Below are positions 1-37,803 of a stretch of 37,803 nucleotides of DNA, piece by piece. The stretch is from a virus. Below the pieces are notes generated by a model. It saw only the letters and a list, made by a program, of their open reading frames with translations, did no database searches and had not been told where the DNA came from. The position numbers and the translations under genes are program-made. The stretch is from positions 1-37,803 of the IMG/VR virus record IMGVR_UViG_3300024520_000218; one strand, 5' to 3'. How positions within the stretch are numbered: the stretch's first letter is position 1; every line of letters begins with the position of its first letter.

Positions 1-102
1 TTTCTTCCATCCTATCCTCTTTGTTATCGGGCTTCGGAAAACATTCGCTTTCAAATCCGCTTGTGGTGCGCCACAATCGGGGCATTTGATTTCTTCTTCC
101 AT
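1..102 (-). CDS. Partial small zinc-ribbon-like ORF, runs off left edge
   Basis: The frame opens with ATG at 100-102 and stays open to base 1, giving 34 visible codons. It begins MEEEIKCPDCGAP, with a CPDC pair typical of half of a zinc ribbon. The second metal-binding pair is not visible. The start follows a 16-bp leader that recurs at 2-17. It lies 15 bases downstream of the preceding gene's stop. A second ATG at 8-10 in another frame follows the other leader copy, so two small overlapping genes may begin here. Function is unknown. Confidence 0.45.
   Translation of the reverse strand, partial: MEEEIKCPDCGAPQADLKANVFRSPITKRIGWKK
2..17 (-). repeat. Start-associated leader repeat, copy 1
   Basis: The 16 bases TTCTTCCATCCTATCC (plus strand) are identical to 94-109. 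On the minus strand they read GGATAGG followed by ATGGAAGAA, so each copy carries an ATG. Confidence 0.6.
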
Positions 103-109
103 CCTATCC
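94..109 (-). repeat. Start-associated leader repeat, copy 2
   Basis: Identical 16-bp copy of 2-17. It contains the ATG (100-102) of the zinc-ribbon-like ORF and a purine-rich GGATAGG directly before it. Confidence 0.6.
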
Positions 110-117
110 GAAAAACA

Positions 118-801
118 TCATTGTCGTTGTGCGGCGATCAAATCACGAATCGTGTCGACCGCGAGCCAAAAGAGATTCGCGCCGTTGTTGACGTCTGATT
201 CAAGCTGTACGATGCGCGCGTTTAATGCGGTAACGTCCGGCGCATTGTCGACGATCGTTTGAAGGGCGTCGGCTCGCGCCGTTTCAGCGATCAATTGATT
301 CGACAAGTCGTTGTTCGCCGACAACAATTGTCCGATTTCGACCGCGTTCGCCGTTCGTGTCGAATCGAGTACCGTCGCAAGCGTCCCGATAATTGAGCTC
401 AACGAATCCGCTGCCGCCGACAACGTTGTGTCTTGTGCCGTCGCTTTGACGATATAAACCGCGTCGTTCTCGAAAATTAGTCCTGTGATTCCGAAGGATT
501 CGCCGTCAAGTAGCCCGTCCTTTCGTGTTGTAATCGGATCGTCTCCATGAATTGCAAAGGCGAGACTTTCCCCAAAAGGTATTCCATCGCCGCTTTCCCC
601 AAAGCATCCCGTATCTGTCTCGCCACGGTATCGACCGTCGGTTTCTGATCTGATTGAGTCATGAATTATCACCGTTGCGTTGTAAATATTCCCTTCGCCG
701 GTTTCGCATTCGCGCGGAGCGTTATCGATGCCGAACGCCGTCACGCCGACGAATACGGCGGTCAATAAAATGTTGAGGGAAATCCATTCGTGTTTTTTCA
801 T
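118..801 (-). CDS. Membrane-anchored protein with C-terminal coiled coil
   Basis: This 227-residue protein starts MKKHEWIS and has one hydrophobic segment at about residues 8-24, a signal anchor or signal peptide. The middle part (about 25-120) is polar and acidic and unrecognised. Residues about 125-205 have heptad-like spacing (for example VEIGQLLSANNDLSNQL), suggesting a coiled coil. A second weakly hydrophobic stretch (LFWLAVDTIRDLIAA) lies at the end. Its ATG overlaps the stop of the DnaA-like gene as ATGA (798-801), so the two are probably translationally coupled and may act together at the membrane. No family is recognised; a spanin or lysis role is an alternative, but the early-gene position argues against it. 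Confidence 0.7.
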   Translation of the reverse strand: MKKHEWISLNILLTAVFVGVTAFGIDNAPRECETGEGNIYNATVIIHDSIRSETDGRYRGETDTGCFGESGDGIPFGESLAFAIHGDDPITTRKDGLLDGESFGITGLIFENDAVYIVKATAQDTTLSAAADSLSSIIGTLATVLDSTRTANAVEIGQLLSANNDLSNQLIAETARADALQTIVDNAPDVTALNARIVQLESDVNNGANLFWLAVDTIRDLIAAQRQ

Positions 802-1265
802 CGGACTGTGATTTGTTGTTTGAATTCGTCGTGTAACGTATTGAAAAAGAAATCGATATATGAAACGGCAAACACCGACGCGACGGCAAGCGGCACCATG
901 ACTTCGTTTGCGACAACTTCGCGTTGTTTCGGCGGCGTGTATTTTTCGAGCCGTGTCATTGCGTTTTCAGTTGTCGTGCGTGTCAGTCGTTCGGTATCGA
1001 TTCGATTTTGAAATGCATTCACCGCATTGATGACCGTCGAATGATCACGGCTCAACGTGTCGCCGATTTGTTTGAACGTGAACGGGCCTTGATGCCGCGC
1101 GATCCAACAATACATAAATCGCGCATTGACGGTCGCCGCGTCGCGTGATCGGCCGCGTATGTCGGTTTGTTTGATCAACGTCGTTTCAGATACGGCGCGC
1201 AAAATGTCGGTCAATGAATCGGCGAGGTTCGTCGACAACAACGACGTGATGATTTCGGTTTTCAT
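798..1265 (-). CDS. DnaA domain IV-like DNA-binding protein with hydrophobic C-terminal segment
   Basis: Counting from ATG 1263-1265 (155 residues), positions 64-83 read FKQIGDTLSRDHSTVINAVN. This matches the box-binding signature of bacterial DnaA domain IV (IGD, then RDH-T/S-TV, then a helix). The preceding basic stretch IRGRSRDAATVNAR fits the first helices of that domain. The AAA+ ATPase domain of DnaA is absent, so this is a stand-alone DNA-binding module. Residues about 122-143 are strongly hydrophobic and could be a membrane helix, unusual for this family. A GTG at 1281-1283 or ATG at 1275-1277 would add six or four residues. DnaA-box-like 9-mers lie directly upstream. It is followed by a membrane protein gene through an ATGA overlap. 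Role inferred: origin recognition or a decoy of host DnaA. Confidence 0.75.
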   Translation of the reverse strand: MKTEIITSLLSTNLADSLTDILRAVSETTLIKQTDIRGRSRDAATVNARFMYCWIARHQGPFTFKQIGDTLSRDHSTVINAVNAFQNRIDTERLTRTTTENAMTRLEKYTPPKQREVVANEVMVPLAVASVFAVSYIDFFFNTLHDEFKQQITVR

Positions 1266-1275
1266 GGTTATTAAC

Positions 1276-1405
1276 ATATCCACAGCCCCTACTAAAGAGT
1301 ATTATTTATAATACTATTGTAGTAGTAGGTGTGTGAATAAACTGCCTCATTTTGATTTATTGATTTGTGTCGCATACACTTAGCCTGTGCATAACGTGTG
1401 CGTAA
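1276..1405. promoter_or_regulatory. Cluster of DnaA-box-like 9-mers, candidate origin or operator
   Basis: Four 9-mers resemble the DnaA box TGTGGATAA: TGTGGATAT on the minus strand at 1276-1284, and on the plus strand TGTGAATAA at 1332-1340, TGTGCATAA at 1386-1394 and TGTGCGTAA at 1397-1405. The first three differ from consensus by one base, the last by two. The stretch is AT-rich and contains an inverted repeat. It sits between the GIY-YIG gene and the DnaA-domain-IV gene. An origin, an autoregulatory operator, or both are possible. Confidence 0.45.
1298..1315. repeat. AT-rich inverted repeat inside the DnaA-box cluster
   Basis: Eighteen bases with perfect 8-bp arms (AGTATTAT and ATAATACT) around a TT centre. 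It is flanked by a second pair of arms, CCTACTA (about 1288-1294) and TAGTAGG farther right, so a longer hairpin is possible. It may be an unwinding element or binding site; no T-run follows on the minus strand. Confidence 0.55.
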
Positions 1406-1412
1406 AGTGTTC

Positions 1413-1781
1413 TTATGTGTCGATTTCGTCGAATATTTCGTGCAAATGATTTGTCGACGTTTTGCCGTAAAAATCATCGAAATAATACACCGGTTCGTTT
1501 TTGATCATGTCCACAATTTGAATCGAACAAATGGCGCGAACGTCCCGTTTCGACAACCGAAACCATTCGCCGTTCATTCGCTTTTCTTTCAAATACAAAT
1601 GAATTCGTTTTTCCGTTGTTCGCATACAGGCCGCCGGGAACGAGTGCACGAGCACGACGGGATGTGGCATTTGTGTTGCGATAATTTGTTTTCGTAAATG
1701 CGGCGAATGTTGAGATCGCCCGATTTTGTAAACATTGTTTTTCGTGCCGAGAAGGTAAACGTACCCGATTCGTTTTTTCAT
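1413..1781 (-). CDS. GIY-YIG family protein (T5orf172-type)
   Basis: From ATG 1779-1781 the protein has 122 residues. It opens with GYVYLL (6-11) and VYKIGRS (17-23), the two elements of the GIY-YIG core, followed by a conserved glutamate in TTEKRIHLYL and the segment GEWFRLS. This order and spacing match the T5orf172 / MUG113 branch found in phages. The catalytic Arg and Glu appear present, so nuclease activity is plausible. Upstream in-frame codons could extend it 25 residues, but that extension lacks family features and enters the hairpin region. It lies between the candidate origin and the recombination genes. Target unknown. Confidence 0.8.
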   Translation of the reverse strand: MKKRIGYVYLLGTKNNVYKIGRSQHSPHLRKQIIATQMPHPVVLVHSFPAACMRTTEKRIHLYLKEKRMNGEWFRLSKRDVRAICSIQIVDMIKNEPVYYFDDFYGKTSTNHLHEIFDEIDT

Positions 1782-1837
1782 TTGCCCAAAAAGAAACCCG
1801 ACCCCACGTGGTGCAACACGCCGAGCCGGGTATGAAA

Positions 1838-1879
1838 TGTCGTATCGCCGTTGCACCGGCGTTCATACATGATACGACA
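1838..1879 (-). repeat. Large imperfect stem-loop in the leader of the GIY-YIG gene
   Basis: Perfect 9-bp arms TGTCGTATC (1838-1846) and GATACGACA (1871-1879) enclose a second small stem built on CGCCG and CGGCG. No T-run follows on the minus strand, so it is not a classic terminator. It could stabilise or process the transcript after the gene ending at 1887. Confidence 0.55.
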
Positions 1880-1886
1880 AAACATT

Positions 1887-2462
1887 TTAAGGGTACAAAG
1901 AGGGCTCGGCCCCCGAATCGGCGAATGCCTCAAGGTTCTGCTCCATGTCGCGCTCAAGATTTTCAGCTAGGCGCCGAGAATCATTCGCGCGCCTCTGCCA
2001 CTCCCCACGCTTTTTATCCGCCGCCATTTGCGCGAGCGTTGGAAAATCAAGTAGCGTCGTGCCCCACCGAGCAATAAAATAATACGTTTTGATCCACGTG
2101 TTAATAGGGTCTTGGGTGACCGCGTACACGATCGGGTCTTCGTTGATCTTCGCGAGATCATGTCTCACCTTCATATCGGATAGCTTGAAATGTTTTTTCG
2201 CGACGGCGATCGTATCAAGTACGCGCAGCGGTATCATCTCGACACCGAAGTCTTGTAGCGACACCTCGGTCGCGAATAGCGTTTCATATACGCGGAGCTC
2301 ATGCGTCGTCATCGCGCGAAAAGGAAGCGGGTCGTCGTCGGTCGTGATCGACCGCTGACCGATCAGGCCGAGTTTGTCGACAAGCTCGTTCCATTTCTTC
2401 TGCTCAGCGACATCGGTTAATACGTCCGTTGCTGATTCTTGATATCCTAATTCAATTTCCAT
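1887..2462 (-). CDS. Conserved-looking early protein of unknown function
   Basis: A 191-residue soluble protein with no recognised domain. It has a central region with HELRVYETLFATEV and VLDTIAVAKKHF, and a charged helical C-terminus (about residues 145-185, rich in Arg, Glu and Asp) that could be a coiled coil. The ATG (2460-2462) lies inside the last codons of the RecT gene (11-bp overlap) with GAGGAAAA upstream. The tttcggtt leader motif occurs 21 bases upstream. The position directly after exonuclease and RecT suggests a recombination or replication accessory role, by context only. Confidence 0.75.
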   Translation of the reverse strand: MEIELGYQESATDVLTDVAEQKKWNELVDKLGLIGQRSITTDDDPLPFRAMTTHELRVYETLFATEVSLQDFGVEMIPLRVLDTIAVAKKHFKLSDMKVRHDLAKINEDPIVYAVTQDPINTWIKTYYFIARWGTTLLDFPTLAQMAADKKRGEWQRRANDSRRLAENLERDMEQNLEAFADSGAEPSLYP

Positions 2463-3300
2463 CGTGATTTTCCTCGTTTGTTGTTTCGGTTAAAAATTCA
2501 GGCAAATCCGCGTCGTCGACGGCCTGATTCAATTGAAGCCGGTCGTTTAAGTCCGACGCTTCGGATGTTTGCGGCGGTGCCGCAAGGTCGTATTCATGGT
2601 CGGACATTTCAACGGCGCGATGAAATCGTTCGGAGTTCAGCGACAACCATTTCGACAAATTTCGGAACACGGTTTTTTTCCACATTTCGTATTCCCATTG
2701 CACCCACGGTCCTTTGCCGGACATTTTCGAAAACGCCTTGACCTTCATTATATCGGCTTTCGACAGGTATGTCGCCTGAACACCGCCGTTCGTGAATTCA
2801 ACCAGTGCGTACGCGCCGATCGCTTCGCCGCGATCATCGAGTGCCGGTGCCCAATCGACAAAGATTGTGGTGCCCTTTGTGTAAACAAACAAATCATTTG
2901 TACACACGATTTCGGCTTCGATTCGTTTGATTTCACCGGAGTTGCGGGCGAGCCGCGCGAGTCCTTTATACATCGGCATGAACATGCATTCATACCGTCT
3001 TTCCTTATTGTTGTAAAACGGGACAAGGGCGGCTTCGCCACGCGACGCCGATATGTCAAGACCAACCGTTGCAGCGTCGATGACGGATTGCATGATCGAT
3101 TCTTGAGTGCATTGAAGCAACAAAGGCTGTTTGGTGGTTGCCGTCAACGTGAGTTGTTTCAAGCGCGACGCGACCGCACCGGCGTCAACTCCATCGGGAG
3201 CAACGGCGACGATCGCATCGGTAAACGTATCGAAAAGCGCGCGGACGTTCGAATTTTTTTCGAGCTTCTCGGCGGCTTGATACGTGACAGGGAGCGTCAT
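2452..3300 (-). CDS. recT: RecT-family single-strand annealing protein
   Basis: This 282-residue protein shows the RecT pattern: an N-terminal helical part, the segment SVIDAATVGLDISASRGEAA at about 77-96, then PMYKGLARLARNSGEIKRIE, and a C-terminal part with SKMSGKGPWVQWEYEMWKKT and RNLSKWL. RecT proteins bind ssDNA and anneal complementary strands, working with an exonuclease that makes 3' tails. The partner is probably the RecE-like gene ending 14 bases upstream. The acidic tail after about residue 240 is typical. The start at 3298-3300 follows the AAACCGAAA leader motif by five bases. Confidence 0.93.
   Translation of the reverse strand: MTLPVTYQAAEKLEKNSNVRALFDTFTDAIVAVAPDGVDAGAVASRLKQLTLTATTKQPLLLQCTQESIMQSVIDAATVGLDISASRGEAALVPFYNNKERRYECMFMPMYKGLARLARNSGEIKRIEAEIVCTNDLFVYTKGTTIFVDWAPALDDRGEAIGAYALVEFTNGGVQATYLSKADIMKVKAFSKMSGKGPWVQWEYEMWKKTVFRNLSKWLSLNSERFHRAVEMSDHEYDLAAPPQTSEASDLNDRLQLNQAVDDADLPEFLTETTNEENHDGN
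2484..2492 (-). promoter_or_regulatory. AAACCGAAA-type leader motif (8/9)
   Basis: TTTCGGTTA on the plus strand, 21 bases upstream of the ATG at 2460-2462, inside the RecT gene end. Confidence 0.4.
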
Positions 3301-3305
3301 TTCAG

Positions 3306-3314
3306 TTTCGGTTT
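3306..3314 (-). promoter_or_regulatory. AAACCGAAA leader motif before recT
   Basis: TTTCGGTTT on the plus strand fills most of the 14-base gap between the exonuclease stop and the recT start, five bases from the ATG. Confidence 0.5.
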
Positions 3315-4289
3315 TTAATTGTCAAGTTCGCGGTCATAAATATACGAATATGCCTGATCAGGTAAATCGAGATTCAGAATTTCATCGTCAACATATCCCG
3401 GCCAATTGCCTGATTTGAGACATTCCGAATAGTTCAAAATCATTTCGTCAAGCTGCGACCGACCGGCAACGAACGCGTCGTGTTTGATGCGCGCGCAAAT
3501 GGCCTGAAACGGTGCGGGTGTGTCCTGTGCGAAGATCACGAAGTCGTCGAGTTTATGACCAAGAGCGTGACACGCCATTGGGTACATCGCGCCTTGCCGA
3601 AAATACCCGTATTTATACAACGCCCACGACACGAGCGTTTTGAACGATTGATTCGGTTTCGTGCGTACATAATCGCGAGACAACCCGAATTCGTACGCAA
3701 GGTCTTTTGTCGTTTTGTAATCGACGATCAACAACGGATCGAATGACAGGAAATCAATGCGGCATTTGCAAAGGATTTCCGTCACCGGGTGTTCGAACAA
3801 CACCGACACTTCGAATGCGCCCGGCAATGAAAGCAGTTTTTGGAACGCGGTGTGACCTTGTGCGACGGCTCCCATGCGTAACGTTTTATCGTATTCGTCC
3901 TGCGACATGAACAACACGTCGTCGCGTTCGCCGTCGATTGATTTGACGTGCGTTCCGCAATACCATTTGTTCGCGACACGAACCGATCCGCCGGACGTGC
4001 AACGCGCACCGTCTTTTTTGATCCCTTCACACTGACCGGCCGTTGCGTAATCGGTCGCGAATATCATCGGTTCGAATAACGCGCAATGCCGCGCACGACC
4101 GAGGTCAAACGTTTTCGTTTCCGGCGGGTTGTCGATGTAATCGCGACACGCGGCCGGTGAAATATTGAATTTGTTTCCGCGTGAATTCGAAAACGCGTCA
4201 AGCGCGTGATAAATTTCCGCAGGGACGTCGGCGTAAAAGCCGGGTTCGCCGGACGAAAATTCGTCGGCGGGACGTAATACAATAGACAT
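3315..4289 (-). CDS. RecE-like PD-(D/E)XK exonuclease with inserted zinc-finger-like loop
   Basis: This 324-residue protein fits the phage exonuclease family DUF3799 (RecE C-terminal nuclease type). The nuclease core shows CRIDFLS (Asp179), then LLIVDYKTTKD with Asp190 and Lys192 (the D-x-K motif), and RQGAMY with Gln232 and Tyr236 (the QxxxY motif). Unusually, residues 87-114 form a Cys-x9-Cys-x13-Cys-x2-His pattern inserted between the N-terminal part and the nuclease core, probably a zinc-binding loop. The gene precedes recT and is likely cotranscribed, giving a RecE/RecT-type recombination pair that makes 3' overhangs for annealing. The upstream gap holds an AAACCGAAA leader and a candidate promoter element. 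Confidence 0.9.
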   Translation of the reverse strand: MSIVLRPADEFSSGEPGFYADVPAEIYHALDAFSNSRGNKFNISPAACRDYIDNPPETKTFDLGRARHCALFEPMIFATDYATAGQCEGIKKDGARCTSGGSVRVANKWYCGTHVKSIDGERDDVLFMSQDEYDKTLRMGAVAQGHTAFQKLLSLPGAFEVSVLFEHPVTEILCKCRIDFLSFDPLLIVDYKTTKDLAYEFGLSRDYVRTKPNQSFKTLVSWALYKYGYFRQGAMYPMACHALGHKLDDFVIFAQDTPAPFQAICARIKHDAFVAGRSQLDEMILNYSECLKSGNWPGYVDDEILNLDLPDQAYSYIYDRELDN

Positions 4290-4295
4290 TTGTTG

Positions 4296-4304
4296 TTTCG
4301 GTTT
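4296..4304 (-). promoter_or_regulatory. AAACCGAAA leader motif before the exonuclease gene
   Basis: TTTCGGTTT on the plus strand, six bases upstream of the ATG at 4287-4289. Confidence 0.5.
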
Positions 4305-4312
4305 GGTTGAGT

Positions 4313-4332
4313 TTCAAAGTACGAATGTCAAC
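4313..4332 (-). promoter_or_regulatory. Candidate early promoter element, copy shared with 6596-6617
   Basis: On the minus strand GTTGAC is followed four bases later by GTACTTTGAA. The same two blocks, six bases apart, precede the first early gene at 6596-6617. The repeat in two intergenic gaps suggests a shared promoter or activator site. No good -10 hexamer is visible at standard spacing. Confidence 0.35.
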
Positions 4333-4612
4333 TTTCGTTGTCAATCATTTCACAATGAGCGAGCAAATTTTGCGCGATAATCGTGATCGTTTGATTCATG
4401 TCGTTGATCGTCGATTCGTGGTCGTCTTTCATTTGTTGTGCGAATTCGGCGTCTTTCATTCCGGTCGACCATAATGACGGCGCGATGTGCGCGGCGACAT
4501 ATTCAAGTTTCGTCAGGCCGCCGTGAATAGAATGGTCGCCGAACATTGACGTCGGAAATGCGCGATTGATTGTTCGGCCGCGCGGCGGTGGTTCGTGTGG
4601 TAACTTTCCCAT
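4328..4612 (-). CDS. Small early phage protein, unknown function
   Basis: A 94-residue protein with a proline-rich basic N-terminus, then GLTKLEYVAAHIAPSLW at about 32-48. This Gly-Leu-Thr-Lys-x-Glu-Tyr-x-Ala pattern resembles a recurrent small phage protein placed near recombination genes, of unknown function. The C-terminal third (from about residue 60) looks like a single amphipathic helix. It starts one base after the upstream stop at 4614, so it is part of the operon. No catalytic motif seen. Confidence 0.75.
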   Translation of the reverse strand: MGKLPHEPPPRGRTINRAFPTSMFGDHSIHGGLTKLEYVAAHIAPSLWSTGMKDAEFAQQMKDDHESTINDMNQTITIIAQNLLAHCEMIDNES

Positions 4613-4613
4613 G

Positions 4614-4853
4614 TCAGTTTAAATGCAATTTGATGTTCATTTCGTTTTTGTGATCTTCTTCCGGCTTTTGGTATTTAATGTAGTACACGTCGGCTTTCGC
4701 GGTGACGATATACACCGGCATGAATTTCGTTCGTTCGAGCATCAACTCGAATTTCCTTTTTTGCGTTTTTCGTCCGACCCATACGCCGATTAAATAGGCC
4801 ATTAAAACCGGAACGAAGATTTGAAGCATTGCAATGATCGAGTCGATTGTCAT
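4614..4853 (-). CDS. Small single-pass membrane protein
   Basis: From ATG 4851-4853 it has 79 residues: an N-terminal hydrophobic stretch at about 4-27 (IIAMLQIFVPVLMAYLIGVW), the basic RKTQKRKFE, then a polar cytoplasmic tail. AGGGAAAAT lies just upstream of this ATG. A TTG at 4884-4886 would add 11 residues and is less likely. A leader motif copy lies at 4909-4917. Function unknown. Confidence 0.65.
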   Translation of the reverse strand: MTIDSIIAMLQIFVPVLMAYLIGVWVGRKTQKRKFELMLERTKFMPVYIVTAKADVYYIKYQKPEEDHKNEMNIKLHLN

Positions 4854-4908
4854 ATTTTCCCTGATCGGATTATTAGTCCGTGTCAACCCCGTTTTGTGCG
4901 AAGTTTCG

Positions 4909-4917
4909 TTTCGGTTT
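4909..4917 (-). promoter_or_regulatory. AAACCGAAA motif in the 4854-4938 gap
   Basis: TTTCGGTTT on the plus strand in the 85-base gap, 55 bases from the preferred ATG and 22 from the alternative TTG of the membrane protein gene. Outer arms AACCCCG and CGGGGTT flank it and could form a 7-bp stem. Confidence 0.35.
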
Positions 4918-4938
4918 CGTCGTGCAATTCGGGGTTTT

Positions 4939-5154
4939 TTATTTCCCGATCGCCTTGTGTAGATCGCGCGACAATGCGACGAGTTGCGCCGACAACGCGC
5001 GCGCTTCGATCGACGTTAGTTCACGCGGTCCACGAATGCCGTGTTCGTTACGCGTGATCGAGTAAACAATTTTGTCGGCGAGTCCCGCGTCCTTCGCGAG
5101 ACGATTCAAATTGATGCGGTGTTTTAATCCGCGCAGTTTTTCGGTTGTCAGCAT
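4939..5154 (-). CDS. Small HTH-like protein
   Basis: A 71-residue protein, highly basic at the start. The segment LNRLAKDAGLADKIVYSITR at about 16-35 resembles a helix-turn-helix of the XRE type (Leu-Ala-x3-Gly-Leu spacing), followed by RGPRELTSIEARALSAQL, similar to the last helices of such domains. The protein is barely longer than the HTH itself. It overlaps the upstream gene by 7 bp and belongs to the early operon. It could be a regulator of this operon. Confidence in the fold is moderate. Confidence 0.7.
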   Translation of the reverse strand: MLTTEKLRGLKHRINLNRLAKDAGLADKIVYSITRNEHGIRGPRELTSIEARALSAQLVALSRDLHKAIGK

Positions 5155-5363
5155 GGGTCGTAATGATTGATTTTCAAAGTGAAGTCGTCGACCGTCAACG
5201 GATCAAGCCCGAGTTCAGGACGAATGTAATTCATCGACGTCAAAAACACTTTGAGCGAAATGAATGCCGCCTCGCGAACGTCGATCGTTTCCGATGCACG
5301 ACCGGACGCATGAACGCGCGCGAATCCCTCGCCGTCGATGAATTGGTATTTGACTCGTTTCAT
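5148..5363 (-). CDS. Small early protein, unknown function
   Basis: A 71-residue protein with no recognised family. It starts MKRVKYQF and ends in Cys. Alternating hydrophobic residues suggest a compact alpha/beta fold. The ATG at 5361-5363 lies two bases after an AAACCGAAA leader motif, which supports the start. It overlaps the next gene by 7 bp. Confidence 0.65.
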   Translation of the reverse strand: MKRVKYQFIDGEGFARVHASGRASETIDVREAAFISLKVFLTSMNYIRPELGLDPLTVDDFTLKINHYDPC

Positions 5364-5365
5364 GG

Positions 5366-5374
5366 TTTCGGTTT
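5366..5374 (-). promoter_or_regulatory. AAACCGAAA leader motif
   Basis: TTTCGGTTT on the plus strand, two bases upstream of the ATG at 5361-5363. It overlaps the stop codon of the preceding membrane protein gene (5373). Confidence 0.5.
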
Positions 5375-5558
5375 ATAGAAGATTGAGTAATGTCGCGATC
5401 CAAATCGCAGCGGCGATTCTAGTGACAACGAAAAAGACCACCAATTCGGGCGTGGATTCTTTTGTTCGCGGCCATTCGGCGGTTTTGCCGAGCGCGTGAA
5501 AACCGGTCGCGATGCGAACAATTAAAAGCGCGAGCGTCGCGTAAAGAAATATTGTCAT
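5373..5558 (-). CDS. Small two-pass membrane protein
   Basis: A 61-residue protein with two hydrophobic segments, about 2-20 (TIFLYATLALLIVRIATGF) and 40-60 (VVFFVVTRIAAAIWIATLL), joined by a short polar loop. It resembles many tiny phage membrane proteins without assigned function. The ATG (5556-5558) follows an AAACCGAAA motif by five bases. It is in the early operon, away from the late lysis genes, so a holin role is not favoured. Confidence 0.65.
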   Translation of the reverse strand: MTIFLYATLALLIVRIATGFHALGKTAEWPRTKESTPELVVFFVVTRIAAAIWIATLLNLL

Positions 5559-5563
5559 GATTG

Positions 5564-5572
5564 TTTCGGTTT
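5564..5572 (-). promoter_or_regulatory. AAACCGAAA leader motif
   Basis: TTTCGGTTT on the plus strand, five bases upstream of the ATG at 5556-5558, in the 27-base gap between two small early genes. Confidence 0.5.
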
Positions 5573-5585
5573 GTGATAATGATAA

Positions 5586-5840
5586 TTATCGTGCTTCAAC
5601 GACGCCGATCATTTCGGTTTTGATAATTTGGCGAATGTCGGTGATCGAACCGGATTGCGCCGTTGCTTGCGCGGCGTAATCGTCCGAGCCGGCCCAAATA
5701 AATAAATGCGGCGTTGTATATGCCGAAACAGTTCGTTCGGCCTCGGTGCCGTAAGCGGCTCGTTCGATTTTGTCGATCGCGTCGATGATTGCATCGCGCG
5801 CTTCGTCGAGCAGTTCGATTTTTTCTTCGTATGAATACAT
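5586..5840 (-). CDS. Small acidic early protein, unknown function
   Basis: Starting at ATG 5838-5840 the protein has 84 residues. It begins MYSYEEKIELLDEARDAIID, a clear amphipathic helix, and ends in a mixed segment. Longer upstream reads in this frame are Arg-rich and are the shadow of the neighbouring 51-codon gene. An AAACCGAAA motif lies 16 bases upstream of the ATG at 5857-5865. Function unknown. Confidence 0.65.
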   Translation of the reverse strand: MYSYEEKIELLDEARDAIIDAIDKIERAAYGTEAERTVSAYTTPHLFIWAGSDDYAAQATAQSGSITDIRQIIKTEMIGVVEAR

Positions 5841-5848
5841 GATTTCGT

Positions 5849-6004
5849 TTATTTGATTTCGGTTTCGGCGGCTTCGTCCTTCGCACATTGAACGTGCCGG
5901 TGTTCGCGTTCGTCCCAACTTGTTTCGAATGCTTCGTCCTCGGCGATCGGGTCGCCGCAATATGAACATTCGATTTTGAGGTATGCCGTTTCGTAATCAA
6001 TCAT
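5849..6004 (-). CDS. Small zinc-binding protein (51 aa), ATGA-coupled
   Basis: Read directly from the minus strand: ATG 6002-6004 to TAA 5849-5851, 51 codons. The ATG overlaps the stop of the preceding gene as ATGA (6001-6004), strong support for a real coupled gene. The protein has a CSYC pair at 13-16 and HVQC at 37-40, a Cys-x2-Cys...His-x2-Cys set that could bind zinc, within an otherwise acidic sequence. It is probably a small zinc-ribbon early protein of unknown target. Two overlapping reads of about 130 codons in other frames are Arg/Asn-rich and unlikely. Confidence 0.7.
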   Translation of the reverse strand: MIDYETAYLKIECSYCGDPIAEDEAFETSWDEREHRHVQCAKDEAAETEIK

Positions 6005-6204
6005 AACATCACGCTTTTGTCGATTGCGTCCATTTGCAGGGACATGTCACGAAAGGCGTTTGCACGAGCGCGCAAATTAGCTGCGACGTCCTCGAACGGG
6101 CCGCCGCGTCGGTCGTACCGCGCGGCCGCTTCGGTTAATGCGGAATTCATGTGATCGGCGAATTCATGCGCGCGATCGAATTTCTTTTGTCCTTGTGATT
6201 TCAT
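6001..6204 (-). CDS. Small helical early protein, unknown function
   Basis: A 67-residue, charged, apparently all-helical protein (MKSQGQKKFDRAHEF at the start). No family recognised. The ATG at 6202-6204 is two bases after an AAACCGAAA motif. The stop overlaps the next ATG as ATGA. Confidence 0.65.
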   Translation of the reverse strand: MKSQGQKKFDRAHEFADHMNSALTEAAARYDRRGGPFEDVAANLRARANAFRDMSLQMDAIDKSVML

Positions 6205-6206
6205 TG

Positions 6207-6215
6207 TTTCGGTTT
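6207..6215 (-). promoter_or_regulatory. AAACCGAAA leader motif
   Basis: TTTCGGTTT on the plus strand, two bases upstream of the ATG at 6202-6204, within the 13-base gap. Confidence 0.5.
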
Positions 6216-6217
6216 GT

Positions 6218-6565
6218 TTAGAATTTTAATGGCGACGGCATGAATTCACGGACAAGACGAACGCTGCCGATCCACGATTTCCCGCAACTGTGCGCGAGGC
6301 GAATTCCGGCGACGTATCGTTTCACCAATTTGATGCGGCCGTGAATTTTAGAATTCAAAAGTACGCGCGTTTCGTCGCCGATCACATGAACCCACACGAG
6401 GCCGAGCCGCAAACAAACATGATCGGAAACTTCGTCGGACTCGTGATGCGTCAAAAACGTGCTGCCGTATGAATACCAATGACCGCAATACGGAGCGGTT
6501 TCGCCTTCGTTTTGTTCGCCGAATCCGTGTCGAATAAGAAAGAAATGCAAACGATAAATAAACAT
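6218..6565 (-). CDS. First gene of the early operon, unknown function
   Basis: From ATG 6563-6565 it has 115 residues. It starts MFIYRLHFFLIRHGFGEQNE, followed by Gly-, His- and Tyr-rich sequence (YCGHWYSYGS) and a beta-rich region. HESDEVSDHV lies in the middle. No family recognised. A longer read from 6619 would start inside the inverted repeat and is less likely. A variant of the leader motif (AAACCGGAC) precedes the ATG. It is the promoter-proximal gene behind the terminator at 6672-6710. Confidence 0.65.
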   Translation of the reverse strand: MFIYRLHFFLIRHGFGEQNEGETAPYCGHWYSYGSTFLTHHESDEVSDHVCLRLGLVWVHVIGDETRVLLNSKIHGRIKLVKRYVAGIRLAHSCGKSWIGSVRLVREFMPSPLKF

Positions 6566-6595
6566 TGTCGTGTCCGGTTTGAATTGTTGTAACGA

Positions 6596-6627
6596 TTCAA
6601 AGTACAATATCGTCAACAATAGTTGAC
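6596..6627 (-). promoter_or_regulatory. Candidate early promoter with palindromic operator
   Basis: The inverted repeat GTCAAC-aata-GTTGAC (6612-6627) overlaps a TTGAC -35-like element on the minus strand and is followed by GTACTTTGAA (6596-6605). This pair of blocks recurs at 4313-4332. The site sits between the late terminator and the first early gene, where an early promoter is expected. The palindrome is a candidate repressor site. Confidence 0.5.
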
Positions 6628-6671
6628 ATATTAAATGTGAACGTTTCGTGAATTGACATAAATAGTGGACA

Positions 6672-6710
6672 ACAAAAAAGGCGACCCGCCTGATCAGCGA
6701 TCGCCCTTTC
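6672..6710 (-). terminator. Rho-independent terminator ending the late operon
   Basis: On the minus strand AAAGGGCGA pairs with TCGCCTTTT (nine pairs including one G-T) and is followed by a T-run (TTTTTTG). It lies 53 bases beyond the stop of the last late gene (6763). The loop contains the palindrome TGATCA. Only a short T-run exists on the plus strand. Confidence 0.75.
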
Positions 6711-6762
6711 TGCGTTACAACAAACCGTCCATTGTTTATTGTCGAATCAATGTAATCAATAT

Positions 6763-7089
6763 TTACAATTCCAACAACGCCTCGATTTCGCCGTCGGTCA
6801 GCGGGTACGTCATGCCGCCGAAAACATTGTCGCGCGATTGTGTCATCTCGAAAACAAGTTTGACCCGCATCGCATAATCGAGCTTCGCGATGTTCGTCGC
6901 TTTCGCTTGGTACACGTCATCGATGTCGGTCATCGTTGTTAATTCGTCGACCGATAGACCATAGAACGCGGTGCCTTTCGTTGCGATTGCCGTTCGTAAC
7001 GATGCCGCATTCGTGAGCCATAAATAAACCATGCCCGGCAATGCCTCGGAATCGCCGATCGTTCGCATTCGTTGAAATAAATCGACCAT
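6763..7089 (-). CDS. Last gene of the late operon, unknown function
   Basis: A 108-residue helical protein. It has the segment TKGTAFYGLSVDELTTMTDI and ends DGEIEALLEL. The ATG overlaps the upstream stop as TAATG (7087-7091). Its position after the fibre genes suggests a fibre chaperone or small structural protein, by context only. Confidence 0.65.
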   Translation of the reverse strand: MVDLFQRMRTIGDSEALPGMVYLWLTNAASLRTAIATKGTAFYGLSVDELTTMTDIDDVYQAKATNIAKLDYAMRVKLVFEMTQSRDNVFGGMTYPLTDGEIEALLEL

Positions 7090-7679
7090 TAGCCTTTGAT
7101 TTTTCGTGCGATCATGAATGATTTGTCCTCGATCGAAACGGCCGACGAGTTGGCATCGCCTTTCGAAAGCTGAAGATCAATCGACCCGGCAGCCGTTGCA
7201 CACGCAACACCATAAATTCGAGCAGGCATCGCCAATAATGTGCCGGACGTAATGATCGGAATTACTTGTGAAATCGTCGACGCGGTTCCGGCGAACGGAT
7301 AGCCGAACCATCCTTGCGGTGTCGTTTCGTCGCGGTACGCGCATTGAATGATTCCGTATACTTGAACATCGGTCGGAATCACCAACGCTAGCTCAAGCGT
7401 CGTCGTGCCGCCACGCGTCCAATGTAAAATGTACTCGAACTCCCATTGTTCACCCGCCCCCGGCGACCACGCAAGATCAGGAACCGACGTCAGCGTTTCC
7501 GTCGATACATCAACGTCGGAATTGTTAAATCGAAATATTACGTTCGGGTCGTCGAACGCGACGTCGGTCATGTGTACCGGTTCGGCCGTGTCTGATCCAT
7601 GATCGAGTGCCGCGCCAATGCCGGAAAATAACGACCCGCGAACGGTGTCATTTTGTACCGGTTGCAAAACTACTGTCAC
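7089..7679 (-). CDS. Tail fibre-type protein, third of three related copies
   Basis: The start is taken as GTG 7677-7679, which overlaps the upstream stop as GTGA, giving 196 residues; a longer read to 7757 lies inside the upstream gene. The protein is beta-rich (WEFEYILHWTRGG) and ends SFMIARKIKG. The two upstream proteins end IMIARRITG and FLVARRLLG, so all three share a C-terminal module, probably a trimerising or receptor-facing tail fibre domain. This copy lacks the N-terminal module of the other two. Confidence 0.75.
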   Translation of the reverse strand: MTVVLQPVQNDTVRGSLFSGIGAALDHGSDTAEPVHMTDVAFDDPNVIFRFNNSDVDVSTETLTSVPDLAWSPGAGEQWEFEYILHWTRGGTTTLELALVIPTDVQVYGIIQCAYRDETTPQGWFGYPFAGTASTISQVIPIITSGTLLAMPARIYGVACATAAGSIDLQLSKGDANSSAVSIEDKSFMIARKIKG

Positions 7680-8524
7680 CCTGTGATCCTCCGCGCGATC
7701 ATTATCGATCCCGCCTTGACTAAAGTCGCCGAGCCGGACGATGACCCCTGCGCCCAACGCAGGTTAATTGTCGTCGATCCGGCGGTCGCGAATAAAATAC
7801 TCCGAATGAATACGGCGATGTTTGCCGTGGTTGCGGTATGCTGAACCGTGAACGCCGTCGTTGCGAAGTCATTAAATTGACCGCCGACTTCGGAGCCTGT
7901 CGTCGCGTCCGACGCCGACAGCGTCATGCACGACCCGGCGACGGAGCCGGAACCGGCGTGTAACAATGATTTAAAATCAACCGTCCCCGCGTTTTGCTCG
8001 CATTCAAGTATACATGTGACCTCCCACACTTCGCCGTTCGCAACGGTGAACGTCAAGTCGTCATCAGCCTGAACGGTCGTCGACGACGAAACAGACTCAT
8101 CGGCCGTTTTTACGAGTGCAACACACAAGTCGGTGTCTTGTCGCGTGCCGTCGGGGTCGGCACCGATCGAGCGCATGTGTGTAATCGACGAAATCGTGCC
8201 GCCGGACGTGACGACCTTCGCAATTAGTAGATCGGAACCGGGGTTCGCCCCGGCGACCTCGTCGGCGAGTACACCCGCTTCCGACAACCAAATATAATTC
8301 GTGTCGTTGTTCGCTAGTGCCTGAGTCGTGTTCGTCGTAATATTGACCTCGATTCCGTTGACGATCGCGAATCCATCACCGACCGTTGCATTCAACGAAC
8401 CGCCGTCGGTGACTTCGAAACCGGAAACAACGAACGACGCATTGATCGCGAGTTTATTAGTTGCCGCCGCCCACGTTGCCGCGCTCATGTGAACGGTATC
8501 GGTGAATGTGGCGTCGACGCTCAT
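7676..8524 (-). CDS. Tail fibre-type protein, second of three related copies
   Basis: A 282-residue protein in two parts. The N-terminal half carries FVVSGFEVTDGGSLNATVGD and TNYIWLSEAG, the 'intrinsically labelled fibre' pattern seen in phage receptor-binding proteins. The C-terminal half (from about 160) has GEVWEVTCILECEQNAGT and ends MIARRITG. The first gene of the set has both parts in the same order (FNVTDGGGLVAS, GQMWEFKIVLD, LVARRLLG). It overlaps both neighbours by 4 bp. Likely exposed at the tail tip. Confidence 0.8.
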   Translation of the reverse strand: MSVDATFTDTVHMSAATWAAATNKLAINASFVVSGFEVTDGGSLNATVGDGFAIVNGIEVNITTNTTQALANNDTNYIWLSEAGVLADEVAGANPGSDLLIAKVVTSGGTISSITHMRSIGADPDGTRQDTDLCVALVKTADESVSSSTTVQADDDLTFTVANGEVWEVTCILECEQNAGTVDFKSLLHAGSGSVAGSCMTLSASDATTGSEVGGQFNDFATTAFTVQHTATTANIAVFIRSILFATAGSTTINLRWAQGSSSGSATLVKAGSIMIARRITG

Positions 8525-9321
8525 CCTAGAAGCCTCCGAGCTACGAGAAAACTATTCGCTTTGACGGTCGTGTTTCCGGCGTCCGATGTGTTTTGTGCCC
8601 ATTGTAATTTGAAATCACCGTCGGCTTCGGCGACGAAATACCCATGCGCGTACACGTGACCGTCGGCCGACGAATGATGCAAAACGGTCATCGCCGTCCC
8701 GATCGATGCGGCATAACACGAACGATTTGTTATATCGGCGTCGCGACCGGATGAAAAATGAATGATATGGCCTGCCGTTTGATTCGTTTGAAACTTGAAA
8801 TCAGGCGTTGCGCCGGATGACGTGTCGAGAACTATCTTAAATTCCCACATTTGACCCGCTAAAATCGGGAATTGCAGGTCATTATCGTCTTGCATTGTCG
8901 TCGACGAATTGACGGTTTCGTCTGAACTTTTCAATTTGAAAACATTCAGGTTGTTTTCGACGTCATGCCGAACGGTGATCGACGTTATTGATCCGCCGGA
9001 CGTCACGACCGTCGCAAGAAACAATGAACCGGCCGGAATCGATCCGGTCGTATCTCCGACCGTTCCGTCGGTGTCGAGATAAACCTTATTCGTTGTATTG
9101 TTCGCACACGTCGTCGTTTGCGCGGCATCCGAATCGATTAAAACACCGGCGATGATTGCCGTACCTAGCGCGACCGACGCCACAAGGCCGCCGCCGTCGG
9201 TTACGTTAAAACCTGAATGAACGTAGCTCGCTCCGGCAGCAAGCGAATTGAATAGCGATATCGCTTTTGCGGCCGTCCCGTTGTCGGCTACCGAATCCGA
9301 AGGATGTACGTTGACAGCCAT
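8521..9321 (-). CDS. Tail fibre-type protein, first of three related copies
   Basis: A 266-residue Gly/Thr/Asp-rich protein. Residues about 35-60 read SGFNVTDGGGLVASVALGTA and about 75-85 NNTTNKVYLD, then a C-terminal beta module from about 150 to LVARRLLG. Modules and order match the next gene. The ATG follows the upstream TAA directly. As a fibre paralog set it could provide alternative or complementary receptor contacts. Confidence 0.8.
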   Translation of the reverse strand: MAVNVHPSDSVADNGTAAKAISLFNSLAAGASYVHSGFNVTDGGGLVASVALGTAIIAGVLIDSDAAQTTTCANNTTNKVYLDTDGTVGDTTGSIPAGSLFLATVVTSGGSITSITVRHDVENNLNVFKLKSSDETVNSSTTMQDDNDLQFPILAGQMWEFKIVLDTSSGATPDFKFQTNQTAGHIIHFSSGRDADITNRSCYAASIGTAMTVLHHSSADGHVYAHGYFVAEADGDFKLQWAQNTSDAGNTTVKANSFLVARRLLG

Positions 9322-9786
9322 TTACGCATTTTCGTTTGTGGCGTACCACGTGATCGTCAGCGATTTCGTCGCGTCTTTCACGACCGTCGTGTCGAGTACA
9401 GCGGCAGCAAGCAGAACGCCCGACGACGCGGCGTCAAACAACCCGGCGTTCGCGATCGTGTTGCCGTTCGCGTCACCTGAACCCCATGTCGCTGACGCGC
9501 GGTACGTGGCCCCTGACGACGTGTTCGTTCCTAGTGCGATTCGTGGACTGACTTCGGATTCGAGCGTCGTATCGCCGAGCGTGATCGCCGTCGTGCCCGT
9601 TCCGATCGCCATGTGACTTGGCAGGTCGGTCGCATCTCCCGCCCATGCTTTCGCGAGAGAATTTAAACCCCCCGCGACGATCATGTTTTTTATCCATTCT
9701 TCGTGGATAATTTTACCCGTTCGGACGTCGCGCCATTCGGCGTGAACATTGACTCGGCGTTTCACTGTTTTATTGATTATCCCCAT
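9322..9786 (-). CDS. Tail tip/fibre attachment protein
   Basis: From ATG 9784-9786 it has 154 residues, overlapping the tail-tip gene by 10 bp. The first 40 residues (KRRVNVHAEWRDVRTGKII, then NMIVAGGLN) and the segment SHMAIGTGTTAITLGDTTLE match a common small phage tail protein that follows tip genes. The rest is beta-rich and ends LTITWYATNENA. Likely a connector between tip and fibres. Exact role inferred from position. Confidence 0.75.
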   Translation of the reverse strand: MGIINKTVKRRVNVHAEWRDVRTGKIIHEEWIKNMIVAGGLNSLAKAWAGDATDLPSHMAIGTGTTAITLGDTTLESEVSPRIALGTNTSSGATYRASATWGSGDANGNTIANAGLFDAASSGVLLAAAVLDTTVVKDATKSLTITWYATNENA

Positions 9787-11798
9787 GTCGCCATTCCGAT
9801 CATTGAATCCCAATCTTGCGCTACTCCCGAACCGACTGTCGGAATATAAGGCGACGGGTACGGGTTCGCGTCAGGAACCGCTTCGACTTGTACCCCCCAA
9901 ACACCGATCGCGCTCACCCCGTCACCGGCATAAGACCCTGAATGGTTTGCGTTCGACATATATAGTTCGATTCGCCCCGTTGCGGTCGCGTCGCACTGAG
10001 CAACAAACCAACACCGATACCACCCATTCCCGTAATCAATTATCCCGTATTCATCAAGCCCTCCTTCGGGGCTCGGATCAACCGTCCCATTCGCGATGTC
10101 ACAATAAAACGTCGGGAGTGTTGTCGCCCATGCCGTCGACCCGAGATCCATTCGAATCCAATCTCGGCCGTCTGCCTTGAAAAAGGCAGAAAAACAATAG
10201 GACGTCCCGGCCACAAACCCTGTAGCGATGTTTTGCTGTAAAAGATGAAAGGCCGACGTCGCCGCTTCGATCCATTTATCTGCGGTCAGCGTCCCGTCAG
10301 GGGCGATGTACTGATCCGCCGTGATCGACGCGTCCCCCTTGACCCATGTCCCCGAGTCCATCGTCTGCGACTGTAAACAAATATTCGTTCGCTGCGCCCC
10401 CACAGAAAACCCGAACGTCGTCGGCGCGATCGCTTCAACCGTGTCGGTGAGTTGATTCGTTTCGCGCTCGGTCTTCATTTTGTAAACGACTTCGTTTTCA
10501 CGCGAAATAATATCGGCCGGATTCAAAAGTTTTTGGTAATACGCTTGCCACCCGCCGAGCGATTGACCCGAAACGGCGGTGACGGAATACCGCGCGTCGC
10601 CGTCTAAATCGAAACCGCGAACGGACTCGATAAGCCACTCGCCGGAAATATTCATGTCGGTCAACGTGATCGTTTGCAGCGTTCCGGCAATAAGACCCGG
10701 CGTGTCGGTCGTATAAACGACTTGTTCGTGTATCGATCCAAACCGCTCTAGTCGTGCGGCCGCAATGTCGATCGCTAAATCGACGTCATCGATTTTTTGA
10801 TCGGTGAAAACGTTTTCGTAAATGCCCGATCCTGATTCGACGGCGGCTCGCGCGGTGATTTCCGAACCGAGTTCCGATTCAATGATCACCGGCACTTCGG
10901 CGTCGAACGTTATGCGGATCAAATCGGCGGCGTTCAACACGGTCCCGCCGACGTCTTGTTCGATCGTGTGCGATCCTTTTTGCCAATAGAAATCGGAACC
11001 TGATTCTCCGGCCGTGTCGTGAGTTTTTGTCGTAAATCCTGCCGACGCGATATTCGTTTCAACGAGCGTGACATTGTTCGCCGACTTGCGAATCAAAAAC
11101 GCGCGCGTGTTTCCGTCACCGGCGATCGTTTCCGTCAATCCGGTGTCGATGTCGATGCCGCCGCGAAGGATCTGTTTGTTGATGTATTGATTCGTCGTTT
11201 TAGATTTCGAAATATCGAGATAATCCTTATTCGACGATGTCAAATTGAACGCCGCCGCCGTTGCCGTTCGCGGTTTGAATTGCAACGCTTTATTCAAATT
11301 GATTTCCCAATCGAAACCCGCGAGCGCGGCCAATTCATCAAGCACGACCGACGCATACATATGTGGGTAAACGATTTTTGATATCGTCGGGCCGCCCTCG
11401 ATCGTGCCTTCGGTGACAGATTCCCCGTCGAGGTAATTCGTAATAATATCCGACACGATTGCACCGGCCGTTTGTGCGGAATACGAATCGTTCACGACAC
11501 GGCGAATTGCAATTTGATCGAAATCGAGACACGAATACGACAACAACCGTTGCGTTCGGCCGGTCATTAGAACGTCGGTTTCTTTAATATGAACGACGCG
11601 ACCCCCGAAAACTTTTGTACCGGCGTCGAGAATAAAAACATCTTCGCCCTCGTCAACGGGGTACGTCGTGACGTCAGGCCCGGCTTCGACGATAAACGTT
11701 GCGGTGCCGCGTTGATTGATCGAGTTTTCCCACGTCGGCGAACCGGCTTTGAAATTGATGTCGGTGGCCGCCCCGTCCTGAATCGTAATCGCGCCCAT
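9777..11798 (-). CDS. Tail tip/baseplate protein with C-terminal carbohydrate-binding-like domain
   Basis: A 673-residue protein directly downstream of the tape measure (1-bp overlap), where Dit/Tal-type proteins are expected. The N-terminal 400 residues are beta-rich, with short hub-like segments (NSINQRGTATFIVEAG, VFGGRVVHIKETDV, LLDELAALAG-like) typical of phage tail hub proteins. From about 490 a second module begins TNICLQSQTMDSGTW and continues with YCFSAFFKADGRDWIRM, GNGWYRCWF and YIPTVGS. This is a carbohydrate-binding-like jelly-roll recurrent in phage tip proteins. Likely role: tail hub that opens on host contact and binds surface glycans. Confidence 0.8.
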   Translation of the reverse strand: MGAITIQDGAATDINFKAGSPTWENSINQRGTATFIVEAGPDVTTYPVDEGEDVFILDAGTKVFGGRVVHIKETDVLMTGRTQRLLSYSCLDFDQIAIRRVVNDSYSAQTAGAIVSDIITNYLDGESVTEGTIEGGPTISKIVYPHMYASVVLDELAALAGFDWEINLNKALQFKPRTATAAAFNLTSSNKDYLDISKSKTTNQYINKQILRGGIDIDTGLTETIAGDGNTRAFLIRKSANNVTLVETNIASAGFTTKTHDTAGESGSDFYWQKGSHTIEQDVGGTVLNAADLIRITFDAEVPVIIESELGSEITARAAVESGSGIYENVFTDQKIDDVDLAIDIAAARLERFGSIHEQVVYTTDTPGLIAGTLQTITLTDMNISGEWLIESVRGFDLDGDARYSVTAVSGQSLGGWQAYYQKLLNPADIISRENEVVYKMKTERETNQLTDTVEAIAPTTFGFSVGAQRTNICLQSQTMDSGTWVKGDASITADQYIAPDGTLTADKWIEAATSAFHLLQQNIATGFVAGTSYCFSAFFKADGRDWIRMDLGSTAWATTLPTFYCDIANGTVDPSPEGGLDEYGIIDYGNGWYRCWFVAQCDATATGRIELYMSNANHSGSYAGDGVSAIGVWGVQVEAVPDANPYPSPYIPTVGSGVAQDWDSMIGMATWG

Positions 11799-14434
11799 TA
11801 ACCGCCCCCGACAATTCCGTACGTATCAAGAACGCCGGGAAGCCCACGAACGACCGAACGCCCTATTTGAACACCGTCAAGATTGATGATCACCGTTTGA
11901 ACGATGTCGGACCCGACGCCGAGTCCTCGACCGGGCGGACGAACGCCTATCGAACCGCTACCGGTGAACGCACCGCCGAACTGCGTGACACCAATCCCGC
12001 GGCCTGTATTCAAACCGATCGCACCGCCGAGCGGCGTGAAACCGGGGATGAATCCCCCACCGAATGCTGTGAACGGCGACCCGCGTGTGCTTCCTGTTTT
12101 GAAATCATTGCCTAATTTCCCTTCGTTCATGCCGCTTCCGGTCGGCCATGCGAATATAGGATTTCCGTTTTCATCGACACCCACCGGAACGGGTGTATCA
12201 ATCACACCGGCCGTTCCGATTCCGGTCGGGCGTCCTCCCGGCCATAGAATCGACTCGATCAACGTCATCAATTGTTGCTCTGACAATCCTGATGTGCCGA
12301 ACAATTCGCCTTCGGCGATGATTTGATCGAAAATACCTTCGGCACCCACGCCCTGACTTTGAAGCCCTTTAATAACTCCCGGCAATATTTTATCGCGAGC
12401 AATGCCGACGAGCTTGTCGCCGATCGTTCCGAATCCTAATGCGTCGGACAACCCTTGAACGGTTGACGTGATACCGGAAACGATGTTTGAAATCACCGGC
12501 GCAAGTGCCGCAAACGCGGGGCCGATGCCCGGAATTACGGTCGACGCTAAATTCGTCAACACGCCGGTCAATCCTGAACCGCTGCCGAGTGCACTGAATA
12601 CGCCTCCGAAAATTCCGCTACCCGCCGGACCAAGTCCCATCGACGCACCGAAATCAGTAAACACGGCCGTGATACCTCCCGGCCCGTCGACCTTTCGTGC
12701 AAGCGCATCGATTTCCATCCCGGCACCGGCGCGGAATTGTTGCCACGGCGTCATGTCGACAACGACCGGAACGAGATCATTCGTGATCGTCGCCGGTAGT
12801 TCGAGCAATTTAGCTTTCATGCCGTCGACACGCAGGGCGATTTCTGTTTCGGACTGCCCGAATTGAACGTGTGCGACGTCGAATATCGACGTTCCGAGTC
12901 CGGCGATTATCGGAGACAATAGAAATGCTTCCTTCGAAACGGCTTTTAAACCGTGGTTTTCATCCTTTCCGGCTAATTCTTCGGCGGCTTTTTTGCCGTC
13001 CTCCAACGCGCCGATCGTCTTTCCCATTTCGGATGCTAGACCACCCGGCGAATCGCCGACGGCATCGACGGCTGTTTTCGCGGCGTCCGGTACATCTTCC
13101 TCTAATTTTTCAGCGATGTCGTCGGCACCACCGGCGACGTCCTCCGTAATGCCGAGCCAATCTTTCACGAACCCCGGCAAGATTTTCATAATGCCCTGAA
13201 TCGCGGCGGCGAACGCGTCTTTGATGCGGTCCCACATGCCGGAAAATAAATTCTTTACGCCCTCCCATAAACCGGCCCAATCACCGGAAAACAATGCTTT
13301 GAAAATGTCCCACGTCGATGTGAAAATGTGAATCCACCAATCGAACGCTTTCCAAATAACGTTGAACCCGAACTTGAACGCTTCGACGACGGACACGAAT
13401 AAATCTTTGACGCCGATCCAAACGTTGTCCATGATGCGGCCGATGATCGGCATCTTCGTATCGATCCACGCTTTGATGTCCTTCCATTTGATGATCAACA
13501 ATGCGACGGCCGCAACAACGAGGCCGATCGCGACGGCCCATGGATTGATAACGGCCATCAATGCACCGATGCCAAAAATCAAGGGAGGTAAAGCCGCCGC
13601 AATCGCCGCGATGACCACGATCAGTTTCTTTTTCTCCGGCGACAATTTCATGATCTTTTCCGTGACGGCTTTGAACTTCGCGGCCAACGGAATCAATGCT
13701 TCGGTGATGATTTTGCCGAACATTTCGGTCATGTCGCCGACCGTATTCATCAACTGTTGAAATGGACCGGCACCGGCGGCGGCGGCCGCTGCAGCTGCGC
13801 CACCGAATTGCGTTTCAAGCTCGCCGAGTATAATCGTTTGCGCGTCGGCGAGCCGACCGCCTTCGGCAAGTGCCTTGATGACCTCTTTTTGTTCGACGGA
13901 AAATTGAATACCGGCACGACCGAGCGCGCCCATGTTCGCGACCGGATCGTTTAACGCTTTGCCCAACATGATTGTCGACGACGTTAAATCGGTGCCGATT
14001 TTCTGCGACAAATCAACGGCGACTTGTTGGGTGCGAATAAACGCTTCGCCGGAAATATTCGTGAACGTTAAAAGATTCGCCGTCGCCTTGGTCATGATTT
14101 CCTCATCACCAAAAATCGAATTCGATTGAATCTCTTGCGCGGCTTTTTGGAGCTCCGCCGTCGTGAGGCCGACTTGCCCACCGGTCGATTTTAGACCGGC
14201 TTCGACTTGCGCGATTGCTTTTGCTTGTTTGTCCCACGCGATGACCGACGCAACGCCGAACGCAAGTATCGGGGCCGACACCGATTTTGTGAACGTCTTG
14301 CCGACGCCCATCATTTTCTTTCCGGCACCGTTGATCTTCTTCGTGACGGATTTTAGACCTTTATCGAACTCCTTCGGATTTAATCCGACGCCGATAAATA
14401 GTTGATCAACTTGTTTGCCGATTCCTAATGCCAT
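11798..14434 (-). CDS. Tape measure protein
   Basis: The largest gene of the tail block, 878 residues. The first 120 residues are of the TP901-type (FIGVGLNPKEFDKGLKSVTK, basic helical). A hydrophobic region around 270-315 (KKLIVVIAAIAAALPPLIFG and GLVVAAVALLIIKW) could insert into the host membrane. Trp-rich amphipathic repeats follow at about 320-430. The C-terminal third is Gly-rich. At about 0.15 nm per residue it would set a tail of roughly 130 nm. It starts inside the end of the frameshift chaperone ORF (29-bp overlap), as usual. Confidence 0.93.
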   Translation of the reverse strand: MALGIGKQVDQLFIGVGLNPKEFDKGLKSVTKKINGAGKKMMGVGKTFTKSVSAPILAFGVASVIAWDKQAKAIAQVEAGLKSTGGQVGLTTAELQKAAQEIQSNSIFGDEEIMTKATANLLTFTNISGEAFIRTQQVAVDLSQKIGTDLTSSTIMLGKALNDPVANMGALGRAGIQFSVEQKEVIKALAEGGRLADAQTIILGELETQFGGAAAAAAAAGAGPFQQLMNTVGDMTEMFGKIITEALIPLAAKFKAVTEKIMKLSPEKKKLIVVIAAIAAALPPLIFGIGALMAVINPWAVAIGLVVAAVALLIIKWKDIKAWIDTKMPIIGRIMDNVWIGVKDLFVSVVEAFKFGFNVIWKAFDWWIHIFTSTWDIFKALFSGDWAGLWEGVKNLFSGMWDRIKDAFAAAIQGIMKILPGFVKDWLGITEDVAGGADDIAEKLEEDVPDAAKTAVDAVGDSPGGLASEMGKTIGALEDGKKAAEELAGKDENHGLKAVSKEAFLLSPIIAGLGTSIFDVAHVQFGQSETEIALRVDGMKAKLLELPATITNDLVPVVVDMTPWQQFRAGAGMEIDALARKVDGPGGITAVFTDFGASMGLGPAGSGIFGGVFSALGSGSGLTGVLTNLASTVIPGIGPAFAALAPVISNIVSGITSTVQGLSDALGFGTIGDKLVGIARDKILPGVIKGLQSQGVGAEGIFDQIIAEGELFGTSGLSEQQLMTLIESILWPGGRPTGIGTAGVIDTPVPVGVDENGNPIFAWPTGSGMNEGKLGNDFKTGSTRGSPFTAFGGGFIPGFTPLGGAIGLNTGRGIGVTQFGGAFTGSGSIGVRPPGRGLGVGSDIVQTVIINLDGVQIGRSVVRGLPGVLDTYGIVGGG

Positions 14435-14735
14435 TCCGTTGCGCGCGGTCGCGTGATCTGAGTTTAGCTAATTCGAATTCTCGTTCTAATTCGGCCCCGC
14501 CGATTTGTTTTTGCCGCCGTTGTTTTCCGGCGTCACCGATCGTTTGATCGTAAACGTATGTCAGCGGCACGTTGTCTTTTATACTCGAACCGCCGCCCCA
14601 TTTCAAAACGGCCGTCGCAATGGCGAGCGACCGTTGCCAAGCGAAATCGGTTTCGTCTCGTTTTTCTTGCGCGGCCCATAATAGCGCGCGAAAGAAATAT
14701 CGAATTGATAATTTGTCTATCTGTGCCGGGTACAA
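14406..14735 (-). CDS. Tail assembly chaperone, frameshift (gpT-like) part
   Basis: This frame contains no ATG at all; the first start-like codon is a TTG at 14733-14735. It is in the -1 frame relative to the chaperone gene at 14777-15187 and stays open upstream to 14906, about 43 codons before the upstream stop. That is the layout of a programmed -1 frameshift (lambda G/GT type). The protein is charged, with FFRALLWAAQEKRDETDFAW near the start and a basic helical tail. No canonical X-XXY-YYZ heptamer is obvious between 14906 and 14777. It ends inside the tape measure gene start. Confidence 0.75.
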   Translation of the reverse strand: MYPAQIDKLSIRYFFRALLWAAQEKRDETDFAWQRSLAIATAVLKWGGGSSIKDNVPLTYVYDQTIGDAGKQRRQKQIGGAELEREFELAKLRSRDRAQRNGIRNRQTS

Positions 14736-14776
14736 TCCGAGTAATCGAAATCCGGCTTCGTCAACCGCGTCGAAAT

Positions 14777-15187
14777 CTAGGAATCGTCTGCGTTGACCAC
14801 TTCTATGGTCTCCGTCGTCTCGGTCGTCTGACCGTTTGTCGTCAACTCGGACGCTTCGACTCCATGCCTGAAACTGTTCATCGATTCCCCGACGTCGGCC
14901 ATTCCTTTACCAAGCACGAATTGAATTCGTTGCTGTGATTCGGGCGGTTCCTTCATCAATTGGATCATTACGTCGATTTCTTTCAACATATGATCGTCGT
15001 GTAAAAGTGCGCACCATACGAGGGTCGCGAACATCGAGGGTTTGAACGTCCCGTCGTCGAGTGTCGTCAAATCGACAATGACGCCGTGAACTTCTTCGGC
15101 GACACGAATCGAGGCGAGCGAGAGCCGAAGGAATTTCGGCTCGCCGCCCAACTCGATTTTATAGCCGTCGTGATATGCGTTCTGCAT
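14777..15187 (-). CDS. Tail assembly chaperone (gpG-like)
   Basis: A 136-residue acidic protein between the tail tube and the tape measure, the standard place of the G-type chaperone that keeps the tape measure soluble during tail assembly. It begins MQNAYHDGYKIELGG, has a helical core (FATLVWCALLHDDHM) and ends in a Thr/Glu-rich tail (about 117-136). The tail-end region is also read in the -1 frame by the following ORF. TP901/HK97-like phages share this order. Confidence 0.8.
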   Translation of the reverse strand: MQNAYHDGYKIELGGEPKFLRLSLASIRVAEEVHGVIVDLTTLDDGTFKPSMFATLVWCALLHDDHMLKEIDVMIQLMKEPPESQQRIQFVLGKGMADVGESMNSFRHGVEASELTTNGQTTETTETIEVVNADDS

Positions 15188-15209
15188 ATGGGATCACCGT
15201 AACTAATTG

Positions 15210-15228
15210 AAGGGAATAAATTTCCCTT
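15210..15228 (-). repeat. Short perfect hairpin after the tail tube gene
   Basis: AAGGGAA-attta-TTCCCTT forms a perfect 7-bp stem directly after the tail tube stop on the minus strand. No T-run follows, so it is more likely a transcript stability or processing element than a terminator. Confidence 0.5.
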
Positions 15229-15675
15229 TTAAGTTATGGTGCCCTGAGTCAGCGCGCCAGTGACGTTTGCGGAGATCGAAACTTCGATCGCCGATTCGTC
15301 ATCAAGGTTCACGTCGTACGATGTAAGAATCGCTTTCCCATAATATTCCTCGTCACCGGCGACGTCGGAACTGAAAAGGAACCACAATTCTTTTGTGGCC
15401 GATTCGAACGCGGCAACGAATTTTCCTTGCCCCCCGTCCTCGGCCGTTTTAAATCGCATCGTTGCTGTGAACGATGTCGACCGACGGCCGCCGAGGTATT
15501 CAGAATTTTCGCCCGAATCTTTGTTCGAAATATCGATCGCGTTGACCGATGACGAAATCGACAACGACACCAAATACGCGGCAACCGTGTACGCGGCGTC
15601 GGCCGTCGAGTGTCCGAGTGTGGGCGCAGCGGTCGCGAAGTACGCGAGGAACGCCCGTCCGTTTTTAATACTCAT
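15229..15675 (-). CDS. Major tail tube protein
   Basis: A 148-residue beta-rich protein of the size of TP901-1-type tail tube subunits. It starts MSIKNGRAFLAYF, has SSVNAIDISNKDSGENSEYL and RRSTSFTATMRFKTAE, and ends SISANVTGALTQGTIT. The 'D-I-S-N-K-D-S-G' segment and the final beta strands are characteristic of that family. It lies before the tail chaperones, as in other long-tailed phages. Its ATG overlaps the upstream glycosyltransferase stop (ATGA). Confidence 0.85.
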   Translation of the reverse strand: MSIKNGRAFLAYFATAAPTLGHSTADAAYTVAAYLVSLSISSSVNAIDISNKDSGENSEYLGGRRSTSFTATMRFKTAEDGGQGKFVAAFESATKELWFLFSSDVAGDEEYYGKAILTSYDVNLDDESAIEVSISANVTGALTQGTIT

Positions 15676-16406
15676 TTATCTGTTTGTTTTGTTACGGTGA
15701 TCCTTTCGAGCTTCTTTCGTAGCCCACGAAAATGCGTATCGAGAAAAACGTTTGCGGGACGGTGATCGAGTTTGACGATCTTCCGCATGGCTCTCATCGA
15801 CCACATGTTTTCATCGGTTTTCACATCGAGAATCGGGACGATATGATTTTTATACAGGCAATCCGTAATCACGTAGGCCGGATTCGCCTTGTCCCAAACC
15901 AATTCTTTGAACGACCGGTCGAGGTATTTCGTCAACGTCGGATCGAACATCTTCCATCGTAGATTGTCGAGCAACGCCGTCGACACCGTTGCGCCGACGC
16001 CGGTGATAAACCGCGCGTGATACACGCGGTCGTTGCCGTTGTAAAAACAACACGACCGATGCGAAATCGCCTGATAACCTTCGTCGATTTTTTCGACAAC
16101 GAAATCGGCGTATGCCTGTGAAATGAAATCATCCGATCCGAGCCACATCACGGCGTCACAATCGGCGGCTTGTAATGTCGGAACGGCGGCCATGCATTTC
16201 GCGCCCAACGGTTGATTTTTGTGTTCGACGTATTCGAATCCTGCCTTTTCGGCAACGGCCTTTGATTTCGCTCCCTCGCTGCCCACGACGACGCCCACGA
16301 CCTCGGCACCGGCGCGCTCTAATGCACGACGGTTCCATTCGAGCGACGCGGCCGCGAGGCGGTGACGACCCCATACGGGCACCATGATTCCTATTCTGAT
16401 ATCCAT
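15672..16406 (-). CDS. GT-A fold glycosyltransferase-like protein inside the tail gene block
   Basis: From ATG 16404-16406 it has 244 residues. The N-terminus IRIGIMVPVWGRHRL is the first nucleotide-sugar-binding strand. AVMWLGSDDFIS (Ser91, Asp92, Asp93) matches the DXD-type metal site of GT-A enzymes. The C-terminal part has Trp- and Asp-rich loops. Such an enzyme transfers a sugar from a nucleotide sugar. It sits between a tail completion gene and the tail tube gene, overlapping the tube by 4 bp, so it is coexpressed with structural genes. It could decorate a tail or capsid protein, or DNA. The longer read to 16496 lies in the upstream gene and is not favoured. Confidence 0.8.
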   Translation of the reverse strand: MDIRIGIMVPVWGRHRLAAASLEWNRRALERAGAEVVGVVVGSEGAKSKAVAEKAGFEYVEHKNQPLGAKCMAAVPTLQAADCDAVMWLGSDDFISQAYADFVVEKIDEGYQAISHRSCCFYNGNDRVYHARFITGVGATVSTALLDNLRWKMFDPTLTKYLDRSFKELVWDKANPAYVITDCLYKNHIVPILDVKTDENMWSMRAMRKIVKLDHRPANVFLDTHFRGLRKKLERITVTKQTDK

Positions 16407-16410
16407 TCGT

Positions 16411-16839
16411 TTATCCGGTTTCCATTGTGTGATAGCGCATTCGAACGACGACGCCGTAATAATCGATTTCGCCGACGCGCCATTCGAGATTCGCATCTTC
16501 GTCGGTGAATTCAGGCCACGCCATTTTCGTTTCGTGCGGTGAATCGAGCGTCAATAAATTGCGCCCGAGTTTCGAAACAATCGACGCGGCGACGGTCATT
16601 GCTTCGGTTAATGTTTCGGCGACCGCGACCATTGTCAATCGACAGTTCGCGCCCTCGTGTGTGCGCGTCGACCACGGTTGATAGGACATTTGATTCAATT
16701 GGATGTACGGCCGTGGCGTATCAATATCAGGATTCGTCACAACGCGATTCGCCGTGTCGGTCGTGTAACCGTCGGCGGTCAATTGAACAATCAATGCGTC
16801 ACCGGCGGCGTCGCGTATCGTAACTCGTGGATCAAGCAT
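16411..16839 (-). CDS. Tail completion/terminator protein (DUF3168-like)
   Basis: A 142-residue protein following the HK97 gp10-type gene. It has RPYIQLNQMSYQPWSTRTHEGANC at about 43-66 and a C-terminal VVVRMRYHTME, matching the minor tail/terminator family of siphophages. The protein is expected to cap the tail tube and join it to the head connector. It overlaps the upstream gene by 8 bp. Confidence 0.75.
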   Translation of the reverse strand: MLDPRVTIRDAAGDALIVQLTADGYTTDTANRVVTNPDIDTPRPYIQLNQMSYQPWSTRTHEGANCRLTMVAVAETLTEAMTVAASIVSKLGRNLLTLDSPHETKMAWPEFTDEDANLEWRVGEIDYYGVVVRMRYHTMETG

Positions 16840-17299
16840 TCGGTCGGAGTGCCCTCACAACACGGTCAATGTGTGGTTGCCGTTGCGATTCGGCGGCCGG
16901 TGCCATGAACGGTTGCGCGGCGGTGCCGGGGTGATTTACTTTTTTCGCCCACACGATTTGTCCTCCGACTTTGAATCGCAAAATCGTTGCGTTGACCGGC
17001 TCGATTGTGTGTGCTTTCGTGCCGTATTCGATGTCGGACGCATAATCGACGTCGTTTTGCCCACCGACGAGAATGCGGCCTTCGTATGAACCGATCTTAT
17101 CAGGTCGAATCGTGCGTTTTAAATTGCCTCGCTTCACCGGTACGAGCCGAACGGCCTCGCGTTGAACGGCTAACAACGTATCTTCGACGGCGTGTTTTAG
17201 ACGTCGACGTACGCCGTCGCCGTATTTGCCCATGTTCTTCGTGACACGATCCATTTCACGACGACTGATTTTAAATTCTATGGCTCCGCGTTTCGGCAT
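16832..17299 (-). CDS. HK97 gp10-family head-tail connector/tail component
   Basis: A 155-residue protein with the classic pattern of the family: a basic helical first half, LVPVKRGNLKRTI, DYASDIEYGTKAHTIEP, a Trp/Val strand, and VNHPGTAAQPFMAPA near the end. Family members sit between head closure and tail terminator proteins. It overlaps the upstream gene by one base. Confidence 0.9.
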   Translation of the reverse strand: MPKRGAIEFKISRREMDRVTKNMGKYGDGVRRRLKHAVEDTLLAVQREAVRLVPVKRGNLKRTIRPDKIGSYEGRILVGGQNDVDYASDIEYGTKAHTIEPVNATILRFKVGGQIVWAKKVNHPGTAAQPFMAPAAESQRQPHIDRVVRALRPNA

Positions 17300-17640
17300 T
17301 ACGTCTGCAATTCCTCGAATACAATCATAAGTTCACGACCGCGTTCATTCGGCCGATAGATCCCTGTAATTCCAAAACGGCGCGAATCAAAAATCATGTG
17401 ATGTTCGGCCTTGATTGATTCGCCTTTCAACGCGAAATCAGGATCGAAATTCACGCGCGCGAAATGCGTTGCGACGCCACGGAATTGCTCCGCGATTTCA
17501 CCGCGTCGGCCGGTGACGTTTTTCAATGTGCCCCAAATTGTTTTCAATACTTTGTCGGCCGGAACGCGTTCGTGTGAAGCGTTCTTCGTCATCGTCCGAT
17601 CGACGAATTGCAAACGATGTGGATGTCTTAGTCGCGGCAT
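17299..17640 (-). CDS. Head closure/head-tail adaptor protein
   Basis: From ATG 17638-17640 it has 113 residues; the ATG overlaps the upstream stop as TAATG. It begins MPRLRHPHRLQFVDRT and has MIFDSRRFGITGIYRPNERG towards the end, in the style of SPP1 gp16/HK97 gp9-like adaptors that close the portal channel. Position between the gp6-like and gp10-like genes supports this. Confidence 0.75.
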   Translation of the reverse strand: MPRLRHPHRLQFVDRTMTKNASHERVPADKVLKTIWGTLKNVTGRRGEIAEQFRGVATHFARVNFDPDFALKGESIKAEHHMIFDSRRFGITGIYRPNERGRELMIVFEELQT

Positions 17641-18218
17641 TACATTATCACGAATGAACAATATTTATCAACGACGTCGTCGAACGAAACCGGCGTTTTC
17701 GTTTGAACTGACATGCCCGGAATCACCGATGATTCATTCCAAAACCGATCGGACACGCGCGTCAATAACGCGTCGCGAATGTCTTTCGGTACGGTGTCGG
17801 CGGTCGCACCGTAACCGCATGACGCGATCATTTGAAATGCTTGTGAACGGCGTTCCGCAATAAACAACGAGTTGTCAGGAACGAGTTTCATCGGATCAAG
17901 CCCGTACGTATAAAAATCCGAACCGTCGGTCCATGCGGTCGCAACACCGTCGGACGTGTAATATTTAAACGACGTCAACGTGATCACCGGCCGAATCGGG
18001 AATATTGCCGACATGACATTGATGTCACCGGAATCAAATTCAACGGTCACCGTTTGCGTGATTAACGCGCGATCGGTGTTGCCTTCGAATTCGACGCGCG
18101 CGGCTTCGATCAATGATTTGATATACAAATCATCGTCGTCGTGTTCGATTTGCAAATGCGTTTTCGCTTCGGCAATCGTAACCGGTTCAATCGACGGATC
18201 GGTTCGTGTTACGTGCAT
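17640..18218 (-). CDS. HK97 gp6-like head-tail connector
   Basis: A 192-residue protein with the N-terminal signature IEPVTIAEAKTHLQIEHDDD (about 10-29) followed by LIEAARVEFEGNTDRALI, the helical start of gp6-type connectors. A beta-rich middle (FPIRPVITLTSFKYY) and a C-terminal helix (PKDIRDALLTRVSDRFW) complete the family pattern. It would form a ring under the portal. Confidence 0.88.
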   Translation of the reverse strand: MHVTRTDPSIEPVTIAEAKTHLQIEHDDDDLYIKSLIEAARVEFEGNTDRALITQTVTVEFDSGDINVMSAIFPIRPVITLTSFKYYTSDGVATAWTDGSDFYTYGLDPMKLVPDNSLFIAERRSQAFQMIASCGYGATADTVPKDIRDALLTRVSDRFWNESSVIPGMSVQTKTPVSFDDVVDKYCSFVIM

Positions 18219-18581
18219 TTATTCCTCGATGTATAAAACGACCGTTCCGGTTAATACGTTACCGCCTTGTGCGACGGTGACGGTGATTGCACCGGCAACG
18301 AACGGGTGTACGTACTCCGACGACGACGCACCGGCTACATTCGAACCAAGACCGCGAACGTCGTGCCATGCGTCGGCGGTAACATTCGTTAACACAATCA
18401 AGTCGCGATCAATGCCACCCGGCGACGACGTACATGCAATCGTAATATCGGCCGTCGCCGCAAGGTCGATGTCGTTGACTTCGACGGCAACGAGTCGGCC
18501 GAAACCAACGGCGGTTTCTTCGCTGAAATCACCACCGGCATCTGTGACGACGTTGATTTTGATGTCTCTGAATTTGCTCAT
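18219..18581 (-). CDS. Small beta-rich structural protein, unknown function
   Basis: A 120-residue protein, rich in Val, Thr, Ala and Asp (INVVTDAGGDFSEETAVGFG). It is read as a beta-sandwich-like structural protein in the head-connector block. Its ATG overlaps the upstream stop by 4 bp and its stop abuts the connector start. A decoration or minor head role is possible. Confidence 0.7.
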   Translation of the reverse strand: MSKFRDIKINVVTDAGGDFSEETAVGFGRLVAVEVNDIDLAATADITIACTSSPGGIDRDLIVLTNVTADAWHDVRGLGSNVAGASSSEYVHPFVAGAITVTVAQGGNVLTGTVVLYIEE

Positions 18582-18784
18582 TTCTTCGCCTTTGATTTAG
18601 CGGGTGTTTTCTTTTTCGCGGGAGCTTTTTTCTTCGGTGCGGCTTTTTTGCCGACCTGTTTTGCGGCACCGACAGAAATCAAAACGGCCCCGGTGTGTTC
18701 ACCACATTCCCATTCCTCACCGGTTTCAAAAAAACGCTCGCGTGTCGGTTTGCCTCGATAATCGCGGATAAATTCTACTTTCAT
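18578..18784 (-). CDS. Small protein with Lys/Ala/Pro-rich tail
   Basis: A 68-residue protein. Residues 1-44 form a compact domain (VEFIRDYRGKPTRERFFETG) with a single Cys. Residues 45-68 are a Lys-Ala-Pro repeat like those of histone H1-like proteins, suggesting contact with DNA or an acidic partner. It is the first gene after a terminator at 18797-18834 and overlaps the next gene by 4 bp. Confidence 0.7.
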   Translation of the reverse strand: MKVEFIRDYRGKPTRERFFETGEEWECGEHTGAVLISVGAAKQVGKKAAPKKKAPAKKKTPAKSKAKK

Positions 18785-18796
18785 TGTCGTGTTGGT

Positions 18797-18834
18797 TTAA
18801 CAAGAAAACCCGTCCATCTTGTAGGACGGACGGG
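18797..18834 (-). terminator. Rho-independent terminator after the capsid genes
   Basis: On the minus strand CCCGTCC...GGACGGG (7-bp stem, arms at 18828-18834 and 18809-18815) is followed by TTTTCTTGTT. It lies between the decoration protein candidate and the connector genes, so it may lower expression of the latter relative to capsid. Confidence 0.75.
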
Positions 18835-18851
18835 CTTCCCCTTCGTGCGTA

Positions 18852-18872
18852 AACGGTTGACCCCAAACCGTT
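18852..18872 (-). repeat. Second hairpin in the capsid-connector gap
   Basis: AACGGTT and AACCGTT form a perfect 7-bp stem with a 7-base loop, 14 bases after the stop of the decoration protein candidate and before the terminator. Possibly protects the capsid mRNA 3' end. Confidence 0.6.
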
Positions 18873-18886
18873 GACGGTCTGCGGGT

Positions 18887-19357
18887 TTATACGCTGACGG
18901 CTTGTTCTTTCGAAGCCTCGACGTAAATCACGGTCATTAGTGTTCGGCCTGCGCTCCCATCTTGGCCGCCCGATGTGACGACGCCGATGATATTATTTGC
19001 AGCCGGATAGTAGACGGCGCGATGTCCGGTTGCCGCAACGAGATAAACGCCTTGTTTACCACCGAAATTTTCAAAGTTGATTTCTTCGCCGACAACGAGA
19101 TCCGTCGCTTTTACGTTTACAGCAGCGAAAAATCCGTTCGCATCGTCGTCGTCACCGACGATCATCGTCGCCGATGTGCCGTCATCCCACAAAACGGTAT
19201 TACGAACTTTGATATCGAGAACAAGTGAACCCGCCGGGATAGCGACCGAACCGGTTATGGTCGTGCCTCCGTCCTCGGTGAATTCTACCGTTTTCGCGCG
19301 TACGCCGTGGACACCCGCCGCTGCTTCGCGTTGGATATACGTTCCACCTTTACCCAT
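18887..19357 (-). CDS. Probable head decoration/stabilisation protein
   Basis: A 156-residue beta-rich, acidic protein immediately after the capsid gene. It has TVEFTEDGGTTITGSVAIPA, DIKVRNTVLWDDGTSATMIV and a GDDDDANGF loop, resembling phage capsid-associated beta proteins. It shares the heavily expressed capsid context, with a terminator after it. Decoration of the HK97-fold shell is inferred from position. Confidence 0.7.
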   Translation of the reverse strand: MGKGGTYIQREAAAGVHGVRAKTVEFTEDGGTTITGSVAIPAGSLVLDIKVRNTVLWDDGTSATMIVGDDDDANGFFAAVNVKATDLVVGEEINFENFGGKQGVYLVAATGHRAVYYPAANNIIGVVTSGGQDGSAGRTLMTVIYVEASKEQAVSV

Positions 19358-19366
19358 GATTGCACC

Positions 19367-21568
19367 CTAAACGGTTACATTGTATGTGATTGCAGATCCT
19401 TCGGTGTCTCGTTGAACGAGTCCACAGCGTAAGATATACGTGAATTCTGTCGCGTCGGCGCGCGGGACGCGCTGAGCCTCGATCGTTCCACGACGACGCC
19501 AACCGAACATCCAACGGTCGCCGCGATACGCAAGAATTGCGCCTTTCGCGTTGTTCGCCGTCGTGTCGAGATCAACCTTACCGGCTGCGTTCGCTTTACG
19601 ATCGGTCGAGCCACGATGCATGTTGTATGACGTTGCAACGGGATATCCGTAAACATTCGTCAGACGGCCGTTTTCAATTGTCGCTTGTCCGTTGACATCG
19701 CGCGTTTTGAAAACAGGAAGCTGAACGGCTTTGCGATGCGTTGCCGGATCGATTACGAACTGAACTTTCGTAATGTCGGCACCTTCTTTTCCTGCATCAC
19801 CCATAAGCGCGGCCGTTTCCAAAAAATCGTTTTCATCAAGCACACCACCGTCGCGAGAATTCGCGGTCGTCGTTACAAGACACGATTTCCGCATTCCGTT
19901 GAATGCCATGAAAAATTCCGTTCCTCCCGGCGTTCCGGCAATATCGTTGATATTTGCCGACGCACCGGCGGCGGTGTCGCCGTCGAGAACCATCGAATCG
20001 AGCACTTCGCGCCCTTCCTCGATGAAATCGTCACGCAGAACCGATACGACCGGAAGAAATGAATCCTCCGACAGTTCGCCCGTGATCGTTGATCCGGCCC
20101 CGACTTTCGCGAGCGACAACGAAACCTGACCTGTCGTCATTTTCGATGTCGTGACGGTGTGTGTCGTATCGCCGGGGTTCGCCGATTGTGCCGACGCCTG
20201 TGCGATCGTGTAAAATGTTACCGAACCGGTTTTCTTGCCGATCGTCATTGATTCGGCTCCGGCAGGGAATTCAATTTGCTTCAACGTCGGCAATACGAAC
20301 TGCGAGTCACGAATTTCGTCCCATATTTCTGAGGAATATGCTACGCCGATCCATTCGTCACCGCCTGCGGCGAGTGTCGATTGCATCAATTCATTTGCTT
20401 TCAACGTCAATCCGTTCAATCGGGCAAACTCAAGAAATTCATTTTTTGCGAATTTGTACCGATCGAGTTCACCGTCGGACGCCATCAATCGCGATGCAAG
20501 GTGCGCGTAAAGCCCTTGTGACGGTGCGCGGTTTTTCGCCGTGACACCGAAACCGGCATCGAGGAAATCCGCGCACATCGCGAGTTCACAAATCGAATAG
20601 TTATCGTACTTGTGATGCGGAATGCCATGCGTAATGATTGCAGCAGCATTCGTTGCAAAATTGGAACCGCCACCGGCGTTGACTCCCGCTTTCAGAGCGT
20701 CGTCACCCGCAGCCGCTACACGTGCGGCTTCGGCCGCTTCGAGTGCTTTGACCCGTCCGTTCGACTCGGAAACGACTTCGATCAGCGTGTCTAATTTCGC
20801 TGAAAGATCCGTTTCTTTTTTGTCGACGGCTTCTGTGTTTTGAGCTTCGTTCATCGTTTTTGTTTGATCTTTTTCGGGAGTGCTGATATTGATATTTACA
20901 TCGATCGCTTTTGCGACTTGTTCGCCGTCGATCTTGACTTCGGTCTTTTGCGTGTCGCCGATCAGTGATTTGAACGTCGGACGGTTTCTAATTTCTGCGT
21001 ATGTCGCCAACGCATGAGCGTTTTTGACGGGATCGGCTTCGGCGCGTGGTTCGGCCGGGTTCGGTGTCAAAGAAATTTCTCCGATGATCCATTGATCCCA
21101 TTGAAATGATTTGCCCATAAACCGACCCGATGCAAGGTGCGAAAGCGCACCGGTCGACAGTCCGAGGACGCCGCCATCAAGAAGTTTATAGATCGGGCGA
21201 AGCCATTTTTGTGCTTCTTCGGCCTCGTTGCGCGATAAGTATTCCTCACGTATTTCGAGTTGCCCTTCCAACCACAAACCTTCTTCGTCGATATTGAGTT
21301 TCGCCGTTCCGATTTGCAGGTTTTTCAACGTCCCGTCGAATCCGTGTTGATAATAAATCGGGTACGTATTCCCTTCGACTTCGCCGTAGTAGGTTTTCGC
21401 GTGGAAATAATCCCCGATCAAATCAACATCGCCGGGAGAACCCCAACGAACGGCGCGACCTGCGAATTTGTTGTTTCCGAGTGCTTTGACCGTGTCGCCT
21501 AATTGAACGAGTTGACGCGTGTCGTCGACACCGTATCGTTCGAGTAGGGCTTTCAGTTCGTCATTCAT
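19367..21568 (-). CDS. Prohead protease fused to HK97-fold major capsid protein
   Basis: A 733-residue fusion. Residues about 30-180 are a U9/HK97-type prohead protease: the His in YYQHG (75), the Ser in LGLSTGALSHLA (138) and the closing segment EISLTPNPAEP (164-174). Residues about 235-290 are Glu/Lys/Ala-rich and helical, a delta-domain/scaffold. From about 300 on is the capsid protein, with DEWIGVAYSSEIWDEIRDS, EREVLD-like helix (EEGREVLDSMVL) and VQFVIDPATHRKAVQLPVF. Maturation would need self-cleavage between protease, scaffold and shell. Separate genes are more usual; fusions are known in some phages. A hairpin lies directly before the ATG. Confidence 0.9.
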   Translation of the reverse strand: MNDELKALLERYGVDDTRQLVQLGDTVKALGNNKFAGRAVRWGSPGDVDLIGDYFHAKTYYGEVEGNTYPIYYQHGFDGTLKNLQIGTAKLNIDEEGLWLEGQLEIREEYLSRNEAEEAQKWLRPIYKLLDGGVLGLSTGALSHLASGRFMGKSFQWDQWIIGEISLTPNPAEPRAEADPVKNAHALATYAEIRNRPTFKSLIGDTQKTEVKIDGEQVAKAIDVNINISTPEKDQTKTMNEAQNTEAVDKKETDLSAKLDTLIEVVSESNGRVKALEAAEAARVAAAGDDALKAGVNAGGGSNFATNAAAIITHGIPHHKYDNYSICELAMCADFLDAGFGVTAKNRAPSQGLYAHLASRLMASDGELDRYKFAKNEFLEFARLNGLTLKANELMQSTLAAGGDEWIGVAYSSEIWDEIRDSQFVLPTLKQIEFPAGAESMTIGKKTGSVTFYTIAQASAQSANPGDTTHTVTTSKMTTGQVSLSLAKVGAGSTITGELSEDSFLPVVSVLRDDFIEEGREVLDSMVLDGDTAAGASANINDIAGTPGGTEFFMAFNGMRKSCLVTTTANSRDGGVLDENDFLETAALMGDAGKEGADITKVQFVIDPATHRKAVQLPVFKTRDVNGQATIENGRLTNVYGYPVATSYNMHRGSTDRKANAAGKVDLDTTANNAKGAILAYRGDRWMFGWRRRGTIEAQRVPRADATEFTYILRCGLVQRDTEGSAITYNVTV

Positions 21569-21570
21569 AT

Positions 21571-21612
21571 AAAAAGAAAAGGCGGCCCGATCCCTTTAAA
21601 ATCAAGCCGCCC
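21571..21612 (-). terminator. GC-rich hairpin with T-run just before the capsid start
   Basis: On the minus strand GGCGGC (21606-21611) pairs with GCCGCC (21581-21586), then TTTTCTTTTTAT runs into the capsid ATG at 21566-21568. It has terminator form but abuts the start codon, so it may act as an attenuator or mRNA structure controlling the capsid gene. Confidence 0.55.
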
Positions 21613-21697
21613 TCTGATATGAGCGTTCCGCAATGCGAGCTTTTTTTACAGACGCAATTCCTGATCATCCCACCACGATAGAGAGAATTGCACAGGC

Positions 21698-21726
21698 AAT
21701 GTACCTATCGGTCGACGTCGTGTCAA
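21698..21726 (-). promoter_or_regulatory. Candidate promoter for the capsid genes
   Basis: On the minus strand TTGACA (21721-21726) is followed after exactly 17 bases by TACATT (21698-21703), a good sigma70-like match. It lies in the 171-base gap upstream of the capsid gene, where an extra strong promoter would make sense. Whether the host uses this consensus is unknown. Confidence 0.45.
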
Positions 21727-21739
21727 TACGTGCCGAGTG

Positions 21740-21934
21740 CTATCGGGCACCAACCGAGTGTTGTAGCCGTTTTTGGTCTATTTTCAGCGATTTCCCTTTT
21801 CGTTTTATTACGATTTCGTCGCAATGCCCGTTGAACATTCGTTCGACTGCGCCGAGGACTTCGCCTTTTTGATTGTCCGATAATGACCGCGTTTCGTTTC
21901 CGGTCATGTATTCTTCGATTCGAACTTCCGTCAT
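21740..21934 (-). CDS. Small protein between MuF-like and capsid genes
   Basis: From ATG 21932-21934 it has 64 residues, with a short gap after the MuF-like stop at 21939. It is charged, with LSDNQKGEVLGAVERMF and the basic IKRKGKSLKIDQKR. No family recognised. A longer read to 21961 overlaps the MuF-like gene and is not preferred. Could be a minor head or regulatory protein. Confidence 0.6.
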   Translation of the reverse strand: MTEVRIEEYMTGNETRSLSDNQKGEVLGAVERMFNGHCDEIVIKRKGKSLKIDQKRLQHSVGAR

Positions 21935-21938
21935 TTTG

Positions 21939-22748
21939 TCAAATAGTTTCGAGTGCCTCATACGATATACCGCATCGGCAATTATAGATTTCAGCCATAT
22001 CGACGCCGCGCGAAGTATCTCCCGGCATCATTAGTTGGCCGCCTTCGAGATCGAACGCTTCGTCCATCAATCGTGGTTGCGAATCCGCAATCGCGTGTGA
22101 ATCGCGCGTTTTTCCGTCAAGCGTTGCCATCCAAATTTTCATGACTTCGCGGTCCATGCCTTGAAATCCTGAATTCATTCCGAGGTTCATTCCGTTGACC
22201 GCCGTGTCGGACACGATCCCGATCGTTCGCACCTTTGCATTGTCGGTCCACCATCGATCGATCAAGGAAAGAATTTCGGCGATCTCCGCGCTTTCGAATG
22301 TTTTAAGGACGTCTTGCCGGAAGTATTTCGTTCGTACGTCCGAAATAATACCACCGACAATGCGGCGCAAATGATTGTCGTACATACTGACGCGGCGAAC
22401 AACTTCGTTTCGCGAATACGCTTCGATGATTTCGCGCGCCCGTTCGATTGCGCCCTCGTCGCGGTCTCGTTCTCCGAATTTTTCCTTGGCGGCCGCAATA
22501 GAGATTTTGGCGAAGTGTTCGCCGATGTCGAGTGTAGTCGAGTCAACCGCTTGCTCAAGTGGTTCCGAATGAATCTTGTCGAAGTTTCCGGTTTGCCGTA
22601 TGTCATCCTTTATCAATTCAATTTGTGTATCGAGCGCGCGACGCATCGGTTTTCGATGACGTTTTTCGCGGCGTTCGCGTTCGGCGTCCATCGCCTTTTT
22701 TAACGCGCGCCGTTTCTTGCCCTTCGCAAATAGATCAAGCGACGCCAT
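21939..22748 (-). CDS. Phage head morphogenesis (MuF-like) minor head protein
   Basis: From ATG 22746-22748 it has 269 residues and overlaps the portal gene end by 14 bp; the longer read to 22814 starts inside the portal. The N-terminus is very basic (KKRRALKKAMDAERERREKR). The C-terminal part has LDGKTRDSHAIADSQPRLMD at about 210-235 and ends in VDMAEIYNCRCGISYEAL. The 'TRDSHA' and 'YNCRC' elements define the Mu gpF-like C-terminal domain. Family members are minor head proteins near the portal. Confidence 0.88.
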   Translation of the reverse strand: MASLDLFAKGKKRRALKKAMDAERERREKRHRKPMRRALDTQIELIKDDIRQTGNFDKIHSEPLEQAVDSTTLDIGEHFAKISIAAAKEKFGERDRDEGAIERAREIIEAYSRNEVVRRVSMYDNHLRRIVGGIISDVRTKYFRQDVLKTFESAEIAEILSLIDRWWTDNAKVRTIGIVSDTAVNGMNLGMNSGFQGMDREVMKIWMATLDGKTRDSHAIADSQPRLMDEAFDLEGGQLMMPGDTSRGVDMAEIYNCRCGISYEALETI

Positions 22749-24120
22749 TCGTGATCGGGTAATTGTCGACCCACGGCGGCGAAAATGCTGCCGCCAACGG
22801 TTCGCCGTTGTCAAGTCGCGTTTGGATCGTTTTCACAATTCGATCGGGAATCCCTTCGGTCGATTGAATGAAATCGCGCCCGTAATCGTACGCGTTTTTC
22901 TCCCATGCACGAACGAGTTTCAATGTATCGAATCCAAGTGTTTTCCCTGTCGACAGCGCGAGCGTTTGTTTTTCGCGAAGCACATCACCACCGGCGATCG
23001 GTTCTTTCCCGATGATTTCGCGCCCTTCGTTCGGCGTTAGAATTCCTTTTTCGACGACTTCACCGACGGCTTTCGCTTGTTCGAGCTCGGCCGTTTGTAG
23101 CGATTCGATCAGCTTGTATTGAAATTCAAAATGCAAACCGATTGTCGAAAATAACTGAAACACGAGTTCGGCTGCATGATTCTGACATTGCGGGATCGTC
23201 GTTCCGGTCGTCATATTCAATTTGTCCTGCTGAGAAACCGCATAATTTGCAGCATCCGACGTCAGGACACTATGCGGAATCCGCAACGAGGCGGCGATTG
23301 CCCGTCGTTGTTCAGACTCGATTGCGGCGTCGTGCAAATCCGCGAGCCCGTTACCGATCATTACGGGGTCAACCTTGTCGGCGCGCATGACGGCATACTT
23401 TTTCTTCGATCGTGCGCCTTTGAAATTTTCGTCCATGAACGTTTTTAAAACCGACCGTTCATTCACCGGCGTTTGTGGACCGACAAGCAGAAGCATGTTT
23501 TTTAATAAACCGCCTTTCAAATCGCCCGACAAAAACTCATTGAGATTGTGGATTATCGTCGCGTTTATCAACGCCGCCTGTGCGTCGGGAACCGTTCCGT
23601 GTTGTTCGTCGAACACGTCTAACGGTGCAATGAATACGACGTCCTCGATCGCGAGCGTGACGTCTTTTCCGTTGACTTTCCGGTTGTAATGAACCAATTG
23701 CCCGGTCGTGCGGTGATAAATCGGCGTCACCGACAACGGGTTCATCCAAATCAGATTCACAACCGACCGGCCGGAACGCTCGATAAACATCGCGGCTTTT
23801 CCGGTGAGGCATACAGATGCTTCGATCAAAAAAATCAGGTGCGACAGCTTCGAAAACCACATGTATTGAGGCGGCAATTCACCGAGGCGCGAATCGTATA
23901 TCGGCTTTTCCCGCTTCGGTCGTCCTTTGCGCCGGATCACAAACGGCACATTCGCGACGTCACCGGCGCGAAATCGTACGGCCGCTCGCATGTATGAAAC
24001 GGTTTGATACGCTTTTTGAATACTGATTTTGTCCGTGTCAAGGGCCTTGTTCATCAATTGAACAAGCTCGGTTCCACCGGCCGTTTTCAGCGTATGAATA
24101 TCGACTATTCTACGATCCAT
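22735..24120 (-). CDS. Portal protein (HK97 type)
   Basis: A 461-residue protein directly after the large terminase (16-bp overlap). It has the portal pattern: VSYMRAAVRFRAGDVANVPF, a clip region, ISQQDKLN-like segment (SQQDKLNMTTGTTIPQCQNH), and the C-terminal GILTPNEGREIIGKEPI that recurs in HK97-type portals. It forms the dodecameric DNA entry channel. Length is typical. Confidence 0.92.
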   Translation of the reverse strand: MDRRIVDIHTLKTAGGTELVQLMNKALDTDKISIQKAYQTVSYMRAAVRFRAGDVANVPFVIRRKGRPKREKPIYDSRLGELPPQYMWFSKLSHLIFLIEASVCLTGKAAMFIERSGRSVVNLIWMNPLSVTPIYHRTTGQLVHYNRKVNGKDVTLAIEDVVFIAPLDVFDEQHGTVPDAQAALINATIIHNLNEFLSGDLKGGLLKNMLLLVGPQTPVNERSVLKTFMDENFKGARSKKKYAVMRADKVDPVMIGNGLADLHDAAIESEQRRAIAASLRIPHSVLTSDAANYAVSQQDKLNMTTGTTIPQCQNHAAELVFQLFSTIGLHFEFQYKLIESLQTAELEQAKAVGEVVEKGILTPNEGREIIGKEPIAGGDVLREKQTLALSTGKTLGFDTLKLVRAWEKNAYDYGRDFIQSTEGIPDRIVKTIQTRLDNGEPLAAAFSPPWVDNYPITNGVA

Positions 24121-25310
24121 GATTCGCCCCCGCGTTCACCAAAATGAGAATGTGTTGCATAGCGACCCGCATCGATGGCGTGATCGCGAAATTTTACGGG
24201 GTCTTCGAGTACACGATTGTCACGATCGACCTTGAATCTGTATGCACGAAGTTCTTTTTGCAGATCCGACGATCGTTTTGTCACGCGCAATTTATATGAT
24301 TTTACGGACTTTATCCCGTCGCCGACTGATTTATCCGACGGACCGGCGTTATACCCGGCGCGTTGAAGGTTTTCAATCGTCTGCACCGACGATGAATCGA
24401 CATACATCGGGCGGTGTTTTATGATTCCCAACGCATCGAATCGCGCAATCAAATCGTCATCGGTCAATCGTCGTTCATATAACAGTTGATCCCATACGAG
24501 TTCATCTTTGCCGTCGCGCGTTTCGTTGACGACGACCTGAACAAGTGCCGTCTGATTCGTGAAACCGATGTCGAGTCCATACACCGGATCGATTGCGTCG
24601 TCGGGGAATTCTTCTTCGAACTCCCATAGCGGAAATATTGTCGCTTGATTGACGCCGCGTTTTCCGAGTCCATAGACTTGCCAATAATCGGGGTCCATGT
24701 CCTTTAACGACTCGATTTCGTCGACCAACGATTGCGGCAAATACGGATTGTCGATGTACGTCGAATTGAATATCGTGCAATCGTCGCGCGGTAACACTTT
24801 CTCGTATATCCAATGAAACTGATCGGACGGATTGTAATCGAAAATCAGTTGTTTTCGCGTACGGACGCGCAATTGAAGGAAATCTTCTTCGGTTAATTCG
24901 TTCGCCTCGTTTGCGAACAACCGATCGCGGCCACGGCCACGGATCTTTTGCGCCTGATCAAGTCCGAGAAACGACACCTTTGTGTCGTAATGCGGAACGA
25001 CATATTCGTTTTGCGACTTGTTGTGCCAATCGGGATTGTATAAATCATTCGCGTGTAAGATTTCAAAGAAATCAACCATTGCCGAGCCGCGTAACGACGG
25101 CATCGTTTTACGAACGACGTCCATTCGTGCGCCATATTCCGACGGCGTGAACAACCGTGTCGCGAACGATTGCATGACCGAATACGTTTTCGATGATCGT
25201 GTGCCGCCTTGTAAAACGAGGTAACGCGACGTGCAATTGAGGGTTTCTTCTAATATCCACGTCCCTTCGATCGGCGATTCAATCGTCGTCGGCGTCGTCG
25301 CTATCTGCAT
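24105..25310 (-). CDS. terL: Large terminase subunit
   Basis: A 401-residue protein with both terminase domains. The ATPase part shows Walker A GGTRSSKT (35-42) and the Walker B-like DRLFANEANEL (129-139) with the catalytic Glu. The nuclease part shows acidic residues in YGLDIGF (Asp247), YVDSS (Asp305) and RDHAIDAGRYA (Asp376, Asp380). It packages DNA by ATP hydrolysis and cuts it at headful or cos sites. It overlaps the small subunit by 32 bp. Confidence 0.95.
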   Translation of the reverse strand: MQIATTPTTIESPIEGTWILEETLNCTSRYLVLQGGTRSSKTYSVMQSFATRLFTPSEYGARMDVVRKTMPSLRGSAMVDFFEILHANDLYNPDWHNKSQNEYVVPHYDTKVSFLGLDQAQKIRGRGRDRLFANEANELTEEDFLQLRVRTRKQLIFDYNPSDQFHWIYEKVLPRDDCTIFNSTYIDNPYLPQSLVDEIESLKDMDPDYWQVYGLGKRGVNQATIFPLWEFEEEFPDDAIDPVYGLDIGFTNQTALVQVVVNETRDGKDELVWDQLLYERRLTDDDLIARFDALGIIKHRPMYVDSSSVQTIENLQRAGYNAGPSDKSVGDGIKSVKSYKLRVTKRSSDLQKELRAYRFKVDRDNRVLEDPVKFRDHAIDAGRYATHSHFGERGGESWIVE

Positions 25311-25677
25311 CCTGCCGTTTGTTTACGATCGTAATTTTAAACCCTTCCGGCATCTTGAATCCTGAATGCTCAATTTCCTGCCGGTCGCCATAACCGCGTT
25401 TTCGATAACGCGTTCGCAAACCGAACCGCAAAGCGGCGAAATAGTCCTTGTGTTTCGGTTTTCGTATCAACGAAATCAATTGACCTTCCCATTCGTCGCC
25501 GATCGATTCGTATTGTTCTTCCCATGCGGCCATGACTTCGGGGTAGCGATCCATGTACGCTTTGACGGTGTTGCGCGAACATCCGACGTGACGCGCGGCG
25601 GCGGCGATGACACCGGATGCGGCCTTCAACGCTTCGATCATGCGATCAGGCGTGTATTTTTCGTAGTTCTCAGGCAT
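25279..25677 (-). CDS. terS: Small terminase subunit
   Basis: A 132-residue protein. The N-terminal part RMIEALKAASGVIAAAARHV then GCSRNTVKAYMDRYPEV is a helix-turn-helix of the small terminase type, followed by a helical oligomerisation region (EEQYESIGDEWEGQLISLI). It recognises packaging sites on phage DNA and feeds TerL, whose gene begins within its last codons. It starts 8 bp inside the Mom-like gene. Confidence 0.88.
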   Translation of the reverse strand: MPENYEKYTPDRMIEALKAASGVIAAAARHVGCSRNTVKAYMDRYPEVMAAWEEQYESIGDEWEGQLISLIRKPKHKDYFAALRFGLRTRYRKRGYGDRQEIEHSGFKMPEGFKITIVNKRQDADSDDADDD

Positions 25678-26212
25678 ATTCGTCGAGTTCTATTCCCCCA
25701 ATATAGCGAAACGCAAATACTCGCACGTTTTCCCGAAACGATGTTTGACGATTCATGTTGCCGCCGACACGCGTTTTCCCGATCGGACGTTGTTCGTCTT
25801 GAAATTGCCAACACGATTGACGTTCCATGGCGCGGAATACCGGAACGCTCGAGAATTTGGCTCGAACGTCGTACCCTTCGCGCGTCATGTATTCCGACGT
25901 CACGTTGATGACGCGGATTCCGAGTCCGAGGCCGACATAATCAGGATGCACAACCGTTCGATTCGAATGCATTTTTTCGCGCGTGTTGACCTTGTCGCGC
26001 CACGGCACGTAATTCGCGAAACATTGAAACCCGATTTGATCGTCGCCGCAAAACAAACCGAACGTTTCGATGTGCCCACCCGGGAGCCGTTCGCTCAAAT
26101 AATGATACTTGCTAAAATATCGCCATGTGCTTCGGTCGACACGCCGGATGTCGAACTGTAGTTTTTCGCGCCGTTCTTTTTTTTTTAAACGGTGAATGTC
26201 TGTTTGTTGCAA
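25670..26212 (-). CDS. GNAT-fold protein resembling phage Mu Mom
   Basis: A 180-residue protein. Residues 31-40 (RYFSKYHYLS) and 45-64 (GGHIETFGLFCGDDQIGFQC) precede RTVVHPDYVGLGLGIRVINV (85-104), a strand-loop-helix like the acyl-CoA-binding motif of GNAT enzymes (R/Q-x-x-G-x-G). Conserved-looking FSSVPVFRAM and WQ follow. Mu Mom is a GNAT-related protein that modifies adenine in DNA; this one shares general shape and neighbours an ABC ATPase and ParB-like gene. Mom identity is a moderate-confidence inference; a protein acetyltransferase is the alternative. Codons 9-12 contain an uninterrupted A10 tract (26177-26186). It overlaps the ATPase gene by 28 bp. Confidence 0.7.
   Translation of the reverse strand: MQQTDIHRLKKKERREKLQFDIRRVDRSTWRYFSKYHYLSERLPGGHIETFGLFCGDDQIGFQCFANYVPWRDKVNTREKMHSNRTVVHPDYVGLGLGIRVINVTSEYMTREGYDVRAKFSSVPVFRAMERQSCWQFQDEQRPIGKTRVGGNMNRQTSFRENVRVFAFRYIGGIELDEYA
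26177..26186 (-). repeat. A10 homopolymer near the start of the Mom-like gene
   Basis: Ten consecutive A on the minus strand (TTTAAAAAAAAAAG context). It includes two bases of the ATPase stop codon and lies in codons 9-12 of the GNAT gene. Slippage would switch that gene's frame. Confidence 0.9.
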
Positions 26213-26787
26213 TCAAGAATCCAATCCGGTTGCAACCACTCGATGACGTCGTAATGACACGAACACAAAACGAATCGCCGTTTATTCCGACGCGCGTGTT
26301 TTTGAACGGTGTGTGACATTGCTTTGGCAACGGTGCGGTCGACGACGGATGTCCATTCATCGATCGCCACAACGCCTGAGACGTCGTGTGCCATGTGCAA
26401 TGCGATTTCCGCACGTACTCGTTGACCGTTCGACAACGTCACGCTCGGACGAATCCAGCACACAACCTGCGACAATCCGACACCGATCAGCAACGCCGCG
26501 CAATCGTTGTATTCCATGTCGTCGGGGAATTGATCAATCACCGGCCGTCCTAAATCAAGATGTTCGTGAAAACAATCGTCGCCGAATACGTGTTTTGCTA
26601 ATGTTGTTTTACCGGAACCGGATGCGCCGACGATTAAACCGACATTGAATTCGGAATCGAAATCGGCATCAACCGAAAAATGGTGTGTCAATTTCTTTTC
26701 GATATCGATGTCGAGCGAGTTCGCGGCTTTCATGCACCGGAACGATTGCGACGGTGTCGCCGATAATGTTAGCTCATAATTCTGCAT
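26185..26787 (-). CDS. Small ABC-type ATPase
   Basis: A 200-residue single-domain ATPase. Walker A GASGSGKTT is at 54-62, the ABC signature LSNGQ at 118-122, Walker B GVVAIDEWTS at 138-147 with the catalytic Glu144, and the switch His in CSCHYD (178). There is no transmembrane part, so it is not a transporter on its own. In phages such stand-alone ABC ATPases occur with Mom-like genes. Its ATG overlaps the ParB-like gene by 19 bp and its end overlaps the GNAT gene, a tight three-gene unit. It may act with the GNAT protein on DNA; that is inference. Confidence 0.88.
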   Translation of the reverse strand: MQNYELTLSATPSQSFRCMKAANSLDIDIEKKLTHHFSVDADFDSEFNVGLIVGASGSGKTTLAKHVFGDDCFHEHLDLGRPVIDQFPDDMEYNDCAALLIGVGLSQVVCWIRPSVTLSNGQRVRAEIALHMAHDVSGVVAIDEWTSVVDRTVAKAMSHTVQKHARRNKRRFVLCSCHYDVIEWLQPDWILDCNKQTFTV

Positions 26788-27314
26788 TTGTGGCCTCGGT
26801 TTACCATTTCGCCGTATAACGTGCGAAGCTCGTTTTCGGATTCGCAGTTCACGATCAATGTGTTTTGTTCATCTCCGGCGATGCGCGAATCACTGAAATC
26901 AGGCTCGCCGATGTCTTTCAACAGCGCATCGAGGTCGTCACCGTCGAATCCGGTGCCCGATAATCCGTCCGGCGTCTTTGCCAATTCAACAAGCAACGTC
27001 GACAATTCATCGTTTCGATACGTCGCAAGGTCGTTCGATCGGTTATCAACCGTCAGAATTCGCAAGGCACGATCGTCATCGACATCGACGTATTGCACCG
27101 GGACCGTTTTATATCCCAAATGACACGCGGCTTTGTACCGATGATTTCCTGCAATGATATGACCGGTTGACTTTTGGACGACGATGCGCCCATAGAATCC
27201 GTTTTCAGCAATTGATTCTGCAATCGCTCCGACATCTCCCTCGCGTGGGTTCGCCGGATGCGGTTCAATATCTTCGACTGCGACGTCGAGAGTTCCGTCG
27301 TTGACATTTTTCAT
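26769..27314 (-). CDS. ParB/Srx-fold protein
   Basis: A 181-residue protein with an N-terminal ParB-like nucleotide-binding fold: IEPHPANPREGDVGAIAESI at 16-35, then GHIIAGNHRYKAACHLGY at 51-68, where GNHRY replaces the GERR(Y) of classical ParB. The rest (RILTVDNRSNDLATYR) resembles phage ParB-like proteins linked with DNA modification. There is no centromere-binding HTH, so partitioning is unlikely. Such domains act as CTPases or nucleases. It starts next to a variant leader motif (GTTCGGTTT at 27315-27323). Confidence 0.85.
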   Translation of the reverse strand: MKNVNDGTLDVAVEDIEPHPANPREGDVGAIAESIAENGFYGRIVVQKSTGHIIAGNHRYKAACHLGYKTVPVQYVDVDDDRALRILTVDNRSNDLATYRNDELSTLLVELAKTPDGLSGTGFDGDDLDALLKDIGEPDFSDSRIAGDEQNTLIVNCESENELRTLYGEMVNRGHKCRIMS

Positions 27315-27348
27315 GTTCGGTTTTCTTACGAGTGATCAATTCGATCAG

Positions 27349-27576
27349 CTACATCCATCCGTCTTTTGTCTGCAAACGGACTAGTTTCGTGCCTTTTTTG
27401 GGGAATCGGACTGTTTCCGACGGGAGTGGATCACCGTCTTTTTCGGGCACCATACCTGAAAACGTTGCGATCATTTTCGATTTGTTTTTCGGGTCGTGCC
27501 CGAATGTGACCGTTCCGCATTGTACGGTTTTGTCGATCGATTTGTCGTCGTTTTCTACTATGAGTCTGATATACAT
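27349..27576 (-). CDS. Small beta-rich protein, unknown function
   Basis: A 75-residue protein, all beta by appearance (MYIRLIVENDDKSIDKTVQC). It has two Lys/Asp-rich loops and ends LVRLQTKDGWM. No family recognised. It sits between the LamG-repeat adhesin (stop at 27600) and the ParB-like gene. Confidence 0.55.
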   Translation of the reverse strand: MYIRLIVENDDKSIDKTVQCGTVTFGHDPKNKSKMIATFSGMVPEKDGDPLPSETVRFPKKGTKLVRLQTKDGWM

Positions 27577-27599
27577 CGGTTTACGTGTTTGGGGTTTTA

Positions 27600-29243
27600 T
27601 TAGGCGAGGAATCGGCCCTCGGCGGTTTCGAATGTAAACTCGCCATCGGTTGTTTCAATTGCAAACGCTCCGGCTGCGGTTTCGTGTGTGAACGCACCGG
27701 CACACGTTTCTAATTTTTGCGCTTCGCTTACGTGGGCAATCGTTGCGGCAAGCGATTGAGCCGCGATCGTCAACGACGACGTGATTTCTAATTCGGCATC
27801 AATCGTTGCGGCGAGCGTTGCAGCGGCATTCGTCAGTGCCGACGACGCTTCTAATTCGTTATCGATGACGGCGGCAATCACGGCTGCGGCGTTCGCAAGT
27901 GCCACCGATGTTTCCAATTCATTGTCCACCGTCGCCGCAAGTACGGCAGCCGCATTCACAAGCGCGGCCGACAAATTCGTTCCGGTCGTAATATTACCCG
28001 CGAGCACCGGCGCGGGACTCGATAACGCTATCGATGCTTCTAATTCGACATCGATTGTTGCGGCAATTACGGCGGCGGCATTTGATAACGCGACCGATGC
28101 TTCCAATTCGTTATCAATCGTTGCTGCGACTACGGCGGCCGCGTTCGATAACGCTGAACTTAATTCGGGTTCTACGTCTATGTTTGCTGCGACAACGGCA
28201 GCGGCGTTCGCTAATGCGGCCGATGCTTCGAGTTCGTTGTCGATCGTAGCAGAAACGACCGGTGTCGGACTCGACAATGCCGACGAAATATCGTCGAGCA
28301 CTTCAAGTGTGCCCGAAACAATCTGCGCGGCGTTTGTTAATACGGCCGAAACGTCGTTGTCGACATCAATCGTTCCGGCAAGTACAGCGGCCGCGTTGAT
28401 TAATCCTGCCGTTATTTCAGGTTCGACGTCAATATTCGCCGACAATGTTGCGGCGGCGTTCGCCAATGCGACGCTTAAATCGACCTCGGTTACTGATGAA
28501 AACAGCCCCGGCACGTACATCGGCATTCGATTCAGCAACGACGGGTAATCATTTTTTATTTGTTGCGTCGTGTGCCACACTTCTTCCGCCGTGAACGCTC
28601 GATCATAAATCAACGACGAATAAAACGGGAAATTCCCGACACCGTACGTCAGGTTGTTTCCGATTTTGAATTCCCTAGACTGATCGGTACACGCCCCGAC
28701 CGCTGCGATTGAAACGTCGAAACGCCCGTCGACATAAAACGACACGTTGCCGGGATATTCGAACGTCACCGCAATAATGTGTCTTTTTTCATCTGACAAT
28801 ACTCCGGCCGCGTACGCCCACCCACCGATTGAATCGGTTTGATGCGTCCCCGATTGATTTCCAAAACGCCAATATCGTTTGTTCGCCATGTACCAATCCC
28901 AAGAATCGGTTCCTGATCCTTCGACGGCCATGAATGCGAAATCATCGGCGGCGTCGGGTATCATTTCTAAATCCATGAACATCGTACACGACGTCAATAA
29001 TCGGCCTTGCCGCAAATATGCCGGTGCCGTTGACGGTGTTGCGAATGCGTTCGTTTCATTGAATTTGAACCCGCGGCCTTCGCGCGGCACCGTTCCGGTG
29101 TTTGCAGGTACTTCGGTGCCTCGAATTAAGCCGTGAATCACCGCACCGGACGCGCGTATTTCGGCGTGAAACATTTCAACAAGGCCGGCGGCGAACGCAC
29201 TTTTCTTGTTTACCGGATTCAGTATGTCAATCGGCCGGTTCAT
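27600..29243 (-). CDS. LamG-like adhesin with twelve 21-residue repeats
   Basis: A 547-residue protein. Residues about 25-235 form a LamG/concanavalin-like domain (GNVSFYVDGRFDVSIAAVG, then LIYDRAFTAEEVWHTTQQIK). Residues 257-508 are twelve tandem 21-residue units around the pattern S-x-A-L-x-N-A-A-A-V-x-A-A-x-I-D-x-E-x-E. The last 36 residues hold a third, 8-9-residue repeat built on G-x-F-x-x-E-T, with GAF, GAF, GEF and GRF spaced regularly. It is the first of three tandem LamG-like proteins in genomic order (third transcribed). Likely a tail or capsid surface adhesin; the helical repeats could form a stalk. Confidence 0.85.
   Translation of the reverse strand: MNRPIDILNPVNKKSAFAAGLVEMFHAEIRASGAVIHGLIRGTEVPANTGTVPREGRGFKFNETNAFATPSTAPAYLRQGRLLTSCTMFMDLEMIPDAADDFAFMAVEGSGTDSWDWYMANKRYWRFGNQSGTHQTDSIGGWAYAAGVLSDEKRHIIAVTFEYPGNVSFYVDGRFDVSIAAVGACTDQSREFKIGNNLTYGVGNFPFYSSLIYDRAFTAEEVWHTTQQIKNDYPSLLNRMPMYVPGLFSSVTEVDLSVALANAAATLSANIDVEPEITAGLINAAAVLAGTIDVDNDVSAVLTNAAQIVSGTLEVLDDISSALSSPTPVVSATIDNELEASAALANAAAVVAANIDVEPELSSALSNAAAVVAATIDNELEASVALSNAAAVIAATIDVELEASIALSSPAPVLAGNITTGTNLSAALVNAAAVLAATVDNELETSVALANAAAVIAAVIDNELEASSALTNAAATLAATIDAELEITSSLTIAAQSLAATIAHVSEAQKLETCAGAFTHETAAGAFAIETTDGEFTFETAEGRFLA
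27720..28475 (-). repeat. Twelve tandem 63-bp coding repeats
   Basis: These encode the twelve 21-residue units of the LamG-like protein. Third-position divergence between copies shows they are old and under protein-level selection. Copies at residues 320 and 404 replace the AAAV core by SPTPV and SPAPV. Confidence 0.85.
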
Positions 29244-30073
29244 ACTCGGTACGGGTACAATCGTGCGTCGGCATTAGCCCCGCTTGGGCCGTAGATCGGC
29301 ACCGCGACCGGCCCTCGGTTAATGATATTTTGATAACCGCTTACGATTTCATTGTGCATCGCCAAAATCTCTTGTTCTGACAATGGTCGCTCCCACGTAA
29401 ACAACGACTCGTATTCTCCTTCAACCGTGTACAAATTATTGTTGTGCCGATTCCCGATCGTGATATCGTCATTCGTGCCCCACCCTAACTCGTTCGTACC
29501 ATACGCGTCCGTGTCGTTTTGAATGTGCCCATTCATATACGTTGCCGAAATTCCATGCCTGATATCAATCGTCGTCGCAATAGACTGCCAGTTTCCAAGC
29601 CTCAAAACTGACTGCGGATTGTCGAAATCCATCGTTCGCGTCGTTCCGGTGGGTTGAAATTGACACCGCCAACGTTCCGTCGCTCCCGACCCCGTTCCGT
29701 TAACCCATAATTTCGATGTAAACGTAACCACACGCGGGTCGGTAACTTCTTCCGATATCGCATAAAAAAACATCATGAACGTGAATTGGTAATCGTTCGG
29801 GCACCACCGTCTTGCTAAACTTGTATCATACTTCGCGTCCGTCCTCACCGACGTCGTTCCGACATACAACACCGGAAACGGCCTGCCCATTTCGCTCGGC
29901 CGCATTTTCGTGTCGTTATTCAGCGCAATCGTGAACGGCACGTTGAGTCCCATCCCGTCATACCACACGTCGATACCATTATTCGAGAACGGGGTCCACG
30001 CCAGCCGACAACCATGCATCAACGGATGCTTCCGCCTGATCACGCCATTTATTTTTTCGTACTGATTACCCAT
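29240..30073 (-). CDS. LamG-like structural/adhesin protein
   Basis: A 277-residue beta-rich protein overlapping both neighbours by 4 and 8 bp. It has NGVIRRKHPLMHGCRLAW at the start, QSIATTIDIRHGISATYMNG in the middle and LFTWERPLSEQEILAMHNEI near the end, the LamG-type closing pattern shared with the next gene. It lacks the repeat tail of that protein. Likely a receptor- or glycan-binding virion protein. Confidence 0.75.
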   Translation of the reverse strand: MGNQYEKINGVIRRKHPLMHGCRLAWTPFSNNGIDVWYDGMGLNVPFTIALNNDTKMRPSEMGRPFPVLYVGTTSVRTDAKYDTSLARRWCPNDYQFTFMMFFYAISEEVTDPRVVTFTSKLWVNGTGSGATERWRCQFQPTGTTRTMDFDNPQSVLRLGNWQSIATTIDIRHGISATYMNGHIQNDTDAYGTNELGWGTNDDITIGNRHNNNLYTVEGEYESLFTWERPLSEQEILAMHNEIVSGYQNIINRGPVAVPIYGPSGANADARLYPYRV

Positions 30074-30923
30074 AATTCGGCAGCAATATCATTCCTTTTG
30101 TTTTCGCCGCCGGTGCCTTCCGTCCGACAAACAGTGTTCGGTTCTGCCGGTTCAGCATATTGGGATAATCCAATAACGATTCTTGATACAATTGCACGAC
30201 TTCTGAATTCCTCAATCCTCGATTCCACACGCCCACATCTGCAATCGCACCGGGCCAAAACTTCGACGCCGTCGTTCCATCCGTCCGCGCTCCTATCGAC
30301 ATGATATTGGTTTCCCAATCATTGTGTTCATTGACCGCCGTCAGCGTCGTCATGTCCGTCGATATTTGAATGCCATTGATCCAATACCGCGCGATGTTGT
30401 TGATATTGTCGAACGTGAATCCCCAATGATACCACTTCCCGACGGTATGCAGAAATGATACGTCACTAAAATGATCGGCGACGAATCGCACCGTCGTATG
30501 TTGTTTCGATCCGGATTGGTAATACCCATGCGCCCACCCATCCCCGCCGGGGCCGTCAACGTGGGCAAATATAAAATCTGCGCCGCTCCCGTCATCGTCT
30601 TCATTAAACGCCCATCCGAAACAGCTAATCCCCTGCGCGTACCCCTTCCATCCGTGATTGCAAGCGATCCGATCCGTCAACCCGTCGAACAACATTCCGT
30701 TCATCAATTTTGTCGGCCCCGGTTGACCGATCTCCGGCGACCCATCCCCGACGGTCGCTTGTACGCCGTTGATTAAATTGATCGGGTGCAACGAATCGCC
30801 AAGACTGTGCCACCAACCGAACATGCCTCTCGTAATTGGGTGCTGCCGGTTGACGGGGTTCATAGCATCGAGCCGACCCGCCCCCATTTGATATGGGATT
30901 GACAATACGTTTTGAAGCGCCAT
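30066..30923 (-). CDS. LamG-like structural/adhesin protein
   Basis: A 285-residue protein with the same plan: NPVNRQHPITRGMFGWWHSL at 22-41, FDNINNIARYWINGIQIST in the middle, and DVGVWNRGLRNSEVVQLYQE near the end, the LamG closing pattern. It shares the NPVN...HP...G start with both downstream proteins, so the three arose by tandem duplication. Glycan binding is inferred from the fold. Confidence 0.8.
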   Translation of the reverse strand: MALQNVLSIPYQMGAGRLDAMNPVNRQHPITRGMFGWWHSLGDSLHPINLINGVQATVGDGSPEIGQPGPTKLMNGMLFDGLTDRIACNHGWKGYAQGISCFGWAFNEDDDGSGADFIFAHVDGPGGDGWAHGYYQSGSKQHTTVRFVADHFSDVSFLHTVGKWYHWGFTFDNINNIARYWINGIQISTDMTTLTAVNEHNDWETNIMSIGARTDGTTASKFWPGAIADVGVWNRGLRNSEVVQLYQESLLDYPNMLNRQNRTLFVGRKAPAAKTKGMILLPNYG

Positions 30924-30937
30924 ATTTCAACCCCTTT

Positions 30938-31420
30938 CTATTGGAGTTGTGGCGATACGTATCGGAAATGAATCAATGATCCTGCCGCCGCGAGTGCGTG
31001 TCCGTTTGCTTCGATCAATAGAATCCAATCGGCGTTCGGATTGATAATGTCGAATTCAAACGACAACGTCGCGTCGGCACCGGTATTCCATACGACCGTC
31101 CTGACGGGCGGGATCATGTTCTGAATATCGAGGATTTTCCCGGCCGTTGAGTGCTCCGTTTCCGTTTCCGATAAATTCGCCGGCCACACTTCCGATCCGT
31201 GTTCGTTGCCGTTCGCGAATCGGAGCGTGTAATAATCTCCGTCCGTTGGGGTTGCCGCCATTTCTAGCGTCCCCCAAATGCGGAGTATCAAATCGGTCGG
31301 GTCATTCGTTTGATCTTGTTTCGCCGACTGCCAAATATTACCGTCGGCAAGCGAATGTAAATTCGTCAACGTCGCAATTGCGGCGGCCGCGACCCATGAA
31401 TTTCTTCCTTCGTTAGCCAT
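30938..31420 (-). CDS. Virion-associated beta protein, unknown function
   Basis: A 160-residue beta-rich protein: NSWVAAAAIATLTNLHSLAD, LEMAATPTDGDYYTLRFANG and SLIHFRYVSPQLQ. It is in the structural block before the LamG genes. The pattern suggests a jelly-roll-like subunit; no family recognised. Confidence 0.7.
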   Translation of the reverse strand: MANEGRNSWVAAAAIATLTNLHSLADGNIWQSAKQDQTNDPTDLILRIWGTLEMAATPTDGDYYTLRFANGNEHGSEVWPANLSETETEHSTAGKILDIQNMIPPVRTVVWNTGADATLSFEFDIINPNADWILLIEANGHALAAAGSLIHFRYVSPQLQ

Positions 31421-31426
31421 GATAAA

Positions 31427-31927
31427 CTATAGTTGTGCGTGACGAATATCACGGTGATGAATATGCCCGAGTCCGAGTTCCGCGCCTCGCGTGACGTTTT
31501 CGTTTCGCGCTGCCGCGAGGTTTGAAACCGTCACCGAACCGCCGCCGAAAATTCGAACCAATGATTTCGCCGTCCGACCGAACGGGTTAACATCTTCTGA
31601 AATTGTCAACAATGAAAGCACTTCCTGCCGCTTCGCCGCTGTTAGTGCGTCGTATTCTGCGTCGTCGAATCCTTCAAATATTTCGACGGCCGACATCGCT
31701 GATTTATTTACCGGCCGGTTTGCATTGTTCACGATCACATGCACGGCGTCGGTGTATGCTTCGATCGCCGGTTGATCGACGCTTGGCGTGTGTACTTCCG
31801 ACGGTTGACCGGCGTTTGTTACCGTGACCCATTCCCATGCGTTGTTCCACGCAGGGTAACCGAGTGTCGCGGGGTCAGTGTTCAACTCGGATTTCAGCGC
31901 GTCGAGCTTCGTTTTGTTTATCGGCAT
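31427..31927 (-). CDS. Conserved phage structural-block protein
   Basis: A 166-residue protein: LDALKSELNTDPATLGYPAW at the start and SVTVSNLAAARNENVTRGAE then LGLGHIHHRDIRHAQL at the end. The start (L...EL.TDP...GY), the IFG.GS.T..NL...R segment and the ending (R..ELGL..I...DI..A) match a widespread small phage protein whose function is not assigned. Its neighbours are virion genes. Confidence 0.75.
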   Translation of the reverse strand: MPINKTKLDALKSELNTDPATLGYPAWNNAWEWVTVTNAGQPSEVHTPSVDQPAIEAYTDAVHVIVNNANRPVNKSAMSAVEIFEGFDDAEYDALTAAKRQEVLSLLTISEDVNPFGRTAKSLVRIFGGGSVTVSNLAAARNENVTRGAELGLGHIHHRDIRHAQL

Positions 31928-31931
31928 CGTT

Positions 31932-32321
31932 TTATATCGTATTAGGTTGCGTCCATGTGAACGCGGTCAAGTTACACGTTTGTCCCGAAACGATCGATGT
32001 GTTGTCGATAATCACGTCGGTTCCCGACGTGCCGACCGTCAAACCGGTGATTTGATAAATCCCGATCGTCAGTGTTGCTTCGGCCGCCGTCCCGGTCGCG
32101 GTTGCGTCCGCGGCATCCGGTACGCCGTTCAGCGTACATACTCCGGCGGCGGCGGCATTAAACGCGGCGGCCGGAAACGTGTACGTGACAAGCGTCGCCG
32201 CCATTCCCGTCGTTCCAATCACCAACACCGCCGAATCCATCAAATCACCGAACGTATCCGCAAGCGCGTTTCTTAAATCGGCGTCGATTGTTGCGCCCAA
32301 AATCAATGGAAAAATAAACAT
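31932..32321 (-). CDS. Small Ala/Thr-rich structural protein
   Basis: A 129-residue protein rich in Ala, Thr and Gly (AAEATLTIGIYQITGLTVG), with one Cys in the middle and one near the end. A beta fold is likely. It lies in the virion block between two other small beta proteins; the role is not recognisable. Confidence 0.65.
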   Translation of the reverse strand: MFIFPLILGATIDADLRNALADTFGDLMDSAVLVIGTTGMAATLVTYTFPAAAFNAAAAGVCTLNGVPDAADATATGTAAEATLTIGIYQITGLTVGTSGTDVIIDNTSIVSGQTCNLTAFTWTQPNTI

Positions 32322-32326
32322 AGCTT

Positions 32327-32680
32327 TTAGAATGTATTTAGTGCTTTTATTTCGATCACGTAGGGAAAGCCGGTGTAATTATTGGGGATCAATGTTTTGG
32401 GGTTTGCGCCGTTTTTATCGGCGACCGCTTCGAGTTCCCAAAAACCGGGCGCGATTCCTGACGTCGCCAAATCGAGTATCGTTGCGATTGCGGTCCCGGC
32501 AACTGCGCCGGATGCATTCGTTTCAACTTCGATCGCCGCTGCGCCTGCCGTGTCGTATTGCGTAAGCGTCACAACAACGGTGTCGCCGTTCGAGTCGGTG
32601 ATTGTTGGATGATCGGTTGTCCCGATCGTGAAAGTTGCCATTGACTTTTCAGCCAATTGCGCTCGAATTTTGACTCCCAT
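32327..32680 (-). CDS. Small beta-rich structural protein
   Basis: A 117-residue protein. The ATG at 32678-32680 overlaps the upstream stop as TAATG, which supports this start over the Met at residue 14. It reads TFTIGTTDHPTITDSNGDTV then TLTQYDTAGAAAIEVET, a beta-sandwich-like pattern. Located in the virion block; function unknown. Confidence 0.65.
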   Translation of the reverse strand: MGVKIRAQLAEKSMATFTIGTTDHPTITDSNGDTVVVTLTQYDTAGAAAIEVETNASGAVAGTAIATILDLATSGIAPGFWELEAVADKNGANPKTLIPNNYTGFPYVIEIKALNTF

Positions 32681-32820
32681 TAAACAAGCCTAACAAGGCG
32701 TTGGTGTTTAAAACGTCCGTTGTTACCGGCCTTTTTCTTCATCTTTTTTATTGCTTTCTCGGCCGCGCGTTTATCGTCTTCCGCCCGAACGAGCGTGGAG
32801 TCAAAGTCGAATTCGCGCAT
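32680..32820 (-). CDS. Small basic coiled protein
   Basis: From ATG 32818-32820 it has 46 residues: MREFDFDSTLVRAEDDKRA then a Lys-rich helix (AIKKMKKKAGNNGRFKHQR). AAGGA lies five bases upstream, one of the clearest ribosome sites here. A longer read to 32946 would lie inside the DUF5675 gene and is less likely. Function unknown. Confidence 0.6.
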   Translation of the reverse strand: MREFDFDSTLVRAEDDKRAAEKAIKKMKKKAGNNGRFKHQRLVRLV

Positions 32821-32858
32821 GAATTCCTTTTGAAAGTAATAATCGAGCCGGTATCGGT

Positions 32859-33254
32859 TCACAATGTACTGATTACAAGAATAAATTCCATGTTCAATTG
32901 ATCCATGAATTCGGCGAACGCGAGTTTCGATGACGTGACGGCCCATTGGCTTTTAACAAAACCGAAATCATTGCCGACACCGACACACCCGCGTACGTCG
33001 GTCGGTACGTTCGCAACGTGAAATAAAATATACGATCGGTCAGGGACGTTCGTGATTTCGACGGCGTCGTACCCGCCGCGATTGTATCGTCGCGGCCGAC
33101 ATTCATATTCACCGGCCGGTATGCATGAAATCGACGCCGCGTTGTTGAGCCACGGCCGTTCGACCGTTGCGAGTATTTGGCCGTCCGGCATTACGATCGT
33201 GCCGTATGTTCCGAACGACATTTGTGCGCGCCGAACGAGTTCAATCTTTTCCAT
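32859..33254 (-). CDS. DUF5675-family protein
   Basis: A 131-residue protein with the family pattern: FGTYGTIVMPDGQILATVER, PWLNNAASISCIPAGEYECR, SYILFHVANVPTDVRGCVGV and QWAVTSSKLAFAEFM. DUF5675 proteins are common in phages near lysis genes, and their catalytic role is not established. It is the best endolysin-position candidate here: it neighbours a holin candidate and an inner-membrane-anchored protein. Confidence 0.85.
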   Translation of the reverse strand: MEKIELVRRAQMSFGTYGTIVMPDGQILATVERPWLNNAASISCIPAGEYECRPRRYNRGGYDAVEITNVPDRSYILFHVANVPTDVRGCVGVGNDFGFVKSQWAVTSSKLAFAEFMDQLNMEFILVISTL

Positions 33255-33756
33255 ACAATCGAAATATTAAACCGGCCGTTAGATAATTCTCTGAAAGAGC
33301 AAATGCGCGTCCGAAGATCGCCACTCGCTTATATCGAATTCGTCCTTCAAATCCGAATGTTGGCGACCGGTCAAGAACATCCACGCCCACAAACGAAGCC
33401 ACCGAATATCCCCACGTCGGTCGCGGGATCGCGAATCGATCTTGGACGAACGACGAATCGGCGAAGTAAGTGAGTATGACGTCCCCTCGACTAAATCGAA
33501 TCGGTGACGGCGTGATGACTCCGGCGAACGTAAGGTCACGCGGCACATTGACACTGATTCGGACGGTGTCACGGACGGTTCTGAATACGGTTCGTATTTC
33601 AGGTCGAACGACGGTAACGGTGTCCCGTCGAAGTATATCGCGATCGACATATCGGATTTCGGTTTCAGGTACTACGGTCGGAAAATACCGCTTCGTGACG
33701 GCGAACGTCACACCCACCAACACGATCAAACCGACCGTGATGAATAGGTATTTCAT
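33241..33756 (-). CDS. Membrane-anchored protein with Bacteroidota-phage style, possible spanin-like role
   Basis: A 171-residue protein. Residues 1-22 are a hydrophobic anchor (KYLFITVGLIVLVGVTFAV). A charged region with RDILRRDTVTVVRPEIRTVF follows, then a beta-rich C-terminal half with aromatic strands (PTWGYSVASFVGVDVLDRSP, RYKRVAIFGRAFALSENYLT). An N-terminal anchor, a periplasmic linker and a beta C-terminus between holin candidate and DUF5675 gene could fit a lysis role. I do not recognise a named family. Confidence 0.65.
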   Translation of the reverse strand: MKYLFITVGLIVLVGVTFAVTKRYFPTVVPETEIRYVDRDILRRDTVTVVRPEIRTVFRTVRDTVRISVNVPRDLTFAGVITPSPIRFSRGDVILTYFADSSFVQDRFAIPRPTWGYSVASFVGVDVLDRSPTFGFEGRIRYKRVAIFGRAFALSENYLTAGLIFRLYGKD

Positions 33757-34058
33757 CCGGTCTTGCGGAGTTTAATAAACGCAAGCACCGCTTTGAGTCC
33801 CGGCACCTGAAACAGCCCCGTCGATGCAAGAATGACCATGACGATGTTTCCGACGATGTCGATCGTTTCGGTGAGTTCGGCCATGAACCCGAGTCCGGCC
33901 AAATATGAACCACCGGCGAGGATCGCACCGATCACCGCCGCGCGTATGTACGCGGCCGTCCCGTCGAGTTCGAATACCTTGTCGGCGAGTTCGCCGAGAA
34001 TAACTACGAGTCCGACAAGCGCGCCGGGAGACGTGAAAAATTCTGCGATGCCTTCCAT
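33753..34058 (-). CDS. Holin candidate
   Basis: A 101-residue protein with about three hydrophobic segments: 12-27 (ALVGLVVILGELADKV), 36-60 (AAYIRAAVIGAILAGGSYLA) and 66-85 (IDIVGNIVMVILASTGLFQV), ending LIKLRKTG-like (AFIKLRKTG). Size, topology and basic tail fit a holin. The neighbours, an anchored protein and the DUF5675 protein, support a lysis cassette, but the assignment rests on context. Confidence 0.65.
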   Translation of the reverse strand: MEGIAEFFTSPGALVGLVVILGELADKVFELDGTAAYIRAAVIGAILAGGSYLAGLGFMAELTETIDIVGNIVMVILASTGLFQVPGLKAVLAFIKLRKTG

Positions 34059-34059
34059 T

Positions 34060-34269
34060 TTATTTTTTCAGTTTGCTGAATATGCGGTTGATCCACGACA
34101 CTTTTTTCGGTGTCATTTCTTTTGCGTGTCCGTTCGATTGAACAAGCATTCGTTCGTGACGGCGCGCGATGTCAGAATCGCTCAAATATGTTTCGTGCTT
34201 GTGTGCTGCGTCTTCGAATTTGGAATACGCCTCGCGAACCGGGTCGGTGTAATGCCGCGTTGAATACAT
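34060..34269 (-). CDS. Small basic protein, unknown function
   Basis: A 69-residue charged protein (MYSTRHYTDPVREAYSKFED) that ends WINRIFSKLKK. No domain recognised. It sits tightly between two membrane protein genes, with one and five bases of separation. Confidence 0.6.
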   Translation of the reverse strand: MYSTRHYTDPVREAYSKFEDAAHKHETYLSDSDIARRHERMLVQSNGHAKEMTPKKVSWINRIFSKLKK

Positions 34270-34274
34270 GGATT

Positions 34275-34601
34275 CTAATTTTGGGTGCGTTGATCAATAA
34301 TATTAAGGATCTTGTTGTTTTCTTCCAAACGCGCATCGACCGACTTCTTCCATTCGATCGATTGTTCCATGGCTTTCGTTCCCTCGACAAGTGCCCCGGC
34401 TGACTTGTCGCCGTACTCTTTCAGCGTTTTCGAATACGCTTTGAACAAAATGACAATCGCGCCGACAAGCGCGGTGATGACCGACCCGAGAACGCCGATG
34501 ATATAATTCGGGTTCGTGTTGTGAACCTCGGCGTCTTGAATGATCGTGAACAATGAAAAAGGCATACTGACCCCGTTGATATGTGAAGGGGCCGTGTTCA
34601 C
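34275..34601 (-). CDS. Single-pass membrane protein with cytoplasmic coiled tail
   Basis: Taken from GTG 34599-34601, which overlaps the upstream stop as GTGA, the protein has 108 residues; an ATG at 34563-34565 would give 96. One membrane segment (about 29-52: YIIGVLGSVITALVGAIVIL) is followed by a helical tail (KTLKEYGDKSAGALVEGTKA and EENNKILNII). Holin-like or stator-like; not assigned. Confidence 0.6.
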   Translation of the reverse strand: MNTAPSHINGVSMPFSLFTIIQDAEVHNTNPNYIIGVLGSVITALVGAIVILFKAYSKTLKEYGDKSAGALVEGTKAMEQSIEWKKSVDARLEENNKILNIIDQRTQN

Positions 34602-34819
34602 GACACGAAGGGTCTTTTAAACAAACGCAAAACCCAAACAAAACACGACACGACAACAATCGGAAGCCACGCAATCGACAGCACCGCAAATACAATGATG
34701 TCCAACGCGTCATCAAACAATACGTGATCGTCGGTTTTCCGACGGCCGTCCATGTACGACCAAACGAAATACGCACCCGCGATCAAGTAAACCGTGACCC
34801 CGATTTGAATGTATATCAT
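34598..34819 (-). CDS. Small two-pass membrane protein
   Basis: A 73-residue protein with hydrophobic segments at about 2-20 (IYIQIGVTVYLIAGAYFVW) and 43-65 (IIVFAVLSIAWLPIVVVSCF). The connecting loop is charged. Stop overlaps the next start as GTGA. Function unknown. Confidence 0.6.
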   Translation of the reverse strand: MIYIQIGVTVYLIAGAYFVWSYMDGRRKTDDHVLFDDALDIIVFAVLSIAWLPIVVVSCFVWVLRLFKRPFVS

Positions 34820-34845
34820 GTCGGTGTTTGTTGGGCCGCAATAAT

Positions 34846-35169
34846 TTAGGGATCGAGCGACGCACGTACCAAATCATTCGGGAAACGAATCGGTGATTCG
34901 GCAAAAAATACGTGTAAGTACGTAGCGATCGCCATTGCGAATGAAACGCCGTGTTTCTTTTCAAAGTTGCGGTGGCCGATCCGGTGCAGCGCGTTCGTGC
35001 CGACCGTGTGGTGATGATCACACACCGGTACACACGAATAGTCCGATCCCTTTATTGCGGTGCCGCCGGTTTCGACGTGGTGTGCGCGGGGCATCGAGTG
35101 ACACCCCTGCACAACACACGGCAACGTTCGAATGTATTCGAGATATTTTTTATCCCTCGGGTACGACAT
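34846..35169 (-). CDS. HNH-type nuclease (DUF968-like)
   Basis: From ATG 35167-35169 it has 107 residues. It shows LPCVVQGCH (Cys18, Cys23), MPRAHHVETGG (His30-31), SCVPVCDHHHTVG (Cys50, His52-54) and HRIGHRNFEKKHG. This Cys/His set matches the compact HNH-like recombination/nuclease family of lambdoid phages (DUF968/Ref type). These proteins bind metal and act on DNA junctions or nicks. The longer read to 35262 lies in the neighbouring gene. It overlaps the upstream gene by 20 bp. Confidence 0.8.
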   Translation of the reverse strand: MSYPRDKKYLEYIRTLPCVVQGCHSMPRAHHVETGGTAIKGSDYSCVPVCDHHHTVGTNALHRIGHRNFEKKHGVSFAMAIATYLHVFFAESPIRFPNDLVRASLDP

Positions 35170-35692
35170 CCGAATTCGATGTGATCGGAAGCACCGTCGT
35201 TCCGGTCTGCAGTTTGAATCGCGTGACGGTCGTCCATGCTTCGGCCGCCGACGGCCCGACAAATTTCAACGTGCCGAGCAATCCCGAATCTGAATTCGCG
35301 TGTAATGACGACGTAAATGCGCCAACAAGTCCTTCTTTCGAGTGTCCGTCGAGCGTTTGTGCAAACACCGAAAATTCGTCGAGCATGTCGCCCGCTTCGA
35401 ATCCGATGAAATCAACGCCGACTGGGAAATTCGCTTTCAACTGCATCGACGTAAACGATCCGACATCGCCGACGTCGTCAAGATGAACTTCGATATCATA
35501 TCCCGCAATGGTTTCATTCGATTCGAGCCGCACCGATATCGCGTTTGCGACATCAACGTCGTCCGGCGGCGGCGTGTAATTCGTGTGTTCTTGCAAAAAG
35601 CCGATGTTCAGCCGGTTCGCGATCGTCAATTCAATGATATCGGCGAGCGTTACGTCGTCACCATATACGATTGTATTTAATTCTAAACTCAT
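35150..35692 (-). CDS. Possible cohesin-like beta protein
   Basis: A 180-residue acidic protein. The first 45 residues (LNTIVYGDDVTLADIIELTI) look like a small attachment region. From about residue 50 a beta module shows VRLESNETIAGYDIEVHLDD, FPVGVDFIGFEAGDML, FSVFAQTLDG and GLLGTLKFVG. The order (strand, G-Y-D, hydrophobic strand, A-G-D, L-G-x-L-x-F) resembles cohesin domains of cellulosomes. No dockerin is seen in the window. Low confidence in the cohesin call; an ordinary Ig-like domain is the alternative. Confidence 0.45.
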   Translation of the reverse strand: MSLELNTIVYGDDVTLADIIELTIANRLNIGFLQEHTNYTPPPDDVDVANAISVRLESNETIAGYDIEVHLDDVGDVGSFTSMQLKANFPVGVDFIGFEAGDMLDEFSVFAQTLDGHSKEGLVGAFTSSLHANSDSGLLGTLKFVGPSAAEAWTTVTRFKLQTGTTVLPITSNSDVVPEG

Positions 35693-35710
35693 CGTTTTGT
35701 CTCAGTTTCG

Positions 35711-35818
35711 TTAGTGAAATAGGAAATATCCTGTCAGCAGGCCGACAAGATACATAAACGCGCGCACAATTCGGCGCGCCACTTCTTCGGGGTTATTGAT
35801 TACAGGCGAACGCGCCAT
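35711..35818 (-). CDS. Tiny single-pass membrane protein (35 aa)
   Basis: Read directly: ATG 35816-35818 to TAA 35711-35713, 35 codons. It has the charged start MARSPVINNPEEVARRIVRA, then the membrane helix FMYLVGLLTGYFLF. It overlaps the HTH gene end by 19 bp. Overlap and helix support it; such tiny phage membrane proteins often have lysis-regulatory or host-takeover roles, unknown here. Confidence 0.55.
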   Translation of the reverse strand: MARSPVINNPEEVARRIVRAFMYLVGLLTGYFLFH

Positions 35819-36102
35819 GTGACCATCGTCGTTTGTTTAACATTGCACTTTCTCTGTTTCCCATGTTCGACGCGCCCGTCATTTTTCAAATCAGAAAGCC
35901 GTCGTCGCACCTCGTAGCTGTCCATTCCGGTAAAAAAAGCAATCTCGTTTGCGGTGCGGTGTGGCCCTTCGTACACGGCGCGGAACACCCTCTCTTTATT
36001 CGTCGACCGCTTGCCGCTTTTCTCGTGTTTCCGAATCGCCTTTTTTGACGACGCCGGGTCGTCGGCGTGACTGAGCTTGAACAAATCGGCTTGATGCATC
36101 AT
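35800..36102 (-). CDS. Winged-helix-like DNA-binding protein
   Basis: From ATG 36100-36102 it has 100 residues; the ATG overlaps the Tat-protein stop as ATGA. The first part is charged (KKAIRKHEKSGKRSTNKERV). Then GPHRTANEIAFFTGMDSYEV and RRRLSDLKNDGRVEHGKQRK match a winged helix: helix, turn, recognition helix (SYEVRRRLSDL) and the wing (GRVEHG). Such small proteins act as replication-initiation helpers or regulators in phages. It is in the accessory block with the Tat protein. Confidence 0.75.
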   Translation of the reverse strand: MMHQADLFKLSHADDPASSKKAIRKHEKSGKRSTNKERVFRAVYEGPHRTANEIAFFTGMDSYEVRRRLSDLKNDGRVEHGKQRKCNVKQTTMVTWRVRL

Positions 36103-36479
36103 AGCAATTCCGAAAGGATGTGATCTTGAACGATCATTTCCAACGTCACGTTCGCGGCCGGCTTGCCGTGAACGGTGCCGATCCACCCGCCGTCGCGTGA
36201 CGACATTTCATGTATTGCGTCCGACCAATGAATGTCGACGTGCGATGCAAAACCGCGCGCGGAATACGATCGGCCGTCGCGCCGCTTGACGGTCAAAAAT
36301 ATTTCATTCATCGCGAGTTTGTTCGGCGTGACGAACGTGTCTTGCGTGACTTCGGGTATCGCGTCGATGAATGTTTTTTCGATCGCGTCTATTTCGCGTT
36401 CTGTCGGTTTCGCGATTAGCGGAACGAGCGCAAGCCCTCCGGCCATTGCGAGGAAATCCCTTCGTGTTGTTTCTGACAT
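36099..36479 (-). CDS. Protein with twin-arginine (Tat) signal sequence
   Basis: A 126-residue protein. The N-terminus TTRRDFLAMAGGLALVPLIA matches the Tat signal pattern (S/T-R-R-x-F-L, hydrophobic stretch; Arg6, Arg7, Phe9, Leu10). The mature part (from about 24) is acidic and beta-rich (MNEIFLTVKRRDGRSYSARG, WIGTVHGKPAANVT). No cofactor-binding motif is seen. Tat export of a phage early-region protein is unusual. It overlaps the small zinc protein and the winged-helix gene. An AAACCGAAA leader lies two bases before the ATG. Confidence 0.7.
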   Translation of the reverse strand: MSETTRRDFLAMAGGLALVPLIAKPTEREIDAIEKTFIDAIPEVTQDTFVTPNKLAMNEIFLTVKRRDGRSYSARGFASHVDIHWSDAIHEMSSRDGGWIGTVHGKPAANVTLEMIVQDHILSELL

Positions 36480-36586
36480 GATTTCGGTTTGGTTTTCTTT
36501 TTACAGTGTACGCAATACGGTTCGCCGTCACGATCGACGATGACGACATGATAATGACCTCGACGATTCCCTGCGGTGCATTTCAT
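36416..36586 (-). CDS. Small zinc-binding protein (56 aa), ATGA-coupled
   Basis: Read directly: ATG 36584-36586 to TAA 36416-36418, 56 codons. The ATG overlaps the upstream stop as ATGA (36583-36586). The sequence MKCTAGNRRGHYHVVIVDR then YCVHCKKKTKPK contains Cys3, His11/His13 and the CVHC pair (25-28), suggesting one zinc site. It overlaps the Tat-protein gene start by 64 bp in another frame, so expression of both would be tuned together. Function unknown. Confidence 0.6.
   Translation of the reverse strand: MKCTAGNRRGHYHVVIVDRDGEPYCVHCKKKTKPKSCQKQHEGISSQWPEGLRSFR
36482..36490 (-). promoter_or_regulatory. AAACCGAAA leader motif before the Tat-protein gene
   Basis: TTTCGGTTT on the plus strand, two bases upstream of the ATG at 36477-36479. 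It is the only copy in the right arm that sits at a start. It lies inside the small zinc-protein gene. Confidence 0.45.
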
Positions 36587-37131
36587 TTCAATAAATCTTT
36601 GATCTTCCGCAACGTGTCGATTTCGGTTTGTCGCGCTTCGAGCGCGATCGATATCACGCCGAGTTCGTCGGCGATCAATTTGAGCCGAACCGACAACGCG
36701 GCGTCGGCCATGTCTTGAAACATTTCACCGGCCGCTTCTTCGGCGAGGTGTTCAATCGTTTCGTCGTCGTTCGGCAAATGAGGATAAACCGATTCGTCGA
36801 ATCCGTTGTCGTTCGTGTCCGGCTTCCGGTTGAATGATTCCGGCGGTTGTCGTTTCGGCCGCCGGTCGAACCTTCCTTTTTTGATCCATTTTTTGAAATC
36901 GCCACCGACTTCGATTTCGTGTTCGCCGTTGTATTCGAATTTGTTTCGAGCGATCGCGTTGTAAAGCGTTCCGTCAGGAATCAAAAACATTTCGGAAATG
37001 CCGTCGATCGACTTCGTGAAGCCGCTCAACACGTGGAGTTTGTATTCGCGATACTTTTGCCGTTTCGCTTTCCATGCGTCGGAATACGGTTCGAGGTCGC
37101 TCCATTCGTCGGGGTGTACGGTTTCAATCAT
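36583..37131 (-). CDS. HTH-containing early protein, unknown function
   Basis: From ATG 37129-37131 it has 182 residues; a GTG three codons upstream lies inside the repeated leader and is out of phase with the starts of the other leader copies, so ATG is preferred. Residues about 35-62 (SGFTKSIDGISEMFLIPDGT then LYNAIARN) look like a helix-turn-helix with a short wing. The C-terminal half is acidic and helical (EHLAEEAAGEMFQDMADAAL, EARQTEIDTLRKIKDLLK). It may be a DNA-binding regulator or small terminase-like protein; position far from terL argues against the latter. Confidence 0.7.
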   Translation of the reverse strand: MIETVHPDEWSDLEPYSDAWKAKRQKYREYKLHVLSGFTKSIDGISEMFLIPDGTLYNAIARNKFEYNGEHEIEVGGDFKKWIKKGRFDRRPKRQPPESFNRKPDTNDNGFDESVYPHLPNDDETIEHLAEEAAGEMFQDMADAALSVRLKLIADELGVISIALEARQTEIDTLRKIKDLLK

Positions 37132-37152
37132 CTCACTCACCGTTGGGTTTTG
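37132..37152 (-). repeat. Start-associated leader repeat, copy A
   Basis: CTCACTCACCGTTGGGTTTTG-type 21-bp block directly upstream of the ATG at 37129-37131. Identical to 37486-37506 and 37681-37701. On the minus strand it reads CAAAACCCAACGGTGAGTGAG. Confidence 0.8.
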
Positions 37153-37161
37153 GGGTTTTCG

Positions 37162-37338
37162 TTAAGGATCAACAGATAATTTTATGCCGCCCACTAAAAC
37201 GAAGGCGATCACAACAGCCGCAATCCATGTTAAGGCGGCGGTCGTGATTCCTATCTCAATAGCGGTGCCCGTAAACAGGCCAACAAACACCATCGATACT
37301 ATCGCTACCCCTGTAATTCGCTTGATTCTTTGTGTCAT
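37162..37338 (-). CDS. Small two-pass membrane protein
   Basis: From ATG 37336-37338 it has 58 residues, a charged start (MTQRIKRI) and two membrane segments (about 8-25 VAIVSMVFVGLFTGTAIEI and 30-52 AALTWIAAVVIAFVLVGG). A TTG at 37366-37368 would add ten residues and lies in the repeated tail block. Function unknown. Confidence 0.6.
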   Translation of the reverse strand: MTQRIKRITGVAIVSMVFVGLFTGTAIEIGITTAALTWIAAVVIAFVLVGGIKLSVDP

Positions 37339-37354
37339 TTTTCTATTTGTGATA

Positions 37355-37378
37355 TGTCCTATTATCAAAGGTCGGATT
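37355..37378 (-). repeat. Duplicated gene-end block, copy 1
   Basis: A 24-bp block identical to 37508-37531. On the minus strand it starts at the TAA/TCC boundary of the 35-codon gene and contains TCC-GAC-CTT-TGA, in frame with that gene after its stop. In copy 2 the same codons end the 53-codon gene. Confidence 0.8.
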
Positions 37379-37484
37379 AGTCTCGGCGTTCATGCGGGTA
37401 GAAAAACACCCTGTAAATGAGCGGTCGCGTTCTGAGATAACGCCTAATCTTGTGCCACCACAAGTATTCTAGTTTCCTTTTCAT
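37377..37484 (-). CDS. Tiny basic protein (35 aa) behind leader copy B
   Basis: ATG 37482-37484 to TAA 37377-37379. The sequence MKRKLEYLWWHKIRRYLRTR has many Arg, Lys, Trp and Tyr residues and could bind nucleic acid or a membrane surface. The start lies directly after the repeated leader, shifted one frame relative to copy A, which supports ATG initiation. Downstream the frame continues after TAA as TCC GAC CTT TGA, the same end as the neighbouring gene, a sign of duplication. Confidence 0.55.
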   Translation of the reverse strand: MKRKLEYLWWHKIRRYLRTRPLIYRVFFYPHERRD

Positions 37485-37485
37485 C

Positions 37486-37506
37486 CTCACTCACCGTTGG
37501 GTTTTG
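37486..37506 (-). repeat. Start-associated leader repeat, copy B
   Basis: Identical 21-bp block to copies A and C; B and C share 25 bp including CATC up to the ATG at 37482-37484. Confidence 0.8.
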
Positions 37507-37507
37507 T

Positions 37508-37531
37508 TGTCCTATTATCAAAGGTCGGATT
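37508..37531 (-). repeat. Duplicated gene-end block, copy 2
   Basis: Identical 24-bp block to 37355-37378. It carries the last codons and TGA of the 53-codon gene and lies one base from leader copy B, so gene end and next gene start are juxtaposed. Confidence 0.8.
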
Positions 37532-37679
37532 TTAGATCGTGGACAATATCATCCTTTGCCGACACCCACGACTCTTTTACATCGCCATAGTTTGAATCAC
37601 TGGCCTGTTCGTAACCCTTGTCGTGGACGATCTCTAGCCACCACATGAGTTCATTGTAAGTATATACTTGGTCTTCCAT
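37518..37679 (-). CDS. Small acidic protein (53 aa) behind leader copy C
   Basis: ATG 37677-37679 to TGA 37518-37520. It starts MEDQVYTYNELMWWLEIVHD and ends DIVHDLKSDL. Acidic, Trp-containing, no family recognised. It follows leader copy C directly, with GGTGAG as a possible ribosome site. Acidic small phage proteins can be DNA mimics, but nothing else supports that here. Confidence 0.6.
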   Translation of the reverse strand: MEDQVYTYNELMWWLEIVHDKGYEQASDSNYGDVKESWVSAKDDIVHDLKSDL

Positions 37680-37680
37680 C

Positions 37681-37701
37681 CTCACTCACCGTTGGGTTTT
37701 G
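37681..37701 (-). repeat. Start-associated leader repeat, copy C
   Basis: Third identical 21-bp block, directly before the ATG at 37677-37679. Confidence 0.8.
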
Positions 37702-37703
37702 AT

Positions 37704-37802
37704 TTAAAAAAGCAAATGGTCCGCTCCCATAGGTGTTGGGCCGCCTTGTCCCGGCGAATGCTTGTACCCATACCATTTTTCCCGCCGCGTACTTGCGCCG
37801 TT
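37704..37802 (-). CDS. Partial ORF entering from the right edge, frame undecided
   Basis: All three minus-strand frames are open at the edge. The frame given ends with TAA at 37704-37706, just before leader copy C, and reads ...REKWYGYKHSPGQGGPTPMG..., which looks coding. Another frame runs on to a TGA inside leader copy C. No start is visible. Low confidence in the frame. Confidence 0.35.
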   Translation of the reverse strand, partial: NGASTRREKWYGYKHSPGQGGPTPMGADHLLF

Positions 37803-37803
37803 C

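Follow-up and report, generated by a model that had tools for sequence, protein, structure and literature searches.

The window, that is, the whole stretch of 37,803 nucleotides analysed here (IMG/VR record IMGVR_UViG_3300024520_000218), belongs to a tailed phage with genes for the tape measure protein, the major head protein, the portal and the large terminase, and nearly all of its genes lie on the minus strand. The linear contig may not be complete, in which case a separate initiator could be located beyond its ends. Searches of GenBank phages returned no near-identical DNA, and a second contig of the same phage (L074, IMGVR_UViG_3300024518_001972), which is 99.9% identical over 4543-32748, does not extend to the gene described here. 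This gene encodes a stand-alone DnaA domain IV protein (hereafter DnaA-IV; Table 1), and an alternative upstream GTG start at 1283 would give 161 residues. Codon usage favours its frame (+17.9, against -28 to -98 for the five other frames) and the following gene overlaps it by ATGA, both of which support coding in this frame. The product of that next gene (118-801, minus strand) has a hydrophobic N-terminus, and its residues 87-164 are weakly similar to the anti-CRISPR protein AcrF2 (23.6 bits, below the Pfam cut-off of 27; E 0.04 against the PDB).

Upstream of the boxes, the gene at 1413-1790 (minus strand) encodes a T5orf172/MUG113 (GIY-YIG-like) protein with a weak match to PADLOC PDC-S57, and RecT and an exonuclease VIII-like gene are found at 2452-4289. 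DNA polymerase, helicase and primase were not recognised among the window proteins searched, and no known RNA family was found in 1-4000. Farther along, a small ABC-type ATPase (phrog_11143; 26185-27314, minus strand) adjoins a ParB-like protein and weakly matches the MADS defence component mad3, and the gene at 27600-29243 (minus strand) encodes a 547-aa protein with repeated LxNAAxVxAxxID units, the DNA within this gene carrying repeats that are 65-79% alike at ~27.74-28.47 kb.

Table 1. Features of the DnaA-IV gene and of the adjoining intergenic region
Feature	Position	Strand	Remarks
Stand-alone DnaA domain IV protein gene	798..1265	-	155 aa; ATG at 1265, stop at 798
DNA-binding domain of the DnaA-IV protein	1017..1208	-	R41, R49, D74, H75 and T77 conserved
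Hydrophobic C-terminal segment, residues 122-141	843..902	-	Possible membrane or dimer helix
oriC-like intergenic region	1266..1412		147 bp, 35% GC; contains all five clustered boxes
DnaA-box-like TTACGCACA	1397..1405	-	1 mismatch; 2 bp from next box (11-bp repeat)
DnaA box TTATGCACA	1386..1394	-	Exact TTATNCACA
DnaA box TTATTCACA	1332..1340	-	Exact; overlaps the -35-like hexamer of the DnaA-IV gene promoter
DnaA-box-like ATATCCACA	1276..1284	+	1 mismatch; separated from the unit B trios by 4 bp
Weak box-like TTATTAACA	1268..1276	+	
DnaA-trio array CTACTACTA	1320..1328	-	Reads 3'-GAT-5' three times on the opposite strand; 3-bp distance to box; BUS-like unit A
Two DnaA-trios CTACTA facing unit A	1289..1294	+	BUS-like unit B; one trio below criterion
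AT-rich palindrome between units A and B	1295..1318		Putative unwinding site; contains -10-like TATTAT
Promoter-like TTCACA-18-TATTAT	1308..1337	-	Reads into the DnaA-IV gene

The first-pass annotation had read the protein as a DnaA box-recognition domain without AAA+ domain on the basis of a signature that is indeed present in the translation (IGDTLSRDHSTV), and the profile and structure comparisons agree with this reading. The Pfam family Bac_DnaA_C (PF08299) matches with 54.5 bits (cut-off 31.5), and domain IV spans residues ~16-111. When the profile of full DnaA (TIGR00362) was applied, only its C-terminal part was matched and the score of 53.4 bits was below the cut-off of 343.9 for a full initiator; the AAA+ domain (domain III) and domain I are absent from the protein, which compared with DnaA is without domains I-III. 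An AlphaFold (AF2) model, for which the window sequence and IMG/VR relatives were used as input, has a mean pLDDT of 88 and matches the DNA-bound domain IV structures 3pvp_A (Z 17.6, rmsd 1.1 Å, 96 residues) and 1j1v_A (Z 16.8), with rmsd values of 1.1-1.3 Å over 93-96 residues for this fold. In the alignment with E. coli DnaA, R41, R49, D74, H75 and T77 correspond to R399, R407, D433, H434 and T436, respectively, while the equivalents of Q408 and P423 are changed to F50 and K65. S76 replaces T435 of E. coli; serine is also found here in full-length bacterial DnaA, for example in that of the loci L078 and L080, the former of which contains RDHSTV. It has been described that R399 reads the TTA part of the box in the minor groove and that the helix-turn-helix reads the TnCACA part (PMC5742627). 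The phage protein keeps both the minor-groove arginine (R41) and the major-groove D-H-S/T-T motif (R73-D74-H75-S76-T77). Based on the domain IV fold of the model and the conserved contact residues, it is likely that the phage DnaA-IV protein keeps DnaA-box recognition.

Stand-alone DnaA domain IV proteins are common in tailed phages and are not new, and the earlier statement that they are not a standard class was wrong for the stand-alone domain. Relatives are encoded by 66 IMG/VR loci, all of them stand-alone proteins of 98-229 aa, and BFVD holds dozens of phage 'DnaA C-terminal' proteins. Olleya phage Harreka_1 gp24, MW202483 UOF77628.1 and the proteins of many uncultured Caudovirales likewise consist of domain IV only, in the same size range. 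The single-sequence search of IMG/VR gave no close relatives of the window protein. Among the bacterial relatives, four of the five genome hits are full-length DnaA, and the two GenBank 'phage' hits (L004 and L005) also both encode full-length DnaA. Like the gene in the window, the known phage 'DnaA C-terminal' genes sit in early replication/recombination modules, with NinG, ERF, exonuclease, DnaB-type helicase and VapE/primase genes in the neighbourhoods of the relatives; RecT is not a constant companion (1/25 relatives' contigs). The literature searched gave no assigned role for these proteins. In a Manatee Spring-type podovirus family (L045, L041, L032 and relatives), whose DnaA-IV protein has 98 aa, several TTWTACACA/TTATCCACA sites are located ~0.7-2.4 kb upstream of the DnaA-IV gene, partly in back-to-back pairs.

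The region 1266-1412 contains the box-like repeats that had been noted upstream of the gene, and their excess is local rather than general. In the whole window, box-like 9-mers with at most one mismatch are not in excess (17 found, 20.8 expected), but 1268-1405 alone accounts for five of these 17 and also contains the window's only two exact TTATNCACA sites (1332-1340 and 1386-1394). When the 147-bp region was locally shuffled, the mean was 0.46 boxes, and neither five boxes nor two exact sites were obtained (0/2,000 for each). In a comparison set of ~617 kb of other fetched loci, at least four box-like sites per 147 bp were found only beside full-length bacterial dnaA (L005 and L078), and the region 1266-1412 thus matches a chromosomal dnaA/oriC region in box density. 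Cumulative GC skew, which had been put forward as a check, did not point clearly to an origin at 1.3 kb in this window with nearly all genes on one strand.

The AT-rich inverted repeat of the first-pass annotation was confirmed, with arms at 1295-1305/1308-1318 and outer arms at 1281-1294/1320-1333, and it contains DnaA-trio repeats that the annotation had missed. On the gene strand, the dyad reads TTATTCACA-CAC-CTACTACTA-CAATAGTATTATAAATAATACTCTT-TAGTAG-GGGC-TGTGGATAT. The bacterial basal unwinding system (BUS), whose mechanism is treated in PMC10721633, has been defined by a box with at most two mismatches, a spacer of at most 16 bp and at least three trios (PMC8287927). Unit A (TTATTCACA-CAC-CTACTACTA), in which a spacer of 3 bp separates the box from three consensus trios, falls within this definition, whereas unit B, in which a box with one mismatch is separated by 4 bp from two trios, is one trio short of it. 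The pattern CACA-N2-8-CTACTA has three matches in the window, two of which are one box with neighbouring trios, and all lie in 1266-1412 (0.01 expected). Box-plus-trio units, of which three were found, appeared in local shuffles once in 11/2,000 and twice in 0/2,000. Judged by its sequence, the dyad resembles a BUS: it has the box, the 3-4 bp spacer, the 3'-GAT-5' trios and the AT-rich DNA in common with the BUS of oriC in B. subtilis and H. pylori (PMC8287927, PMC6669920). Unlike these, it is phage-borne, consists of two facing units around one palindrome and adjoins a domain-IV-only gene rather than dnaA.

A scan of IMG/VR with the DNA pattern TTATNCACA-N2-8-CTACTA-N15-40-TAGTAG, in which no protein information was used, gave 41 stretches; box-N2-8-CTACTA alone was near chance expectation among the matches listed. 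The loci used from these scans were those with extra boxes or with a dyad together with a DnaA-IV gene. One of them, L202, carries a double BUS, TTATCCACA-GGCT-CTACTATTATTACTA facing CTATCCACA-GGCT-CTACTACTACTACTA, with five trios per arm and an AT-rich core between them, in a 267-bp intergenic region with eight box-like sites, four of which are exact. A stand-alone DnaA-IV gene (105 aa; 37.7 bits, above the cut-off) ends at this intergenic region and is followed by a RusA-like resolvase gene, and the contig also carries a large terminase (TerL) and a ParB-like gene, which indicates a tailed phage. Since the dyad of L202 sits downstream of the DnaA-IV gene, the two phages have in common the adjacency of gene and box-trio site and not a promoter position. 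At the level of sequence, L202 is an independent recurrence, in an unrelated tailed phage, of a box-trio site beside a DnaA-IV gene.

The arrangement is not universal, as a recognisable BUS lies near the DnaA-IV gene in only 2/~67 loci (L202 and the window) and the surroundings of the gene in the relatives show no enrichment of boxes; unlike the window, the loci of phage 'DnaA C-terminal' proteins other than L202 have no recognisable box-trio origin nearby. The boxes near the relatives' genes may have diverged together with the hosts, or the roles of the proteins may differ. Conversely, oriC-like box clusters with trios are found in the tailed-phage contigs L256, L264, L201, L224 and L213, where a DnaA-IV gene is absent from the last three and from the examined stretch of the first two. 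Two further viral contigs, L151 and L177, also have oriC-like clusters of DnaA boxes and DnaA-trios, and no DnaA-IV gene was found in them; several of these seven contigs carry terminase or tape measure genes. From their sequences, all these clusters are possible host-DnaA-dependent phage origins.

That the locus could mark a phage origin had been proposed before, and the BUS-like dyad and its recurrence in L202 strengthen this proposal. We suggest, with a probability of roughly one half, that the phage has an origin of the oriC type at 1266-1412, which host DnaA opens and which the phage DnaA-IV protein regulates by binding to the boxes. The domain IV fold, the contact residues, the box cluster, the box-trio dyad, the early-gene neighbourhood and the recurrence in a second phage were observed, and from them we infer binding, opening by host DnaA, autorepression and timing. 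After binding to the boxes, host DnaA would contact the CTA/TAG trios and unwind the AT-rich palindrome that separates the facing units. The phage protein would occupy the same boxes and, since it is without the ATPase domain that oligomerises and melts DNA, could not melt the DNA itself. It would most likely regulate both the origin and, via the box over the -35 element, its own promoter, and may limit or time DnaA-driven initiation until a recombination-driven mode of replication with RecT and the exonuclease VIII-like nuclease takes over. Host enzymes would drive fork progression, as the searched proteins of the window include no recognisable helicase, primase or polymerase. Host DnaA boxes are also found in the origins of the mobile replicons P1 and RK2 (PMC10797057 and general knowledge), but these have their own Rep and iterons with DnaA as a helper, and neither iterons nor Rep were seen in the window.

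Here, we need to consider that the inverted CTACTA/TAGTAG might be no more than an operator with palindromic symmetry. The phage protein would then be a plain autoregulated transcription factor, an early regulator of which two molecules on the inverted boxes shut the promoter of its own gene, as DnaA does at dnaA, and there would be no origin. The symmetry of the inverted repeat agrees with this, and so does the promoter-like element, the sole sigma-70-like match in 600-2000 (a number not above chance; 1 found, 2.2 expected), whose -35 lies in the box TTATTCACA and whose -10 is part of the palindrome. E. coli dnaA is likewise repressed through DnaA boxes in its own promoter (PMC5835720), although the phage product is without the ATPase domain and the phage boxes carry trios. 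An operator does not require trios that are spaced and oriented as in a BUS; moreover, the dyad of L202 lies outside the promoter of the DnaA-IV gene, and other tailed phages have box-trio clusters without this gene. We therefore regard an operator alone as unlikely, though it deserves attention. The protein might instead be directed at the host, flooding the oriC boxes as a dominant-negative DnaA and halting host replication, with the phage boxes as a feedback sensor or titration site. A domain IV that keeps the recognition residues and is without AAA+ could, judging from its sequence, bind and not initiate, which suits such a take-over; however, the trios in the phage DNA would be left unexplained and the neighbourhood of the relatives is one of replication and recombination, and we find this reading improbable.

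A third possibility concerns the C-terminal part, where the phage protein has an additional hydrophobic helix compared with DnaA domain IV. The AlphaFold model predicts a long helix at residues 112-154 (pLDDT 59-91), and residues 122-141 have a Kyte-Doolittle score of 1.95. The earlier suggestion that residues ~122-143 span a membrane is borne out as far as hydrophobicity is concerned, but the position-dependent insertion-energy estimate of +0.75 is borderline on a scale where the clear membrane proteins of the window give at most 0.08 and most soluble ones at least 1.96, the published parameters being checked against the window's own proteins alone. In addition, a proline and an aspartate lie inside the segment, and a hydrophobic or membrane helix is present in none of the 66 relatives nor in the L202 protein, the known phage 'DnaA C-terminal' proteins being without such a tail. 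Judged by its composition, the segment is a possible transmembrane helix, and a role of the helix in dimerisation is equally likely. E. coli DnaA contacts membranes, and the end of domain III, which the phage protein does not have, has long been suspected as the site (PMC3344877). If the C-terminal helix held the protein at the inner membrane, and with it, via the boxes, the phage origin, the hydrophobic segment at the start of the overlapping next gene's product would be in keeping with this. Given the borderline energy, the two residues within the segment and its absence from all relatives and L202, such a tether is hardly probable.

Returning to the origin opened by host DnaA, the notable and new part is the box-trio dyad beside the DnaA-IV gene, which is statistically firm at the level of sequence and has one independent repeat. 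More tentatively, and with clear doubt, a class of tailed phages may replicate from a portable oriC of two facing BUS units opened by host DnaA, with an ATPase-free DnaA-IV protein as gatekeeper, which in the window phage is possibly membrane-bound and would tie the origin to the membrane. BUS elements have been described for bacterial chromosomes, and the BUS survey makes no mention of phages (PMC8287927); according to a 2024 review, contact of DnaA with the single-stranded opening region of plasmid origins had not been shown (PMC10797057). Our observations suggest that this virus makes use of the start signal of its host to initiate its own replication. The box-trio site beside a DnaA-IV gene in two unrelated tailed phages leads to the testable hypothesis of a host-DnaA-dependent, oriC-type origin under the control of a domain IV protein, and phage versions of the BUS would offer compact natural models for studying origin opening by DnaA and the competition between cell and phage over DnaA.
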